Of a stretch of 40,244 bases of DNA, positions 1-40,244 are shown in pieces. This stretch comes from an uncultured Bacteroidales bacterium. GTDB lineage: Bacteria; Bacteroidota; Bacteroidia; Bacteroidales; WCHB1-69. The translations under genes were made by a program, and so were the position numbers. The stretch is from contig ONHS01000018.1 in assembly GCA_900317715.1 (NCBI GenBank), positions 1-40,244 on the forward strand, in the 5' to 3' direction. The number at the start of each line of letters is the position of its first letter. Position 1 is the first letter of the stretch. The notes beneath the pieces are model-generated. The model saw nothing but the letters and a program-made list of their open reading frames with translations. It made no database searches and was not told where the DNA came from.

Positions 1-1631
1 TCGTGCGCCTTGGTGATCATCATCTCGGCCCACTCTTTGTCTTTCAGTGAGGAGGCGTTGATTTTAACGTTCAGGTAGGCGCCGTGGACGGCTGCGCGGG
101 CGCAAAGCACACCGACACCAGCATCAGAAACGCTGGCGGGGTTGCCCTTCTTGATCATTGCCTCGCAGATTTCGAACACCTTGAAGGAGGTCTCGATGGT
201 ACGCATCGGCACTTCAGTAGCGTATTTCGTAGCGTCTTGGATGGCCTGTGAACGAGCTTCCTTCTCCTCCGGCGTGCCCTTCGGCATACCAAAGGCGTTC
301 ATAATCACGTTGAAGGCGTTGGTGTCCTCATCCACGAGGGCGAGGAGCTGGTCTTTCAGCAACTGGCCCTTTTCAGCCCATTGGGAGAAGTAAGCCCACT
401 GGTCGTCCCAACCGGGTTTGTGGGAAGAGAGGTTGGCGACCATCGTGCCGAGAGCTGCGCCGAGGGAGCCCATGTAGGCAGAGATGGAACCACCGCCGGG
501 AGCCGGACTTTCGGAAGCCGTCTCGTTGGCGAAACCGGTGCAAGTCATGTTGACCAGCTTCGGTGTAGTATCCTCTTTCTCAAGGAGATACTCGATGACT
601 TTCTCTTCGGGGTTGAAGGGCTTGAGGTCGTCCAAACCCATGGATTTTACGGCAATCTTCACCATCTCTTTCTCGTCGATACCGAGGGAGCGTTTTTGTT
701 TGGCGAGGTAGTATTTGCCGGCTTGGATGAGCACTTTCTTGGGAATCAGACCCACGATTTCCGCACCCGTGACGCGGATACCTCTCTTGGCAGCCTTGGC
801 GGTCACCTCGTCGAAAGCGACGTGCAGCGGGGTGGCGTTGATGTCGGTAATGTTCATCGAAACTTGGGCGATTCCGTATTCCTCAATGTACCAGCCGATG
901 GCCTTGGTACCCTTCAGCGTACCAGGGATCATCACCACATTGCCCTTCTCATCCAGCACTTTCTTGCCGGTGATTTTGTTGCCTTCGCGTTTCGGACGAC
1001 CCTTTTCGCGCACGTCGAAAGCGATGGCGTTGGCACGACGGGTGGAGGTGGTGTTAAGGTTATAGTTCACAGCGATGAGGAAATCGCGGGCGCCCACAGC
1101 CGTGGCACCACTCTTGGCGACACTCTCCGTGAACTTGTTGGGACCGAAGTCGGGCTTCCACTCCTTGGAGGTGATGCGTTCCTTCAGGGCCTCGTATTCA
1201 CCTGCACGACAGTTGGCGAGGTTGCGACGCTCGGGCTTGAAAGCAGCATTTTCGTAGCAGAAGACCGGAATATTCAGCTCTTTACCGACTCTTTCGGCCA
1301 ATTTGCGAGCGTATTCCACGGTCTCTTCCATGGTGATGTTGGCGATGGGAACCAACGGACAAACGTCGGTCGCACCGAAACGCGGGTGGTCGCCATGGTG
1401 GTTGCGCATGTCAATCAACTCTTGACATTTCGCGATGAGCTTCACGGCAGCATCGACCACGTAGTTGGGCTCACCCACAAACGTCACAACCGTACGGTTC
1501 GTGGTGGCACCGGGATCCACGTCCAGTAAAGTCACACCTTCGGCTTGACGGATGACATCGGTCACCTGTTTGATAATGTTGCTATCTCTGCCCTCACTGA
1601 AGTTAGGCACGCATTCAATTAACTGTTTCAT
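1..1631 (-). CDS. ftcD: Bifunctional glutamate formimidoyltransferase / formimidoyl-THF cyclodeaminase (3' end outside window)
   Basis: Last steps of histidine breakdown: moves the formimino group of formiminoglutamate to tetrahydrofolate, then releases ammonia to give methenyl-THF. Translation from the ATG at 1631 begins MKQLIECVPNFSEG, the usual start of the transferase domain, and continues with NHHGDHPRFGATDVCPL and SGATAVGARDFLIAVN. The cyclodeaminase domain follows at about residue 450, with SPAPGGGSISAYMGSLGAAL. About 543 codons are present and the family is usually 560-570 aa, so only the last residues are missing. A convincing promoter lies just upstream at 1682-1712. Family assignment is secure; cytoplasmic location is inferred from the absence of a signal peptide. 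Confidence 0.95.
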   Translation of the reverse strand, partial: MKQLIECVPNFSEGRDSNIIKQVTDVIRQAEGVTLLDVDPGATTNRTVVTFVGEPNYVVDAAVKLIAKCQELIDMRNHHGDHPRFGATDVCPLVPIANITMEETVEYARKLAERVGKELNIPVFCYENAAFKPERRNLANCRAGEYEALKERITSKEWKPDFGPNKFTESVAKSGATAVGARDFLIAVNYNLNTTSTRRANAIAFDVREKGRPKREGNKITGKKVLDEKGNVVMIPGTLKGTKAIGWYIEEYGIAQVSMNITDINATPLHVAFDEVTAKAAKRGIRVTGAEIVGLIPKKVLIQAGKYYLAKQKRSLGIDEKEMVKIAVKSMGLDDLKPFNPEEKVIEYLLEKEDTTPKLVNMTCTGFANETASESPAPGGGSISAYMGSLGAALGTMVANLSSHKPGWDDQWAYFSQWAEKGQLLKDQLLALVDEDTNAFNVIMNAFGMPKGTPEEKEARSQAIQDATKYATEVPMRTIETSFKVFEICEAMIKKGNPASVSDAGVGVLCARAAVHGAYLNVKINASSLKDKEWAEMMITKAH

Positions 1632-1681
1632 TTTATAAAGTATTGATTATTAATATTTTGATATTATCTTGAAATCGTCTG

Positions 1682-1712
1682 CAAATGTACATAAATTTCA
1701 AATACACACAAA
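1682..1712 (-). promoter_or_regulatory. ftcD promoter, Bacteroidota type
   Basis: On the minus strand TTTG (1712-1709), a 19-bp spacer and TACATTTGC (-7 box, 1689-1681) match the Bacteroidota consensus TTTG-N19-TAnnTTTG. The -33 element lies inside the U-tract of the terminator of the upstream protease gene, so terminator and promoter overlap. The leader to the ATG at 1631 would be about 45 nt. Confidence 0.7.
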
Positions 1713-1738
1713 AAAAGGCGGTCTTTTTCAGACCGCCT
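1711..1738 (-). terminator. Rho-independent terminator of the C10 protease gene
   Basis: Perfect 8-bp stem GGCGGTCT/AGACCGCC (1717-1724 with 1730-1737) around a 5-nt loop. On the minus strand it is followed by seven T. It starts about 26 nt past the protease stop codon. Confidence 0.9.
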
Positions 1739-1763
1739 TCGATATATATTATAATATGGTATA

Positions 1764-4055
1764 TTATTGGACAATGAATTTTTGGACAGTGCTTCCATTG
1801 CTGCTGTTCAAATGGAGGAAGTAAACGCCTTTGGACAAATTGTTCACCGGAATTTGGTAAATTTCTTCGCCCCCATTATGGTTGAATTGATCCATATAAA
1901 CGGTCTTACCCATCATATCAACCACTTTAGCGCTGAATTGCTGTGCATCTTCTGTTGACACTTGAACGTTTACGTAAGAAGAAGCAGGGTTAGGATAAAC
2001 ATTAACTTCCACATTCTCATAATTGTTGAGACCCGTTTGGATACCATAATAAGTGAATTGGAAACCATTACCTTGGAGTTTATTGTCAGAAGCGAAACGG
2101 ATCGTGTACAAAGCACGAACTCTACCACCTGCGCTAACAAGAGGAGCATCATATTCTAATACTTGACCAATGGTCGGTTGATTATCAGCATCATAGTGAG
2201 CGACAAGAACTCTACTGTTTGGATCAGCAGCGGTTTGATTATAGATGTCAACAAAATCACCATCTTTCAAATCAAATTTATGGAAAACATAGACAAGCTT
2301 ATCGCAGTATTGCAATTTCAAATTGTATTCACAAATTGAAGAAGCGCGATATTCCTCATCACTGGTGGAATTACTAGGTTTGTCTGTGAGGACGGCCGTT
2401 TGGTCCGTATATTCAGCACTGGATTGACAAGTTCCTTTACTGTAGTTGGTCACTTGATAATCCAACACGAAACCATAATCGACATTGTCGTCAGCATTGG
2501 AGGTGAAAACCACCAACACGCTGTCAGCATTCACTGTCACAGCACCAGGAAGGGCTTGACCTACGTAATCAGCTTGTTCACCACCAGGAACACCCGAGTA
2601 GTCGTTACAAGCAGCCATCAAATAATCACCAGAATAACGTTCTTTGACACCAGATGCTTCCGTAGCGCCCTTGTAAATGATGACTTCGTCGCCACTCTTC
2701 ACTTTCAGTTTAGAGAATTGGAATTTATAAGCGGTTGCATCAGGACAAGCAATCACCCAACGACGATTGGAGTTCGGAGCATATTTCATATTACCAGCAC
2801 CATCGCTGATGGTACCGAAACTAGAGGTGACGCGTGCGGAGCTTTCAGCGGGTTTTTCAATAGCTGCACTATCCGGCATAAGTTTCACCATCATAGCGTT
2901 GTTAAGAGTGAAAGCACCTTGGTTTGAATTTTGATTGTTGATGAGGAAGTAGCCATTGCCGCTGCCAGCCCAACCCCAGTTCACGTGGAAATAGGTGGCA
3001 TCACCAATAGTAGTATAACCATCGACGATCCAAGCGTGACCGCCAGACTCAGTACGACCGGAATAGAAAAGCGGGCGATGAGCATCCAACTCAGCTTTGG
3101 CTTTGTTCACCCAAAGATAGGTCAAACTATCCGCGAAAACCTCTTCGCTCATGAGTTGGTATTGACCCTCATCAGAATAAAAATAGTTCGACTGTAAAGC
3201 ATCCAAAGCATATTCAGATTGTGAACCAGAACCTTCGTTAGCAATAGTACCATAACTCATACGAACAGCAACACCGCAATGATAGATCAATTTTGCCAAT
3301 TCACCATCATAATCACTCAAAGAGTTTCCAATGGCGTTGTAATCGTAGGTAGCATTCGAATAGCTGACAACTTGTGCAGGATACGTGTAGAGCAACTCAC
3401 CCGTTTCATGATCATATTCGCGAGGAATATAAGACACCACACCTGTACCGTGTTCCGGATAACGATAGTAGAAGAGAATGTTGGCCATAGTCAATGCCAC
3501 ACAACCCACAACAGCACGGCCATCTTCATTGTACAATGCAAGAGGATTGGTAGGACACTTCGTATTATAAAATCTCTCTTGCGTCCAAGTGGTGGTTACC
3601 AAAGGTTGCACACAGGGGTTTCCTCTGTGATTATAAGGCTGGAAGTCGCTTGCCAAATAGTGATCCCAAGAGTTACGGGTCGTAAGCGCAGCTGAAGGAT
3701 TGTTAATCAAATGTGCCAATGATTTGGTGTACATTTCATTGTAAATTTCAGCGCCAGACTTGGCATTGTAGTCGCTTTCCAAAGAAAATGCCAAAACAGG
3801 ATTGGCTAATTCGGTAGCTGAAACAATAATAAAACCTTTTTCACCAACGCGAAAACGATAAGTGACAGGCACACCGTCGGTGGAATATTCGGTTTTCTCC
3901 AACACCAATTCCATTTGACCGGCCTTGGTGGCACCCACGCGTTCAGCGAGGAAGTTCTTTGACGCTCTCATAGCAGTCTCTACGGGGATTACATTCGCCG
4001 CGTAGCTCAACATTACGAACATCAGTAATGATGCTAAAAGTGTAAATTTCTTCAT
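1764..4055 (-). CDS. Secreted C10-family (streptopain-like) cysteine protease with T9SS sorting domain
   Basis: 763 aa. A signal peptide (residues 1-19, MKKFTLLASLLMF...SYA) is followed by a propeptide like those of streptopain and Porphyromonas proteases (about 20-140). The catalytic domain has nucleophile Cys185 in VVGCVALTMAN and His340 in GGHAWIVDGY, then HVNWGWAGSGNGYF. Two CUB-like beta-sandwich segments follow (about 405-530 and 545-670). The C-terminus from about residue 684 (NVYPNPASSYVNV ... KGVYFLHL ... KFIVQ) is a type A T9SS sorting domain, so the enzyme is probably exported and held on or released from the cell surface. All catalytic residues are present. The substrate is unknown; a nutrient or host protein is a guess. 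It has its own promoter (4102-4110) and terminator (1711-1738). Confidence 0.9.
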   Translation of the reverse strand: MKKFTLLASLLMFVMLSYAANVIPVETAMRASKNFLAERVGATKAGQMELVLEKTEYSTDGVPVTYRFRVGEKGFIIVSATELANPVLAFSLESDYNAKSGAEIYNEMYTKSLAHLINNPSAALTTRNSWDHYLASDFQPYNHRGNPCVQPLVTTTWTQERFYNTKCPTNPLALYNEDGRAVVGCVALTMANILFYYRYPEHGTGVVSYIPREYDHETGELLYTYPAQVVSYSNATYDYNAIGNSLSDYDGELAKLIYHCGVAVRMSYGTIANEGSGSQSEYALDALQSNYFYSDEGQYQLMSEEVFADSLTYLWVNKAKAELDAHRPLFYSGRTESGGHAWIVDGYTTIGDATYFHVNWGWAGSGNGYFLINNQNSNQGAFTLNNAMMVKLMPDSAAIEKPAESSARVTSSFGTISDGAGNMKYAPNSNRRWVIACPDATAYKFQFSKLKVKSGDEVIIYKGATEASGVKERYSGDYLMAACNDYSGVPGGEQADYVGQALPGAVTVNADSVLVVFTSNADDNVDYGFVLDYQVTNYSKGTCQSSAEYTDQTAVLTDKPSNSTSDEEYRASSICEYNLKLQYCDKLVYVFHKFDLKDGDFVDIYNQTAADPNSRVLVAHYDADNQPTIGQVLEYDAPLVSAGGRVRALYTIRFASDNKLQGNGFQFTYYGIQTGLNNYENVEVNVYPNPASSYVNVQVSTEDAQQFSAKVVDMMGKTVYMDQFNHNGGEEIYQIPVNNLSKGVYFLHLNSSNGSTVQKFIVQ

Positions 4056-4101
4056 ATTTTATTGAATTTTATTTATAATTATTCCATTTAATATTATTGC
4101 C

Positions 4102-4110
4102 GCAAAAATA
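4102..4110 (-). promoter_or_regulatory. -7 box of the C10 protease promoter
   Basis: TATTTTTGC on the minus strand fits TAnnTTTGC. It lies 47 bp before the ATG at 4055, back to back with the promoter at 4181 across an AT-rich stretch. I see no clear -33 element. Confidence 0.5.
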
Positions 4111-4180
4111 CAAAAAAAACAAAACCAAATACTATGATAAGATTACATTTTAAAATTTCTTCTTTTTCGGGAGTTTTTTG

Positions 4181-4189
4181 TATTTTTGC
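4181..4189 (+). promoter_or_regulatory. -7 box of the flavodiiron protein promoter
   Basis: TATTTTTGC preceded by a T-run. It implies a transcript start near 4195, which excludes the in-frame ATG at 4186 and supports the start at 4237. Confidence 0.55.
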
Positions 4190-4236
4190 AGGTTACTTTT
4201 TTGGCGAATATCTTTGACAGAAATAATTCAAAAAAT

Positions 4237-5439
4237 ATGAATACATCAAGAAAAATCACGCAAGATTTATGGTATGTCGGGGCTTCCGACAGACGTTTGG
4301 CTCTTTTTGAAAACATGATGCCCATTCCGAGCGGCACCTCTTACAACTCCTATGTGTTGTTGGATGAAAAAACTGTTCTGTTGGACACTGTAGATCAGGC
4401 GGTTAGCGCACAATTCCTCGAAAATTTGACCGCTGTTTTGGCTGGTCGTGCTTTAGACTACATCGTCATCCATCACGTGGAACCCGACCATCTCGCTTCT
4501 TTGCAAGAAGTGCTGGTTCGTTGGCCTAATGCTGTCATTACCTGCAGCTTACAAGCTTCCAGAATGATGCAGCAGTTCATGAATCTCCCTGAAAATGTTC
4601 AGATTCAGGTAGTGAAGGAAGGCGACACGCTCAACGCCGGAAAACATACCTTCAACTTCGTGGGTGCGCAAATGGTGCACTGGCCAGAAGTGCTGGTTTC
4701 CTACGAATCCACCGAAAAAATCCTCTTCTCCGCCGACGCTTTCGGTACTTTCGGCGCTCTGAACGGCAACTTATATGCCGATGAGGTCAATTTCGACCGC
4801 GAATGGATGTATGAAGCCCGCCGTTATTATACCAACATTGTCGGAAAATATGGATTTCAAGTGCAAAATCTCTTGAAAAAAGCCGCTGCTCTTGATATCG
4901 CCATGATTTGCCCGCTTCACGGTCCGATTTGGCGCAAAGATTTTGGCAAATTCATCGAAAAATACGACAAATGGAGTCGCTATGAACCTGAAGATAAGGA
5001 AGTTCTCGTTATCTATGGTTCGATGTACGGACATACAGAATCCGTGGCGACGGTCTTGGCAGGTATGTTGGCCGACAAAGGTTGTCGCAACGTGCGCATG
5101 TACGATGTCGCCGCCACGCACGTATCGTACTTAGTATCAGATTCTTTCCGTTGCAGCCACATCGTGCTCGTCGCCCCAACCTACAACGGTGGCCTCTATC
5201 CGCCTATGGAGAACTATCTCCTTGACATCAAGGCACATCTGTTGCAAAACCGCACCTTCACCATCATCGAAAACGGCTCATGGGCACCCGTCTCCGGCAA
5301 CGCCGTCAAAGCCATCCTCGGCGAAATGAAGAACACCACGGTTCTCGAACCCTCCATCACGTTCAAATCCGCGATGAAGGAAACGCAAAAAGCAGAGTTG
5401 GAGGCACTTGCCGATGCGATTGTCGCATCATTACGTTAA
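4237..5439 (+). CDS. Flavodiiron protein (A-type flavoprotein; O2/NO reductase)
   Basis: 400 aa. It reduces O2 to water and/or NO to N2O at a di-iron centre next to FMN, protecting anaerobes. The N-terminal metallo-beta-lactamase-fold domain keeps all iron ligands: His80, Glu82, Asp84 and His85 in HHVEPDH, His148 in MVHWPE, Asp167 in SADAFG and His228 in PLHGP. The flavodoxin domain starts near residue 255 with the FMN phosphate loop YGSMYGHTES. There is no extra rubredoxin domain, so electrons must come from a separate carrier. I chose the ATG at 4237 because the promoter box at 4181 leaves no room for the upstream in-frame ATG. The fused NfnAB-like gene follows after 39 bp, probably in one operon. 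Confidence 0.93.
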   Translation: MNTSRKITQDLWYVGASDRRLALFENMMPIPSGTSYNSYVLLDEKTVLLDTVDQAVSAQFLENLTAVLAGRALDYIVIHHVEPDHLASLQEVLVRWPNAVITCSLQASRMMQQFMNLPENVQIQVVKEGDTLNAGKHTFNFVGAQMVHWPEVLVSYESTEKILFSADAFGTFGALNGNLYADEVNFDREWMYEARRYYTNIVGKYGFQVQNLLKKAAALDIAMICPLHGPIWRKDFGKFIEKYDKWSRYEPEDKEVLVIYGSMYGHTESVATVLAGMLADKGCRNVRMYDVAATHVSYLVSDSFRCSHIVLVAPTYNGGLYPPMENYLLDIKAHLLQNRTFTIIENGSWAPVSGNAVKAILGEMKNTTVLEPSITFKSAMKETQKAELEALADAIVASLR

Positions 5440-5444
5440 CCTTC

Positions 5445-5472
5445 AATAACCCATAACCCATAGCCAATAACC
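5445..5472. repeat. Heptamer array: four 7-bp units of type MATARCC
   Basis: Four consecutive 7-bp units (AATAACC, CATAACC, CATAGCC, AATAACC) start 5 bp after the flavodiiron stop codon and end 6 bp before the next ATG. No hairpin is seen. It is one member of the period-7 array family in this window. Confidence 0.7.
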
Positions 5473-5478
5473 ATTTTT

Positions 5479-7752
5479 ATGTATAAAATCGTCAAAAAAG
5501 AAGAATTAGGTCAGGACACCTACCTGATGGAAGTGGAAGCGCCGAAAATCGCGCAATCCGTACTGCCTGGACAGTTTGTCATCGTGAAAGCGAACGAAAC
5601 CGCTGAACGTATTCCATTAACCGTCAGCGACACGTTTTTACCTGACGGAACTATCACTTTGGTTATCAAAGCGATAGGTGTTTCAACGCGAAAAATTGTC
5701 TCCTATCCGGTTGGCGGTTTTTTCCATGATGTGGTGGGTCCATTGGGGAACCCCTCGGCGTTTATCCACCGTCCGATCGGCATGCTGCGCCGGTCGCGAT
5801 ACTGTTTCATAGCGGGAGGTGTTGGCATCGCGCCAGTCTTTCCATTGGTAAAGTGGATGTCACAGCACGGATTGGAGTGCGATGTCATCATCGGGGCCCG
5901 CAATGCATCGCTGCTCTTCTACATTGAGCAGTTCCGCAAGATTACCAACAACTTATACATTGCCACAGACGATGGCTCCATGGGATTCAAAGGGAATGTG
6001 AACGACATGCTGGACTACCTCGTGCATCACGAAGGCCGTCGCTACGACGAAATCACCGCCATCGGCCCGATGATCATGATGAAATTCGTGTCATTGAAAG
6101 CCAAGGAGTTAGGCATCCCTTGCGTGGTGAGCCTCAATTCGCTGATGGTGGATGGTACAGGTATGTGCGGCGCGTGCCGCGTGCAAATCGGCGGACAGAC
6201 CAAGTTCACCTGCGTGGATGGTCCCGAGTTTGACGGCTCTCTCATCAACTTCGACGAATGCATGCACCGTCAAGCCATGTATGACCATATTGATGGACGT
6301 AAGCTGTTGGAAGAAGAGGAGTTACGAGAAAATCACCAATGTCATATCGGCGGTATTACACATGAGCCACTTCCGCCTAAATCCCGCGTGCCGGTGCGCG
6401 AGCAGTCGCCTGAGGTGCGCCGTACGAACTTTAGGGAGGTTTGTTTCGGATATAATGCCGAGGAGGCGGTGGAAGAGGCGCGCCGATGCCTGAATTGCAA
6501 GAATCCGCAATGTGTGAACGGATGTCCTGTGCATATCCGCATCCCGAACTTCATCTCCCTGATCAAAGACGGACAATTTGACAAAGCCGCCTCGCTGATT
6601 CGCGAAGATACGGCGTTGCCGTCCGTTTGCGGTCGTGTATGCCCGCAGGAGAGCCAGTGCGAAGGTAAATGTGTGCTGGGACGCAAAGGAGACCCCGTGG
6701 CTATCGGCAAACTGGAGCGTTTCATCGGTGACTGGTCGATGAAGAACAACATTGTGGCACAGAAACCTACCGTGCGCAAAGGCCAGAAAGTGGCTGTGGT
6801 AGGCAGCGGTCCCGCCGGCCTGACCTGCGCCAAGGAGTTGCGTTGCATGGGTTATGATGTCACTGTGTATGAGGCACTTCACGAATTTGGCGGCGTGCTT
6901 GTTTATGGTATTCCTGAATTCCGTCTGCCCAAGAAAGACATCGTGAAGCCCGAAATCGAAACCATCAAGAACCTCGGCGTGCGTTTCGAAAGCGATGTGG
7001 TAATTGGTCGCACCATGTCAGTCGATGATTTGATGAACAAATGGTGCTATGATGCTGTTTTCATCGCTTCAGGTGCCGGATTCCCCAACTTCATGAACAT
7101 TGAAGGTGAGAATCTGTGTGGGGTGGTCTCCGCGAATGAGTTTTTAACCCGAAACAATCTATTGTTCTCCTACAAATATAAATACGAAACCCCCAACTAT
7201 GTGGGTAAGAAAGTGACTGTAGTGGGTGGTGGTAACGTGGCCATGGATGCGGCCCGCACGGCCATCCGTTTAGGCGCGGAAGTGCACATCGTCTATCGCC
7301 GTTCCGAAGAGGAGTTGCCAGCACGTCGTGAAGAAGTACACCATGCTAAAGAAGAAGGCATTGATTTCCAATTGCTTACCAATCCTTTGAGAATCATCGG
7401 TGACGATAAAGGCTGGGTGAAAGGTATGGAATGCATCCGTATGGAGCTTTCTGAGCCCGATGAATCGGGCCGCCGTCGTCCTGTCCCCATCCCTGGTTCT
7501 GAATTTATCTTGGACACTGATATGGTCATCATGTCCATTGGCACTTCTCCTAACCCACTAATTTACACCACTACGCAAGGTTTGGATGTCAACCATCATG
7601 GTTGCATCGTAGCCGACGAAGAAGGGGCAACCTCACGCCCAGGTGTCTTTGCCGGTGGTGACATCGTTTCCGGCGCGGCCACGGTAATCCTCGCCATGGG
7701 TGCAGGAAAAAGCGCAGCCAAAGCCATTGACGAATATTTGAGAAATAAATAA
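5479..7752 (+). CDS. Fused NfnA/NfnB-like oxidoreductase (ferredoxin:NADP+ / sulfide dehydrogenase type)
   Basis: 757 aa joining both subunits of NADH-dependent ferredoxin:NADP+ oxidoreductase. Residues 1-about 290 are an FNR/PyrK-like flavoprotein with FAD and NAD sites (IPLTVSD, GGVGIAP) and a [2Fe-2S] site. In VDGTGMCGAC the first ligand position is Asp225, followed by Cys230, Cys233 and Cys245; this Asp/three-Cys pattern is the one described for NfnA, whereas PyrK has four Cys. Residues about 325-757 are the GltD-like NfnB part: eight Cys for two [4Fe-4S] clusters (337, 340, 345, 349; 384, 388, 394, 398), FAD motif GSGPAG (442-447) and NADPH motif VVGGGNVAMDAART. It may balance NADH, NADPH and ferredoxin by electron bifurcation. 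Its place behind the flavodiiron gene suggests a link to reductant supply, which is inference. The same fusion is often annotated as a dihydroorotate dehydrogenase subunit/glutamate synthase fusion. Confidence 0.88.
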   Translation: MYKIVKKEELGQDTYLMEVEAPKIAQSVLPGQFVIVKANETAERIPLTVSDTFLPDGTITLVIKAIGVSTRKIVSYPVGGFFHDVVGPLGNPSAFIHRPIGMLRRSRYCFIAGGVGIAPVFPLVKWMSQHGLECDVIIGARNASLLFYIEQFRKITNNLYIATDDGSMGFKGNVNDMLDYLVHHEGRRYDEITAIGPMIMMKFVSLKAKELGIPCVVSLNSLMVDGTGMCGACRVQIGGQTKFTCVDGPEFDGSLINFDECMHRQAMYDHIDGRKLLEEEELRENHQCHIGGITHEPLPPKSRVPVREQSPEVRRTNFREVCFGYNAEEAVEEARRCLNCKNPQCVNGCPVHIRIPNFISLIKDGQFDKAASLIREDTALPSVCGRVCPQESQCEGKCVLGRKGDPVAIGKLERFIGDWSMKNNIVAQKPTVRKGQKVAVVGSGPAGLTCAKELRCMGYDVTVYEALHEFGGVLVYGIPEFRLPKKDIVKPEIETIKNLGVRFESDVVIGRTMSVDDLMNKWCYDAVFIASGAGFPNFMNIEGENLCGVVSANEFLTRNNLLFSYKYKYETPNYVGKKVTVVGGGNVAMDAARTAIRLGAEVHIVYRRSEEELPARREEVHHAKEEGIDFQLLTNPLRIIGDDKGWVKGMECIRMELSEPDESGRRRPVPIPGSEFILDTDMVIMSIGTSPNPLIYTTTQGLDVNHHGCIVADEEGATSRPGVFAGGDIVSGAATVILAMGAGKSAAKAIDEYLRNK

Positions 7753-7755
7753 CCC

Positions 7756-8451
7756 CTACAGACTGGCAACCAAACAACCATATAACCCCGCCGTTTCCGT
7801 GCGCAGCCGACGGTCTCCTAATTTGACCTCCACATATCCGGCCTCGCGGGCGGCGGCAATCTCTTCCGGACTGAAATCGCCTTCCGGTCCGATTAACAAA
7901 ATCATTTCGGAATGGTTACGCGGTGCGCTGACCAGCTGTCGTTGATTGTTCTCATCGCACCATGCGATGAACTTATCTGCTTGTATATCTGCATTTTGCT
8001 GAATAAATTCCGTGAACTTCATCATGCGGAGTTCCGGTAACCAGGTGGTTTGTGACTGCTTGAGGGCGGCGATGGCCAACCGTTGCAAACGGTCCAAGTT
8101 GAGGTGCGTACGCTCGGAATGATCGCACTGCAGGAATGTCAACGAACAGATGCCGATTTCGATGGCCTTCTCCATCAGCCACTCCATGCGGTCGGCATTT
8201 TTAGTGGGTGCCACGGCAAGATGCAAACCATTGTGTGTAAGGAGGTTGTCAGTGATCTGCTGACGGATCTCCAACAAACATTTTTTGGGATGCGCCTCTG
8301 CAATCACAGCTTCTGCCAAGTGTCCACGTCCATCCGTGACGCGCACAATATCGCCCTCGCGATGGCGCATCACGCGCACGCAATGCTCTGATTCATCGTT
8401 ACTTAGTGTAACGAAAGGTTGGGATATATCGGGGGAGTAGAAGTAATGCAT
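7756..8451 (-). CDS. rsmE: 16S rRNA (uracil1498-N3)-methyltransferase RsmE
   Basis: 231 aa. SAM-dependent SPOUT methyltransferase that modifies U1498 of 16S rRNA. An N-terminal PUA-like domain (MHYFYSPDI...HCVRVMRHREGDIV) is followed by the SPOUT knot with LLIGPEGDFSPEE and the C-terminal RRLRTETAGL, the family's SAM-binding signature. An in-frame start at 8577 would add 42 residues unlike the family, so I take the ATG at 8451, whose MHYFY start is typical. It lies 41 bp behind the ABC-F gene and is probably cotranscribed with it. Its stop is only 3 bp from the stop of the convergent NfnAB gene. Confidence 0.93.
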   Translation of the reverse strand: MHYFYSPDISQPFVTLSNDESEHCVRVMRHREGDIVRVTDGRGHLAEAVIAEAHPKKCLLEIRQQITDNLLTHNGLHLAVAPTKNADRMEWLMEKAIEIGICSLTFLQCDHSERTHLNLDRLQRLAIAALKQSQTTWLPELRMMKFTEFIQQNADIQADKFIAWCDENNQRQLVSAPRNHSEMILLIGPEGDFSPEEIAAAREAGYVEVKLGDRRLRTETAGLYGCLVASL

Positions 8452-8492
8452 AGGTGGTTTCTTTATTGTCAATGGACGTATGCGGTACGTCC

Positions 8493-10382
8493 TTACGATT
8501 CTTTTTCGGAAAGTTCCATCCAGCGCTCGGTTTTCTCGTCGAGCAGCTGGTTGATTTCGTTGTATCGTTTGCCCCACTCGGCGAAATCTTCAGGCGATCC
8601 CTGACCGATGGACATCTTCTCTTCCAAGATTTTCTTTTCGATTTCAAGGTTGGCGATGTCGGTTTCCAAAGCTTCCAACTCGCGTTTTTCCTTGTAGGTC
8701 AGTTTGTTGGGTTGAGGTTCACGCTGCGGTTTCACCGGTTCGGGACGGGCGGCCTTCTCTATGCGCTTCTGAATGCGCCGTTCCTTTTCGCGCTCCTGAC
8801 GATAGTCCTCGTAGTTGCCCCAACAGTCGCGGATGACACCGTCGCCCTCGAACACAAAAAGGTGATCCACCAGCTTGTTCATCAGCCAGCGGTCGTGGGA
8901 AACGATGAGCAGACAACCTTCGAAATTGCCGAGGAAGTCTTCCAGCAGGTTCAGCGTGTCAATGTCGAAGTCGTTGGTGGGCTCGTCGAGGATGAGGAAG
9001 TTTGGATTTTTCAACAGCGTGATGAGCAGGTGCAGCTTGCGTTTTTCGCCACCGCTGAGGTCGTCATAGTAGGTGTATTGCAGACTGTAAGGAAATCCGA
9101 AATGGTTCAGAAAATTGCTGGCACTCATGTAGTTGCCGTTTTCCATGCGGATAACTTCGGCATGTTCCTTCACCAGTTCCAATACGATTTTATTGCCCGT
9201 ATAGAGCATCCCGTTTTGCGAGAAGTAGCCGAACTTAATGGTCTGACCGGGGGTGATTTTGCCGCCGTCGGGAATCACCTCGCCCATAATCATCTTCAAG
9301 AAAGTACTCTTGCCAGAACCGTTTTTGCCCACGATACCGCATTTTTCCCCTTTTTTGAAGATGTAGGAGAAGTCTTTGACGATAGTTTGATCAGGATAGG
9401 AGAAATCCAGATGGCTGATTTCCAGTATCTTGTGTCCGATTCTTTCAGCCTGTACCTTAAACGCTTCCGGGGCGGCCTCACTGCGCACGTTCACCTGCTC
9501 TTGCAACTTCTCGAAGTTGTTGATGCGGGCGCGGGCCTTGGAGGTGCGGGCCTGCGGGGAGGTGTGCACCCACGCGAGCTCCTTGCGGTAAAGCTGCCGC
9601 AATTTCTCGTGTTCGGCAGCAGCATTGGCCAAACGTTCAGCCTTTTTCTCCAAAAAATAGTCGTATTTGCCCCGATAATGGTACAGTTGCCCGTTGGAAA
9701 GCTCAAAAATGTCGTTACAGACGCGGTCGAGGAAAGATCTGTCGTGGGTGACCATCAACAGGGTGATATTGGCGGAAGAGAGGTAGTTCTCCAGCCATTC
9801 GGTCATCTCGATGTCGAGGTGGTTGGTCGGCTCGTCGAGGATGAGCAAGTCAGTGTCGGCGATGAGCGTTTTGGCCAAGGCCGCCTTTTTGCGCTGACCA
9901 CCAGAGAGTTCGCCCACATTTTTCAACACATCGTTAATCCCGAATTTGGAAAGAATCTCCTTCACCTTCGACTCGTAATCCCATGCCTGCAATCGATCAA
10001 GGTCGGAAATCGCCTTCTCCATGCGCTCTTGCGAAACAGCATCGGCATGTCCGTTCTCCATCAACGTCACACAAGTTTCGTATTCCTTGATGGCTTTCAA
10101 AACAGGTGTATCTGCGTCAAAAAGAGCGTCTAAAACTGAATTATCTTCCTGAAAATCATCCCGTTGCGGTAAATACGAAACCACAATGTCATTACGGATG
10201 ATCACCTGACCCTCGTCTGGCGTATCGAAACCTGCAATGATGTTGAGAAGCGTACTTTTACCTGTGCCATTCCGAGCGATGAGCGCACTTTTCTGTCCTT
10301 TCTCCAGACCAAACGTGATCTGGTGGAACAACTCTTTTTCGCCCACCGACTTGGAAACCTTATCGACCGTTAGATAGTTCAT
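8493..10382 (-). CDS. ABC-F ATPase, Uup-like
   Basis: 629 aa soluble protein with two ATP-binding cassettes and no membrane domain, as in ABC-F factors that act on ribosomes. Cassette 1 has Walker A ARNGTGKST (residues 36-44), signature LSGGQRKKAALA and Walker B LLILDEPTNHLD. Cassette 2 has GKNGSGKST, LSGGEKRKLHL and FLILDEPTNDFD. A charged linker separates the cassettes. The C-terminal 90 residues form a basic then coiled-coil segment (EREKERRIQKRIEK ... LEALETDIANLEIEKKILEEK) as in Uup. The Walker A of cassette 1 starts with Ala instead of Gly. I take the ATG at 10382 over the upstream 10448 because the promoter box lies between them. Role as a translation factor rather than a resistance factor is inferred. 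Confidence 0.88.
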   Translation of the reverse strand: MNYLTVDKVSKSVGEKELFHQITFGLEKGQKSALIARNGTGKSTLLNIIAGFDTPDEGQVIIRNDIVVSYLPQRDDFQEDNSVLDALFDADTPVLKAIKEYETCVTLMENGHADAVSQERMEKAISDLDRLQAWDYESKVKEILSKFGINDVLKNVGELSGGQRKKAALAKTLIADTDLLILDEPTNHLDIEMTEWLENYLSSANITLLMVTHDRSFLDRVCNDIFELSNGQLYHYRGKYDYFLEKKAERLANAAAEHEKLRQLYRKELAWVHTSPQARTSKARARINNFEKLQEQVNVRSEAAPEAFKVQAERIGHKILEISHLDFSYPDQTIVKDFSYIFKKGEKCGIVGKNGSGKSTFLKMIMGEVIPDGGKITPGQTIKFGYFSQNGMLYTGNKIVLELVKEHAEVIRMENGNYMSASNFLNHFGFPYSLQYTYYDDLSGGEKRKLHLLITLLKNPNFLILDEPTNDFDIDTLNLLEDFLGNFEGCLLIVSHDRWLMNKLVDHLFVFEGDGVIRDCWGNYEDYRQEREKERRIQKRIEKAARPEPVKPQREPQPNKLTYKEKRELEALETDIANLEIEKKILEEKMSIGQGSPEDFAEWGKRYNEINQLLDEKTERWMELSEKES

Positions 10383-10397
10383 ATTTTTTTCAAAGCG

Positions 10398-10406
10398 GCA
10401 AAAATA
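10398..10406 (-). promoter_or_regulatory. -7 box of the ABC-F/rsmE promoter
   Basis: TATTTTTGC on the minus strand, about 16 bp before the ATG at 10382, so the mRNA leader would be only about 10 nt. It diverges from the tRNA-Arg promoter at 10472. Confidence 0.55.
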
Positions 10407-10471
10407 CAATTTTTTGGGGTTGCTGAAATTTTGCTTCACTCGTTTCATTCGCCGACTATCAAAAAAAATTG

Positions 10472-10480
10472 TACCTTTGC
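10472..10480 (+). promoter_or_regulatory. -7 box of the tRNA-Arg/yggS promoter
   Basis: TACCTTTGC fits TAnnTTTGC and lies 11 bp before the tRNA 5' end. A TTCG at 10448-10451, 20 bp upstream, could be a weak -33 element. Confidence 0.55.
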
Positions 10481-10491
10481 CGCCGAAACTT

Positions 10492-10565
10492 GGCCCCGTA
10501 GTTCAGCTGAATAGAACGTCAGATTCCGGTTCTGAAAGTCGTGGGTTTGAATCCCGCCGGGGTCA
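10492..10565 (+). tRNA. tRNA-Arg, anticodon CCG
   Basis: 74 nt with a complete cloverleaf: acceptor GGCCCCG/CGGGGTC with one G-T pair, D stem GTTC/GAAC, anticodon stem TCAGA/TCTGA with loop TTCCGGT (anticodon CCG, reads CGG), T stem GTGGG/CCCGC and discriminator A. CCA is not encoded. No terminator separates it from yggS, 16 nt downstream. Confidence 0.96.
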
Positions 10566-10581
10566 CTAAACTTTAGTCGAT

Positions 10582-11253
10582 ATGAATATCGAAAAATACG
10601 ACGAAATTCGGACTTCCCTGCCCGACGGCGTGCGTTTGATCGCCGTTTCCAAATTCAAACCTGCGGAAGACATCGCCCTGCTGTACCAACATGGGCAGCG
10701 GGCTTTCGGCGAGAATCACGCGCAGGAAATGAAAGCCAAACATGAAGTGCTTCCCAAAGACATCGAATGGCATTTTATCGGTCATCTGCAAACGAATAAA
10801 ATCAAATACATTGCTCCGTATGTGGCTCTGATTCACAGTATTGACAGCTTCTCACTGCTGAAAGAGGTGAACAAATTTGCTGTGAAAAACGAGCGCACCA
10901 TCCCTTGCCTGCTGCAATTCCACATTGCGGACGAGGAAACCAAATTCGGCTTCTCTTGGGAAGAATGTGTGGAAATGTTGCAAAGTCCCGAATTTCAACA
11001 GCTAAAAAACGTTAAAATCCACGGTGTCATGGGCATGGCCACCTTCACAGACGACCAAGAACAGGTACGCCGCGAGTTCCAACATCTGCATCAGATTTTC
11101 GAAGACCTTAAAACCCAATATTTCTCGCAAAACACTGATTTCAAAGAACTTTCCATGGGCATGACTGAAGATTACCCCATTGCCGTCGCAGAAGGCAGTA
11201 CCTTGATTCGCATCGGCAGTGCCATCTTCGGACCAAGAAATTACAATGTTTGA
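10582..11253 (+). CDS. YggS/PROSC family pyridoxal 5'-phosphate homeostasis protein
   Basis: 223 aa single-domain PLP-binding TIM barrel. The PLP lysine is Lys24 in LIAVSKFKP. Other family motifs are FGENHAQE, WHFIGHLQTNK and the phosphate-binding end SMGMTEDYPIAVAEGSTLIRIGSAIFG. Members buffer PLP and have no known catalytic reaction. The first Met is 16 nt after the tRNA-Arg 3' end with no intervening promoter or terminator, so expression probably depends on the tRNA promoter and tRNA processing. A CCCTAAA-type heptamer array follows the stop. Confidence 0.93.
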   Translation: MNIEKYDEIRTSLPDGVRLIAVSKFKPAEDIALLYQHGQRAFGENHAQEMKAKHEVLPKDIEWHFIGHLQTNKIKYIAPYVALIHSIDSFSLLKEVNKFAVKNERTIPCLLQFHIADEETKFGFSWEECVEMLQSPEFQQLKNVKIHGVMGMATFTDDQEQVRREFQHLHQIFEDLKTQYFSQNTDFKELSMGMTEDYPIAVAEGSTLIRIGSAIFGPRNYNV

Positions 11254-11290
11254 CTTTATTATTGACTTAGACAAATGACTTAGACTATTA

Positions 11291-11339
11291 AACCCAAAAC
11301 TCTAAACTCTAAACCCTAAACCCTAAACCCTAAACTAAT
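11291..11339. repeat. Heptamer array resembling plant telomere repeat (AACCCTA)
   Basis: Seven consecutive 7-bp units: AACCCAA, two AACTCTA, three AACCCTA, then AACTAAT. It begins 37 bp after the yggS stop and ends 15 bp before the next ATG. Upstream, TGACTTAGAC occurs twice (about 11264-11285). The match to telomere repeats is most likely coincidental; the 7-bp period fits the other arrays here. Confidence 0.75.
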
Positions 11340-11354
11340 CCCCCCCTAACCTTT

Positions 11355-12791
11355 ATGAATAAAAAAATCTTCCTTCTGCTAATAGCCGTTCTGATGGCGG
11401 GTATTTTCTCCGCATTTGCCAATGATGCTGACACCACGGCCTATTTAGGCGACAAAAAACCGAAAAAGGAGAAACCCAAGAAAGATAAAAGCGGAGTGCG
11501 TACTGGCTGGACCTTCGGCATCCTCCCCAGTATAGCGTATGATGCCGACAAAGGTTTCCAATACGGTTTGCTGTCGAATGTCTATTATTTCGGCGACGGT
11601 TCCACCTATCCCGAATACCTCCATTCCCTCTACTTCGAGGCAGCTTACACCACCAAACGCTCCGGACTTTTCCGCTTCAGCTACGATTCCAAGCATCTGC
11701 TGCCTGGCCATCGGGTGAAACTCGATGTCTCTTATCTGCCTGACGCACTGTGCGATTTCTACGGTTACAATGGTTACCAGACCGTTTATAATCACGGCTG
11801 GGCGAATAAAAAAAGCGAAGATTACATTTCCCGCGCCTTCTATAAATCACAGCGCGACCTCCTCCGTATCGCTGGAGATATCAATGGAAGTATCGGTGAA
11901 GATTGGTACTGGAATGCGGGGCTCGGACTGTTGTGGTACAACATCGCGCCCGTTAACATCGACATGATCAACAAGGGCAAAAAACCCGAAAACATGTTGC
12001 CTGATGTGGACGGCATGTATGATAAATACGTGAAATGGGGCATCATTTCGCCGGCAGAGGCTAACGGCGGTTGGCATCCTTACCTTCGCGGCGGCATCTC
12101 CTACGACAACCGCGACCGACTGCAAAACACCAACAAAGGTATGAATGCAGACTTCTTCTTGACCTATTATGCTGGTTTTGGAGAAGATAAATATGCTAAC
12201 AGCTTGATATTTAACGCCAGTTTCCGCCATTTTGTGCCCGTTTATAAAGATTGGATCATTTTCGCCTATCGTTTGGCTGCCCAATTGAATGTAGCCGGCG
12301 ATGCTCCGTTCTATATCAACAACTACTATAACAACTTGTTTATTCAGAGAGTGTTATATGAAGGTCTCGGCGGTGGAAACACCAACCGTGGTATCCTGAG
12401 AAACCGTATCACAGCGAAAAGCTACGCCTTTGCCAACATCGAATTCCGTTTCAACCTCTGTAAGTTCGACATCGGCAAAGAACACTTCGCCATCGGTTTG
12501 AACCCGTTTTTGGACATGGGACTCATTCTGCAACCCTATCGCTTGGATGAAAAAATCATCACGAACAACATTCTGCAAAACGATCCCGACTTCGATTTGG
12601 ATGACCTGTCCGACTACATCGTCTTTGACGAAAGCAAAAATATCTACCGTCCACACCTCTCTGCAGGCATAGGTCTAAAGCTGATGATGAACGATAACTT
12701 CGTACTTTCTGTGGATTGGGCCGCACCGTTCGATAAACGCGATAACGGCAGCCTGGCTAACATTTATGTCAAAATGGGCTACATGTTCTAA
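11355..12791 (+). CDS. BamA/TamA-like outer-membrane beta-barrel protein
   Basis: 478 aa. Signal peptide 1-22 (MNKKIFLLLIAVLMAGIFSAFA), then a short lysine-rich stretch (about 33-46, KKPKKEKPKKDK). The rest is alternating beta strands rich in Tyr, Phe and Gly, such as FQYGLLSNVYYFGDG, HPYLRGGISYDNRDR and LSAGIGLKLMMNDNFVLSVDWAAPF. The final residue is Phe (VKMGYMF), as expected for an outer-membrane barrel recognised by the Bam machinery. It resembles the surface-antigen D15 barrel without POTRA domains, so it is not BamA itself. murB starts 3 bp after its stop, so the two are cotranscribed. Substrate or function is unknown. Confidence 0.75.
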   Translation: MNKKIFLLLIAVLMAGIFSAFANDADTTAYLGDKKPKKEKPKKDKSGVRTGWTFGILPSIAYDADKGFQYGLLSNVYYFGDGSTYPEYLHSLYFEAAYTTKRSGLFRFSYDSKHLLPGHRVKLDVSYLPDALCDFYGYNGYQTVYNHGWANKKSEDYISRAFYKSQRDLLRIAGDINGSIGEDWYWNAGLGLLWYNIAPVNIDMINKGKKPENMLPDVDGMYDKYVKWGIISPAEANGGWHPYLRGGISYDNRDRLQNTNKGMNADFFLTYYAGFGEDKYANSLIFNASFRHFVPVYKDWIIFAYRLAAQLNVAGDAPFYINNYYNNLFIQRVLYEGLGGGNTNRGILRNRITAKSYAFANIEFRFNLCKFDIGKEHFAIGLNPFLDMGLILQPYRLDEKIITNNILQNDPDFDLDDLSDYIVFDESKNIYRPHLSAGIGLKLMMNDNFVLSVDWAAPFDKRDNGSLANIYVKMGYMF

Positions 12792-12794
12792 TCT

Positions 12795-13805
12795 ATGCAA
12801 CTATTTGAAAACCATAACCTTAAAACCTACAACACCTTCGGAATGGAGGTGTTTGCCCGTCAATTTCTCCAAATGGAAGCCGCTGATGAGATTCCTACTG
12901 TCATCAACGACTATCTGAAAAGAGAACCTTACTATATCCTTGGCGGCGGTAGTAACACCTTGTTTACCAAAGACTTCGATGGCGTAGTAGCGCACCCTGT
13001 CTTTGGAGGAATTGAGGTGATGGAAAGATCCCGGGATATTGTGCTCCTGCGCGTGGCAGCGGGCGAACCATGGGACAATCTGATTCAATACTGCATTAGA
13101 CACGAATACTTTGGTATTGAGAATCTTACAGCTATTCCTGGATTGGTAGGAAGCGCGCCCGTGCAGAACATCGGCGCGTATGGTGTGGAAGTGAAAGACA
13201 CCATCTACAAAGTGGAAGGTTTCCGCATCTCCACGAGCGAACCGTTCGAACTGATGAACGCCGAATGCCAATTTGCTTACCGAAATTCCATCTTCAAGCA
13301 GGCATTGAAAAACGACTGTATCATTACTTACGTTTGGTTTCAACTATCTATTAAAGAGCATTTTACGTTAACCTACCAAGGGCTGGCCAACGCGATGGCT
13401 GAACGGGAGTTACCCATGAAATTGCGCTATGTTTCCGATTGCGTGCGCAAAATCCGTGATGCTAAACTGCCCGACCCAAAAGTAGTCGGCAATGGCGGCA
13501 GCTTCTTCAAAAATCCTGTGATTTCCGCTGAAGAATACGAAGAACTAAAGTGCCAGTATCCTGATTTGATAGCCTACGATGCCCCTGATGGACAAAAGAA
13601 ACTCTCTGCCGGTCAACTAATTGAGAAAGCGGGATGGAAAGGCAAACGAATGGGCAATGCCGGCACATGGAAAAACCAAGCATTGGTTTTGGTCAACTAT
13701 GGTGGTGCCACTCCGAAAGAGGTTCTGGATGTGGCAGAAACCATCATAAAAGATGTTAAAAACCTATTTGGAATCACATTGGAAATGGAAATCAACAGGA
13801 TTTAA
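12795..13805 (+). CDS. murB: UDP-N-acetylmuramate dehydrogenase MurB
   Basis: 336 aa. FAD enzyme that reduces UDP-GlcNAc-enolpyruvate to UDP-MurNAc with NADPH in peptidoglycan synthesis. Motifs: FAD site ILGGGSNTLF (48-57), GLVGSAPVQNIGAYGVEVKD (116-135), AYRNSIF with the active-site Arg163, GNGGSFFKNP with the proton donor Ser236, and the terminal Glu332 in LEMEINRI. The layout is that of type I (E. coli-like) MurB. It is coupled to the barrel gene upstream by a 3-bp gap and followed after 35 bp by a lipoprotein gene. Confidence 0.96.
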   Translation: MQLFENHNLKTYNTFGMEVFARQFLQMEAADEIPTVINDYLKREPYYILGGGSNTLFTKDFDGVVAHPVFGGIEVMERSRDIVLLRVAAGEPWDNLIQYCIRHEYFGIENLTAIPGLVGSAPVQNIGAYGVEVKDTIYKVEGFRISTSEPFELMNAECQFAYRNSIFKQALKNDCIITYVWFQLSIKEHFTLTYQGLANAMAERELPMKLRYVSDCVRKIRDAKLPDPKVVGNGGSFFKNPVISAEEYEELKCQYPDLIAYDAPDGQKKLSAGQLIEKAGWKGKRMGNAGTWKNQALVLVNYGGATPKEVLDVAETIIKDVKNLFGITLEMEINRI

Positions 13806-13840
13806 ACAAAACAGGAAGAACCTCGTCCAAACCGAATAAA

Positions 13841-14236
13841 ATGAAAAAAACACCTCATATCACCCCAAAAACCAAAAACAGCCTGCATTTCGGACTGTTT
13901 CTCTGCTGTCTCGCACTGCTGATGGCCGGCTGCGACCTTTTCAACCATGAAGAGAAGTACGACAAAACGCTGCTTACAGGTACTTGGGCATCAGGAACTT
14001 TGCATGAACATTACAACACGGCAGGCACTGGCTACACATGGGACACCGCCGATGACGTGACCGAAGAGGAGGCACAACCCTTCACCTGGACATTGGAAGG
14101 CTCCACTTTGACCCAAATCCACCAAATGGAAATGGGCGGTAACGTACCGAAAACCTATACGGTTACGAAACTGAACGCCACTACCCTCTCCTACCACGAT
14201 GACTACGGAAAATATTACACTTTTACCAAACAATAG
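13841..14236 (+). CDS. Small lipocalin-like lipoprotein
   Basis: 131 aa. A hydrophobic segment (about 17-30) ends in the lipobox LMAGC with lipidation at Cys31. The mature part (about 100 aa) starts TLLTGTWASG and ends with short strands (TLEGSTLTQI, YTVTKLNATTLSYHDDYGKYYTFTK), the pattern of lipocalin-like single-domain lipoproteins common in Bacteroidales. A long basic N-terminus (17 residues) precedes the hydrophobic core, so the true start could be internal, but no closer Met exists. Its stop TAG is followed immediately by the ATG of the AsmA-like gene. Ligand unknown. Confidence 0.7.
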   Translation: MKKTPHITPKTKNSLHFGLFLCCLALLMAGCDLFNHEEKYDKTLLTGTWASGTLHEHYNTAGTGYTWDTADDVTEEEAQPFTWTLEGSTLTQIHQMEMGGNVPKTYTVTKLNATTLSYHDDYGKYYTFTKQ

Positions 14237-17200
14237 ATGAAAAAAGCACTGAAAATAGGACTGATTTCTTTGGCATCACTCCTTCTGGTGATCGCCATTG
14301 TGGTTTCCATTGCTCTTTTTAGCATTTTTTCACCTTCCAAATTGGCCAAAATAGTCAACAACCAGGCCGACAAATTTCTTACTTGCGAATTCCATATTGA
14401 CAACGTTGGACTTACTTTTTTCAAAACTTTTCCCAAAATCGGGTTGGACTTGGAAAATGTTGTCCTGAAAAATCCGCAAAACGCCAACATTTCAGATACT
14501 CTGTTGTACGTGAAAAACTGTGTGGCCGCACTCAACATTCGTGAGCTGATCAAAAACAAACACGTTGAAATTAACGATTTTTCACTGAATGAAGGCTTGG
14601 CCAACCTCTATATCGATGAAGCAGGAAACGGCAATTTCAACGTGTTCCGTTCCAATCCAAACGACACTTCGTCTTTTGATTATACCATTGATTTACAAAA
14701 AGTTAAGACTAAAAATTTAGATGTTCGCTTCCAAAATGAGCAATCAAAACTGAAAGCGGACCTTCAACAGGTGGATTTAACGGTAAAAGGCGCCTTTGCG
14801 GAACAAAACATCGATGGAAAGTTGAAAGCGAATGCCAAAACGCTCCTTTTCATCATGGCTGACAGCACCAAAATCAACCTCTCCGGACAAAACCTGGAAG
14901 CCTCTTACGATGGCTCTTTCACAAATTTTAACCTGATAAACGGCGAAGTGGATGTAAGTTTGCAAAAAGCTCGCCTATTTCTCGATACCTTATTATACGT
15001 CAATGAGTTAGATGCTTCATTCTATTCCAAATTGCAGGCGGATTTTGAGGCACAACAGTACAAACTGAAAGAAACGGTCGTCAAGGTGGATGGCCATTCC
15101 CTTTTGGTGAACGGTATTGTGCAACAAGATACTACCCGTCACGGACTATACACAGACCTGCAATACGAAACCGACGAATGGAATATCCTGGATATCCTTC
15201 CTATCATTCCCGACGCAGTAATCGGTAACGCACTGGATGACATAACGATAGAAGGAAAAATGCAAATCCAGGGAACGGTGAAAGGAATCTATTCACCTTC
15301 TCATTTGCCCGTTGTCACCTCCGACATCGCTTGGAAAAACGGTTCGTTTGCGATGAAAGACCTGCCGCTTGATTTCGAAAAAGTGAACGGTCGTTTCGAC
15401 CTCGATCTGGACCTTAACAACCAAAGCAATTTAACCGTCAAAACGTTGTCCGCGACCACCCGAAAACGCAATCAACTGACCGCTTCTGGTACGGTTAAAA
15501 ACTTGTTTGGCAAGATGTTATGCGACATTGTCGCTAACGGGAATCTACACATTAAAGACTTCAAAGATTTTCTGCCGGAAATTTTTACTCAATACGATGG
15601 AAAGGCGGATGTCAAAGTTCAAACGCAACTTGCCTACGATCCCGCAACCGCATTTTCGGTTGACAATATCTCAAAAGCGGTCGTCAATGGACAATTCAAA
15701 GACCTGAAACTGCTGTATGATGATACCATGTCCGTCTATTCACCTGATTTGCAGGTGGATTTGACATTCCCCGTGACGGAAAAACCGTACAAAATCGACG
15801 AATGGCTTAACGCAAAAGTAAAAACCAGCACGTTACAGATCAAAAACCAGCGAACGCTGGCACGGAAGGAGATCGTCGGCACTTCCATCCAACTTGATGC
15901 CTATACGAACAATCTGTTAGACAGCACAGTAGAACTCAAATTTGCCACAACCTACCAGCTAAACCAACTCAATATGTGGGCGGACACGATTTCGGCGCAA
16001 CTCTTTCAACCTCAAGGTGTTTTCGTGTTGAACAACATGAACCAAATGCGTCTGGATTACAACGGGAACGATGTCAGATTTTACGTTGCCAACTCAGGGC
16101 AAACCACGAGTTCCAGTATGGGAGATTTCATCGACTTCACCACGGATAAAATCAATCTGCAAGCTGAAATCGATTACAAAGATTATGAAGAACATCCGCT
16201 GCTGCAGTGGTCGCCGGTGGTGAAACTTCAGACTACGAATGCCAAAGCAAAGATCCGTGATGTGGCACACACTATAGAATTCCCAACGCTGAATATTGAT
16301 TTCAACCCGCAGAAATGTGTGTTAAAAAAGGCTAATTTGAAGTTCGGACAATCGGATGTTCATCTCACTGGCACCATCACCGGTATCGAACCTTACCTCC
16401 AAAACAAAGGATTACTCAAAGGTAACTTGGAATTAGTGGCCAACTATTTGAATTTGAATGAATTGATGGCGTTTGTAGATGGTTTCGGCGCTCCCGATAC
16501 CCTGTTGGAACAGGCTGAACAACTGGCTGACAATAAAGAAGCTACACCTTTTATCGTACCGTTTGGCGTGGATGTCAACATGAACACCACCATCAAGAAA
16601 GCTCTGTATGAGGAATCCGAATTCCGCAATATCGCCGGGCGCGTGTATGTGAAGGACGGCGTGTTGGTATTAGAGGAAATGGGTCTCACCAACGATGCCG
16701 CGCGGATGCAACTCACAGCCATGTACCGCACCCCGCGCATGAACCACCTCTTCCTCGGTTTCGACTTCCATCTACTTGACATCAAGATAGATAAGCTCAT
16801 CGCCATGATTCCAGAAGTCGATACAATCTTGCCGATGCTGAAGGCTTTCAGCGGCAACGCTGAGTTCCACTTCGCGGCGGAAACCTACCTCAAATCCAAC
16901 TACGACATCAAATATTCTACCCTGCGCGGCGCTGCCGCCATCAATGGTCACGACTTGGTGGTTTTGGACAACGAAACCTACCAAAACATCGCTAAAAAGT
17001 TGATGTTCAACAAGAAAACGCAAAACAAAATCGACAGCTTATCAACGGAAATCACCATCTTCCGCAACGAAGTGGATGTCTATCCGTTCTTGATTTCCAT
17101 CGACAAATACCAGGCTATCATCTCCGGACGGCACAACCTCGACATGACTTACGACTATAACATCTCCTTGCTCAAACCCGTACGCATCGGTCTGGATATC

Positions 17201-17347
17201 ATCGGGTTAGAAGATAAACTGAAGTTCAAAGTCGGCAAAGCCAAATATGCGACCCTGTTCCAACCCGAAAAGCGCAAAGTGGTGGAAGCTAACATTTTGG
17301 AACTTAAAACGCTTATCAACAAGACGTTACAAGAGAATGTCCGATAA
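14237..17347 (+). CDS. AsmA-family protein (inner-membrane-anchored, periplasmic)
   Basis: 1036 aa. One N-terminal membrane anchor (about 5-32, IGLISLASLLLVIAIVVSIALFS), then a long periplasmic part of repeating beta segments. The opening matches the AsmA N-terminal domain (NNQADKFLTCEFHIDNVGLTFFKTFPKIGLDLENVVLKNP). The C-terminal region has the AsmA_2-like run LRGAAAINGHDLVVLDNETYQNIAKKLMFNKK. Large AsmA/TamB-like proteins are thought to bridge the envelope as lipid-transfer grooves, so a role in outer-membrane lipid homeostasis is plausible. It sits behind an outer-membrane barrel, murB and a lipoprotein, an envelope cluster. Specific cargo cannot be told. Confidence 0.85.
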   Translation: MKKALKIGLISLASLLLVIAIVVSIALFSIFSPSKLAKIVNNQADKFLTCEFHIDNVGLTFFKTFPKIGLDLENVVLKNPQNANISDTLLYVKNCVAALNIRELIKNKHVEINDFSLNEGLANLYIDEAGNGNFNVFRSNPNDTSSFDYTIDLQKVKTKNLDVRFQNEQSKLKADLQQVDLTVKGAFAEQNIDGKLKANAKTLLFIMADSTKINLSGQNLEASYDGSFTNFNLINGEVDVSLQKARLFLDTLLYVNELDASFYSKLQADFEAQQYKLKETVVKVDGHSLLVNGIVQQDTTRHGLYTDLQYETDEWNILDILPIIPDAVIGNALDDITIEGKMQIQGTVKGIYSPSHLPVVTSDIAWKNGSFAMKDLPLDFEKVNGRFDLDLDLNNQSNLTVKTLSATTRKRNQLTASGTVKNLFGKMLCDIVANGNLHIKDFKDFLPEIFTQYDGKADVKVQTQLAYDPATAFSVDNISKAVVNGQFKDLKLLYDDTMSVYSPDLQVDLTFPVTEKPYKIDEWLNAKVKTSTLQIKNQRTLARKEIVGTSIQLDAYTNNLLDSTVELKFATTYQLNQLNMWADTISAQLFQPQGVFVLNNMNQMRLDYNGNDVRFYVANSGQTTSSSMGDFIDFTTDKINLQAEIDYKDYEEHPLLQWSPVVKLQTTNAKAKIRDVAHTIEFPTLNIDFNPQKCVLKKANLKFGQSDVHLTGTITGIEPYLQNKGLLKGNLELVANYLNLNELMAFVDGFGAPDTLLEQAEQLADNKEATPFIVPFGVDVNMNTTIKKALYEESEFRNIAGRVYVKDGVLVLEEMGLTNDAARMQLTAMYRTPRMNHLFLGFDFHLLDIKIDKLIAMIPEVDTILPMLKAFSGNAEFHFAAETYLKSNYDIKYSTLRGAAAINGHDLVVLDNETYQNIAKKLMFNKKTQNKIDSLSTEITIFRNEVDVYPFLISIDKYQAIISGRHNLDMTYDYNISLLKPVRIGLDIIGLEDKLKFKVGKAKYATLFQPEKRKVVEANILELKTLINKTLQENVR

Positions 17348-17393
17348 TCGTGTAGAAGCGCAATTCATCGCATCCCCACGATAACCCATTTCG

Positions 17394-17429
17394 TTTGTCA
17401 GTGCGTATGCGTATTTTATATACATTTGC
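17394..17429 (+). promoter_or_regulatory. Promoter of the SAM-hydrolase-like/nitrilase pair
   Basis: TTTG (17394-17397), 23-bp spacer, TACATTTGC (17421-17429). The leader to the ATG at 17458 is about 25 nt. The rest of the 110-bp gap after the AsmA-like gene shows no terminator. Confidence 0.55.
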
Positions 17430-17457
17430 AACCTTATTTTTGATTGCTTAAATATTT

Positions 17458-18228
17458 ATGAATCTGATTGTTACCTTATTAAGTGATTGGCGTTTGCGCG
17501 ACCCCTACGTGTCGATGTTCAAAGGCAGCCTTTTGAGCGTCTTTCCGGAAGTTCAAATCATTGATATGACCCATTATGTGGACAAGTTCAATCTGCCGCA
17601 AACCGCCTTGCTGATGAAAAGCGGATATGGCTCATTTCCAGAAGGTTCCATTCACTTAATATTGACGAACATGTCACTGAATTCCACCTTCTCACCCGTG
17701 CTGTTGCCACACAACGGACACTACTTCATCGGCGAAGACAACGGCGTTTTTCACCTTATGTTTGGAATGGAAACGCCCTTGAAAGGATTACAACTTTCAG
17801 ATAATAAGGAAAATACGTTAAGCCAAATCCTAAAATTCATCCAATTGATCAAAGAGGGCAATTTGGCTCAAAATACGATAGAATATCCCAAATTCAAACG
17901 TCTTTTTGCTGAAATGCCCGACCATTCGGCTTCAGAAAAGCGAATTGAGGGACAAATTGTCTATATCGATGCTTTCAACAACGCCGTTACCAATATTCCG
18001 GTGAGCATGTTTAAAAAAGCGGTCAACGGACGCGCATTTACCGCAAGCATCCAATCCAAAGGCAGTTGGATCATTCGCAAGCATTTTGATCACTACACAG
18101 CGACTGATGATGAGATGTACCTTTGCAATAATGCCTTAGGTTATCTGGAAATAGCTGCGTATCAATCAGATGTGGCTATTTTAGCGGATTTGGAACCCGG
18201 CGACACCATCACCATCCAATACGAATAG
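17458..18228 (+). CDS. Divergent DUF62 (SAM hydrolase/halogenase fold) protein, probable non-canonical active site
   Basis: 256 aa with the two-domain plan of SAM hydroxide adenosyltransferases and chlorinases/fluorinases. Recognisable parts: start LLSDWRLRDPYVSMFKG (canonical TDFGxxDxYVGxMKG), IDMTHYVDKFNLPQTALLM, GEDNGVF (canonical PDNGL) and the C-terminal adenosine-binding run YIDAFNNAVTNIP and NALGYLEIAAYQSDVA. The signature VDPGVGxxRR, which carries the catalytic Asp and Arg, is replaced by LTNMSLNSTF (69-78), and the downstream active-site His is not seen. It may bind SAM or a nucleoside without the known hydrolysis. The nitrilase-family gene starts 2 bp after its stop, so they are translationally coupled. 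Confidence 0.8.
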   Translation: MNLIVTLLSDWRLRDPYVSMFKGSLLSVFPEVQIIDMTHYVDKFNLPQTALLMKSGYGSFPEGSIHLILTNMSLNSTFSPVLLPHNGHYFIGEDNGVFHLMFGMETPLKGLQLSDNKENTLSQILKFIQLIKEGNLAQNTIEYPKFKRLFAEMPDHSASEKRIEGQIVYIDAFNNAVTNIPVSMFKKAVNGRAFTASIQSKGSWIIRKHFDHYTATDDEMYLCNNALGYLEIAAYQSDVAILADLEPGDTITIQYE

Positions 18229-18230
18229 CG

Positions 18231-18995
18231 ATGATTACAGTAGGATTAGTTCAAGCCGACATCAAGGCTTATAACAAAAAAGGCAACTTGGCGCACTATT
18301 CAGAATGGCTGGAGAGTGCCATTCAGGAACCTGTGCATTTATTGGTATTTCCGGAAATGTTTCATTGTGGTTTTTCTCCTGATATTCAATCAGATGCAGA
18401 ACAACATAATGGGGAAGGAGTCTATTTTCTCTACTTGATGGCCTGCAAATTTGAATGTGATGTAGTGGCCACCATTCCTGTTAAACAAAACGGACTGATT
18501 TACAATAGATTAGTATGGCTTTCCCGCGACCGTATCCTAGGGAGTTACGACAAACACCACCTTTTTATGGGGGAAGAAGAATTCTTTACCCCCGGCACTC
18601 AGAAAACCATCATCCAGTCACTGGGATATAAGTTTCTCCCTCTCATTTGCTTCGATGTGCGCTTCCCCGAATGGAGTCGCAACCGAGTGATTAACAACCA
18701 GTTCGATTATGACTGTTTAGTTTATACAACTAATTTCCCGGCTCCTCGCGAGCAAGAGCTGATGACTTTGGCACGCGCACGCGCCATCGAAAACCAAGCA
18801 TACGCGCTGGTCGTGAACCGCGTCGGCACCGACGGCTACCAACGAAAATACAATGGCGGCTGCGCGATTATCAATCCGCATGGTGAAATAGAAGCGCAAA
18901 CCACGACTCAAAAAGAAGAGATTTTGATCCATTCTTGCGACTTTGATGCTGTAAAATCGCTAAGAGAGCAGTTCCAAATATCAAAATTTTGGTAA
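18231..18995 (+). CDS. Nitrilase-family amidohydrolase, omega-amidase (YafV/Nit2) like
   Basis: 254 aa carbon-nitrogen hydrolase. The Glu-Lys-Cys triad is intact: Glu42 in VFPEMF, Lys108 in SYDKHHLF and Cys140 in LICFDVRFPEW. The block YDKHHLFMGEEEFFTPG is close to that of omega-amidases, which hydrolyse 2-oxoglutaramate or 2-oxosuccinamate left by transaminases. Substrate is inferred from family resemblance only. Coupled to the DUF62 gene (2-bp gap). Confidence 0.85.
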   Translation: MITVGLVQADIKAYNKKGNLAHYSEWLESAIQEPVHLLVFPEMFHCGFSPDIQSDAEQHNGEGVYFLYLMACKFECDVVATIPVKQNGLIYNRLVWLSRDRILGSYDKHHLFMGEEEFFTPGTQKTIIQSLGYKFLPLICFDVRFPEWSRNRVINNQFDYDCLVYTTNFPAPREQELMTLARARAIENQAYALVVNRVGTDGYQRKYNGGCAIINPHGEIEAQTTTQKEEILIHSCDFDAVKSLREQFQISKFW

Positions 18996-19057
18996 TATTA
19001 ACTAATTCTTTATCAGTAAACTATTGAATAATAGTGATTTATAAAAATTTTCAGTGA

Positions 19058-19091
19058 TTTGACTGAGTATTAAAAAAAAGTGTATATTTGC
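19058..19091 (+). promoter_or_regulatory. tRNA-Phe promoter
   Basis: TTTG (19058-19061), 21-bp spacer, TATATTTGC (19083-19091), an excellent Bacteroidota match ending 17 bp before the tRNA. The same bases also read as TTGACT-N18-TATATT, a sigma70-like pair. Confidence 0.75.
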
Positions 19092-19108
19092 AGCCTAAAT
19101 CCAACGAT

Positions 19109-19181
<73 letters not shown>

Positions 19182-19183
19182 CG

Positions 19184-19209
19184 AACCCCGAAATCTTCGG
19201 GGTTTTTTT
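19184..19209 (+). terminator. Rho-independent terminator of tRNA-Phe
   Basis: Perfect 9-bp stem AACCCCGAA/TTCGGGGTT (19184-19192 with 19196-19204), 3-nt loop, run of T to 19209. Confidence 0.92.
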
Positions 19210-19236
19210 ATTTTAAACACGGTTATACGGTTACGG

Positions 19237-19355
19237 CAATAATTCATAATGCATAATGCATAATGCACAATTCATAATCTAGCCAACAGCCAAAAGCTAA
19301 AAGCCAACAGCCAACTACTAACTACTAACTGCTAACTACTAACTGCTAACTACTA
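19237..19355. repeat. Composite heptamer array, 17 units in one register (array A)
   Basis: 119 bp that divide without a gap into 17 units of 7 bp. Units 1-6 resemble NCATAAT (two depart by one base), units 7-11 are NNAGCYA and units 12-17 are ACTRCTA, with the variable base running A, A, G, A, G, A. The word changes twice while the 7-bp phase is kept. It fills the space between the tRNA-Phe terminator and the terminator of the reverse rubrerythrin. The preceding 19216-19236 is ACGGTTA-rich and not in phase. The same block order recurs inverted at 20922-20984. Confidence 0.85.
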
Positions 19356-19358
19356 ACT

Positions 19359-19389
19359 AAAAAGCCCCACACCTTTCGGTATGAGGCTT
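19359..19389 (-). terminator. Rho-independent terminator of the reverse rubrerythrin gene
   Basis: 12-bp stem (19362-19373 with 19378-19389, two G-T pairs) closed by a GAAA loop on the minus strand and followed by five T. It starts about 22 nt after the stop codon. Confidence 0.92.
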
Positions 19390-19411
19390 CAAAATATTGA
19401 TTAACAAATCT

Positions 19412-19963
19412 TTACTTCTTGAAATAGCGATTAAAGAGTCCTTCGAAGCCTTGTCCGTGACGAGCTTCGTCCTTAGCCATTTCATGAACGGTATCATGAA
19501 TAGCATCCCAGTTCATCTCTTTCGCGCGCTTAGCGATGCGCATTTTATCCGCACAAGCGCCGCTTTCGGCCATCATACGCTTTTCCAGGTTGGTCTTGGT
19601 ATCCCAAACCACCTCACCGAGTAATTCGGCGAATTTGGCGCAATGCTCGGCCTCCTCGAAGGCATAGCGTTTGAATGCCTCAGCCACTTCAGGATAACCT
19701 TCGCGGTCGGCTTGACGGCTCATGGCCAAATACATGCCCACTTCCGTAGCTTCGCCCATGAAATGCGCATTGAGGTCTTTGATCATCTCTTCGTCGCTAG
19801 TCTTGGCAACACCGATAACGTGCTCTGTAGCAAATGACAACGGACCATTTTCAACCACCTCTTTGAATTTATCGGCAGGTTGCTTGCATTGAGGACATCT
19901 TTCAGGGGGAGTATCTCCTTCGTGTACATAACCGCACACAGTACATACGAATTTTTTCTTCAT
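19412..19963 (-). CDS. Reverse rubrerythrin (peroxide/O2-reducing)
   Basis: 183 aa. The rubredoxin-like Fe(SCys)4 domain is at the N-terminus (Cys7, Cys10, Cys23, Cys26 in VCTVCGY and [11 protein letters not shown]), followed by the four-helix di-iron domain with its Glu/His ligands ([42 protein letters not shown]). This order is the mark of reverse rubrerythrins, which reduce H2O2, and O2 in some clostridia. A perfect 7-4-7 palindrome lies 34 bp before the ATG. A second, classical rubrerythrin gene is 131 bp upstream on the same strand. Confidence 0.94.
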
Positions 19964-19996
19964 AATAATTGGATTAAATGTTAATGAAATATTGTT

Positions 19997-20014
19997 ATTA
20001 ATAATGATATTAAT
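19997..20014. promoter_or_regulatory. Perfect 7-4-7 palindrome upstream of reverse rubrerythrin, possible operator
   Basis: ATTAATA-ATGA-TATTAAT, 34 bp before the start codon at 19963. AT-only dyads of this kind are typical of Fur/PerR-family operators, which control rubrerythrins in other anaerobes. The local AT content is high, so chance is possible. Confidence 0.3.
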
Positions 20015-20030
20015 CTAAAAAAGGTCTTTA

Positions 20031-20097
20031 TCCTTAGTCTTAAGTCTAAGTTCTATGTCTAAGTCTAAGTTTATGTCTAAGTTCTATGTCTAAGTTA
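20031..20097. repeat. TCTAAGT/TCTATG array between the rubrerythrin genes
   Basis: Word TCTAAG(T) alternating with TCTATG/TTATG, units of 5-7 bp, about ten copies. It ends within the stop codon of the classical rubrerythrin (20095-20097), so the array supplies the gene end. It is less regular than the strict 7-bp arrays. Confidence 0.7.
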
Positions 20098-20634
20098 AAA
20101 ATTGTCCGGCATAATCTGGAAATAAGCTTGCGGATGGTCGCAAACAGGACACACATCCGGAGCCTTCTTGCCAACCACGATGTGACCGCAGTTGCTGCAT
20201 TGCCAGATCATGTCATTATCACGAGAGAAAACTAGACCACCTTCAATGTTGGCTAACAGCTTTTTATAACGTTCTTCGTGGTGTTTCTCAATTTCACCCA
20301 CCATAGCAAAAAGCTCAGCAATATGATCGAAACCCTCTTCCTTGGCGGTCTTGGCGAAACCAGCATACATATCCGTCCATTCATAGTTTTCACCAGCGGC
20401 AGCATCTTTCAAATTGGTAACCGTATCCGGAACTTTGCCATCGTGGAGCAATTTGAACCAAATTTTGGCGTGTTCTTTCTCATTGGCAGCCGTCTCCTCA
20501 AAGATAGCGGCAATTTGATTGTAGCCATCCTTTTTGGCCTTGGAAGCATAATATGAATATTTGTTACGTGCTTGAGACTCGCCAGCGAAAGCAGTCTGCA
20601 GATTTTTTTCAGTTTGTGATCCTTTTAATTCCAT
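20095..20634 (-). CDS. rbr: Rubrerythrin (classical domain order)
   Basis: 179 aa NAD(P)H-peroxidase component. The N-terminal four-helix di-iron domain ([55 protein letters not shown]) precedes a C-terminal rubredoxin-like domain with Cys146, Cys149, Cys162 and Cys165 ([17 protein letters not shown]). Together with the reverse rubrerythrin downstream and the flavodiiron protein at 4.2 kb it forms an anaerobe's oxygen and peroxide defence. It has its own promoter at 20693-20701 with an inverted repeat over the likely transcript start. Confidence 0.96.
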
Positions 20635-20667
20635 AATTTTTCTATTGATGATTGTTGAAAATTTATC

Positions 20668-20689
20668 TCATCTTCGTTTCAAAAGATGA
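20668..20689. promoter_or_regulatory. Inverted repeat over the rubrerythrin transcript start, possible operator
   Basis: Perfect 7-bp arms TCATCTT/AAGATGA with an 8-bp centre, immediately downstream of the -7 box. It could be an operator or a leader hairpin. Confidence 0.35.
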
Positions 20690-20692
20690 ACT

Positions 20693-20701
20693 GCAAAATT
20701 A
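20693..20701 (-). promoter_or_regulatory. -7 box of the rubrerythrin promoter
   Basis: TAATTTTGC on the minus strand, giving a leader of about 50 nt to the ATG at 20634. No clear -33 element. Confidence 0.55.
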
Positions 20702-20921
20702 CGCATTTTTCTTTTACTCCCCCCTCTCTCTCAGAAAAAAAATGAAAGATAAAAATACAATTATTGCAACACACTGATAATCAATACACAAATGAAAAAT
20801 ATAGGATATAAGCCGAAAAAAATATTATTTGATACCAAAACAATATAAATCGAAAATAATCGAAAAAATAAAGGAAAATGGAATAATTAGCTGTAAATCA
20901 ATTATTTATATTGCGTTTTAA
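20702..20921. other. AT-rich gap between rubrerythrin promoter and mnmG end
   Basis: 220 bp with no supported gene. The only structure seen is an AT-only inverted repeat AATAATT/AATTATT (20882-20888 with 20900-20906), too weak to call a terminator. No hairpin terminator for the long mnmG operon was found. Confidence 0.4.
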
Positions 20922-20984
20922 GTTAGCTGTTGGCTGTTGGCTGTTGGCATAAATTATAAATTATGAATTATGAATTATGAATTG
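20922..20984. repeat. Composite heptamer array, 9 units in one register (array B)
   Basis: 63 bp made of exactly nine 7-bp units: four GTTRGCW then five TRAATTR. Read on the minus strand the order is ATTCA-type words, then AGCCAAC, then AGCTAAC, the same order as array A at 19237-19355 on the plus strand. The mnmG stop codon and its last two codons lie inside it. Confidence 0.85.
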
Positions 20985-22864
20985 TTCCCTATTCCCTTAA
21001 CCTTCAAAAAAATCATCAACGCGGTGATATCCGCGGGGCTCACGCCACTCACGCGGGAGGCTTGGCCCAAATTGACGGGTTGGAGTTTCGTCAATTTTTC
21101 GCGAGCTTCTTTAGACAAGGATTGAATGTTGGTAAAATCCATGTCGGCTGGTAATTTGATATTGTCCAAATTAGAAAGATGCTGAACCAACTCTTCCTCT
21201 TTTTGGATATAGCTGTTATACTTAATGTACGTTTCTGCATTGACGATTTGCTCCGTATCCGCACCAATTTGAGACAAGAACTGGGCAAAGTCTAGGTCAT
21301 AATCGATAATGTCCTGAATGGAAATTTGTGGACGAAGCAGCACATTTTCCAACTTTACATTCTGCGTCAACGGCGGAGTTCCACGTTTCTCCAACAAGGC
21401 ATTGAGTATGTGCAACTGTGTGGTGTGCCGACGAATATATCCGATGATTTGTTGCTGCATTTCGTATTTACGAAAATACTCCATGTAACGATCTTCGTCA
21501 ATCAAACCCAGCTGATGACCAATCGGGGTTAGACGATAGTCGGCATTATCCTGGCGCAGAAGGATACGATATTCCGCCCGGGAGGTAAACATACGATACG
21601 GATCTTGAACGCCTTTCGTGACCAAGTCGTCGATGAGCACACCGATATAGGCTTGCGAACGTTTTAGAACCAGCGGCTCCTGTCCAACAATAGCAAGGTG
21701 CGCATTAATACCTGCCATCAATCCTTGGCAAGCCGCCTCTTCATAACCTGTGGTACCATTCACCTGACCGGCCAGGTAAAGATTTTTGATGACTTTCGAT
21801 TCCAACGAATAATGCAATTGGGTAGGATCGAAATAATCATACTCGATCGCATATCCTGGGCGGTAGATTTCCGCCTTCTCCAATCCGGGAATCAGGTGCA
21901 TAGCTTCCACTTGGATGTCTTCAGGAAGCGAAGAGGAAAAACCATTCAGATAATACTCATTGGTGTCACGACCTTCGGGTTCCAAAAAGAGTTGGTGGCG
22001 GGTACGTTCAGCAAAGCGGACAATCTTATCCTCGATGGATGGACAATAGCGAGGACCCACTCCTTGGATGCGTCCTTGAAACATCGGGGACTTTTCAAAA
22101 CCTTTCTGTAAAACTTTATGGACTTCCTCATTCGTATAGGTAATCCAGCAACTGAGCTGACGATGCAACAGGGGGGTATTGGAAAATGAAAATCTGCCGG
22201 GGTTTTCTTCTCCAGGCTGCTCTTCCATTTTGGTGAAATCCACCGTTCGACCATCTATTCTCACAGGAGTGCCAGTCTTCAATTTTTGGGTTCGAATACC
22301 AGATTCTTTCAGTTGGTCGGAAAGAACAAAGGAAGCACTCTCCCCTATCCTACCTCCTGAAAAGTTAACCTCGCCCACATGTATTTTGCCGTTGAGAAAA
22401 GTACCATTGGTCAGGATGACCTTTTGAGCATATAAGGTTTTACCCAATTGCGTTTTCACCCCTTTGACAACATTGTACTCAAGGATGAGTTCAGTAACGG
22501 TGTCTTGACGTAGATGGAGGTTCGGGGTATTTTCGAGAACGTGTCGCCAAAATAGAGAAAAGGCTGTCTTGTCGCATTGCGCACGCGGACTCCACATGGC
22601 CGGTCCTTTGGAACGATTGAGCATCCTGAACTGTATCATGGTGCGATCCGTCACGATACCTGTCATGCCACCGAGCGCATCAATTTCCCGTACGATTTGT
22701 CCCTTGGCGATACCCCCAATGGCGGGGTTACAAGACATCTGTGCAACCAACGCAAGGTTCATCGTAATGAGCAAAACCTGATGTCCCAGACGAGCCGAAG
22801 CCACCGCTGCTTCACATCCTGCATGACCCGCTCCCACTACTATAATATCGTAATTATTCTCCAT
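20975..22864 (-). CDS. mnmG: tRNA U34 carboxymethylaminomethyl-modifying enzyme, FAD subunit MnmG (GidA)
   Basis: 629 aa. With MnmE it builds the (c)mnm5 group on wobble uridine 34. FAD-binding start DIIVVGAGHAGCEAAVASARLG (from residue 5), then MSCNPAIGGIAKGQIVREIDALGG, GTFLNGKIHVGE, PRYCPSIEDKIVRF and EPEGRDTNEYYLNG, with the C-terminal helical domain ending SRVSGVSPADITALMIFLK. Length is normal. The last codons and stop are formed by heptamer array B. A parS-like palindrome (22866-22879) sits directly against the start codon. It is the last gene of the rpiB-to-mnmG run. mnmG is often near the replication origin in bacteria. Confidence 0.97.
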   Translation of the reverse strand: MENNYDIIVVGAGHAGCEAAVASARLGHQVLLITMNLALVAQMSCNPAIGGIAKGQIVREIDALGGMTGIVTDRTMIQFRMLNRSKGPAMWSPRAQCDKTAFSLFWRHVLENTPNLHLRQDTVTELILEYNVVKGVKTQLGKTLYAQKVILTNGTFLNGKIHVGEVNFSGGRIGESASFVLSDQLKESGIRTQKLKTGTPVRIDGRTVDFTKMEEQPGEENPGRFSFSNTPLLHRQLSCWITYTNEEVHKVLQKGFEKSPMFQGRIQGVGPRYCPSIEDKIVRFAERTRHQLFLEPEGRDTNEYYLNGFSSSLPEDIQVEAMHLIPGLEKAEIYRPGYAIEYDYFDPTQLHYSLESKVIKNLYLAGQVNGTTGYEEAACQGLMAGINAHLAIVGQEPLVLKRSQAYIGVLIDDLVTKGVQDPYRMFTSRAEYRILLRQDNADYRLTPIGHQLGLIDEDRYMEYFRKYEMQQQIIGYIRRHTTQLHILNALLEKRGTPPLTQNVKLENVLLRPQISIQDIIDYDLDFAQFLSQIGADTEQIVNAETYIKYNSYIQKEEELVQHLSNLDNIKLPADMDFTNIQSLSKEAREKLTKLQPVNLGQASRVSGVSPADITALMIFLKVKGIGNNS

Positions 22865-22865
22865 C

Positions 22866-22879
22866 TTTTCACGTGAAAA
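22866..22879. promoter_or_regulatory. parS-like palindrome, copy 1
   Basis: Perfect palindrome TTTTCACGTGAAAA two bases before the mnmG start codon. It contains the 12-bp core TTTCACGTGAAA of the ParB site TGTTTCACGTGAAACA and differs in the two outer bases on each side. An identical copy lies at 24445. Confidence 0.45.
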
Positions 22880-22908
22880 CCTAATGCAATATTCTGATTG
22901 AAAATTGA

Positions 22909-23331
22909 TTACAAATTTTGATTCGTTAATAATGCCAAAGATTCGTTTTCCTTTCGACGCATCAATTGAGCCTCGTCATCCGACTTGTCTTTATATCCAC
23001 AGAGGTGTAAAGTACCATGTACAACCACTCTCAACAATTCGTTCTCAAACGTCTTTCCGAACTGTTTGGCATTCTCCTCCACCCTGTCAAGACTGATCAA
23101 AATACTACCGGCAACCACATCTCCCATACACTCGTCAAAGGTGATAATATCTGTATAAGTGTCGTGATTCAGAAAAGCATTGTTTCGCACAAGCATGTAT
23201 TCATCATCGCAAAAGATGTACGAAATGCTACCAGGAACCTTACCCTCTTTGCGTATGACCTGCTGCAACCAAAGCTTATGGGACAACGCAGGTTTGAAGG
23301 GACTTTCGACTATGTAATCAAAGGTAATCAT
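22909..23331 (-). CDS. ybeY: Endoribonuclease YbeY (rRNA maturation)
   Basis: 140 aa from the ATG at 23331; an in-frame TTG at 23337 overlapping the upstream stop is the alternative. Metal-dependent RNase for 16S rRNA 3' maturation and ribosome quality control. The signature is VVHGTLHLCGYKDK: two His ligands as in HxxxH, with Asp at the place of the usual third His. CxxG-less N-terminal part matches the family (ICDDEYMLVRNNAFLNHDTYTDIITFD). It sits between an SGNH hydrolase gene (2-bp gap) and mnmG (44-bp gap) in the same direction. Confidence 0.92.
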   Translation of the reverse strand: MITFDYIVESPFKPALSHKLWLQQVIRKEGKVPGSISYIFCDDEYMLVRNNAFLNHDTYTDIITFDECMGDVVAGSILISLDRVEENAKQFGKTFENELLRVVVHGTLHLCGYKDKSDDEAQLMRRKENESLALLTNQNL

Positions 23332-23333
23332 AA

Positions 23334-24380
23334 TCAACGGACAATAGAAAATTTGGTTTGATAACGACGTTTACCATCAAATAATTCCAGAAAATAAATG
23401 CCACTCTTCAATGTGGAAACATCCACCTCATTAGACTCAGGAGCAACCAATTTGGAAACAGGTCTTCCTGTTAAATCAAAAATAGTCAATGTTTGCACAT
23501 CGGTATAAGGAGAAAGTGTCCATGAGAGAACATTCTGTGCAGGATTTGGAAAAACAGAAAGATTCTCTTTCGTAACCTCATAATAGGAAACGGAAGTGGA
23601 ATCATGCGGAACAGTATCGAGCGCAAAACACCATTTGGACAAAGAGTCAAAAACGACGCTTTTTACGGCGAATTTAGCCTTGTAAACTGCAGCTTCATCC
23701 AATGAACCATTCCAAGTAATATCCATCGGATTTTGGCCTGTAAAAAGCGAATAAAAGCAACAAGCCGCAATGTAAGAACCTATATAGGCAGGATGACTCT
23801 CATCTGATTGATAAAGCTCAATATCGGGGTAATGGTCGCGCACATAATGCCACGCGGCACCCACAGGCGTAACACACGTATGATTATCTTCCGCCATCAT
23901 CATGTAACGCGCATAAAGCAAACTGTCCATTCCTTCATACGTACAAAGCGGAGGAAAATACTGACAATTCTGATGATCCCCATTCTTGCGTCCCCAAGTC
24001 ATGTAAAAAGCAATTTGCGCCTCTGGATTGTAAAGCCTAACGGCCTCGCATAACTGCTGTGCGTATGGATAGGATTCCTGCATGAATTGTCCATCCGGAA
24101 AGGAAGGCAACTGACTCTGCTCCTGTAACACCACGTAATCAAATCCACCAGACTGAATGGTACTCATAGAAGAAGTGCAATGTTGCTGGAATGTACAACC
24201 TCCAGGTGCCAACATCGTCACCTCGACAGATGTACCAGCAGATTCATAGATACGCTGAACTAATTCCGGAAGATTATTGACAGAAGTGTAGCTGTTGCCA
24301 ATAAATAGAATACGGGAAGATTGGGCATAAATCCCAATAGAGCAAACAAGAACGATTAAAACCGATAAGAGTCTTCTCAT
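23334..24380 (-). CDS. Secreted SGNH/GDSL-type hydrolase with T9SS sorting domain
   Basis: 348 aa. Signal peptide 1-19. The SGNH fold has nucleophile Ser30 in RILFIGNSYTSVNNLP, a Gly in block II (LAPGGCTF, 58-65) and the DxxH block Asp193-His196 in QSDESHPAYIGSY; FDYVVLQEQSQ lies between. A T9SS type A sorting domain closes the protein from about residue 276 (LSVFPNPAQNVLSW ... SGIYFLELFDG ... TKFSIVR). It is probably a surface esterase acting on a glycan or lipid ester; the substrate is not readable. Its ATG overlaps the stop of the upstream gene by 4 bp. A secreted enzyme inside a housekeeping operon is unexpected. Confidence 0.85.
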   Translation of the reverse strand: MRRLLSVLIVLVCSIGIYAQSSRILFIGNSYTSVNNLPELVQRIYESAGTSVEVTMLAPGGCTFQQHCTSSMSTIQSGGFDYVVLQEQSQLPSFPDGQFMQESYPYAQQLCEAVRLYNPEAQIAFYMTWGRKNGDHQNCQYFPPLCTYEGMDSLLYARYMMMAEDNHTCVTPVGAAWHYVRDHYPDIELYQSDESHPAYIGSYIAACCFYSLFTGQNPMDITWNGSLDEAAVYKAKFAVKSVVFDSLSKWCFALDTVPHDSTSVSYYEVTKENLSVFPNPAQNVLSWTLSPYTDVQTLTIFDLTGRPVSKLVAPESNEVDVSTLKSGIYFLELFDGKRRYQTKFSIVR

Positions 24381-24805
24381 GAAAACTTGAAAATGTTTTT
24401 TCTGACTTCTTGATGCTGCATCTGCCGCTGGATACTCATTTTGGTTTTCACGTGAAAAGTCGATATAAGTGTATCGAAATCAGTGGAAAATGAAATTTCA
24501 TCCGCCAAAGATTGCAACACGAACAATGCTGTATTTTGTCCGTCGTCGTTAGAGGCAAAAGCATTGAAATTTCCATTCTGCAAAGAATACTGAACAGTTA
24601 GTTCATCACTGTCGATTCTAAAATCCACATCCGCAATGAAATCACTATGCATACCATCCAAATAATCGCAGATCATTTGATTGGCCATGGAAATGGATCC
24701 AAAGTCTTTTTCAATAGAAAAATCGTCACAGATTTGCTCAATGGTTTGAAGCGTCTTTTCGTAAAAATTGCTTCTGTTCAATTCAGAAAGTGAAATTTCA
24801 ATCAT
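24377..24805 (-). CDS. Putative degenerate GHKL/RsbW-like (anti-sigma regulatory) protein
   Basis: 142 aa with no signal or membrane segment. The layout resembles small anti-sigma ATPases: an N-terminal helix pair (LQTIEQICDDFSIEKDFGSISMANQMICDYL), a strand pair (DVDFRIDSDELTVQYSL) and a C-terminal block NTALFVLQSLADEISFSTDFDTLISTFHVK like the RsbW end GLxxIxxLADEVxxS...G. The N-box Glu/Asn and the Gly-rich lid are not convincing, so ATP binding may be lost. Bacteroidota often carry a small ATP-binding protein between DUF4175 and ybeY/mnmG, which fits this position. The call is tentative. The second parS-like palindrome lies inside this gene. Confidence 0.5.
   Translation of the reverse strand: MIEISLSELNRSNFYEKTLQTIEQICDDFSIEKDFGSISMANQMICDYLDGMHSDFIADVDFRIDSDELTVQYSLQNGNFNAFASNDDGQNTALFVLQSLADEISFSTDFDTLISTFHVKTKMSIQRQMQHQEVRKNIFKFS
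24445..24458. promoter_or_regulatory. parS-like palindrome, copy 2
   Basis: Second perfect TTTTCACGTGAAAA, inside the coding region of the GHKL-like gene (encodes the FHVK segment). Coding-region location is common for parS. Confidence 0.45.
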
Positions 24806-24815
24806 AGCCTTAGTT

Positions 24816-27800
24816 TTAATCGATGTTATAAAAATAGTTGTTTGCCTTTGACTTATAATAATAATTCAAATTGGCAGGTACAGAGCGTAACATTTCGTTC
24901 TGCTGGCTCTGCTGCCTGTCAAAATTCCAATCCTTAGGCGGATTGATATTAGGAATTTGACGCGCTTCGTTGGATTTGCGTTCTTTATCTTTTTCGCGCT
25001 CCATATCTGCACGTTCACTTTGTAAAAGTCGGGTAGTGATGTCCTTTTGACGGTTGATGGTTTGCTGGGTAATCTGACGGTTCACAAGCTCTTTCTCCGT
25101 CTTTTGCATATCTTCGATAATCTTATCCAAAGACTTGTCCCCTACCCCATTTTGAGATTTCAATTCAGATTGGTAGTCTTGAAGCATTTTGCGAATGGCC
25201 TCTTGTTGTGCCGCCATCTTAGCAAATTGTTCACTCATATTCTGTTGTGGTTTTCCACTTTGACCTTGTTTTGCCTGTTGTTCCATAGACTTTTTCATAG
25301 CCTCCATTTGACGATTCAACTGTTGTTGCAATTCACGGGCAGAGGCTTTTTTAGGTTTACCTTTACCTCCAGGTTTGTTACAGGAACCATTGCCCGCTTT
25401 GTTGCACTTCTGTTGGCTCTGTTTCTGTTGCTCCTGCATATCTTTCATCGATTCCATCAGCATCAAAGCTAAATTGTTCATGGAAGTCAATGAAAATTGT
25501 TGATTTTTGGCAGCTACAGACAATCTGCGGTTCTGCATTTCCGTCTGCGACGTCTCAATATTGTTCTGGATTTTGGACAATTCTTGATGAATAAACGGTT
25601 TGACAGCTGTTTGGCGACGTGCCAATGCATTCAAAGAATCTTCAATATGATTCATGGTTTGACGCACTTCAAACTGTTTCTTCATCAAATCTGTAACCGA
25701 AGCGGAATAATTAGAAGTTTTTTGCGCTTTCTTCAAAATTTCCTCTTGATCAAAGGAAATCTTAACCAAATTATCCAAAATCTGACGTAAAGTGGCAATA
25801 TCTTCGGTGATGTTTTCCAATTCACTTTCGTTGAAATCCTGCTCCATTTGCTCCGCCATTTGCTCAATGTCATCGGCAGCTTTCTTTTGGTTTTCTGCAG
25901 ATTTAGAACGATTATTTCTTTCCAAATTTTGCGCACTTTGCTGCATATTTTGGTCAGCATCTTTCTGTAATGCCTGATTATCCTTGAATTTGGTCGGATC
26001 TTCTAACTCATTATTCAGCTTTTTGAGTACCTCAATATCCTTTTTCAACTCATTATACTGATTCTGCAATTCTTGCTGGTTCTTTTGTAGAGTTTCCTTA
26101 GAAATCTGTTTATTTTCAGTTTTTTGAGCATTTTTACGCAATTCATCAGCCAAATTACGCATATTTTGAACAGCTTCATTCAATTTTTTCTCCACTTCCA
26201 ACTGCTTATAGAGTTGTAATTGCTGATCCAAAGACTCATTAATATCCTCAGTGGACAATTTCATCTTCTCCATCTGCTCTTGGATCTGATTCTTGTTCAT
26301 ATTCTGCATCATCGCCTCCAACTCCTTCAACATCTGCTTCATTTCATCGGAAAGAATCTCATCCATGCGCTTTTGCAACTCTTGCTGTTTACGCAAAATA
26401 TCTTCATCCATCTGCTTGTATTGGTTCTCAACCTGCTGATGGTTTTCTTGCTTTTGCTTCAGTTCGTTAATTTGATCTTGCAGCTTTTGATAATCCTTCA
26501 TCAATTTTTCCAGATTCTTCTTATCCTGCCAAGAAAGTTCTTTTTCCTGCATCATTTTCTGCTGCATTTTTTCAATTTCCTTGGCCAAATTCTTAGATTC
26601 CTTAAGTAAATCGGAAAAATCAGATTTGGTTTCTTCTTCCGTGCGTTGTAAATCTTCCTCAATCTCTTCCAAAGAACGGACTCTATAAGATTGAACAGAA
26701 GATTTCGTGGATTTGGCACCGTTTACGCCATCATTGTCAAAAACTTGGAAGTAATACTCAATCTGTTCACCAGGTTGCAAATTGAGCATACTTTGATCAA
26801 AATAGTAATAAAAGTCTTGAATGGTGACACTGTTTTGAATCTTGATAGGCACAACCGTGCTGGAAGACAATACATTTCCATCCTTATCCAACTTGCTATA
26901 TACAAATTGAAGCTTGGTAAAGCCATAATCGTCCTTGATATTGCCCTTGAAATAGACACGATCATGATAGGTGGAATCTTGTTGAGATTGAACGTAAATA
27001 TCTGGATACATGTCTTTGATGACAGTAACTTCATCAGACAATGTATCTTTGCCAATCATATACTTATTTTTGTTTAGAATTGAATAAGTAAATGAATTTC
27101 TGGCAGTTACATCGACCAAATAGTTATCTTTATCAGAAGAGATGACCTTTTCATGATCATCCACAATCAAAATAAGATTTTCGGAATTCCGGGTAATAAA
27201 ATTCCAAGTGATATGGGTTCCTTCGGGCACCGTCAAATTGCTCACATTCTCCAAAACTTCGTCCGGTTTATTCAGATAACCAGGATAATGGAGAGAAATA
27301 TTGAAACCCAGCATCACGGGCTTTGGTAAAACCTCAATCTCATAAACAGTGGAGGAAACCTCGTCAGTAACAATCTGAAAATCTGTGTTTTCCTTCAAAT
27401 TGGTGAAAGTATAAGAAAACTCAGAATTAGCATTTTTCTGACATTTGTAGTTACGGTTCTTATAATTCACATACACCTCATCTGGAACTTCACTGCCATC
27501 AACTTTTATATTGACAGTAAAGTCCTCATATTGAAAGGTTTTCAAAGATTGATTCGTGATGACAAAAGCGTATGGAGCTGGTTTTTCGTACACCTCTGAA
27601 TAATGCACAATGCGCTTAGTAGGTTCAGTAAATAGCTCTTTCTTAATGGAAAAGAGCAATAAAAAGATGGCGATAGGAAGCAGCATCCAAAGAGCAATCC
27701 GTTTTGTCTTCTGAACAGGGATTGCCTGAACGAAAGAATAAGCCTTGAAAGAATCCACTTTGCTATCGATGGCAGCCGACAACAGATCGTAACTGATATA

Positions 27801-28172
27801 GTCGCCGCGCTCCATTTGTCTTCTTAACTCAAAGAGATTCAATAATTTATCATCTATTTGAGAGAAATGTTTTCCTATAATACTTGCGATTTCCTCTTCA
27901 GACAGTTGCTTGCCGAGACCCGCAATTTTCAAAATCGGAATGATAATGTAGCCAATAGCCGTTCCCACTGCCAGTGCTATGAATGAATAGAAGAGTACAG
28001 AACGCACCACAGTGTTCGAATAAGAAAAATATTCGAAAAGGGAAAAGGCAATAAAGGTGACCAAAAGGATAATGACAAAGAAAACTATCCCTTTGTATAA
28101 CGTATTCAGGTAATATTTCTTGAGAAAATGCCTGATTTTATCATTCAAAATCTGAATCTTTGATGAGCTCAT
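24816..28172 (-). CDS. DUF4175-family membrane protein with long coiled coil
   Basis: 1118 aa. Three membrane helices: about 28-47, 57-80 and 158-176. A periplasmic beta-rich region follows (about 190-500; YPGYLNKPDEV, DDYGFTKLQFVYSK). Then comes a very long Gln/Lys/Glu/Met-rich coiled coil (about 505-790) and a second coiled-coil block near the C-terminus, separated by a Gly/Lys/Cys stretch (CNKAGNGSCNKPGGKGKPKKA). This is the plan of Bacteroidota DUF4175 proteins, whose function is unknown; a scaffold between membrane and envelope is a guess. I take the ATG at 28172 (MSSSKIQILNDKIRHFLKKYYLN), typical of the family; this overlaps the upstream LutB-like gene by 32 bp. Confidence 0.85.
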   Translation of the reverse strand: MSSSKIQILNDKIRHFLKKYYLNTLYKGIVFFVIILLVTFIAFSLFEYFSYSNTVVRSVLFYSFIALAVGTAIGYIIIPILKIAGLGKQLSEEEIASIIGKHFSQIDDKLLNLFELRRQMERGDYISYDLLSAAIDSKVDSFKAYSFVQAIPVQKTKRIALWMLLPIAIFLLLFSIKKELFTEPTKRIVHYSEVYEKPAPYAFVITNQSLKTFQYEDFTVNIKVDGSEVPDEVYVNYKNRNYKCQKNANSEFSYTFTNLKENTDFQIVTDEVSSTVYEIEVLPKPVMLGFNISLHYPGYLNKPDEVLENVSNLTVPEGTHITWNFITRNSENLILIVDDHEKVISSDKDNYLVDVTARNSFTYSILNKNKYMIGKDTLSDEVTVIKDMYPDIYVQSQQDSTYHDRVYFKGNIKDDYGFTKLQFVYSKLDKDGNVLSSSTVVPIKIQNSVTIQDFYYYFDQSMLNLQPGEQIEYYFQVFDNDGVNGAKSTKSSVQSYRVRSLEEIEEDLQRTEEETKSDFSDLLKESKNLAKEIEKMQQKMMQEKELSWQDKKNLEKLMKDYQKLQDQINELKQKQENHQQVENQYKQMDEDILRKQQELQKRMDEILSDEMKQMLKELEAMMQNMNKNQIQEQMEKMKLSTEDINESLDQQLQLYKQLEVEKKLNEAVQNMRNLADELRKNAQKTENKQISKETLQKNQQELQNQYNELKKDIEVLKKLNNELEDPTKFKDNQALQKDADQNMQQSAQNLERNNRSKSAENQKKAADDIEQMAEQMEQDFNESELENITEDIATLRQILDNLVKISFDQEEILKKAQKTSNYSASVTDLMKKQFEVRQTMNHIEDSLNALARRQTAVKPFIHQELSKIQNNIETSQTEMQNRRLSVAAKNQQFSLTSMNNLALMLMESMKDMQEQQKQSQQKCNKAGNGSCNKPGGKGKPKKASARELQQQLNRQMEAMKKSMEQQAKQGQSGKPQQNMSEQFAKMAAQQEAIRKMLQDYQSELKSQNGVGDKSLDKIIEDMQKTEKELVNRQITQQTINRQKDITTRLLQSERADMEREKDKERKSNEARQIPNINPPKDWNFDRQQSQQNEMLRSVPANLNYYYKSKANNYFYNID

Positions 28173-29268
28173 TGGGGTTATCTTCGTGAGGTGGTTGGAA
28201 GGAAACATTGAAAAAATCAGTATTTTGGTTGGCAAAATAGCGACTTAACTGCTTATTTTGACCAAAAAAGCGTTTCACAAAGAAGAATCTGAAGAAAGAT
28301 TTGTTTGCTTTGTTTATTTTGCTCCGTTTTGAGAACAAGGAGTAAAGTTGTTTGGTTCTGGAAGGAGTAGAAGACATGTTAGATGCTTGCATCTCATTGA
28401 GCATCAGATTAACAAGCGGAATATTCACAGGACATACCGACTCGCAAGCACCACATAAGGTGGTGTGGGAAAAAAGATGTTGGGTTTGATTGTATTTATC
28501 CAAACCATTCATCTTAATCAATTGAATAGGAGATATTTTGTCGTTCGCTGCAGCCACCGGACATACATCCAAGCAGCGACCACATTGTATGCAATAGAGA
28601 GATTCTTTAAGCAGTTCAGATGACAGGATTTCTTCGATATCATTGAGATGCAGAATGACCGTGACGTTCATCTGCTCCTGGGTAATCATCTGTTCTGAAA
28701 GATAAGACAACTGAGAAGGAAGCACATACTGAAGCTTGTTTTGAAGGATTTTGACATCGTGAGGCATATTATGCTCCTTCGACATATACTTCAGAGCAAT
28801 GAAGAACGACAAATCCTGTTGATTCGCAATTGCCTGATCTATATTGACAATAACCGCGATATTTTTGGTTTTGTTGAAACAACATTGGGATTCTTTGTCC
28901 AAAAACACCAGAGAACCACTGTCACAAACGGCAAAATCAGCATCCACAACCAATAAATCGAGATCATCAGAAGCATTCTCAAGCAACTCGAAAGGAATGA
29001 CATCTACTCTGGTTTGCAGATGGTTTTCGAAAGCGAAAGCAGAATCGAAGCTTATTCTACGGACAGAAAGATCGTTAATCAGGGATTCAATGGTCTGTGT
29101 CAAGGAGCTGCGATCCTTGGTCCACACCACATTCAGGCCTTTTTTCAACAGAGAACTCTCAAGATTAAGCAAATACTTGTCCATATCGTCAAAATAGTTA
29201 TGACGAATGGCGTACGCTTTCCTGCGAATACTGTCAAAATCCCGGTCTAAAATTATCGATTTTTCCAT
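28141..29268 (-). CDS. LutB-like LUD-domain iron-sulfur protein (short form)
   Basis: 375 aa. A LUD domain (about 60-210; VDADFAVCDSGSLVFLD) is followed by two ferredoxin-like motifs: CIQCGRCLDVCPV (Cys226, 229, 232, 236) and CGACESVCPV (Cys272, 275, 279). LutB of the LutABC lactate dehydrogenase is usually about 470 aa; the C-terminal domain is missing here and replaced by a basic tail. No lutA or lutC is beside it. It starts on the base after the rpiB stop and overlaps DUF4175, so it is within the operon. Electron transfer in lactate or another 2-hydroxyacid oxidation is the family role; the substrate here is uncertain. Confidence 0.82.
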   Translation of the reverse strand: MEKSIILDRDFDSIRRKAYAIRHNYFDDMDKYLLNLESSLLKKGLNVVWTKDRSSLTQTIESLINDLSVRRISFDSAFAFENHLQTRVDVIPFELLENASDDLDLLVVDADFAVCDSGSLVFLDKESQCCFNKTKNIAVIVNIDQAIANQQDLSFFIALKYMSKEHNMPHDVKILQNKLQYVLPSQLSYLSEQMITQEQMNVTVILHLNDIEEILSSELLKESLYCIQCGRCLDVCPVAAANDKISPIQLIKMNGLDKYNQTQHLFSHTTLCGACESVCPVNIPLVNLMLNEMQASNMSSTPSRTKQLYSLFSKRSKINKANKSFFRFFFVKRFFGQNKQLSRYFANQNTDFFNVSFQPPHEDNPNELIKDSDFE

Positions 29269-29694
29269 TTATAGATTGATTTTGTCAATTCTTCTTTGGT
29301 GTCTGCCGCCTTCAAATTCAGCTTTGAAATAAGCGTCTAAAGTATCCATAGCGAGCTGCGGTGAGATGAAACGAGCCGGCAACACGATGATATTCGCATT
29401 GTTATGCTGTTTGGCCAAAGCTGCAATCTCAGGAGACCAACAAAGCGCGGCACGAATGCCTGCATGTTTGTTGGCAGTGATGGCCATACCATTACCTGTT
29501 CCGCAAATCAGAATTCCCCTACCCTGCTCATCTTTCAACACATTCTCTGCCACCTGATGCGCAAAATCAGGATAATCAACACTTTCGTTCGTGAAAGTTC
29601 CAGCATCCACGAACTCAAATTGATTTGCAAAGTGCTGTTTCACAAGCTCTTTCAAATCAACACCCGCATGATCAGATCCGATATATATCTTCAT
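29269..29694 (-). CDS. rpiB: Ribose-5-phosphate isomerase B
   Basis: 141 aa from the ATG at 29694. Interconverts ribose 5-phosphate and ribulose 5-phosphate in the pentose phosphate pathway. Motifs: KIYIGSDHAGVDLKE at the start, catalytic Cys in ILICGTGNGMAITANKHAGIRAALC and HNNANIIVLPARFI. An upstream in-frame Met at 29721 would lie inside the promoter box (29718-29726), so it is rejected. First gene of the seven-gene run that ends with mnmG. Confidence 0.95.
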   Translation of the reverse strand: MKIYIGSDHAGVDLKELVKQHFANQFEFVDAGTFTNESVDYPDFAHQVAENVLKDEQGRGILICGTGNGMAITANKHAGIRAALCWSPEIAALAKQHNNANIIVLPARFISPQLAMDTLDAYFKAEFEGGRHQRRIDKINL

Positions 29695-29717
29695 TTTACC
29701 ACTTATACTTAATGGCT

Positions 29718-29726
29718 GCAAAAATA
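29718..29726 (-). promoter_or_regulatory. -7 box of the rpiB-mnmG operon promoter
   Basis: TATTTTTGC on the minus strand, preceded by a T-run as in the boxes at 4181 and 33196. The leader would be about 18 nt. Confidence 0.55.
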
Positions 29727-29944
29727 CAAAAAAGTTGAATGTTGAAGCCTCTCCACCCTTTCATTTTTTTGCAGCTTATTCTCTTTAAAAGAATCATAAA
29801 TTGATTTTCTAGGATTATTATGGCTGTTGAAATGGTTGAAAGAAAATCGCCGTAAAATTTGGAAAAGTGAGTTATTAAATTTAATGAACAGTCGATAGTA
29901 AATAATGTTAAATCTAACTGTCAGATTTATAAGAGGAATATACA

Positions 29945-30247
29945 AAACACATTTTCTTTTGATTTTTTTTTAGTGGATAAAAGAGAGTTTTTCAACGGCC
30001 TAAAAAAGTTGACAAAAGATGTTCAAAAAGAGTTGGATTTGTGAAGTTTTTATTTATCCAATTTTTATCCACAAGGATTTCAAATCGTAACTTGCATTAT
30101 TTGGAAAACTCGTCAGTTTATAAACATTTTGATGTTGGTAACCTCGTAATTTTCTCATACTCATTTTTTTGTTTATATCTTTGAAAACTCCTTATTTTAC
30201 TGGGATTTTGACGCAATTGTCTGCGTATAAAATCGTTGCGGGATTTA
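29945..30247. other. Candidate replication origin: AT-rich gap with DnaA-box cluster
   Basis: Gene-free AT-rich DNA between rpiB and metG. DnaA-box matches: TTATCCACA perfect at 30065-30073 (+), TTATCCAAT at 30054-30062 (+, 7 of 9) directly in front of it, and TTATCCACT at 29972-29980 (-, 8 of 9). T-rich stretches (29951-29971, 30160-30180) could be unwinding elements. Genes switch strand 2.2 kb to the right. Support from skew and parS-like sites is indirect. Confidence 0.4.
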
Positions 30248-30391
30248 CGATGAAGGAATGATGAAGAGCGATGAATGAAGCGATGAAAAACGATGAAAAA
30301 CGATGAATGAGACGATGAAGACCGATGAAAAAAGGCGATGAATTTTCTCGTTGTTCATCGCCTTTCATCGTTATTCATCGTCCCCTTCATC
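30248..30391. repeat. GATGAA/TTCATC array between metG and the candidate origin
   Basis: Nine GATGAA on the plus strand spaced 10-13 bp apart (close to one helical turn), then four TTCATC in the opposite sense up to the metG stop. The array starts right after the metG stop TGA on the minus strand. Its centre forms the metG terminator hairpin. Confidence 0.8.
30328..30362 (-). terminator. metG terminator built from the repeat
   Basis: Minus-strand hairpin GGCGATGAA/TTCATCGCC (30354-30362 with 30334-30342), 11-nt loop, followed by six T. Confidence 0.75.
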
Positions 30392-30392
30392 G

Positions 30393-32441
30393 TCATTTAA
30401 CCGTACTACCCTCTTTCACCTTCTTTAGCGGTTGCATGATCGAAAGGGAGCCGTCGGCATCTTCAGCCATGAGCACCATACCGTGGGAATCCACACCTTT
30501 GATGTTCTTGGGCGCGAGGTTGATAAGCATCAAAACCTGTTTGCCAACCAAATCTTCAGGTTGATAATATTCTGCAATGCCAGAGATGATTTCGCGGGTA
30601 TCCACGCCGGTATTCACCTTCAGTTTCAGCAGTTTTTTGGTTTTAGCTACCTTTTCTGCTGCCAAAACGGTCACCACGCGGAGGTCCATGTTTTGGAAGT
30701 CGTCGAAAGTAACGTCTGCTTTAGCGGGAACAGCTTCTGCATTTGCCACTTCATTCTGTTTTTTAGTGTCTTCCAACTTCTGTACTTGCTTTGCGATGGT
30801 CTCATCCTCAATCTTTTCGAATAGATATTCGGCAGGATTGAGCGGATCACCGGCTTTCAACAAATCATGACGACCGCCATCCGACCATTTATTATTGTCG
30901 ATATTCAGCATTTTCTGCAACTTCTTCGCCGTAAACGGCAGGAAAGGCTCGCATAAAATAGACAATGAAGCACAAATTTGCAGAGAAACATGCAAAATAG
31001 TCTTCACATATTCAGGATTTTCCTTCTGTTTCTTCCAAGGTTCGGTGTCGGTAAGGTATTTGTTACCCAAACGAGCCAAATTCATCAGTTCGGCTTGTGC
31101 TTCACGGAACTTGTAATGTTCAATGGAATCCGCAATAATATTCGGGAATTGCGCCATCTTTTCGATGATTTCCTTCTCATAATCAGTGAGTTCGCCGCAT
31201 TCTGGAATATTTCCGCCGTAGTATTTATGGGATAATACCACTGTTCTGTTCACAAAGTTGCCGAAGATGGCCAATAATTCGTTGTTGTTTTTGGCTTGGA
31301 AATCCGCCCAAGTGAAGTCGGCATCCTTGGTTTCAGGTGCGATAGAGGTCAACGTATAACGCAGAACGTCCTGTTTGCCTGGAAAATCCTCAATATATTC
31401 GTGTGCCCAAACTGCCCAGTTGCGGGAAGTGGAAATTTTGTCACCTTCAAGGTTCAAAAATTCATTCGCGGGTACATTTTCGGGAAGAATATATCCACCA
31501 TGTGCTTTCAACATGCATGGGAAGATGATGCAGTGGAACACAATGTTATCCTTGCCGATGAAGTGCACCAGTTTGGAGCTTTCGTCCTGCCACCACGGTT
31601 TCCAGTCGGTGTTGTGGGCTTTGGCCCACTCTTTAGTGGCTGAAATATAACCGATTGGGGCATCAAACCAGACGTAAAGGACTTTACCTTCGGCTTCTTT
31701 GAGCGGAACTTTCACACCCCAGGAAAGGTCGCGGGTGACGGCACGAGGTTGCAAACCTTGCTCAATCCATGATTTACATTGTCCGTAAACAGTCGGTCTC
31801 CAGTCAGCTTTATGTCCTTGCAAAATCCATTCTCTCAACCATGCATCATACTCGTTTAGAGGAAGATACCAGTGTTTGGTCTCTTTCAATACAGGGGTGT
31901 TGCCGCTGAGTGCAGATTTCGGGTTGATCAGATCTGTAGCGCTGAGGGAGGTGCCGCAAGCCTCGCACTGATCACCGTATGCGTGTTCATTGTTGCAGTG
32001 TGGGCAAGTTCCGGTGATATAACGATCGGCTAAAAACTCATGTGCCTCTTCATCATAATATTGTTGGGAAACCTTCTCAATCAGTTTTCCGTTATCATAC
32101 AAATATTTGAAAAAGTCCGATGCCGTTTCGTGATGCGTCGGATTCGATGTGCGGGAGTAAATATCGAAAGAGATGCCGAGTTCTTCGAACGATTTCTTAA
32201 TAATATTGTGATAGCGATCCACAATGTCTTGCGGAGTCACGCCCTCTTTGCGAGCCTTGATCGTGATAGGTACGCCGTGTTCGTCGGAGCCGCCGATGAA
32301 AAGGACATCCTTGCCGTTGTTACGCAGGTAGCGAACGTAGATGTCGGCGGGTATATACACGCCGGCAAGGTGTCCGATATGCACGGGACCATTGGCATAC
32401 GGTAGCGCGGAAGTAATCGTGTAACGTTTTATATCTTTCAT
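30393..32441 (-). CDS. metG: Methionyl-tRNA synthetase
   Basis: 682 aa class I synthetase. HIGH-type motif [12 protein letters not shown] near residue 20, zinc knuckle [23 protein letters not shown] loop in the variant form [11 protein letters not shown], anticodon-binding domain, and a C-terminal EMAP/Arc1p-like tRNA-binding OB fold ([22 protein letters not shown]). The KISTS variant and the C-terminal domain are usual for Bacteroidota. Own promoter at 32487-32495 and a repeat-built terminator at 30328. It is the one gene right of the candidate origin that points toward it. Confidence 0.97.
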
Positions 32442-32486
32442 ATTATCAGATATTTAGTGGTTATTTTATCCTTTTTTATAAAACTT

Positions 32487-32495
32487 GCAAATATA
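32487..32495 (-). promoter_or_regulatory. -7 box of the metG promoter
   Basis: TATATTTGC on the minus strand; leader about 40 nt to the ATG at 32441. Confidence 0.6.
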
Positions 32496-32507
32496 GGAAA
32501 TTTTTAG

Positions 32508-32548
32508 GTTACACGGTTAGTGGATTACACGGTTAAATGGTAGGTTGG
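32508..32548. repeat. TTACACGGTTA direct repeat between metG and a barrel gene
   Basis: TTACACGGTTA occurs twice 17 bp apart, with further GGTTA words. A related ACGGTTA stretch lies at 19216-19236. Confidence 0.6.
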
Positions 32549-32580
32549 TTATTAATATGTTTCTGTTTATAACTATTCAT

Positions 32581-32619
32581 TTTTCAAAAATTGAAAATGT
32601 TAAAAAATGCTAATTTTGC
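32581..32619 (+). promoter_or_regulatory. Promoter of the small barrel gene with overlapping palindrome
   Basis: -7 box TAATTTTGC at 32611-32619, TTG at 32591-32593 (17-bp spacer). The TTG lies in a perfect palindrome TTTTCAA-AAA-TTGAAAA (32581-32597), so a regulator bound there would cover the -33 region. Confidence 0.5.
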
Positions 32620-32653
32620 GCTTTCAAAACTAATAACATCAAATACCAAAAGT

Positions 32654-33139
32654 ATGAAAAAGATTATTACAACAATGATTGTTATGCTTGCAGTTGCAAG
32701 TGTTGCGTTCGCACAACCGCGCGCAATTGGTGGTCGTATTGGTTACAATACGGAATTTTCTTATCAACATTCCATTACGGATGGTATGTATGTGGACTTA
32801 ACTGCTGGTCTCGGTAACGCTTGGTCTTATTGGGCATATGCAGATGCTACTGCTTCTTTCGATTGGGTTTTCAATATCAAAGGTATTTGGAATTGGTTTG
32901 TAGGTCCTGCTGCAGGTATAGGTATCGGTTATGGTGCTTATTACAGAGATTATAATTACATGCCATTCCGTGTCAATGTTGGTGGACAAATTGGTTTCGA
33001 ATGGGAATTCGGCATTCCGTTGAACCTCACCGTTGACTGGCGTCCTATGGTGAATGTCTTAGGATTCAATAACACTCATTATGCTCCTTATAGCGGTTTA
33101 TTTAACTTCGGTGTCGGTCTCCGCTACAGATTCCACTAA
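32654..33139 (+). CDS. Small outer-membrane beta-barrel protein
   Basis: 161 aa from the ATG at 32654; an in-frame ATG at 32591 lies upstream of the -7 box and is rejected. Signal peptide 1-20 (MKKIITTMIVMLAVASVAFA). The mature part consists of alternating aromatic/Gly strands (IGGRIGYNTEFSYQHSI, WFVGPAAGIGIGYGAYY, VGGQIGFEWEFGIPLNLTVDWRP, FNFGVGLRYRFH), enough for about eight strands, and ends in an aromatic strand. OmpW/PorT-sized barrel of unknown function. Followed by a strong terminator. Confidence 0.8.
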   Translation: MKKIITTMIVMLAVASVAFAQPRAIGGRIGYNTEFSYQHSITDGMYVDLTAGLGNAWSYWAYADATASFDWVFNIKGIWNWFVGPAAGIGIGYGAYYRDYNYMPFRVNVGGQIGFEWEFGIPLNLTVDWRPMVNVLGFNNTHYAPYSGLFNFGVGLRYRFH

Positions 33140-33163
33140 TAGTTGAATTTTGCAGATTTTTAG

Positions 33164-33194
33164 AAACGCCGGTTTTCAAAATCGGCGTTTTTTT
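33164..33194 (+). terminator. Rho-independent terminator of the small barrel gene
   Basis: Stem AAACGCCG/CGGCGTTT (33164-33171 with 33183-33190), A/T-paired inner loop, then T to 33194. The uvrB -7 box starts two bases later. Confidence 0.88.
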
Positions 33195-33195
33195 G

Positions 33196-33204
33196 TATTT
33201 TTGC
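33196..33204 (+). promoter_or_regulatory. -7 box of the uvrB promoter
   Basis: TATTTTTGC ending 6 bp before the uvrB ATG at 33211. The transcript would begin at or within a few bases of the start codon. Confidence 0.55.
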
Positions 33205-33210
33205 ACCATT

Positions 33211-35232
33211 ATGAATTTTAAACTCACATCTTCATACGAGCCCTCTGGGGACCAACCGGAAGCCATCAAGCAGTTGGTGGCGGGGCTGAACCGTGGTGAA
33301 AAAGCGCAGACATTGCTCGGGGTGACAGGTTCCGGCAAGACCTTCACCATTGCCAACGTACTCAATCAGGTGAACCGCCCAGCGCTCATCTTGAGTCACA
33401 ATAAGACTCTCGCTGCGCAACTTTACAGTGAGTTCAAGCAGTTTTTTCCCGAAAATGCGGTGGAATACTACGTTTCTTACTACGATTATTATCAGCCTGA
33501 GGCCTATATTCCTACTACCAATACTTACATTGAAAAAGATCTCTCTATCAACGATGAGATTGAGAAACTGCGTTTGCACACCACCGCGGCTTTGATGTCG
33601 GGTAGGAGAGATGTGATTGTAGTAGCTTCAGTATCATGTATTTACGGTATCGGAAACCCTGAGGATTTTTCCAAAAACGTGATTCACCTGCATACAGGGA
33701 TGAAAATTGACCGTAATGCGCTGTTGCTCAAGTTCGTATCCAGTCTTTACTCCCGCACAGAACTCGATTTGCAGGGTGGACAATTTCGTGTGAAAGGTGA
33801 CACGGTCGATATTTTCCCGCCCTATAGCGAACATGCCTATCGCATTATCTTTTGGGACGATGAGATTGAGTCACTGGCGATTATAGAAGCGGCCACCGGC
33901 GGGGTCATTACCAAAGAAGAGAACATTGTCATCTATCCAGCCAGCATTTTTGTCACGACACAACAGACCATGAATGAGGCTATTAACCAAATCACGTTGG
34001 ATTTGGGCGAGCAGCGCGACTACTTTAAGTCTATCGGTAAACATTTGGAAGCCAAACGGTTGGAAGACCGTGTGACGTATGATATCGAGATGATGAAGGA
34101 GTTGGGCTACTGCTCGGGCATTGAGAACTATTCGCGCTATTTCGACAAGCGCGAACCAGGAATGCGACCATTCTGCATTTTGGACTTTTTCCCCGACGAT
34201 TTTGTGTTGGTGATTGACGAAAGTCACGTCACAGTGCCGCAAATCGGGGCCATGTATGGCGGTGACCGCTCTCGCAAGATCAACTTGGTGGAGTACGGTT
34301 TCCGATTGCCTGCGGCATTGGACAATCGTCCGCTGAAATTCGATGAATTCGAAGCTTTGGTCGGGCAGACCATCTATATGAGCGCCACGCCCGCCGACTA
34401 CGAGCTGGAGCAGTCGGGTGGGGTAGTGGTAGAACAGGTGGTGCGCCCCACGGGACTTTTGGATCCGCCTATCGAGGTGCGCCCTGCCACCAACCAAGTC
34501 GATGATTTGCTGAATGAGATTGAAGATACGGTTGATAAGGGTGAGCGCGTCTTGGTGACCACGTTGACCAAGCGCATGGCGGAAGAGCTGAACACTTACC
34601 TCATAAACATCGGAATCAGAGCTTGTTACATCCATTCGGACGTGGAAACGCTTGATAGAGTGGAGATTCTGCAGAACTTGCGGGCTGGAGCCATCGATGT
34701 ACTGGTGGGTGTTAACTTATTGAGAGAGGGTCTCGACTTGCCCGAAGTCTCCTTGGTGGCCATCATGGATGCCGACAAAGAGGGTTTCTTGCGTAACGTG
34801 CGCTCGCTCACGCAGACGGCTGGACGTGCCGCGCGGCACGTGAATGGGCGGGTGATCTTTTACGCCAACAAGGTCACCAAATCGATGCAGGCCACCATTG
34901 ACGAGACGAACCGCCGCCGTTCCAAGCAGATAGCTTACAATGAGTTACATCACATTACTCCGAAAGGCGTGGTGAAGTCGGAGGAGATGTTGCTGACGGG
35001 AATGTCGGGAGATAGCGGCAAGCAACAAAAAGTGGGTCAATATGTTACAAAAGAGAAAAAGTTGGCAGCGGTAGCTGAAGATTTGACCTTATATAACGTG
35101 GAACAGCTCGAAAAAATGAAAAAACAGTATCGAAAAGAGATGGATAAAGCGGTGAAGGAGTTGGATTTCGAGAAAGCCGCGCAGTTCCGCGATGCCATCA
35201 TAGACATTGAAAACCGCATTCGAGAATACTAA
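33211..35232 (+). CDS. uvrB: Excinuclease ABC subunit B (UvrB)
   Basis: 673 aa damage-verifying helicase of nucleotide excision repair. Walker A GVTGSGKT (37-44), beta-hairpin YYVSYYDYYQPEAYIP (86-101), Walker B/DESH in LVIDESHVTVPQ, helicase motifs MSATPADYE, VLVGVNLLREGLDLPEVSLVAIMDADKEGFLR and QTAGRAARH, and the C-terminal UVR motif (EMDKAVKELDFEKAAQFRDAI). The TTG at 33193 lies upstream of and in the -7 box, so the ATG at 33211 is the start. The mRNA is likely leaderless or nearly so. Confidence 0.98.
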   Translation: MNFKLTSSYEPSGDQPEAIKQLVAGLNRGEKAQTLLGVTGSGKTFTIANVLNQVNRPALILSHNKTLAAQLYSEFKQFFPENAVEYYVSYYDYYQPEAYIPTTNTYIEKDLSINDEIEKLRLHTTAALMSGRRDVIVVASVSCIYGIGNPEDFSKNVIHLHTGMKIDRNALLLKFVSSLYSRTELDLQGGQFRVKGDTVDIFPPYSEHAYRIIFWDDEIESLAIIEAATGGVITKEENIVIYPASIFVTTQQTMNEAINQITLDLGEQRDYFKSIGKHLEAKRLEDRVTYDIEMMKELGYCSGIENYSRYFDKREPGMRPFCILDFFPDDFVLVIDESHVTVPQIGAMYGGDRSRKINLVEYGFRLPAALDNRPLKFDEFEALVGQTIYMSATPADYELEQSGGVVVEQVVRPTGLLDPPIEVRPATNQVDDLLNEIEDTVDKGERVLVTTLTKRMAEELNTYLINIGIRACYIHSDVETLDRVEILQNLRAGAIDVLVGVNLLREGLDLPEVSLVAIMDADKEGFLRNVRSLTQTAGRAARHVNGRVIFYANKVTKSMQATIDETNRRRSKQIAYNELHHITPKGVVKSEEMLLTGMSGDSGKQQKVGQYVTKEKKLAAVAEDLTLYNVEQLEKMKKQYRKEMDKAVKELDFEKAAQFRDAIIDIENRIREY

Positions 35233-35268
35233 ATGATGGCAATTATGGGTGCATATTTTGAAAATGTG

Positions 35269-35277
35269 TACCTTTGC
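35269..35277 (+). promoter_or_regulatory. -7 box of the PAS-protein promoter
   Basis: TACCTTTGC, 25 bp before the ATG at 35302; it excludes the in-frame ATG at 35233. Confidence 0.55.
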
Positions 35278-35301
35278 TGCCGATTTTTAACAGATAGAAT
35301 T

Positions 35302-35640
35302 ATGTTGGAATATTTTAACAACGTCCCGTTTTCCGTCACGGTTTGCGATAAAGACGGTAAAATACTGGAAATGAACGAGACTGCTGAGCGCGTGCTTAGT
35401 CACGGCCAGCACATCATCGGGCAGAATTTGCTGGATTGCCATCCCGAACCGGCACGAACCAAACTGATGGAAATGCTGAAAAACCACAACCTCAACGCCT
35501 ACACCATCGAGAAAAACGGCATTAAAAAGCTGATTTATCAATCCCCATGGTTCGAAAACGGCGAATTTGCCGGATATATTGAACTTTCCATGGAAATCCC
35601 GATGGAGATGCCGCATTACGTCCGTGTGCCGAAACAATAA
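35302..35640 (+). CDS. Stand-alone PAS-domain protein
   Basis: 112 aa consisting of one PAS fold and nothing else: LEYFNNVPFSVTVCDKDGKILEMNETAERVL, then GQNLLDCHPEPARTKLMEML and IKKLIYQSPWFENGEFAGYIELSMEIP. Such proteins occur in many Bacteroidales. The sequence DCHPEPA resembles PAS domains that bind haem or small ligands, but no ligand can be assigned. No output domain is present, so it must act through a partner. A heptamer array begins on the base after its stop. Confidence 0.8.
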   Translation: MLEYFNNVPFSVTVCDKDGKILEMNETAERVLSHGQHIIGQNLLDCHPEPARTKLMEMLKNHNLNAYTIEKNGIKKLIYQSPWFENGEFAGYIELSMEIPMEMPHYVRVPKQ

Positions 35641-35705
35641 TGACGTGTGATGTGTGACGTATGACGTTTTAAACATCATAAATCATACGTCTCAAGTCAT
35701 AAATC
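35641..35705. repeat. Two heptamer arrays between the PAS gene and rlmB
   Basis: 35641-35668 holds four 7-bp units (TGACGTG, TGATGTG, TGACGTA, TGACGTT). After 2 bp, 35671-35705 holds five units ending in TC (AAACATC, ATAAATC, ATACGTC, TCAAGTC, ATAAATC). The two blocks are partly inverted: GACGTATGA (35656-35664) pairs perfectly with TCATACGTC (35683-35691), so the transcript can fold just before rlmB. Confidence 0.75.
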
Positions 35706-35718
35706 AAAATCTCAAAAA

Positions 35719-36468
35719 ATGAAAACCGATACAGATATCACCTACGGCATGCGCCCGGTTATGGAGGCGATTGAAAGCGGCAAAACCATCGATAAAGTGC
35801 TGTTTCAGAAAGGTTTGCAAGGCGAACTGTTTAAGCAGCTCTTTTACGAGGTGCGACAGCGCAAAATTCCGTTCCAATATGTGCCGGTAGAGAAGTTGAA
35901 TCGCCTCACGCGCCAAAATCACCAGGGCGTGATTGCGTTCCTGTCGGCTATCGAATACTGCGACATTTACAACATTGTGCCCACGATTTTTGAAGAGGGT
36001 AGGGTACCGTTCCTGCTGTTGCTCGACAAAGTCACGGATGTGCGCAATGTGGGTGCTATTGCCCGTTCGGCCGAATGTGCGGGCGTGGATGCCATCATTT
36101 TGCCGCTCAATGGCGGTGCGCAACTCAACGAAGATGCCGTGAAAAGCTCCGCAGGCGCGTTGCACAAAGTACCGGTCTGTCGCCACTCCAATCTTGTGGA
36201 AGTGATTCAGTACCTGAAAGATAGCGGCATTGAAGTCATCGGTGTGACCGAGAAGGCCAACCATGCGCACTACAACAAAAACCTCACCGGACCCATCTGC
36301 CTGATTATGGGCAACGAATACGAAGGTATTGCGTGGGATTACCTGAAACACTGCAACGACACCGTGACCATCCCGATGGTGGGCACTATCCGCTCGCTCA
36401 ACGTTTCCGTGGCAACGGGTATTGCACTGTTCGAGGTTGTGAAACAAAGAAATCCCGTGAAAGAATGA
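35719..36468 (+). CDS. rlmB: 23S rRNA 2'-O-methyltransferase, TrmH/RlmB family
   Basis: 249 aa SPOUT methyltransferase, predicted to modify G2251 of 23S rRNA. A small N-terminal L30e-like substrate domain (YGMRPVMEAIESGKTIDKVLFQKG) precedes the knot domain with motifs DKVTDVRNVGAIARSAECAGVDAIILP, CLIMGNEYEGI and IPMVGTIRSLNVSVATGIALFE. Target assignment within TrmH-like enzymes is by resemblance to RlmB. Its stop overlaps the next start (ATGA), beginning a tightly coupled rlmB - phosphoesterase - miaA run. Confidence 0.93.
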   Translation: MKTDTDITYGMRPVMEAIESGKTIDKVLFQKGLQGELFKQLFYEVRQRKIPFQYVPVEKLNRLTRQNHQGVIAFLSAIEYCDIYNIVPTIFEEGRVPFLLLLDKVTDVRNVGAIARSAECAGVDAIILPLNGGAQLNEDAVKSSAGALHKVPVCRHSNLVEVIQYLKDSGIEVIGVTEKANHAHYNKNLTGPICLIMGNEYEGIAWDYLKHCNDTVTIPMVGTIRSLNVSVATGIALFEVVKQRNPVKE

Positions 36469-36971
36469 AAATAGGCGTACTTTCCGATACTCACGGCTAT
36501 CTGCATCCCGATGCATACACCTTTTTCGAGGGTTGCGACGAAATTTGGCATGCCGGCGACATCATGGACGACTTCATCCTGGATGAGTTGCGGGCCATTG
36601 CTCCTACTGTTCGTGCGGTTTACGGCAACTGCGATGACTGGGATATTCGTCGTGAAGTAGGTGAATATGAGGTGTTTACATGTGAAAAACACAAGGTTGC
36701 GCTGATGCACATTGTGGGTTCGCCGGGACGTTATCAGCCCAAAGCGTTGGAAATCATCCGCGAGGAGAAGCCAACCATTTTCGTGGCGGGACATTCCCAT
36801 ATCTTGAAAATCATGTTCGATAAATACCATAACCTCCTGTTTATCAATCCCGGAGCGGCGGGTAAATACGGCATTCACACGCGCCTGACCATGCTGCGTT
36901 TCGAGATTGAGGGCGAAGAAATCAAGAACATGGAAATCTACGATATTCCCAAACAAGCTCAGGTGAAATGA
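36465..36971 (+). CDS. YfcE/MJ0936-type metallophosphoesterase
   Basis: 168 aa calcineurin-like phosphoesterase. Metal-binding motifs are complete: SDTHG (Asp8, His10), HAGD, GNCD, HIVG and AGHSH. Enzymes of this group hydrolyse phosphodiesters in vitro; the natural substrate is unknown. ATGA overlaps at both ends couple it to rlmB and miaA. Confidence 0.9.
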   Translation: MKIGVLSDTHGYLHPDAYTFFEGCDEIWHAGDIMDDFILDELRAIAPTVRAVYGNCDDWDIRREVGEYEVFTCEKHKVALMHIVGSPGRYQPKALEIIREEKPTIFVAGHSHILKIMFDKYHNLLFINPGAAGKYGIHTRLTMLRFEIEGEEIKNMEIYDIPKQAQVK

Positions 36972-37903
36972 AAGATAAAGAACCGATAATCACAGTGTTA
37001 GGACCGACAGCCACGGGAAAAACCGGCGTGGCGGTGCGGATTGCCGCGGAATTGAACGGCGAGGTGGTCAGTGCCGACTCTCGACAAGTTTTCCGTCGTA
37101 TGGACATTGGTTCGGGTAAAGATCTTTCTGAATATCAATACAATGGCGTTCCCATTCCCTATCATCTCATTGATATTGAGGAACCCGGGGTAGAATATAA
37201 CGTATTTCGCTATCAACAAGCAGCTTACGAGGCAATGGAGGGAATTCGCGCTCGTGGCAAACGCATTGTGTTGTGCGGCGGCAGTGGTATGTACGTGGAG
37301 GCGGTGTTGCGCGGCTATCGTCTCTTTCCCGTACCGGAAAACGAGCCCTTGCGAAAAGAACTGGAAACGCATACAGATGAGGAACTTACGGAACTTTTGG
37401 CCTCCTATAAATCTTTGCACAATGACACTGATACTTCAGAGCGTCCACGACTGATCCGCGCTATCGAAATCGAGGACTATTATGCCAAACATCCCGAATT
37501 GAGCGAGCGCGTGAGACCGTTGCAGTCTGCCATTATCGGGTTGTGTGGTAATCGCGACCACATCCGCGAGCGCATCACCCGACGTTTGCAGGCACGATTG
37601 CAAGAGGGCATGGTCGATGAGGTGAAAGCCTTGCTGGACGAAGGCATTCCCGCCGAACGACTCATTCGTTACGGATTGGAGTATAAATTTGTGACACAGT
37701 ATCTTACAGGCGAACTCCACTATGGTGACATGGTGAGTTTGCTTAACACCGCCATCCATCAATTCTCAAAACGCCAGATGACCTGGTTCCGCCGCATGGA
37801 GCGCATGGGATTCAACATCCACTGGGTCAACGCCGAACTGCCGGAAGAGGAAAAGTTCAGAGAGATTTACAAGTGGCTGAAGGAAGAGGGAATAGAGAGT
37901 TAG
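36968..37903 (+). CDS. miaA: tRNA dimethylallyltransferase MiaA
   Basis: 311 aa. Adds the isopentenyl group to A37 of tRNAs reading UNN codons. P-loop GPTATGKTG (12-20), VSADSRQVFRRMDIGSGKD, HLIDIEEPGVEYNVFRYQ, VLCGGSGMYVEAVLRG and ITRRLQARLQEGMVDEVKALL. The stop TAG at 37901-37903 is formed by a two-unit GTTAGCA array. Its last 47 bp overlap the convergent subtilisin-barrel reading frame. Confidence 0.96.
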   Translation: MKDKEPIITVLGPTATGKTGVAVRIAAELNGEVVSADSRQVFRRMDIGSGKDLSEYQYNGVPIPYHLIDIEEPGVEYNVFRYQQAAYEAMEGIRARGKRIVLCGGSGMYVEAVLRGYRLFPVPENEPLRKELETHTDEELTELLASYKSLHNDTDTSERPRLIRAIEIEDYYAKHPELSERVRPLQSAIIGLCGNRDHIRERITRRLQARLQEGMVDEVKALLDEGIPAERLIRYGLEYKFVTQYLTGELHYGDMVSLLNTAIHQFSKRQMTWFRRMERMGFNIHWVNAELPEEEKFREIYKWLKEEGIES

Positions 37904-40211
37904 CAGTTAGCAGCTGCAACCCAATCTCCCATTTCGGGAGGTCGGAGGTGTTGGTGCCTTTCACCTTCAGGAGGTTGGAGATGCGGTATTGACCGTAGAT
38001 GGCGAAACGGCGGGTGATACCTACGCGCAAGCGCACGCCGTAGTCGAGACGGTTCATCGCAAGACCATATTTTCCATCATTGAGGTATTTTTTGACGATA
38101 TGCGTGTTGATTTCATCGCCGCTTTGGGTTTGGATTTTGTAGCGGCTTCCGGTATTCCATTCGCCGAAAAGACCTGCATCCAGATACCACCACTCTTTAC
38201 CGGCATAGCCTAAGATGAAACGGTTCACCCATTCCAAATCAAATTTCGTGACTTTGATGTTATTCTTGACCACTTTAATATCCATTGTTCCGTCAGGCAA
38301 ACCCGTAAGAGGATTGACGAATGTCGGACTTTCTACTGCATACCAAGAGGAACCGAAACCGATGCGGAAACCTATTGCGTAAGGTCTTGCGACGCGCCAG
38401 CTGTTGTCGAAAGCAAACGTCAAACCGTGGGAAATTCTATCGCTGGCCCAAATATTGCCGTTTGGACTCCACATGGAAGGAAGCATAAAGGAGAAGTTCA
38501 GTACGGTGCTGAATTTGTAAGTGGCCTTGAATTTGCGGGTGTAGATGTCGTTATCGGGTGTGGAAATTTCACCACTGTTCAAAAAACTGTACAGATACTG
38601 GGAATTCTCACGGATAGTGCTGTCCGCTTTCGGCATTTTGTCGGTTCCGATTTTATAAGTGAGGTACTGTCCGTTACACCAAATCTCAATGGTCTGTCCG
38701 ATAGTGCCGTCTCTATCGATTCTTTTCGCTCTAACTTCCCCTGTCTCATAATCTGTTGAAAAGTAAGTTTGGTTGTAGAGCTCAATACTACCATCGCCAT
38801 TCACAATTTTGTAAAAGATGTCTGTTCCAACGAGTGTGTCAGAAGTGGGAATTATGTAGAGGTAAGAGTCGTCTTCTTTCAGCACAATGTACTTGGAGTT
38901 GTCCGTTTTTCTCTCTTCCGGGAAAAAGTAGTCGGCTTGCGGCACACCGTAACCGAATGCATAGTCGAAGTAGGGATAGTGGTTACCGGATTTCTCAATC
39001 TCAGTCTTCAGCTGCCAAGCGGTGTATTCGGGGTGCAGCTGTTTCACGCAGGCGGCGAAACCAGCCGTCATCGGAGAGGAGAAAGAGGTGCCGTAAGCTT
39101 GGGTGAAGTTGCCATTTTCGCCTGCCACCCAGCAGTGAGCCATGGCCACCACGTTGGGTTTCATGCGACCGTCGGCTGTCGGGCCGAATGAGCTGAACTC
39201 AGTGAGTTTATCGATAGAATAGACGCCACCCACAGAGATAATACTGTCGGCATCGGCGGGTGTGATGAGCATCTTCCACTCACTGTCGTCGCCCTCGTTG
39301 CCCATGGCGTTGCAGACTAAAATACCCTTGCGAGCAGCGGTATTGGCAGCCCTTGCCACCATGGAAGTACCGTTCATCTGTTTCACTTGGTAACGTTGTT
39401 TGCCATAGCCGAGGGAGCTGTTCACAATGTCGGCGCCGTTCTGGTCGGCCCATTCGAGTGCCTGCACCCACCAAACCTCCTCTTTCAAGGGCTCGGTGTT
39501 TATCTCGGTGCGTGCCAGCAGAAATTGCGCGTCGGGCGCCATGCCCAACCACGTAGTGTCGCTGATTTTACCACCGATACAGCTCAGTACCATGCGACCG
39601 TGCGAATTGGCCAAATAGACATTCTCTTTCTTTTTCGCGAAGTTCCAGGTCTTGATAATCTGGTTGTTATCAAGCATGTGCTTGAATGCGGGATGCGTGT
39701 TCACATCTGGGAAACCGGCGTCAAACACGGCAATGCGCACGCCCTTTCCCGTGATGTTGTGCTGTTTGAACATCTCACCCTTGTGAATGTCAATTTGGGC
39801 ACTGTAGTCCTTGTAATATTTAGACGTAATCTCCTCTTCAGGCTCCGAAACGATTTCCATATCGCTGGCAATCAGTTGGATGCCTGCCACAAACGGAAAT
39901 TGTTGGATGACGGCCATCTGCTCTTCCGTAGCCATCACGCCGGCCGCGTTGAGCCACCGCGAGGTGCCGATCAGCTCCTCCGAAGCTTTTTCCACCGCTG
40001 ACGCGTATTCGCTGTTCACGGGATAGTTAGTGATGTCGTAGAGGTCCGTACCATTCAGGGTGTAACGCTCAATGGCCTTTGTATCAAAGTATTGATACGG
40101 GTCAAACGTGGTGTTCTGCTTGTCGGTGAAGAACACCCAATAGCTGTTTTGCGCACTGGCGATGCCGAGGATGGCGCAGAAGAGGGTAATTAATAATGTA
40201 GTTTTTTTCAT
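37857..40211 (-). CDS. Subtilisin-family (S8) protease fused to a C-terminal outer-membrane beta-barrel
   Basis: 784 aa. Signal peptide 1-20. N-terminal prodomain-like region (about 21-135). The S8 domain (about 137-425) has an intact triad: Asp164 in VRIAVFDAGFPD, His204 in NSHGRM, Ser376 in YGTSFSSPM, with oxyanion Asn305 in AMGNEGD. After a linker of about 100 residues, about 535-767 is a run of amphipathic aromatic strands (ATYKFSTVLNFSFML, AIGFRIGFGSSWYAVE, FDLEWVNRFILGYAG, YGVRLRVGITRRFAIYGQYRISNLL, KWEIGLQL) like an eight-strand barrel. There is no T9SS domain, so the barrel itself probably anchors the protease. The last 17 residues come from a repeat and the antisense of miaA, so the natural stop seems lost. 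Only 33 bp of its upstream region is in the window. Confidence 0.85.
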   Translation of the reverse strand: MKKTTLLITLFCAILGIASAQNSYWVFFTDKQNTTFDPYQYFDTKAIERYTLNGTDLYDITNYPVNSEYASAVEKASEELIGTSRWLNAAGVMATEEQMAVIQQFPFVAGIQLIASDMEIVSEPEEEITSKYYKDYSAQIDIHKGEMFKQHNITGKGVRIAVFDAGFPDVNTHPAFKHMLDNNQIIKTWNFAKKKENVYLANSHGRMVLSCIGGKISDTTWLGMAPDAQFLLARTEINTEPLKEEVWWVQALEWADQNGADIVNSSLGYGKQRYQVKQMNGTSMVARAANTAARKGILVCNAMGNEGDDSEWKMLITPADADSIISVGGVYSIDKLTEFSSFGPTADGRMKPNVVAMAHCWVAGENGNFTQAYGTSFSSPMTAGFAACVKQLHPEYTAWQLKTEIEKSGNHYPYFDYAFGYGVPQADYFFPEERKTDNSKYIVLKEDDSYLYIIPTSDTLVGTDIFYKIVNGDGSIELYNQTYFSTDYETGEVRAKRIDRDGTIGQTIEIWCNGQYLTYKIGTDKMPKADSTIRENSQYLYSFLNSGEISTPDNDIYTRKFKATYKFSTVLNFSFMLPSMWSPNGNIWASDRISHGLTFAFDNSWRVARPYAIGFRIGFGSSWYAVESPTFVNPLTGLPDGTMDIKVVKNNIKVTKFDLEWVNRFILGYAGKEWWYLDAGLFGEWNTGSRYKIQTQSGDEINTHIVKKYLNDGKYGLAMNRLDYGVRLRVGITRRFAIYGQYRISNLLKVKGTNTSDLPKWEIGLQLLTANSLFPLPSATCKSL
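37899..37912. repeat. Two-unit GTTAGCA array at the miaA/subtilisin junction
   Basis: GTTAGCA twice. The first unit contains the miaA stop TAG; on the other strand the array is translated as part of the subtilisin tail. A matching CAGTTAG pair is at 40231-40244 beyond the other end of the gene. Confidence 0.65.
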
Positions 40212-40230
40212 ATTTGTAGAAATTTATTTT

Positions 40231-40244
40231 CAGTTAGCAGTTAG
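40231..40244. repeat. CAGTTAG array at the window edge
   Basis: CAGTTAG twice, running off the end of the window, 19 bp before the start codon of the subtilisin-barrel gene. Same word (phase-shifted) as at 37899-37912. Confidence 0.55.

Follow-up and report, generated by a model that had tools for sequence, protein, structure and literature searches.

How can an intergenic tandem repeat change its word twice and still keep a strict 7-bp step? The question is raised by array A (positions 19239-19359, plus strand) in the window, the whole 40,244-nt stretch of DNA analysed here, which is contig 63 of a 3.14-Mb genome assembled in 138 contigs. Array A consists of 17 heptamers with three words, ATAATKC, AGCYAAN and TRCTAAC. 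The whole units occupy 19239-19357, with two bases of an eighteenth unit following, and read ATAATTC, ATAATGC (three times), ACAATTC, ATAATCT, AGCCAAC, AGCCAAA, AGCTAAA, AGCCAAC (twice), TACTAAC (twice), TGCTAAC, TACTAAC, TGCTAAC and TACTAAC. One register runs through the array without slip, despite the two word changes. The initial annotation had described 17 heptamers without slip at this site, and a direct reading bears this out, with coordinates that differ by 2 bp. The array is flanked by two terminators, that of tRNA-Phe (19109-19182) and that of a convergent rubrerythrin-like gene (19412-19963).

Array B (20922-20983, minus strand) has 8.9 units and two words, and overlaps the gidA/mnmG stop codon. 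Its minus strand sequence is AATTCATAATTC..GCCAACAGCC..AGCTAAC, i.e., ATAATTC words, then GCCAACA, then AGCTAAC. Arrays A and B (starting at 19239 and 20922) display the identical composite of ATAATTC, AGCCAAC and GCTAAC, in that order and in opposite orientations. The two arrays (19239-20983) flank two rubrerythrin genes (19412-19963 and 20095-20634), which are separated by an AGTCTA array (20036-20095) that has a mixed 6/13/19-bp period and is not strictly heptameric.

The other arrays of the window are given on the plus strand. An ATAACCC array of 4 units (5446-5473) fills the 39-bp gap of two codirectional genes, and a TAAACCC array of 6.7 units (11290-11335) ends 19 bp upstream of the start of an Omp85-family gene. 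A TGACGTG array of 3.9 units (35641-35667) begins at the first base past a stop codon; its inward-facing partner is a degenerate ATCATAA/GTCATAA array with an indel (35675-35711; 3% indels by TRF). An AGTTAGC doublet (37898-37913) contains the miaA stop codon and belongs to the genome's commonest dispersed array family, and CAGTTAGCAGTTAG is present in 2 units at the window edge (40231-40244), upstream of a minus-strand subtilase gene. The initial annotation had listed all of these, and array B, as strict 7-bp arrays. This holds at 5446, 11290, 20922 and 35641; the array at 35675-35711 is not strict, and those at 37898 and 40231 have only about 2 units each and are singly not significant, with both in the commonest word family. 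At a score threshold of 12 the window has 4 arrays, and 20 Markov-shuffled windows have 0. A repeat of a different type is found at 30247-30397, where an array not built of heptamers, with periods of 10/22/32 bp (ACGATGAAGA), is followed by an inverted TTCATCG array.

Period 7 is a property of the genome at large. The genomes compared are MAGs, one per species, read as samples rather than as whole genomes: 440 kb of the source genome (the window plus 400 kb from large contigs) and 1.27 Mb of congeners, 1.7 Mb in total, with genes called by a simple codon-model ORF finder. Intergenic autocorrelation in the 440 kb, assayed against dinucleotide shuffles, gives z=27 at lag 7, z=29 at lag 14 and z=21 at lag 21, versus z=12 at lag 6, z=5.5 at lag 8 and z=1.8 at lag 9; a z=16 at lag 3 reflects coding DNA missed by the ORF caller. 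The initial annotation had asked for an excess of lag 7 over lags 6, 8 and 9 and over shuffled sequence, and its claim comes through this comparison intact. Sorted by period, the same 440 kb have 114 arrays of period 7, 9 of period 8, 6 of period 6 and 1 of period 9. Of the 114 period-7 arrays, 105 lie mostly in non-coding DNA and only 9 inside ORFs. A density of 26 per 100 kb, extrapolated over 3.14 Mb, corresponds to about 800 arrays per genome. With a 7-bp excess, a mainly non-coding location and changes in length by whole units, the arrays are heptanucleotide simple sequence repeats of the LSSR/STRR kind. Arrays of other periods are also present: period-8 arrays (ACGATGAT) recur in the source genome, and period-11 arrays are found in two congeners (G002 and G020).

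The words are drawn from a restricted vocabulary. Exact tandem doublets at 218 loci (440 kb) represent 69 words of about 1170 possible, and the 20 commonest words make up 69% of these loci. A 2.5-unit AACTACT pattern, 2 mismatches allowed, matches the genome 491 times and its reversed control once; a 4.5-unit (32-bp) AGTTAGN array matches 124 times, versus 0 for the control. The proposal of a shared period without shared sequence therefore fails inside the genome on these counts; it stands between species, as described below. At junctions of two different words, the phase is the one that aligns them best in 89 of 113 cases, against 16 expected; this count includes 28 of the 46 pairs with two or three differences among their seven positions. 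The register is thus kept at word changes, as had been claimed, which indicates that words of one array are mostly related by point substitution within a continuous register.

The AGTTAGN class has a typical length of 4.5 units, and the variant letters of its 32-bp blocks recur as strings (CTTC in 16 and CCTC in 12 of 76). Identical variant strings at unlinked loci amount to 250 pairs, versus 117 +/- 11 after shuffling of all units. However, a null that keeps the per-position frequencies gives 209 +/- 20 pairs, and thus most of the sharing signal is that of a 32-bp block with defined ends.

Comparison with relatives shows how the arrays have changed. The gidA relatives come from MAGs of uncultured Bacteroidales, several of which derive from the rumen or from other gut samples. 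Across 35 congeners the number of matches to the array word varies between 0 and 552 per genome, and 24 other families of the order have almost none. Most congeners sampled have 7.5-28 period-7 arrays per 100 kb; low values are 2.5 per 100 kb in G004, 0 in G034 and 0 in G026, the last from a single 20-kb stretch. It should be noted that congeners share arrays by descent, and that counts over congeners are not fully independent. Period-7 arrays are absent from 131 kb of more distant Bacteroidetes, and 100 kb of G345, another of the Bacteroidetes, which has the TAACTRC word, contain no arrays.

Downstream of gidA, relatives carry AGTGAGT, AGGCAAC, GTTTAGG, GTGATTA or TTGTGAT arrays, or none; the AGTGAGT array belongs to a relative whose protein is 93% identical. 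In array-free congeners a conserved box (TTGATAATCAATAATATATT-like) is often found directly after the gidA stop codon, and the array thus sits between the stop and the box. The miaA stop site shows the same pattern, with array words that differ between congeners. At these sites the word is another one and the period is kept, which agrees with the initial view that what is conserved, from species to species, is the length of the unit.

Four species at about 85-87% DNA identity were compared for indels of 7-150 bp; of 357 such indels, 109 have a length divisible by 7, with about 51 expected. Where both species have an array in an orthologous gap, a word is in common in 27 of 36 gaps, versus 4.6 for shuffled partners. 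In several orthologous gaps the flanks are alike and the array words different, and many others hold no array at all. At about 86% DNA identity arrays are thus inherited per locus, with occasional replacement by another word at that site. In the miaA region of two congeners (L185 from G006 and L186 from G010), identity switches between about 91 and 100% from one comparison window to the next, which suggests interspecies recombination; the array-bearing miaA gap is 99% identical between G006 and G010.

Placement of the arrays is not random with respect to genes. In the source genome arrays make up 13-16% of the DNA of codirectional and convergent gaps and 2% of that of divergent gaps; in the 1.7 Mb, which include several congeners, these values are 10-11% and 2.8%. 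In codirectional gaps, 110 of 201 arrays overlap the upstream stop codon or begin no more than 10 bp from it, with 41 expected from random placement. Start codons show no clear excess (51 arrays within 10 bp, also against 41 expected).

The arrays also have a polarity. Read in the sense of the gene, the stop-side third of gaps in the source genome has 45 G-rich and 12 C-rich arrays, and the start-side third 8 and 29 (stop/start contrast, p=4.5e-8). Array-free gaps of the same genome have no G/C skew of this kind. The polarity is replicated in 8 congeners, with G:C ratios of 25:9 on the stop side and 4:13 on the start side (p=0.001). Convergent and divergent gaps, with 25 G to 7 C on the left and 6 to 22 on the right, fit the same geometry, and the rule is thus centred on the gap and not on gene direction: on each side of a gap the GT- or G-rich strand has its 3′ end pointing away from the gene that flanks it. 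Gaps with two arms have them in the order G-then-C in 40 of 41 cases. An orientation split of 124:17 was obtained by naming the majority strand of each word post hoc and overstates the effect; the other polarity counts are free of this. The ATAATTC class consistently departs from this skew, yet its strand is mostly fixed.

An ORF-calling artefact was considered as a cause of the polarity and is rejected. With gene starts restricted to ATG the polarity is unchanged (GT outward 101:52 beside stops and 78:20 beside starts), and only the few arrays noted above lie inside ORFs.

Two further observations concern array orientation. In G061, which has the TAACTRC word and is from another family, AGTATTT and AGTAGTT heptamer arrays have GT outward in 8 of 9 cases, in 10 stretches (L289-L298) most of which were chosen around known matches; this hints at a polarity beyond one genus. 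Near-identical G-then-C arrays with a common loop, GAGATTGCCC, bracket a gene of 1761 aa (L028, 767-859 and 6225-6330).

The best reading, to which we would give about an even chance, is a genus-specific expansion of known intergenic heptanucleotide repeats that grow by slippage in 7-bp steps and spread in part by ectopic copying. It builds on what was observed directly, i.e., the 7-bp unit, the restricted vocabulary, the in-register drift of words, the length changes in multiples of 7, the placement at stops and the polarity. Arrays would lengthen and shorten in whole 7-bp units, by slippage or by unequal pairing at replication or repair, and point mutation would make their words drift. Copying between loci, with 3′ ends pairing ectopically with similar arrays, may account for some arrays, the 32-bp AGTTAGN block among them, possibly by short-patch conversion or template switching. 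Selection would purge arrays from genes and promoters, so that they would survive in gene-free DNA, mostly just behind stops. The depletion in divergent gaps speaks for this reading. Slippage alone predicts neither the shared words at hundreds of loci, nor the 4.5-unit length of AGTTAGN, nor the polarity. The polarity would follow if copying begins at 3′ ends that point away from the gene and favours GT-rich strands, which is the weakest step. Counting against ectopic copying, per-position frequencies explain most of the AGTTAGN string sharing, and the 1.7-Mb sample yielded no donor-recipient pair of arrays.

Alternatively, the arrays may be selected gene-boundary elements that close all reading frames behind stops, provide G-poor, A/C-rich leaders before starts, or avoid C-rich RNA on which Rho could load, with the polarity arising from selection on RNA. 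The excess beside stop codons is in keeping with this, as is the use of TAG in 42 of 80 stops overlapped by arrays, compared with 24% of all genes, and start-side arrays are A/C-rich in the gene sense. Array words contain a stop codon on the outward strand in 75% of cases and on the inward strand in 59%, versus 55 +/- 3% for shuffled letters. Frame closure by stop-bearing words, as raised in the initial annotation, thus shows as a modest enrichment but does not serve as the main rule: arrays with a stop on the inward strand alone have GT outward in a ratio of 56:6. That polarity is driven by stop codons alone is rejected on this count. Selection on leaders only is likewise rejected; start-side arrays upstream of a TAnnTTTG promoter-like motif keep GT outward 9:1, in a small set of 10 cases. 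One symmetric rule would moreover require two separate forces, and many orthologous gaps hold no array. We regard selected boundary elements as possible, well short of probable. A cause at the DNA level, with copying directed by 3′ ends and GT-rich strands preferred, is favoured over selection on RNA by a small margin, since gaps of every type obey one symmetric rule.

A DNA-level cause could also take a different form, an unrecognised process by which 7-bp words are written or copied from the ends of genes into the intergenic DNA beyond. The GT-rich strand would then be the growing 3′ strand, and the machinery would set the unit length and polarity and leave the word free. Such a process seems unlikely.

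Slightly more doubtful is a mobile repeat, in which a Y1 transposase (HUH, REP-associated/IS200-like) inserts arrays, at least those of the AGTTAGN class, behind stops in a fixed orientation. The many dispersed AGTTAGN copies and the defined 32 bp of their block speak for it, and in gap sequences a REP-like palindrome is found just downstream of AGTTAGN arrays. However, the palindrome is limited to some arrays of one word class, and no target-site duplication was seen in the cases inspected by eye. Of 40 congeners, 36 have a Y1_Tnp match; the four without one are G034, G035, G016 and G355, of which G034 and G035 are also without the array word, a weak lead. Against the lead, array density does not go with the number of Y1 copies, of which the array-rich G000 has 2, and the array-poor G004 and G024 also carry Y1.

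In G000 and G027, many AGTTAGN arrays are followed by the palindromic unit (AAAGGGCTGAAAGCCCGACCTATG..AACCYAGGGTGAGCGAAGCGAGCCCTRGGA) or by another of this type (CCTTGAGCAGCCCCGTAGGGGCAAGAG). REP-like palindromes were located in L012 (4117-4219, 13989-14185, 17736-17844 and 18415-18626), in L011 (4059-4195) and at the G027 loci L145 and L159. REP/BIME elements, which are associated with Y1 (RAYT) transposases, are intergenic, dispersed and palindromic and often lie downstream of genes. The arrays resemble them in being intergenic, dispersed and often downstream of genes; unlike them they are not palindromic, are built of tandem 7-bp units, and have a link to Y1 that is a candidate only.

Transcript hairpins are improbable. 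The inverted G-then-C arms would fold into terminators or mRNA-stabilising stems, and besides the near-invariant order of arms in two-armed gaps, arms within one gap are complementary in 50 cases, versus 28 +/- 4 when shuffled. A C-then-G order would fold equally well, so G-then-C is not required; most arrays are single-armed, and many gaps either contain an intrinsic terminator of their own or lack one. The median fold z is -1.74 for 61 array gaps and -1.78 for 45 array-free gaps, i.e., there is no extra structure, and a hairpin or terminator function is rejected since array gaps fold no more strongly than array-free ones. Weakest of all, and very improbable, is RNA-templated or end-joining repeat addition at DNA breaks, as in fused telomeres with GT strands head to head: the outward GT on both flanks is the geometry of two extended and then joined 3′ ends and the word CCCTAAA is the plant telomere repeat, but reverse transcriptase and Ku end joining are rejected as sources, with no RVT_1 match in G000 (100% complete and array-rich) and no Ku in any of 40 congeners, dozens of words would demand dozens of templates, and arrays of sister species differ by units and not by fresh addition.

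In comparison with known systems, heptamers are the commonest long repeat unit in bacteria, with the preference for 7 unexplained (Mrazek 2007, as summarised in PMC4679880; PMC4692102); an interaction of unit length with polymerase has been proposed as its cause (PMC4679880, PMC4692102). Why heptamers dominate long bacterial repeats has been a question since 2007. In the arrays described here, dozens of words have in common their unit length, their register and the rule of orientation, which makes unit length separable from sequence. Relatives with and without arrays at the same sites make polymerase or repair geometry, boundary selection and a mobile copier distinguishable by comparison.

The arrays are intergenic heptamers like the LSSRs of Mrazek et al. 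(2007) and the STRRs of heterocystous cyanobacteria. Their density, at 26 per 100 kb, is unlike the 3.4 per 100 kb of Trichormus plasmid A (NC_007410), where 8 arrays show no trend in stop adjacency or polarity and are too few to exclude either. In Xanthomonas and Nostoc, GGGAATC / GGGGA(T/C)T heptamers form dispersed heterogeneous arrays over-represented in non-coding DNA (PMC4692102); these represent one G-quadruplex-type word, unlike the words here, which are mostly without G-runs. The cyanobacterial STRRs had been named as the closest parallel, which is fair, but the heptamers reported from Bacteroidetes (PMC4679880) are closer.

TAACTGA direct repeats are found in Beggiatoaceae, Cyanobacteria and some Bacteroidetes (MacGregor 2015, PMC4679880). 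Their distribution is patchy; in Bacteroidetes they form long arrays mixed with other heptamers, Cyanothece strains differ by indels in 7-nt steps, and in Beggiatoaceae the repeats lie just upstream of start codons, with single-base variants rare (PMC4679880). The present arrays are similarly intergenic heptamers, and their word TAACTGC is one base from TAACTGA. TAACTGA itself is absent from the 69 tandem words (440 kb), which include TAACTGC and TAACTAC. Unlike the Beggiatoaceae repeats, the arrays abut stops, use many words side by side and take a fixed orientation with respect to the gap. Neither this orientation rule nor the abutment to stop codons appears to have been described before; the open-access literature searched has no description of either, and on Bacteroidales heptamers it yielded only PMC4679880 and PMC4692102. 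The polarity is new, and it is left unexplained by hairpin RNA, by stop codons alone, by reverse transcriptase or by Ku. As a rule it makes a sharp prediction for the heptamers of Nostoc, Microcystis and Xanthomonas.
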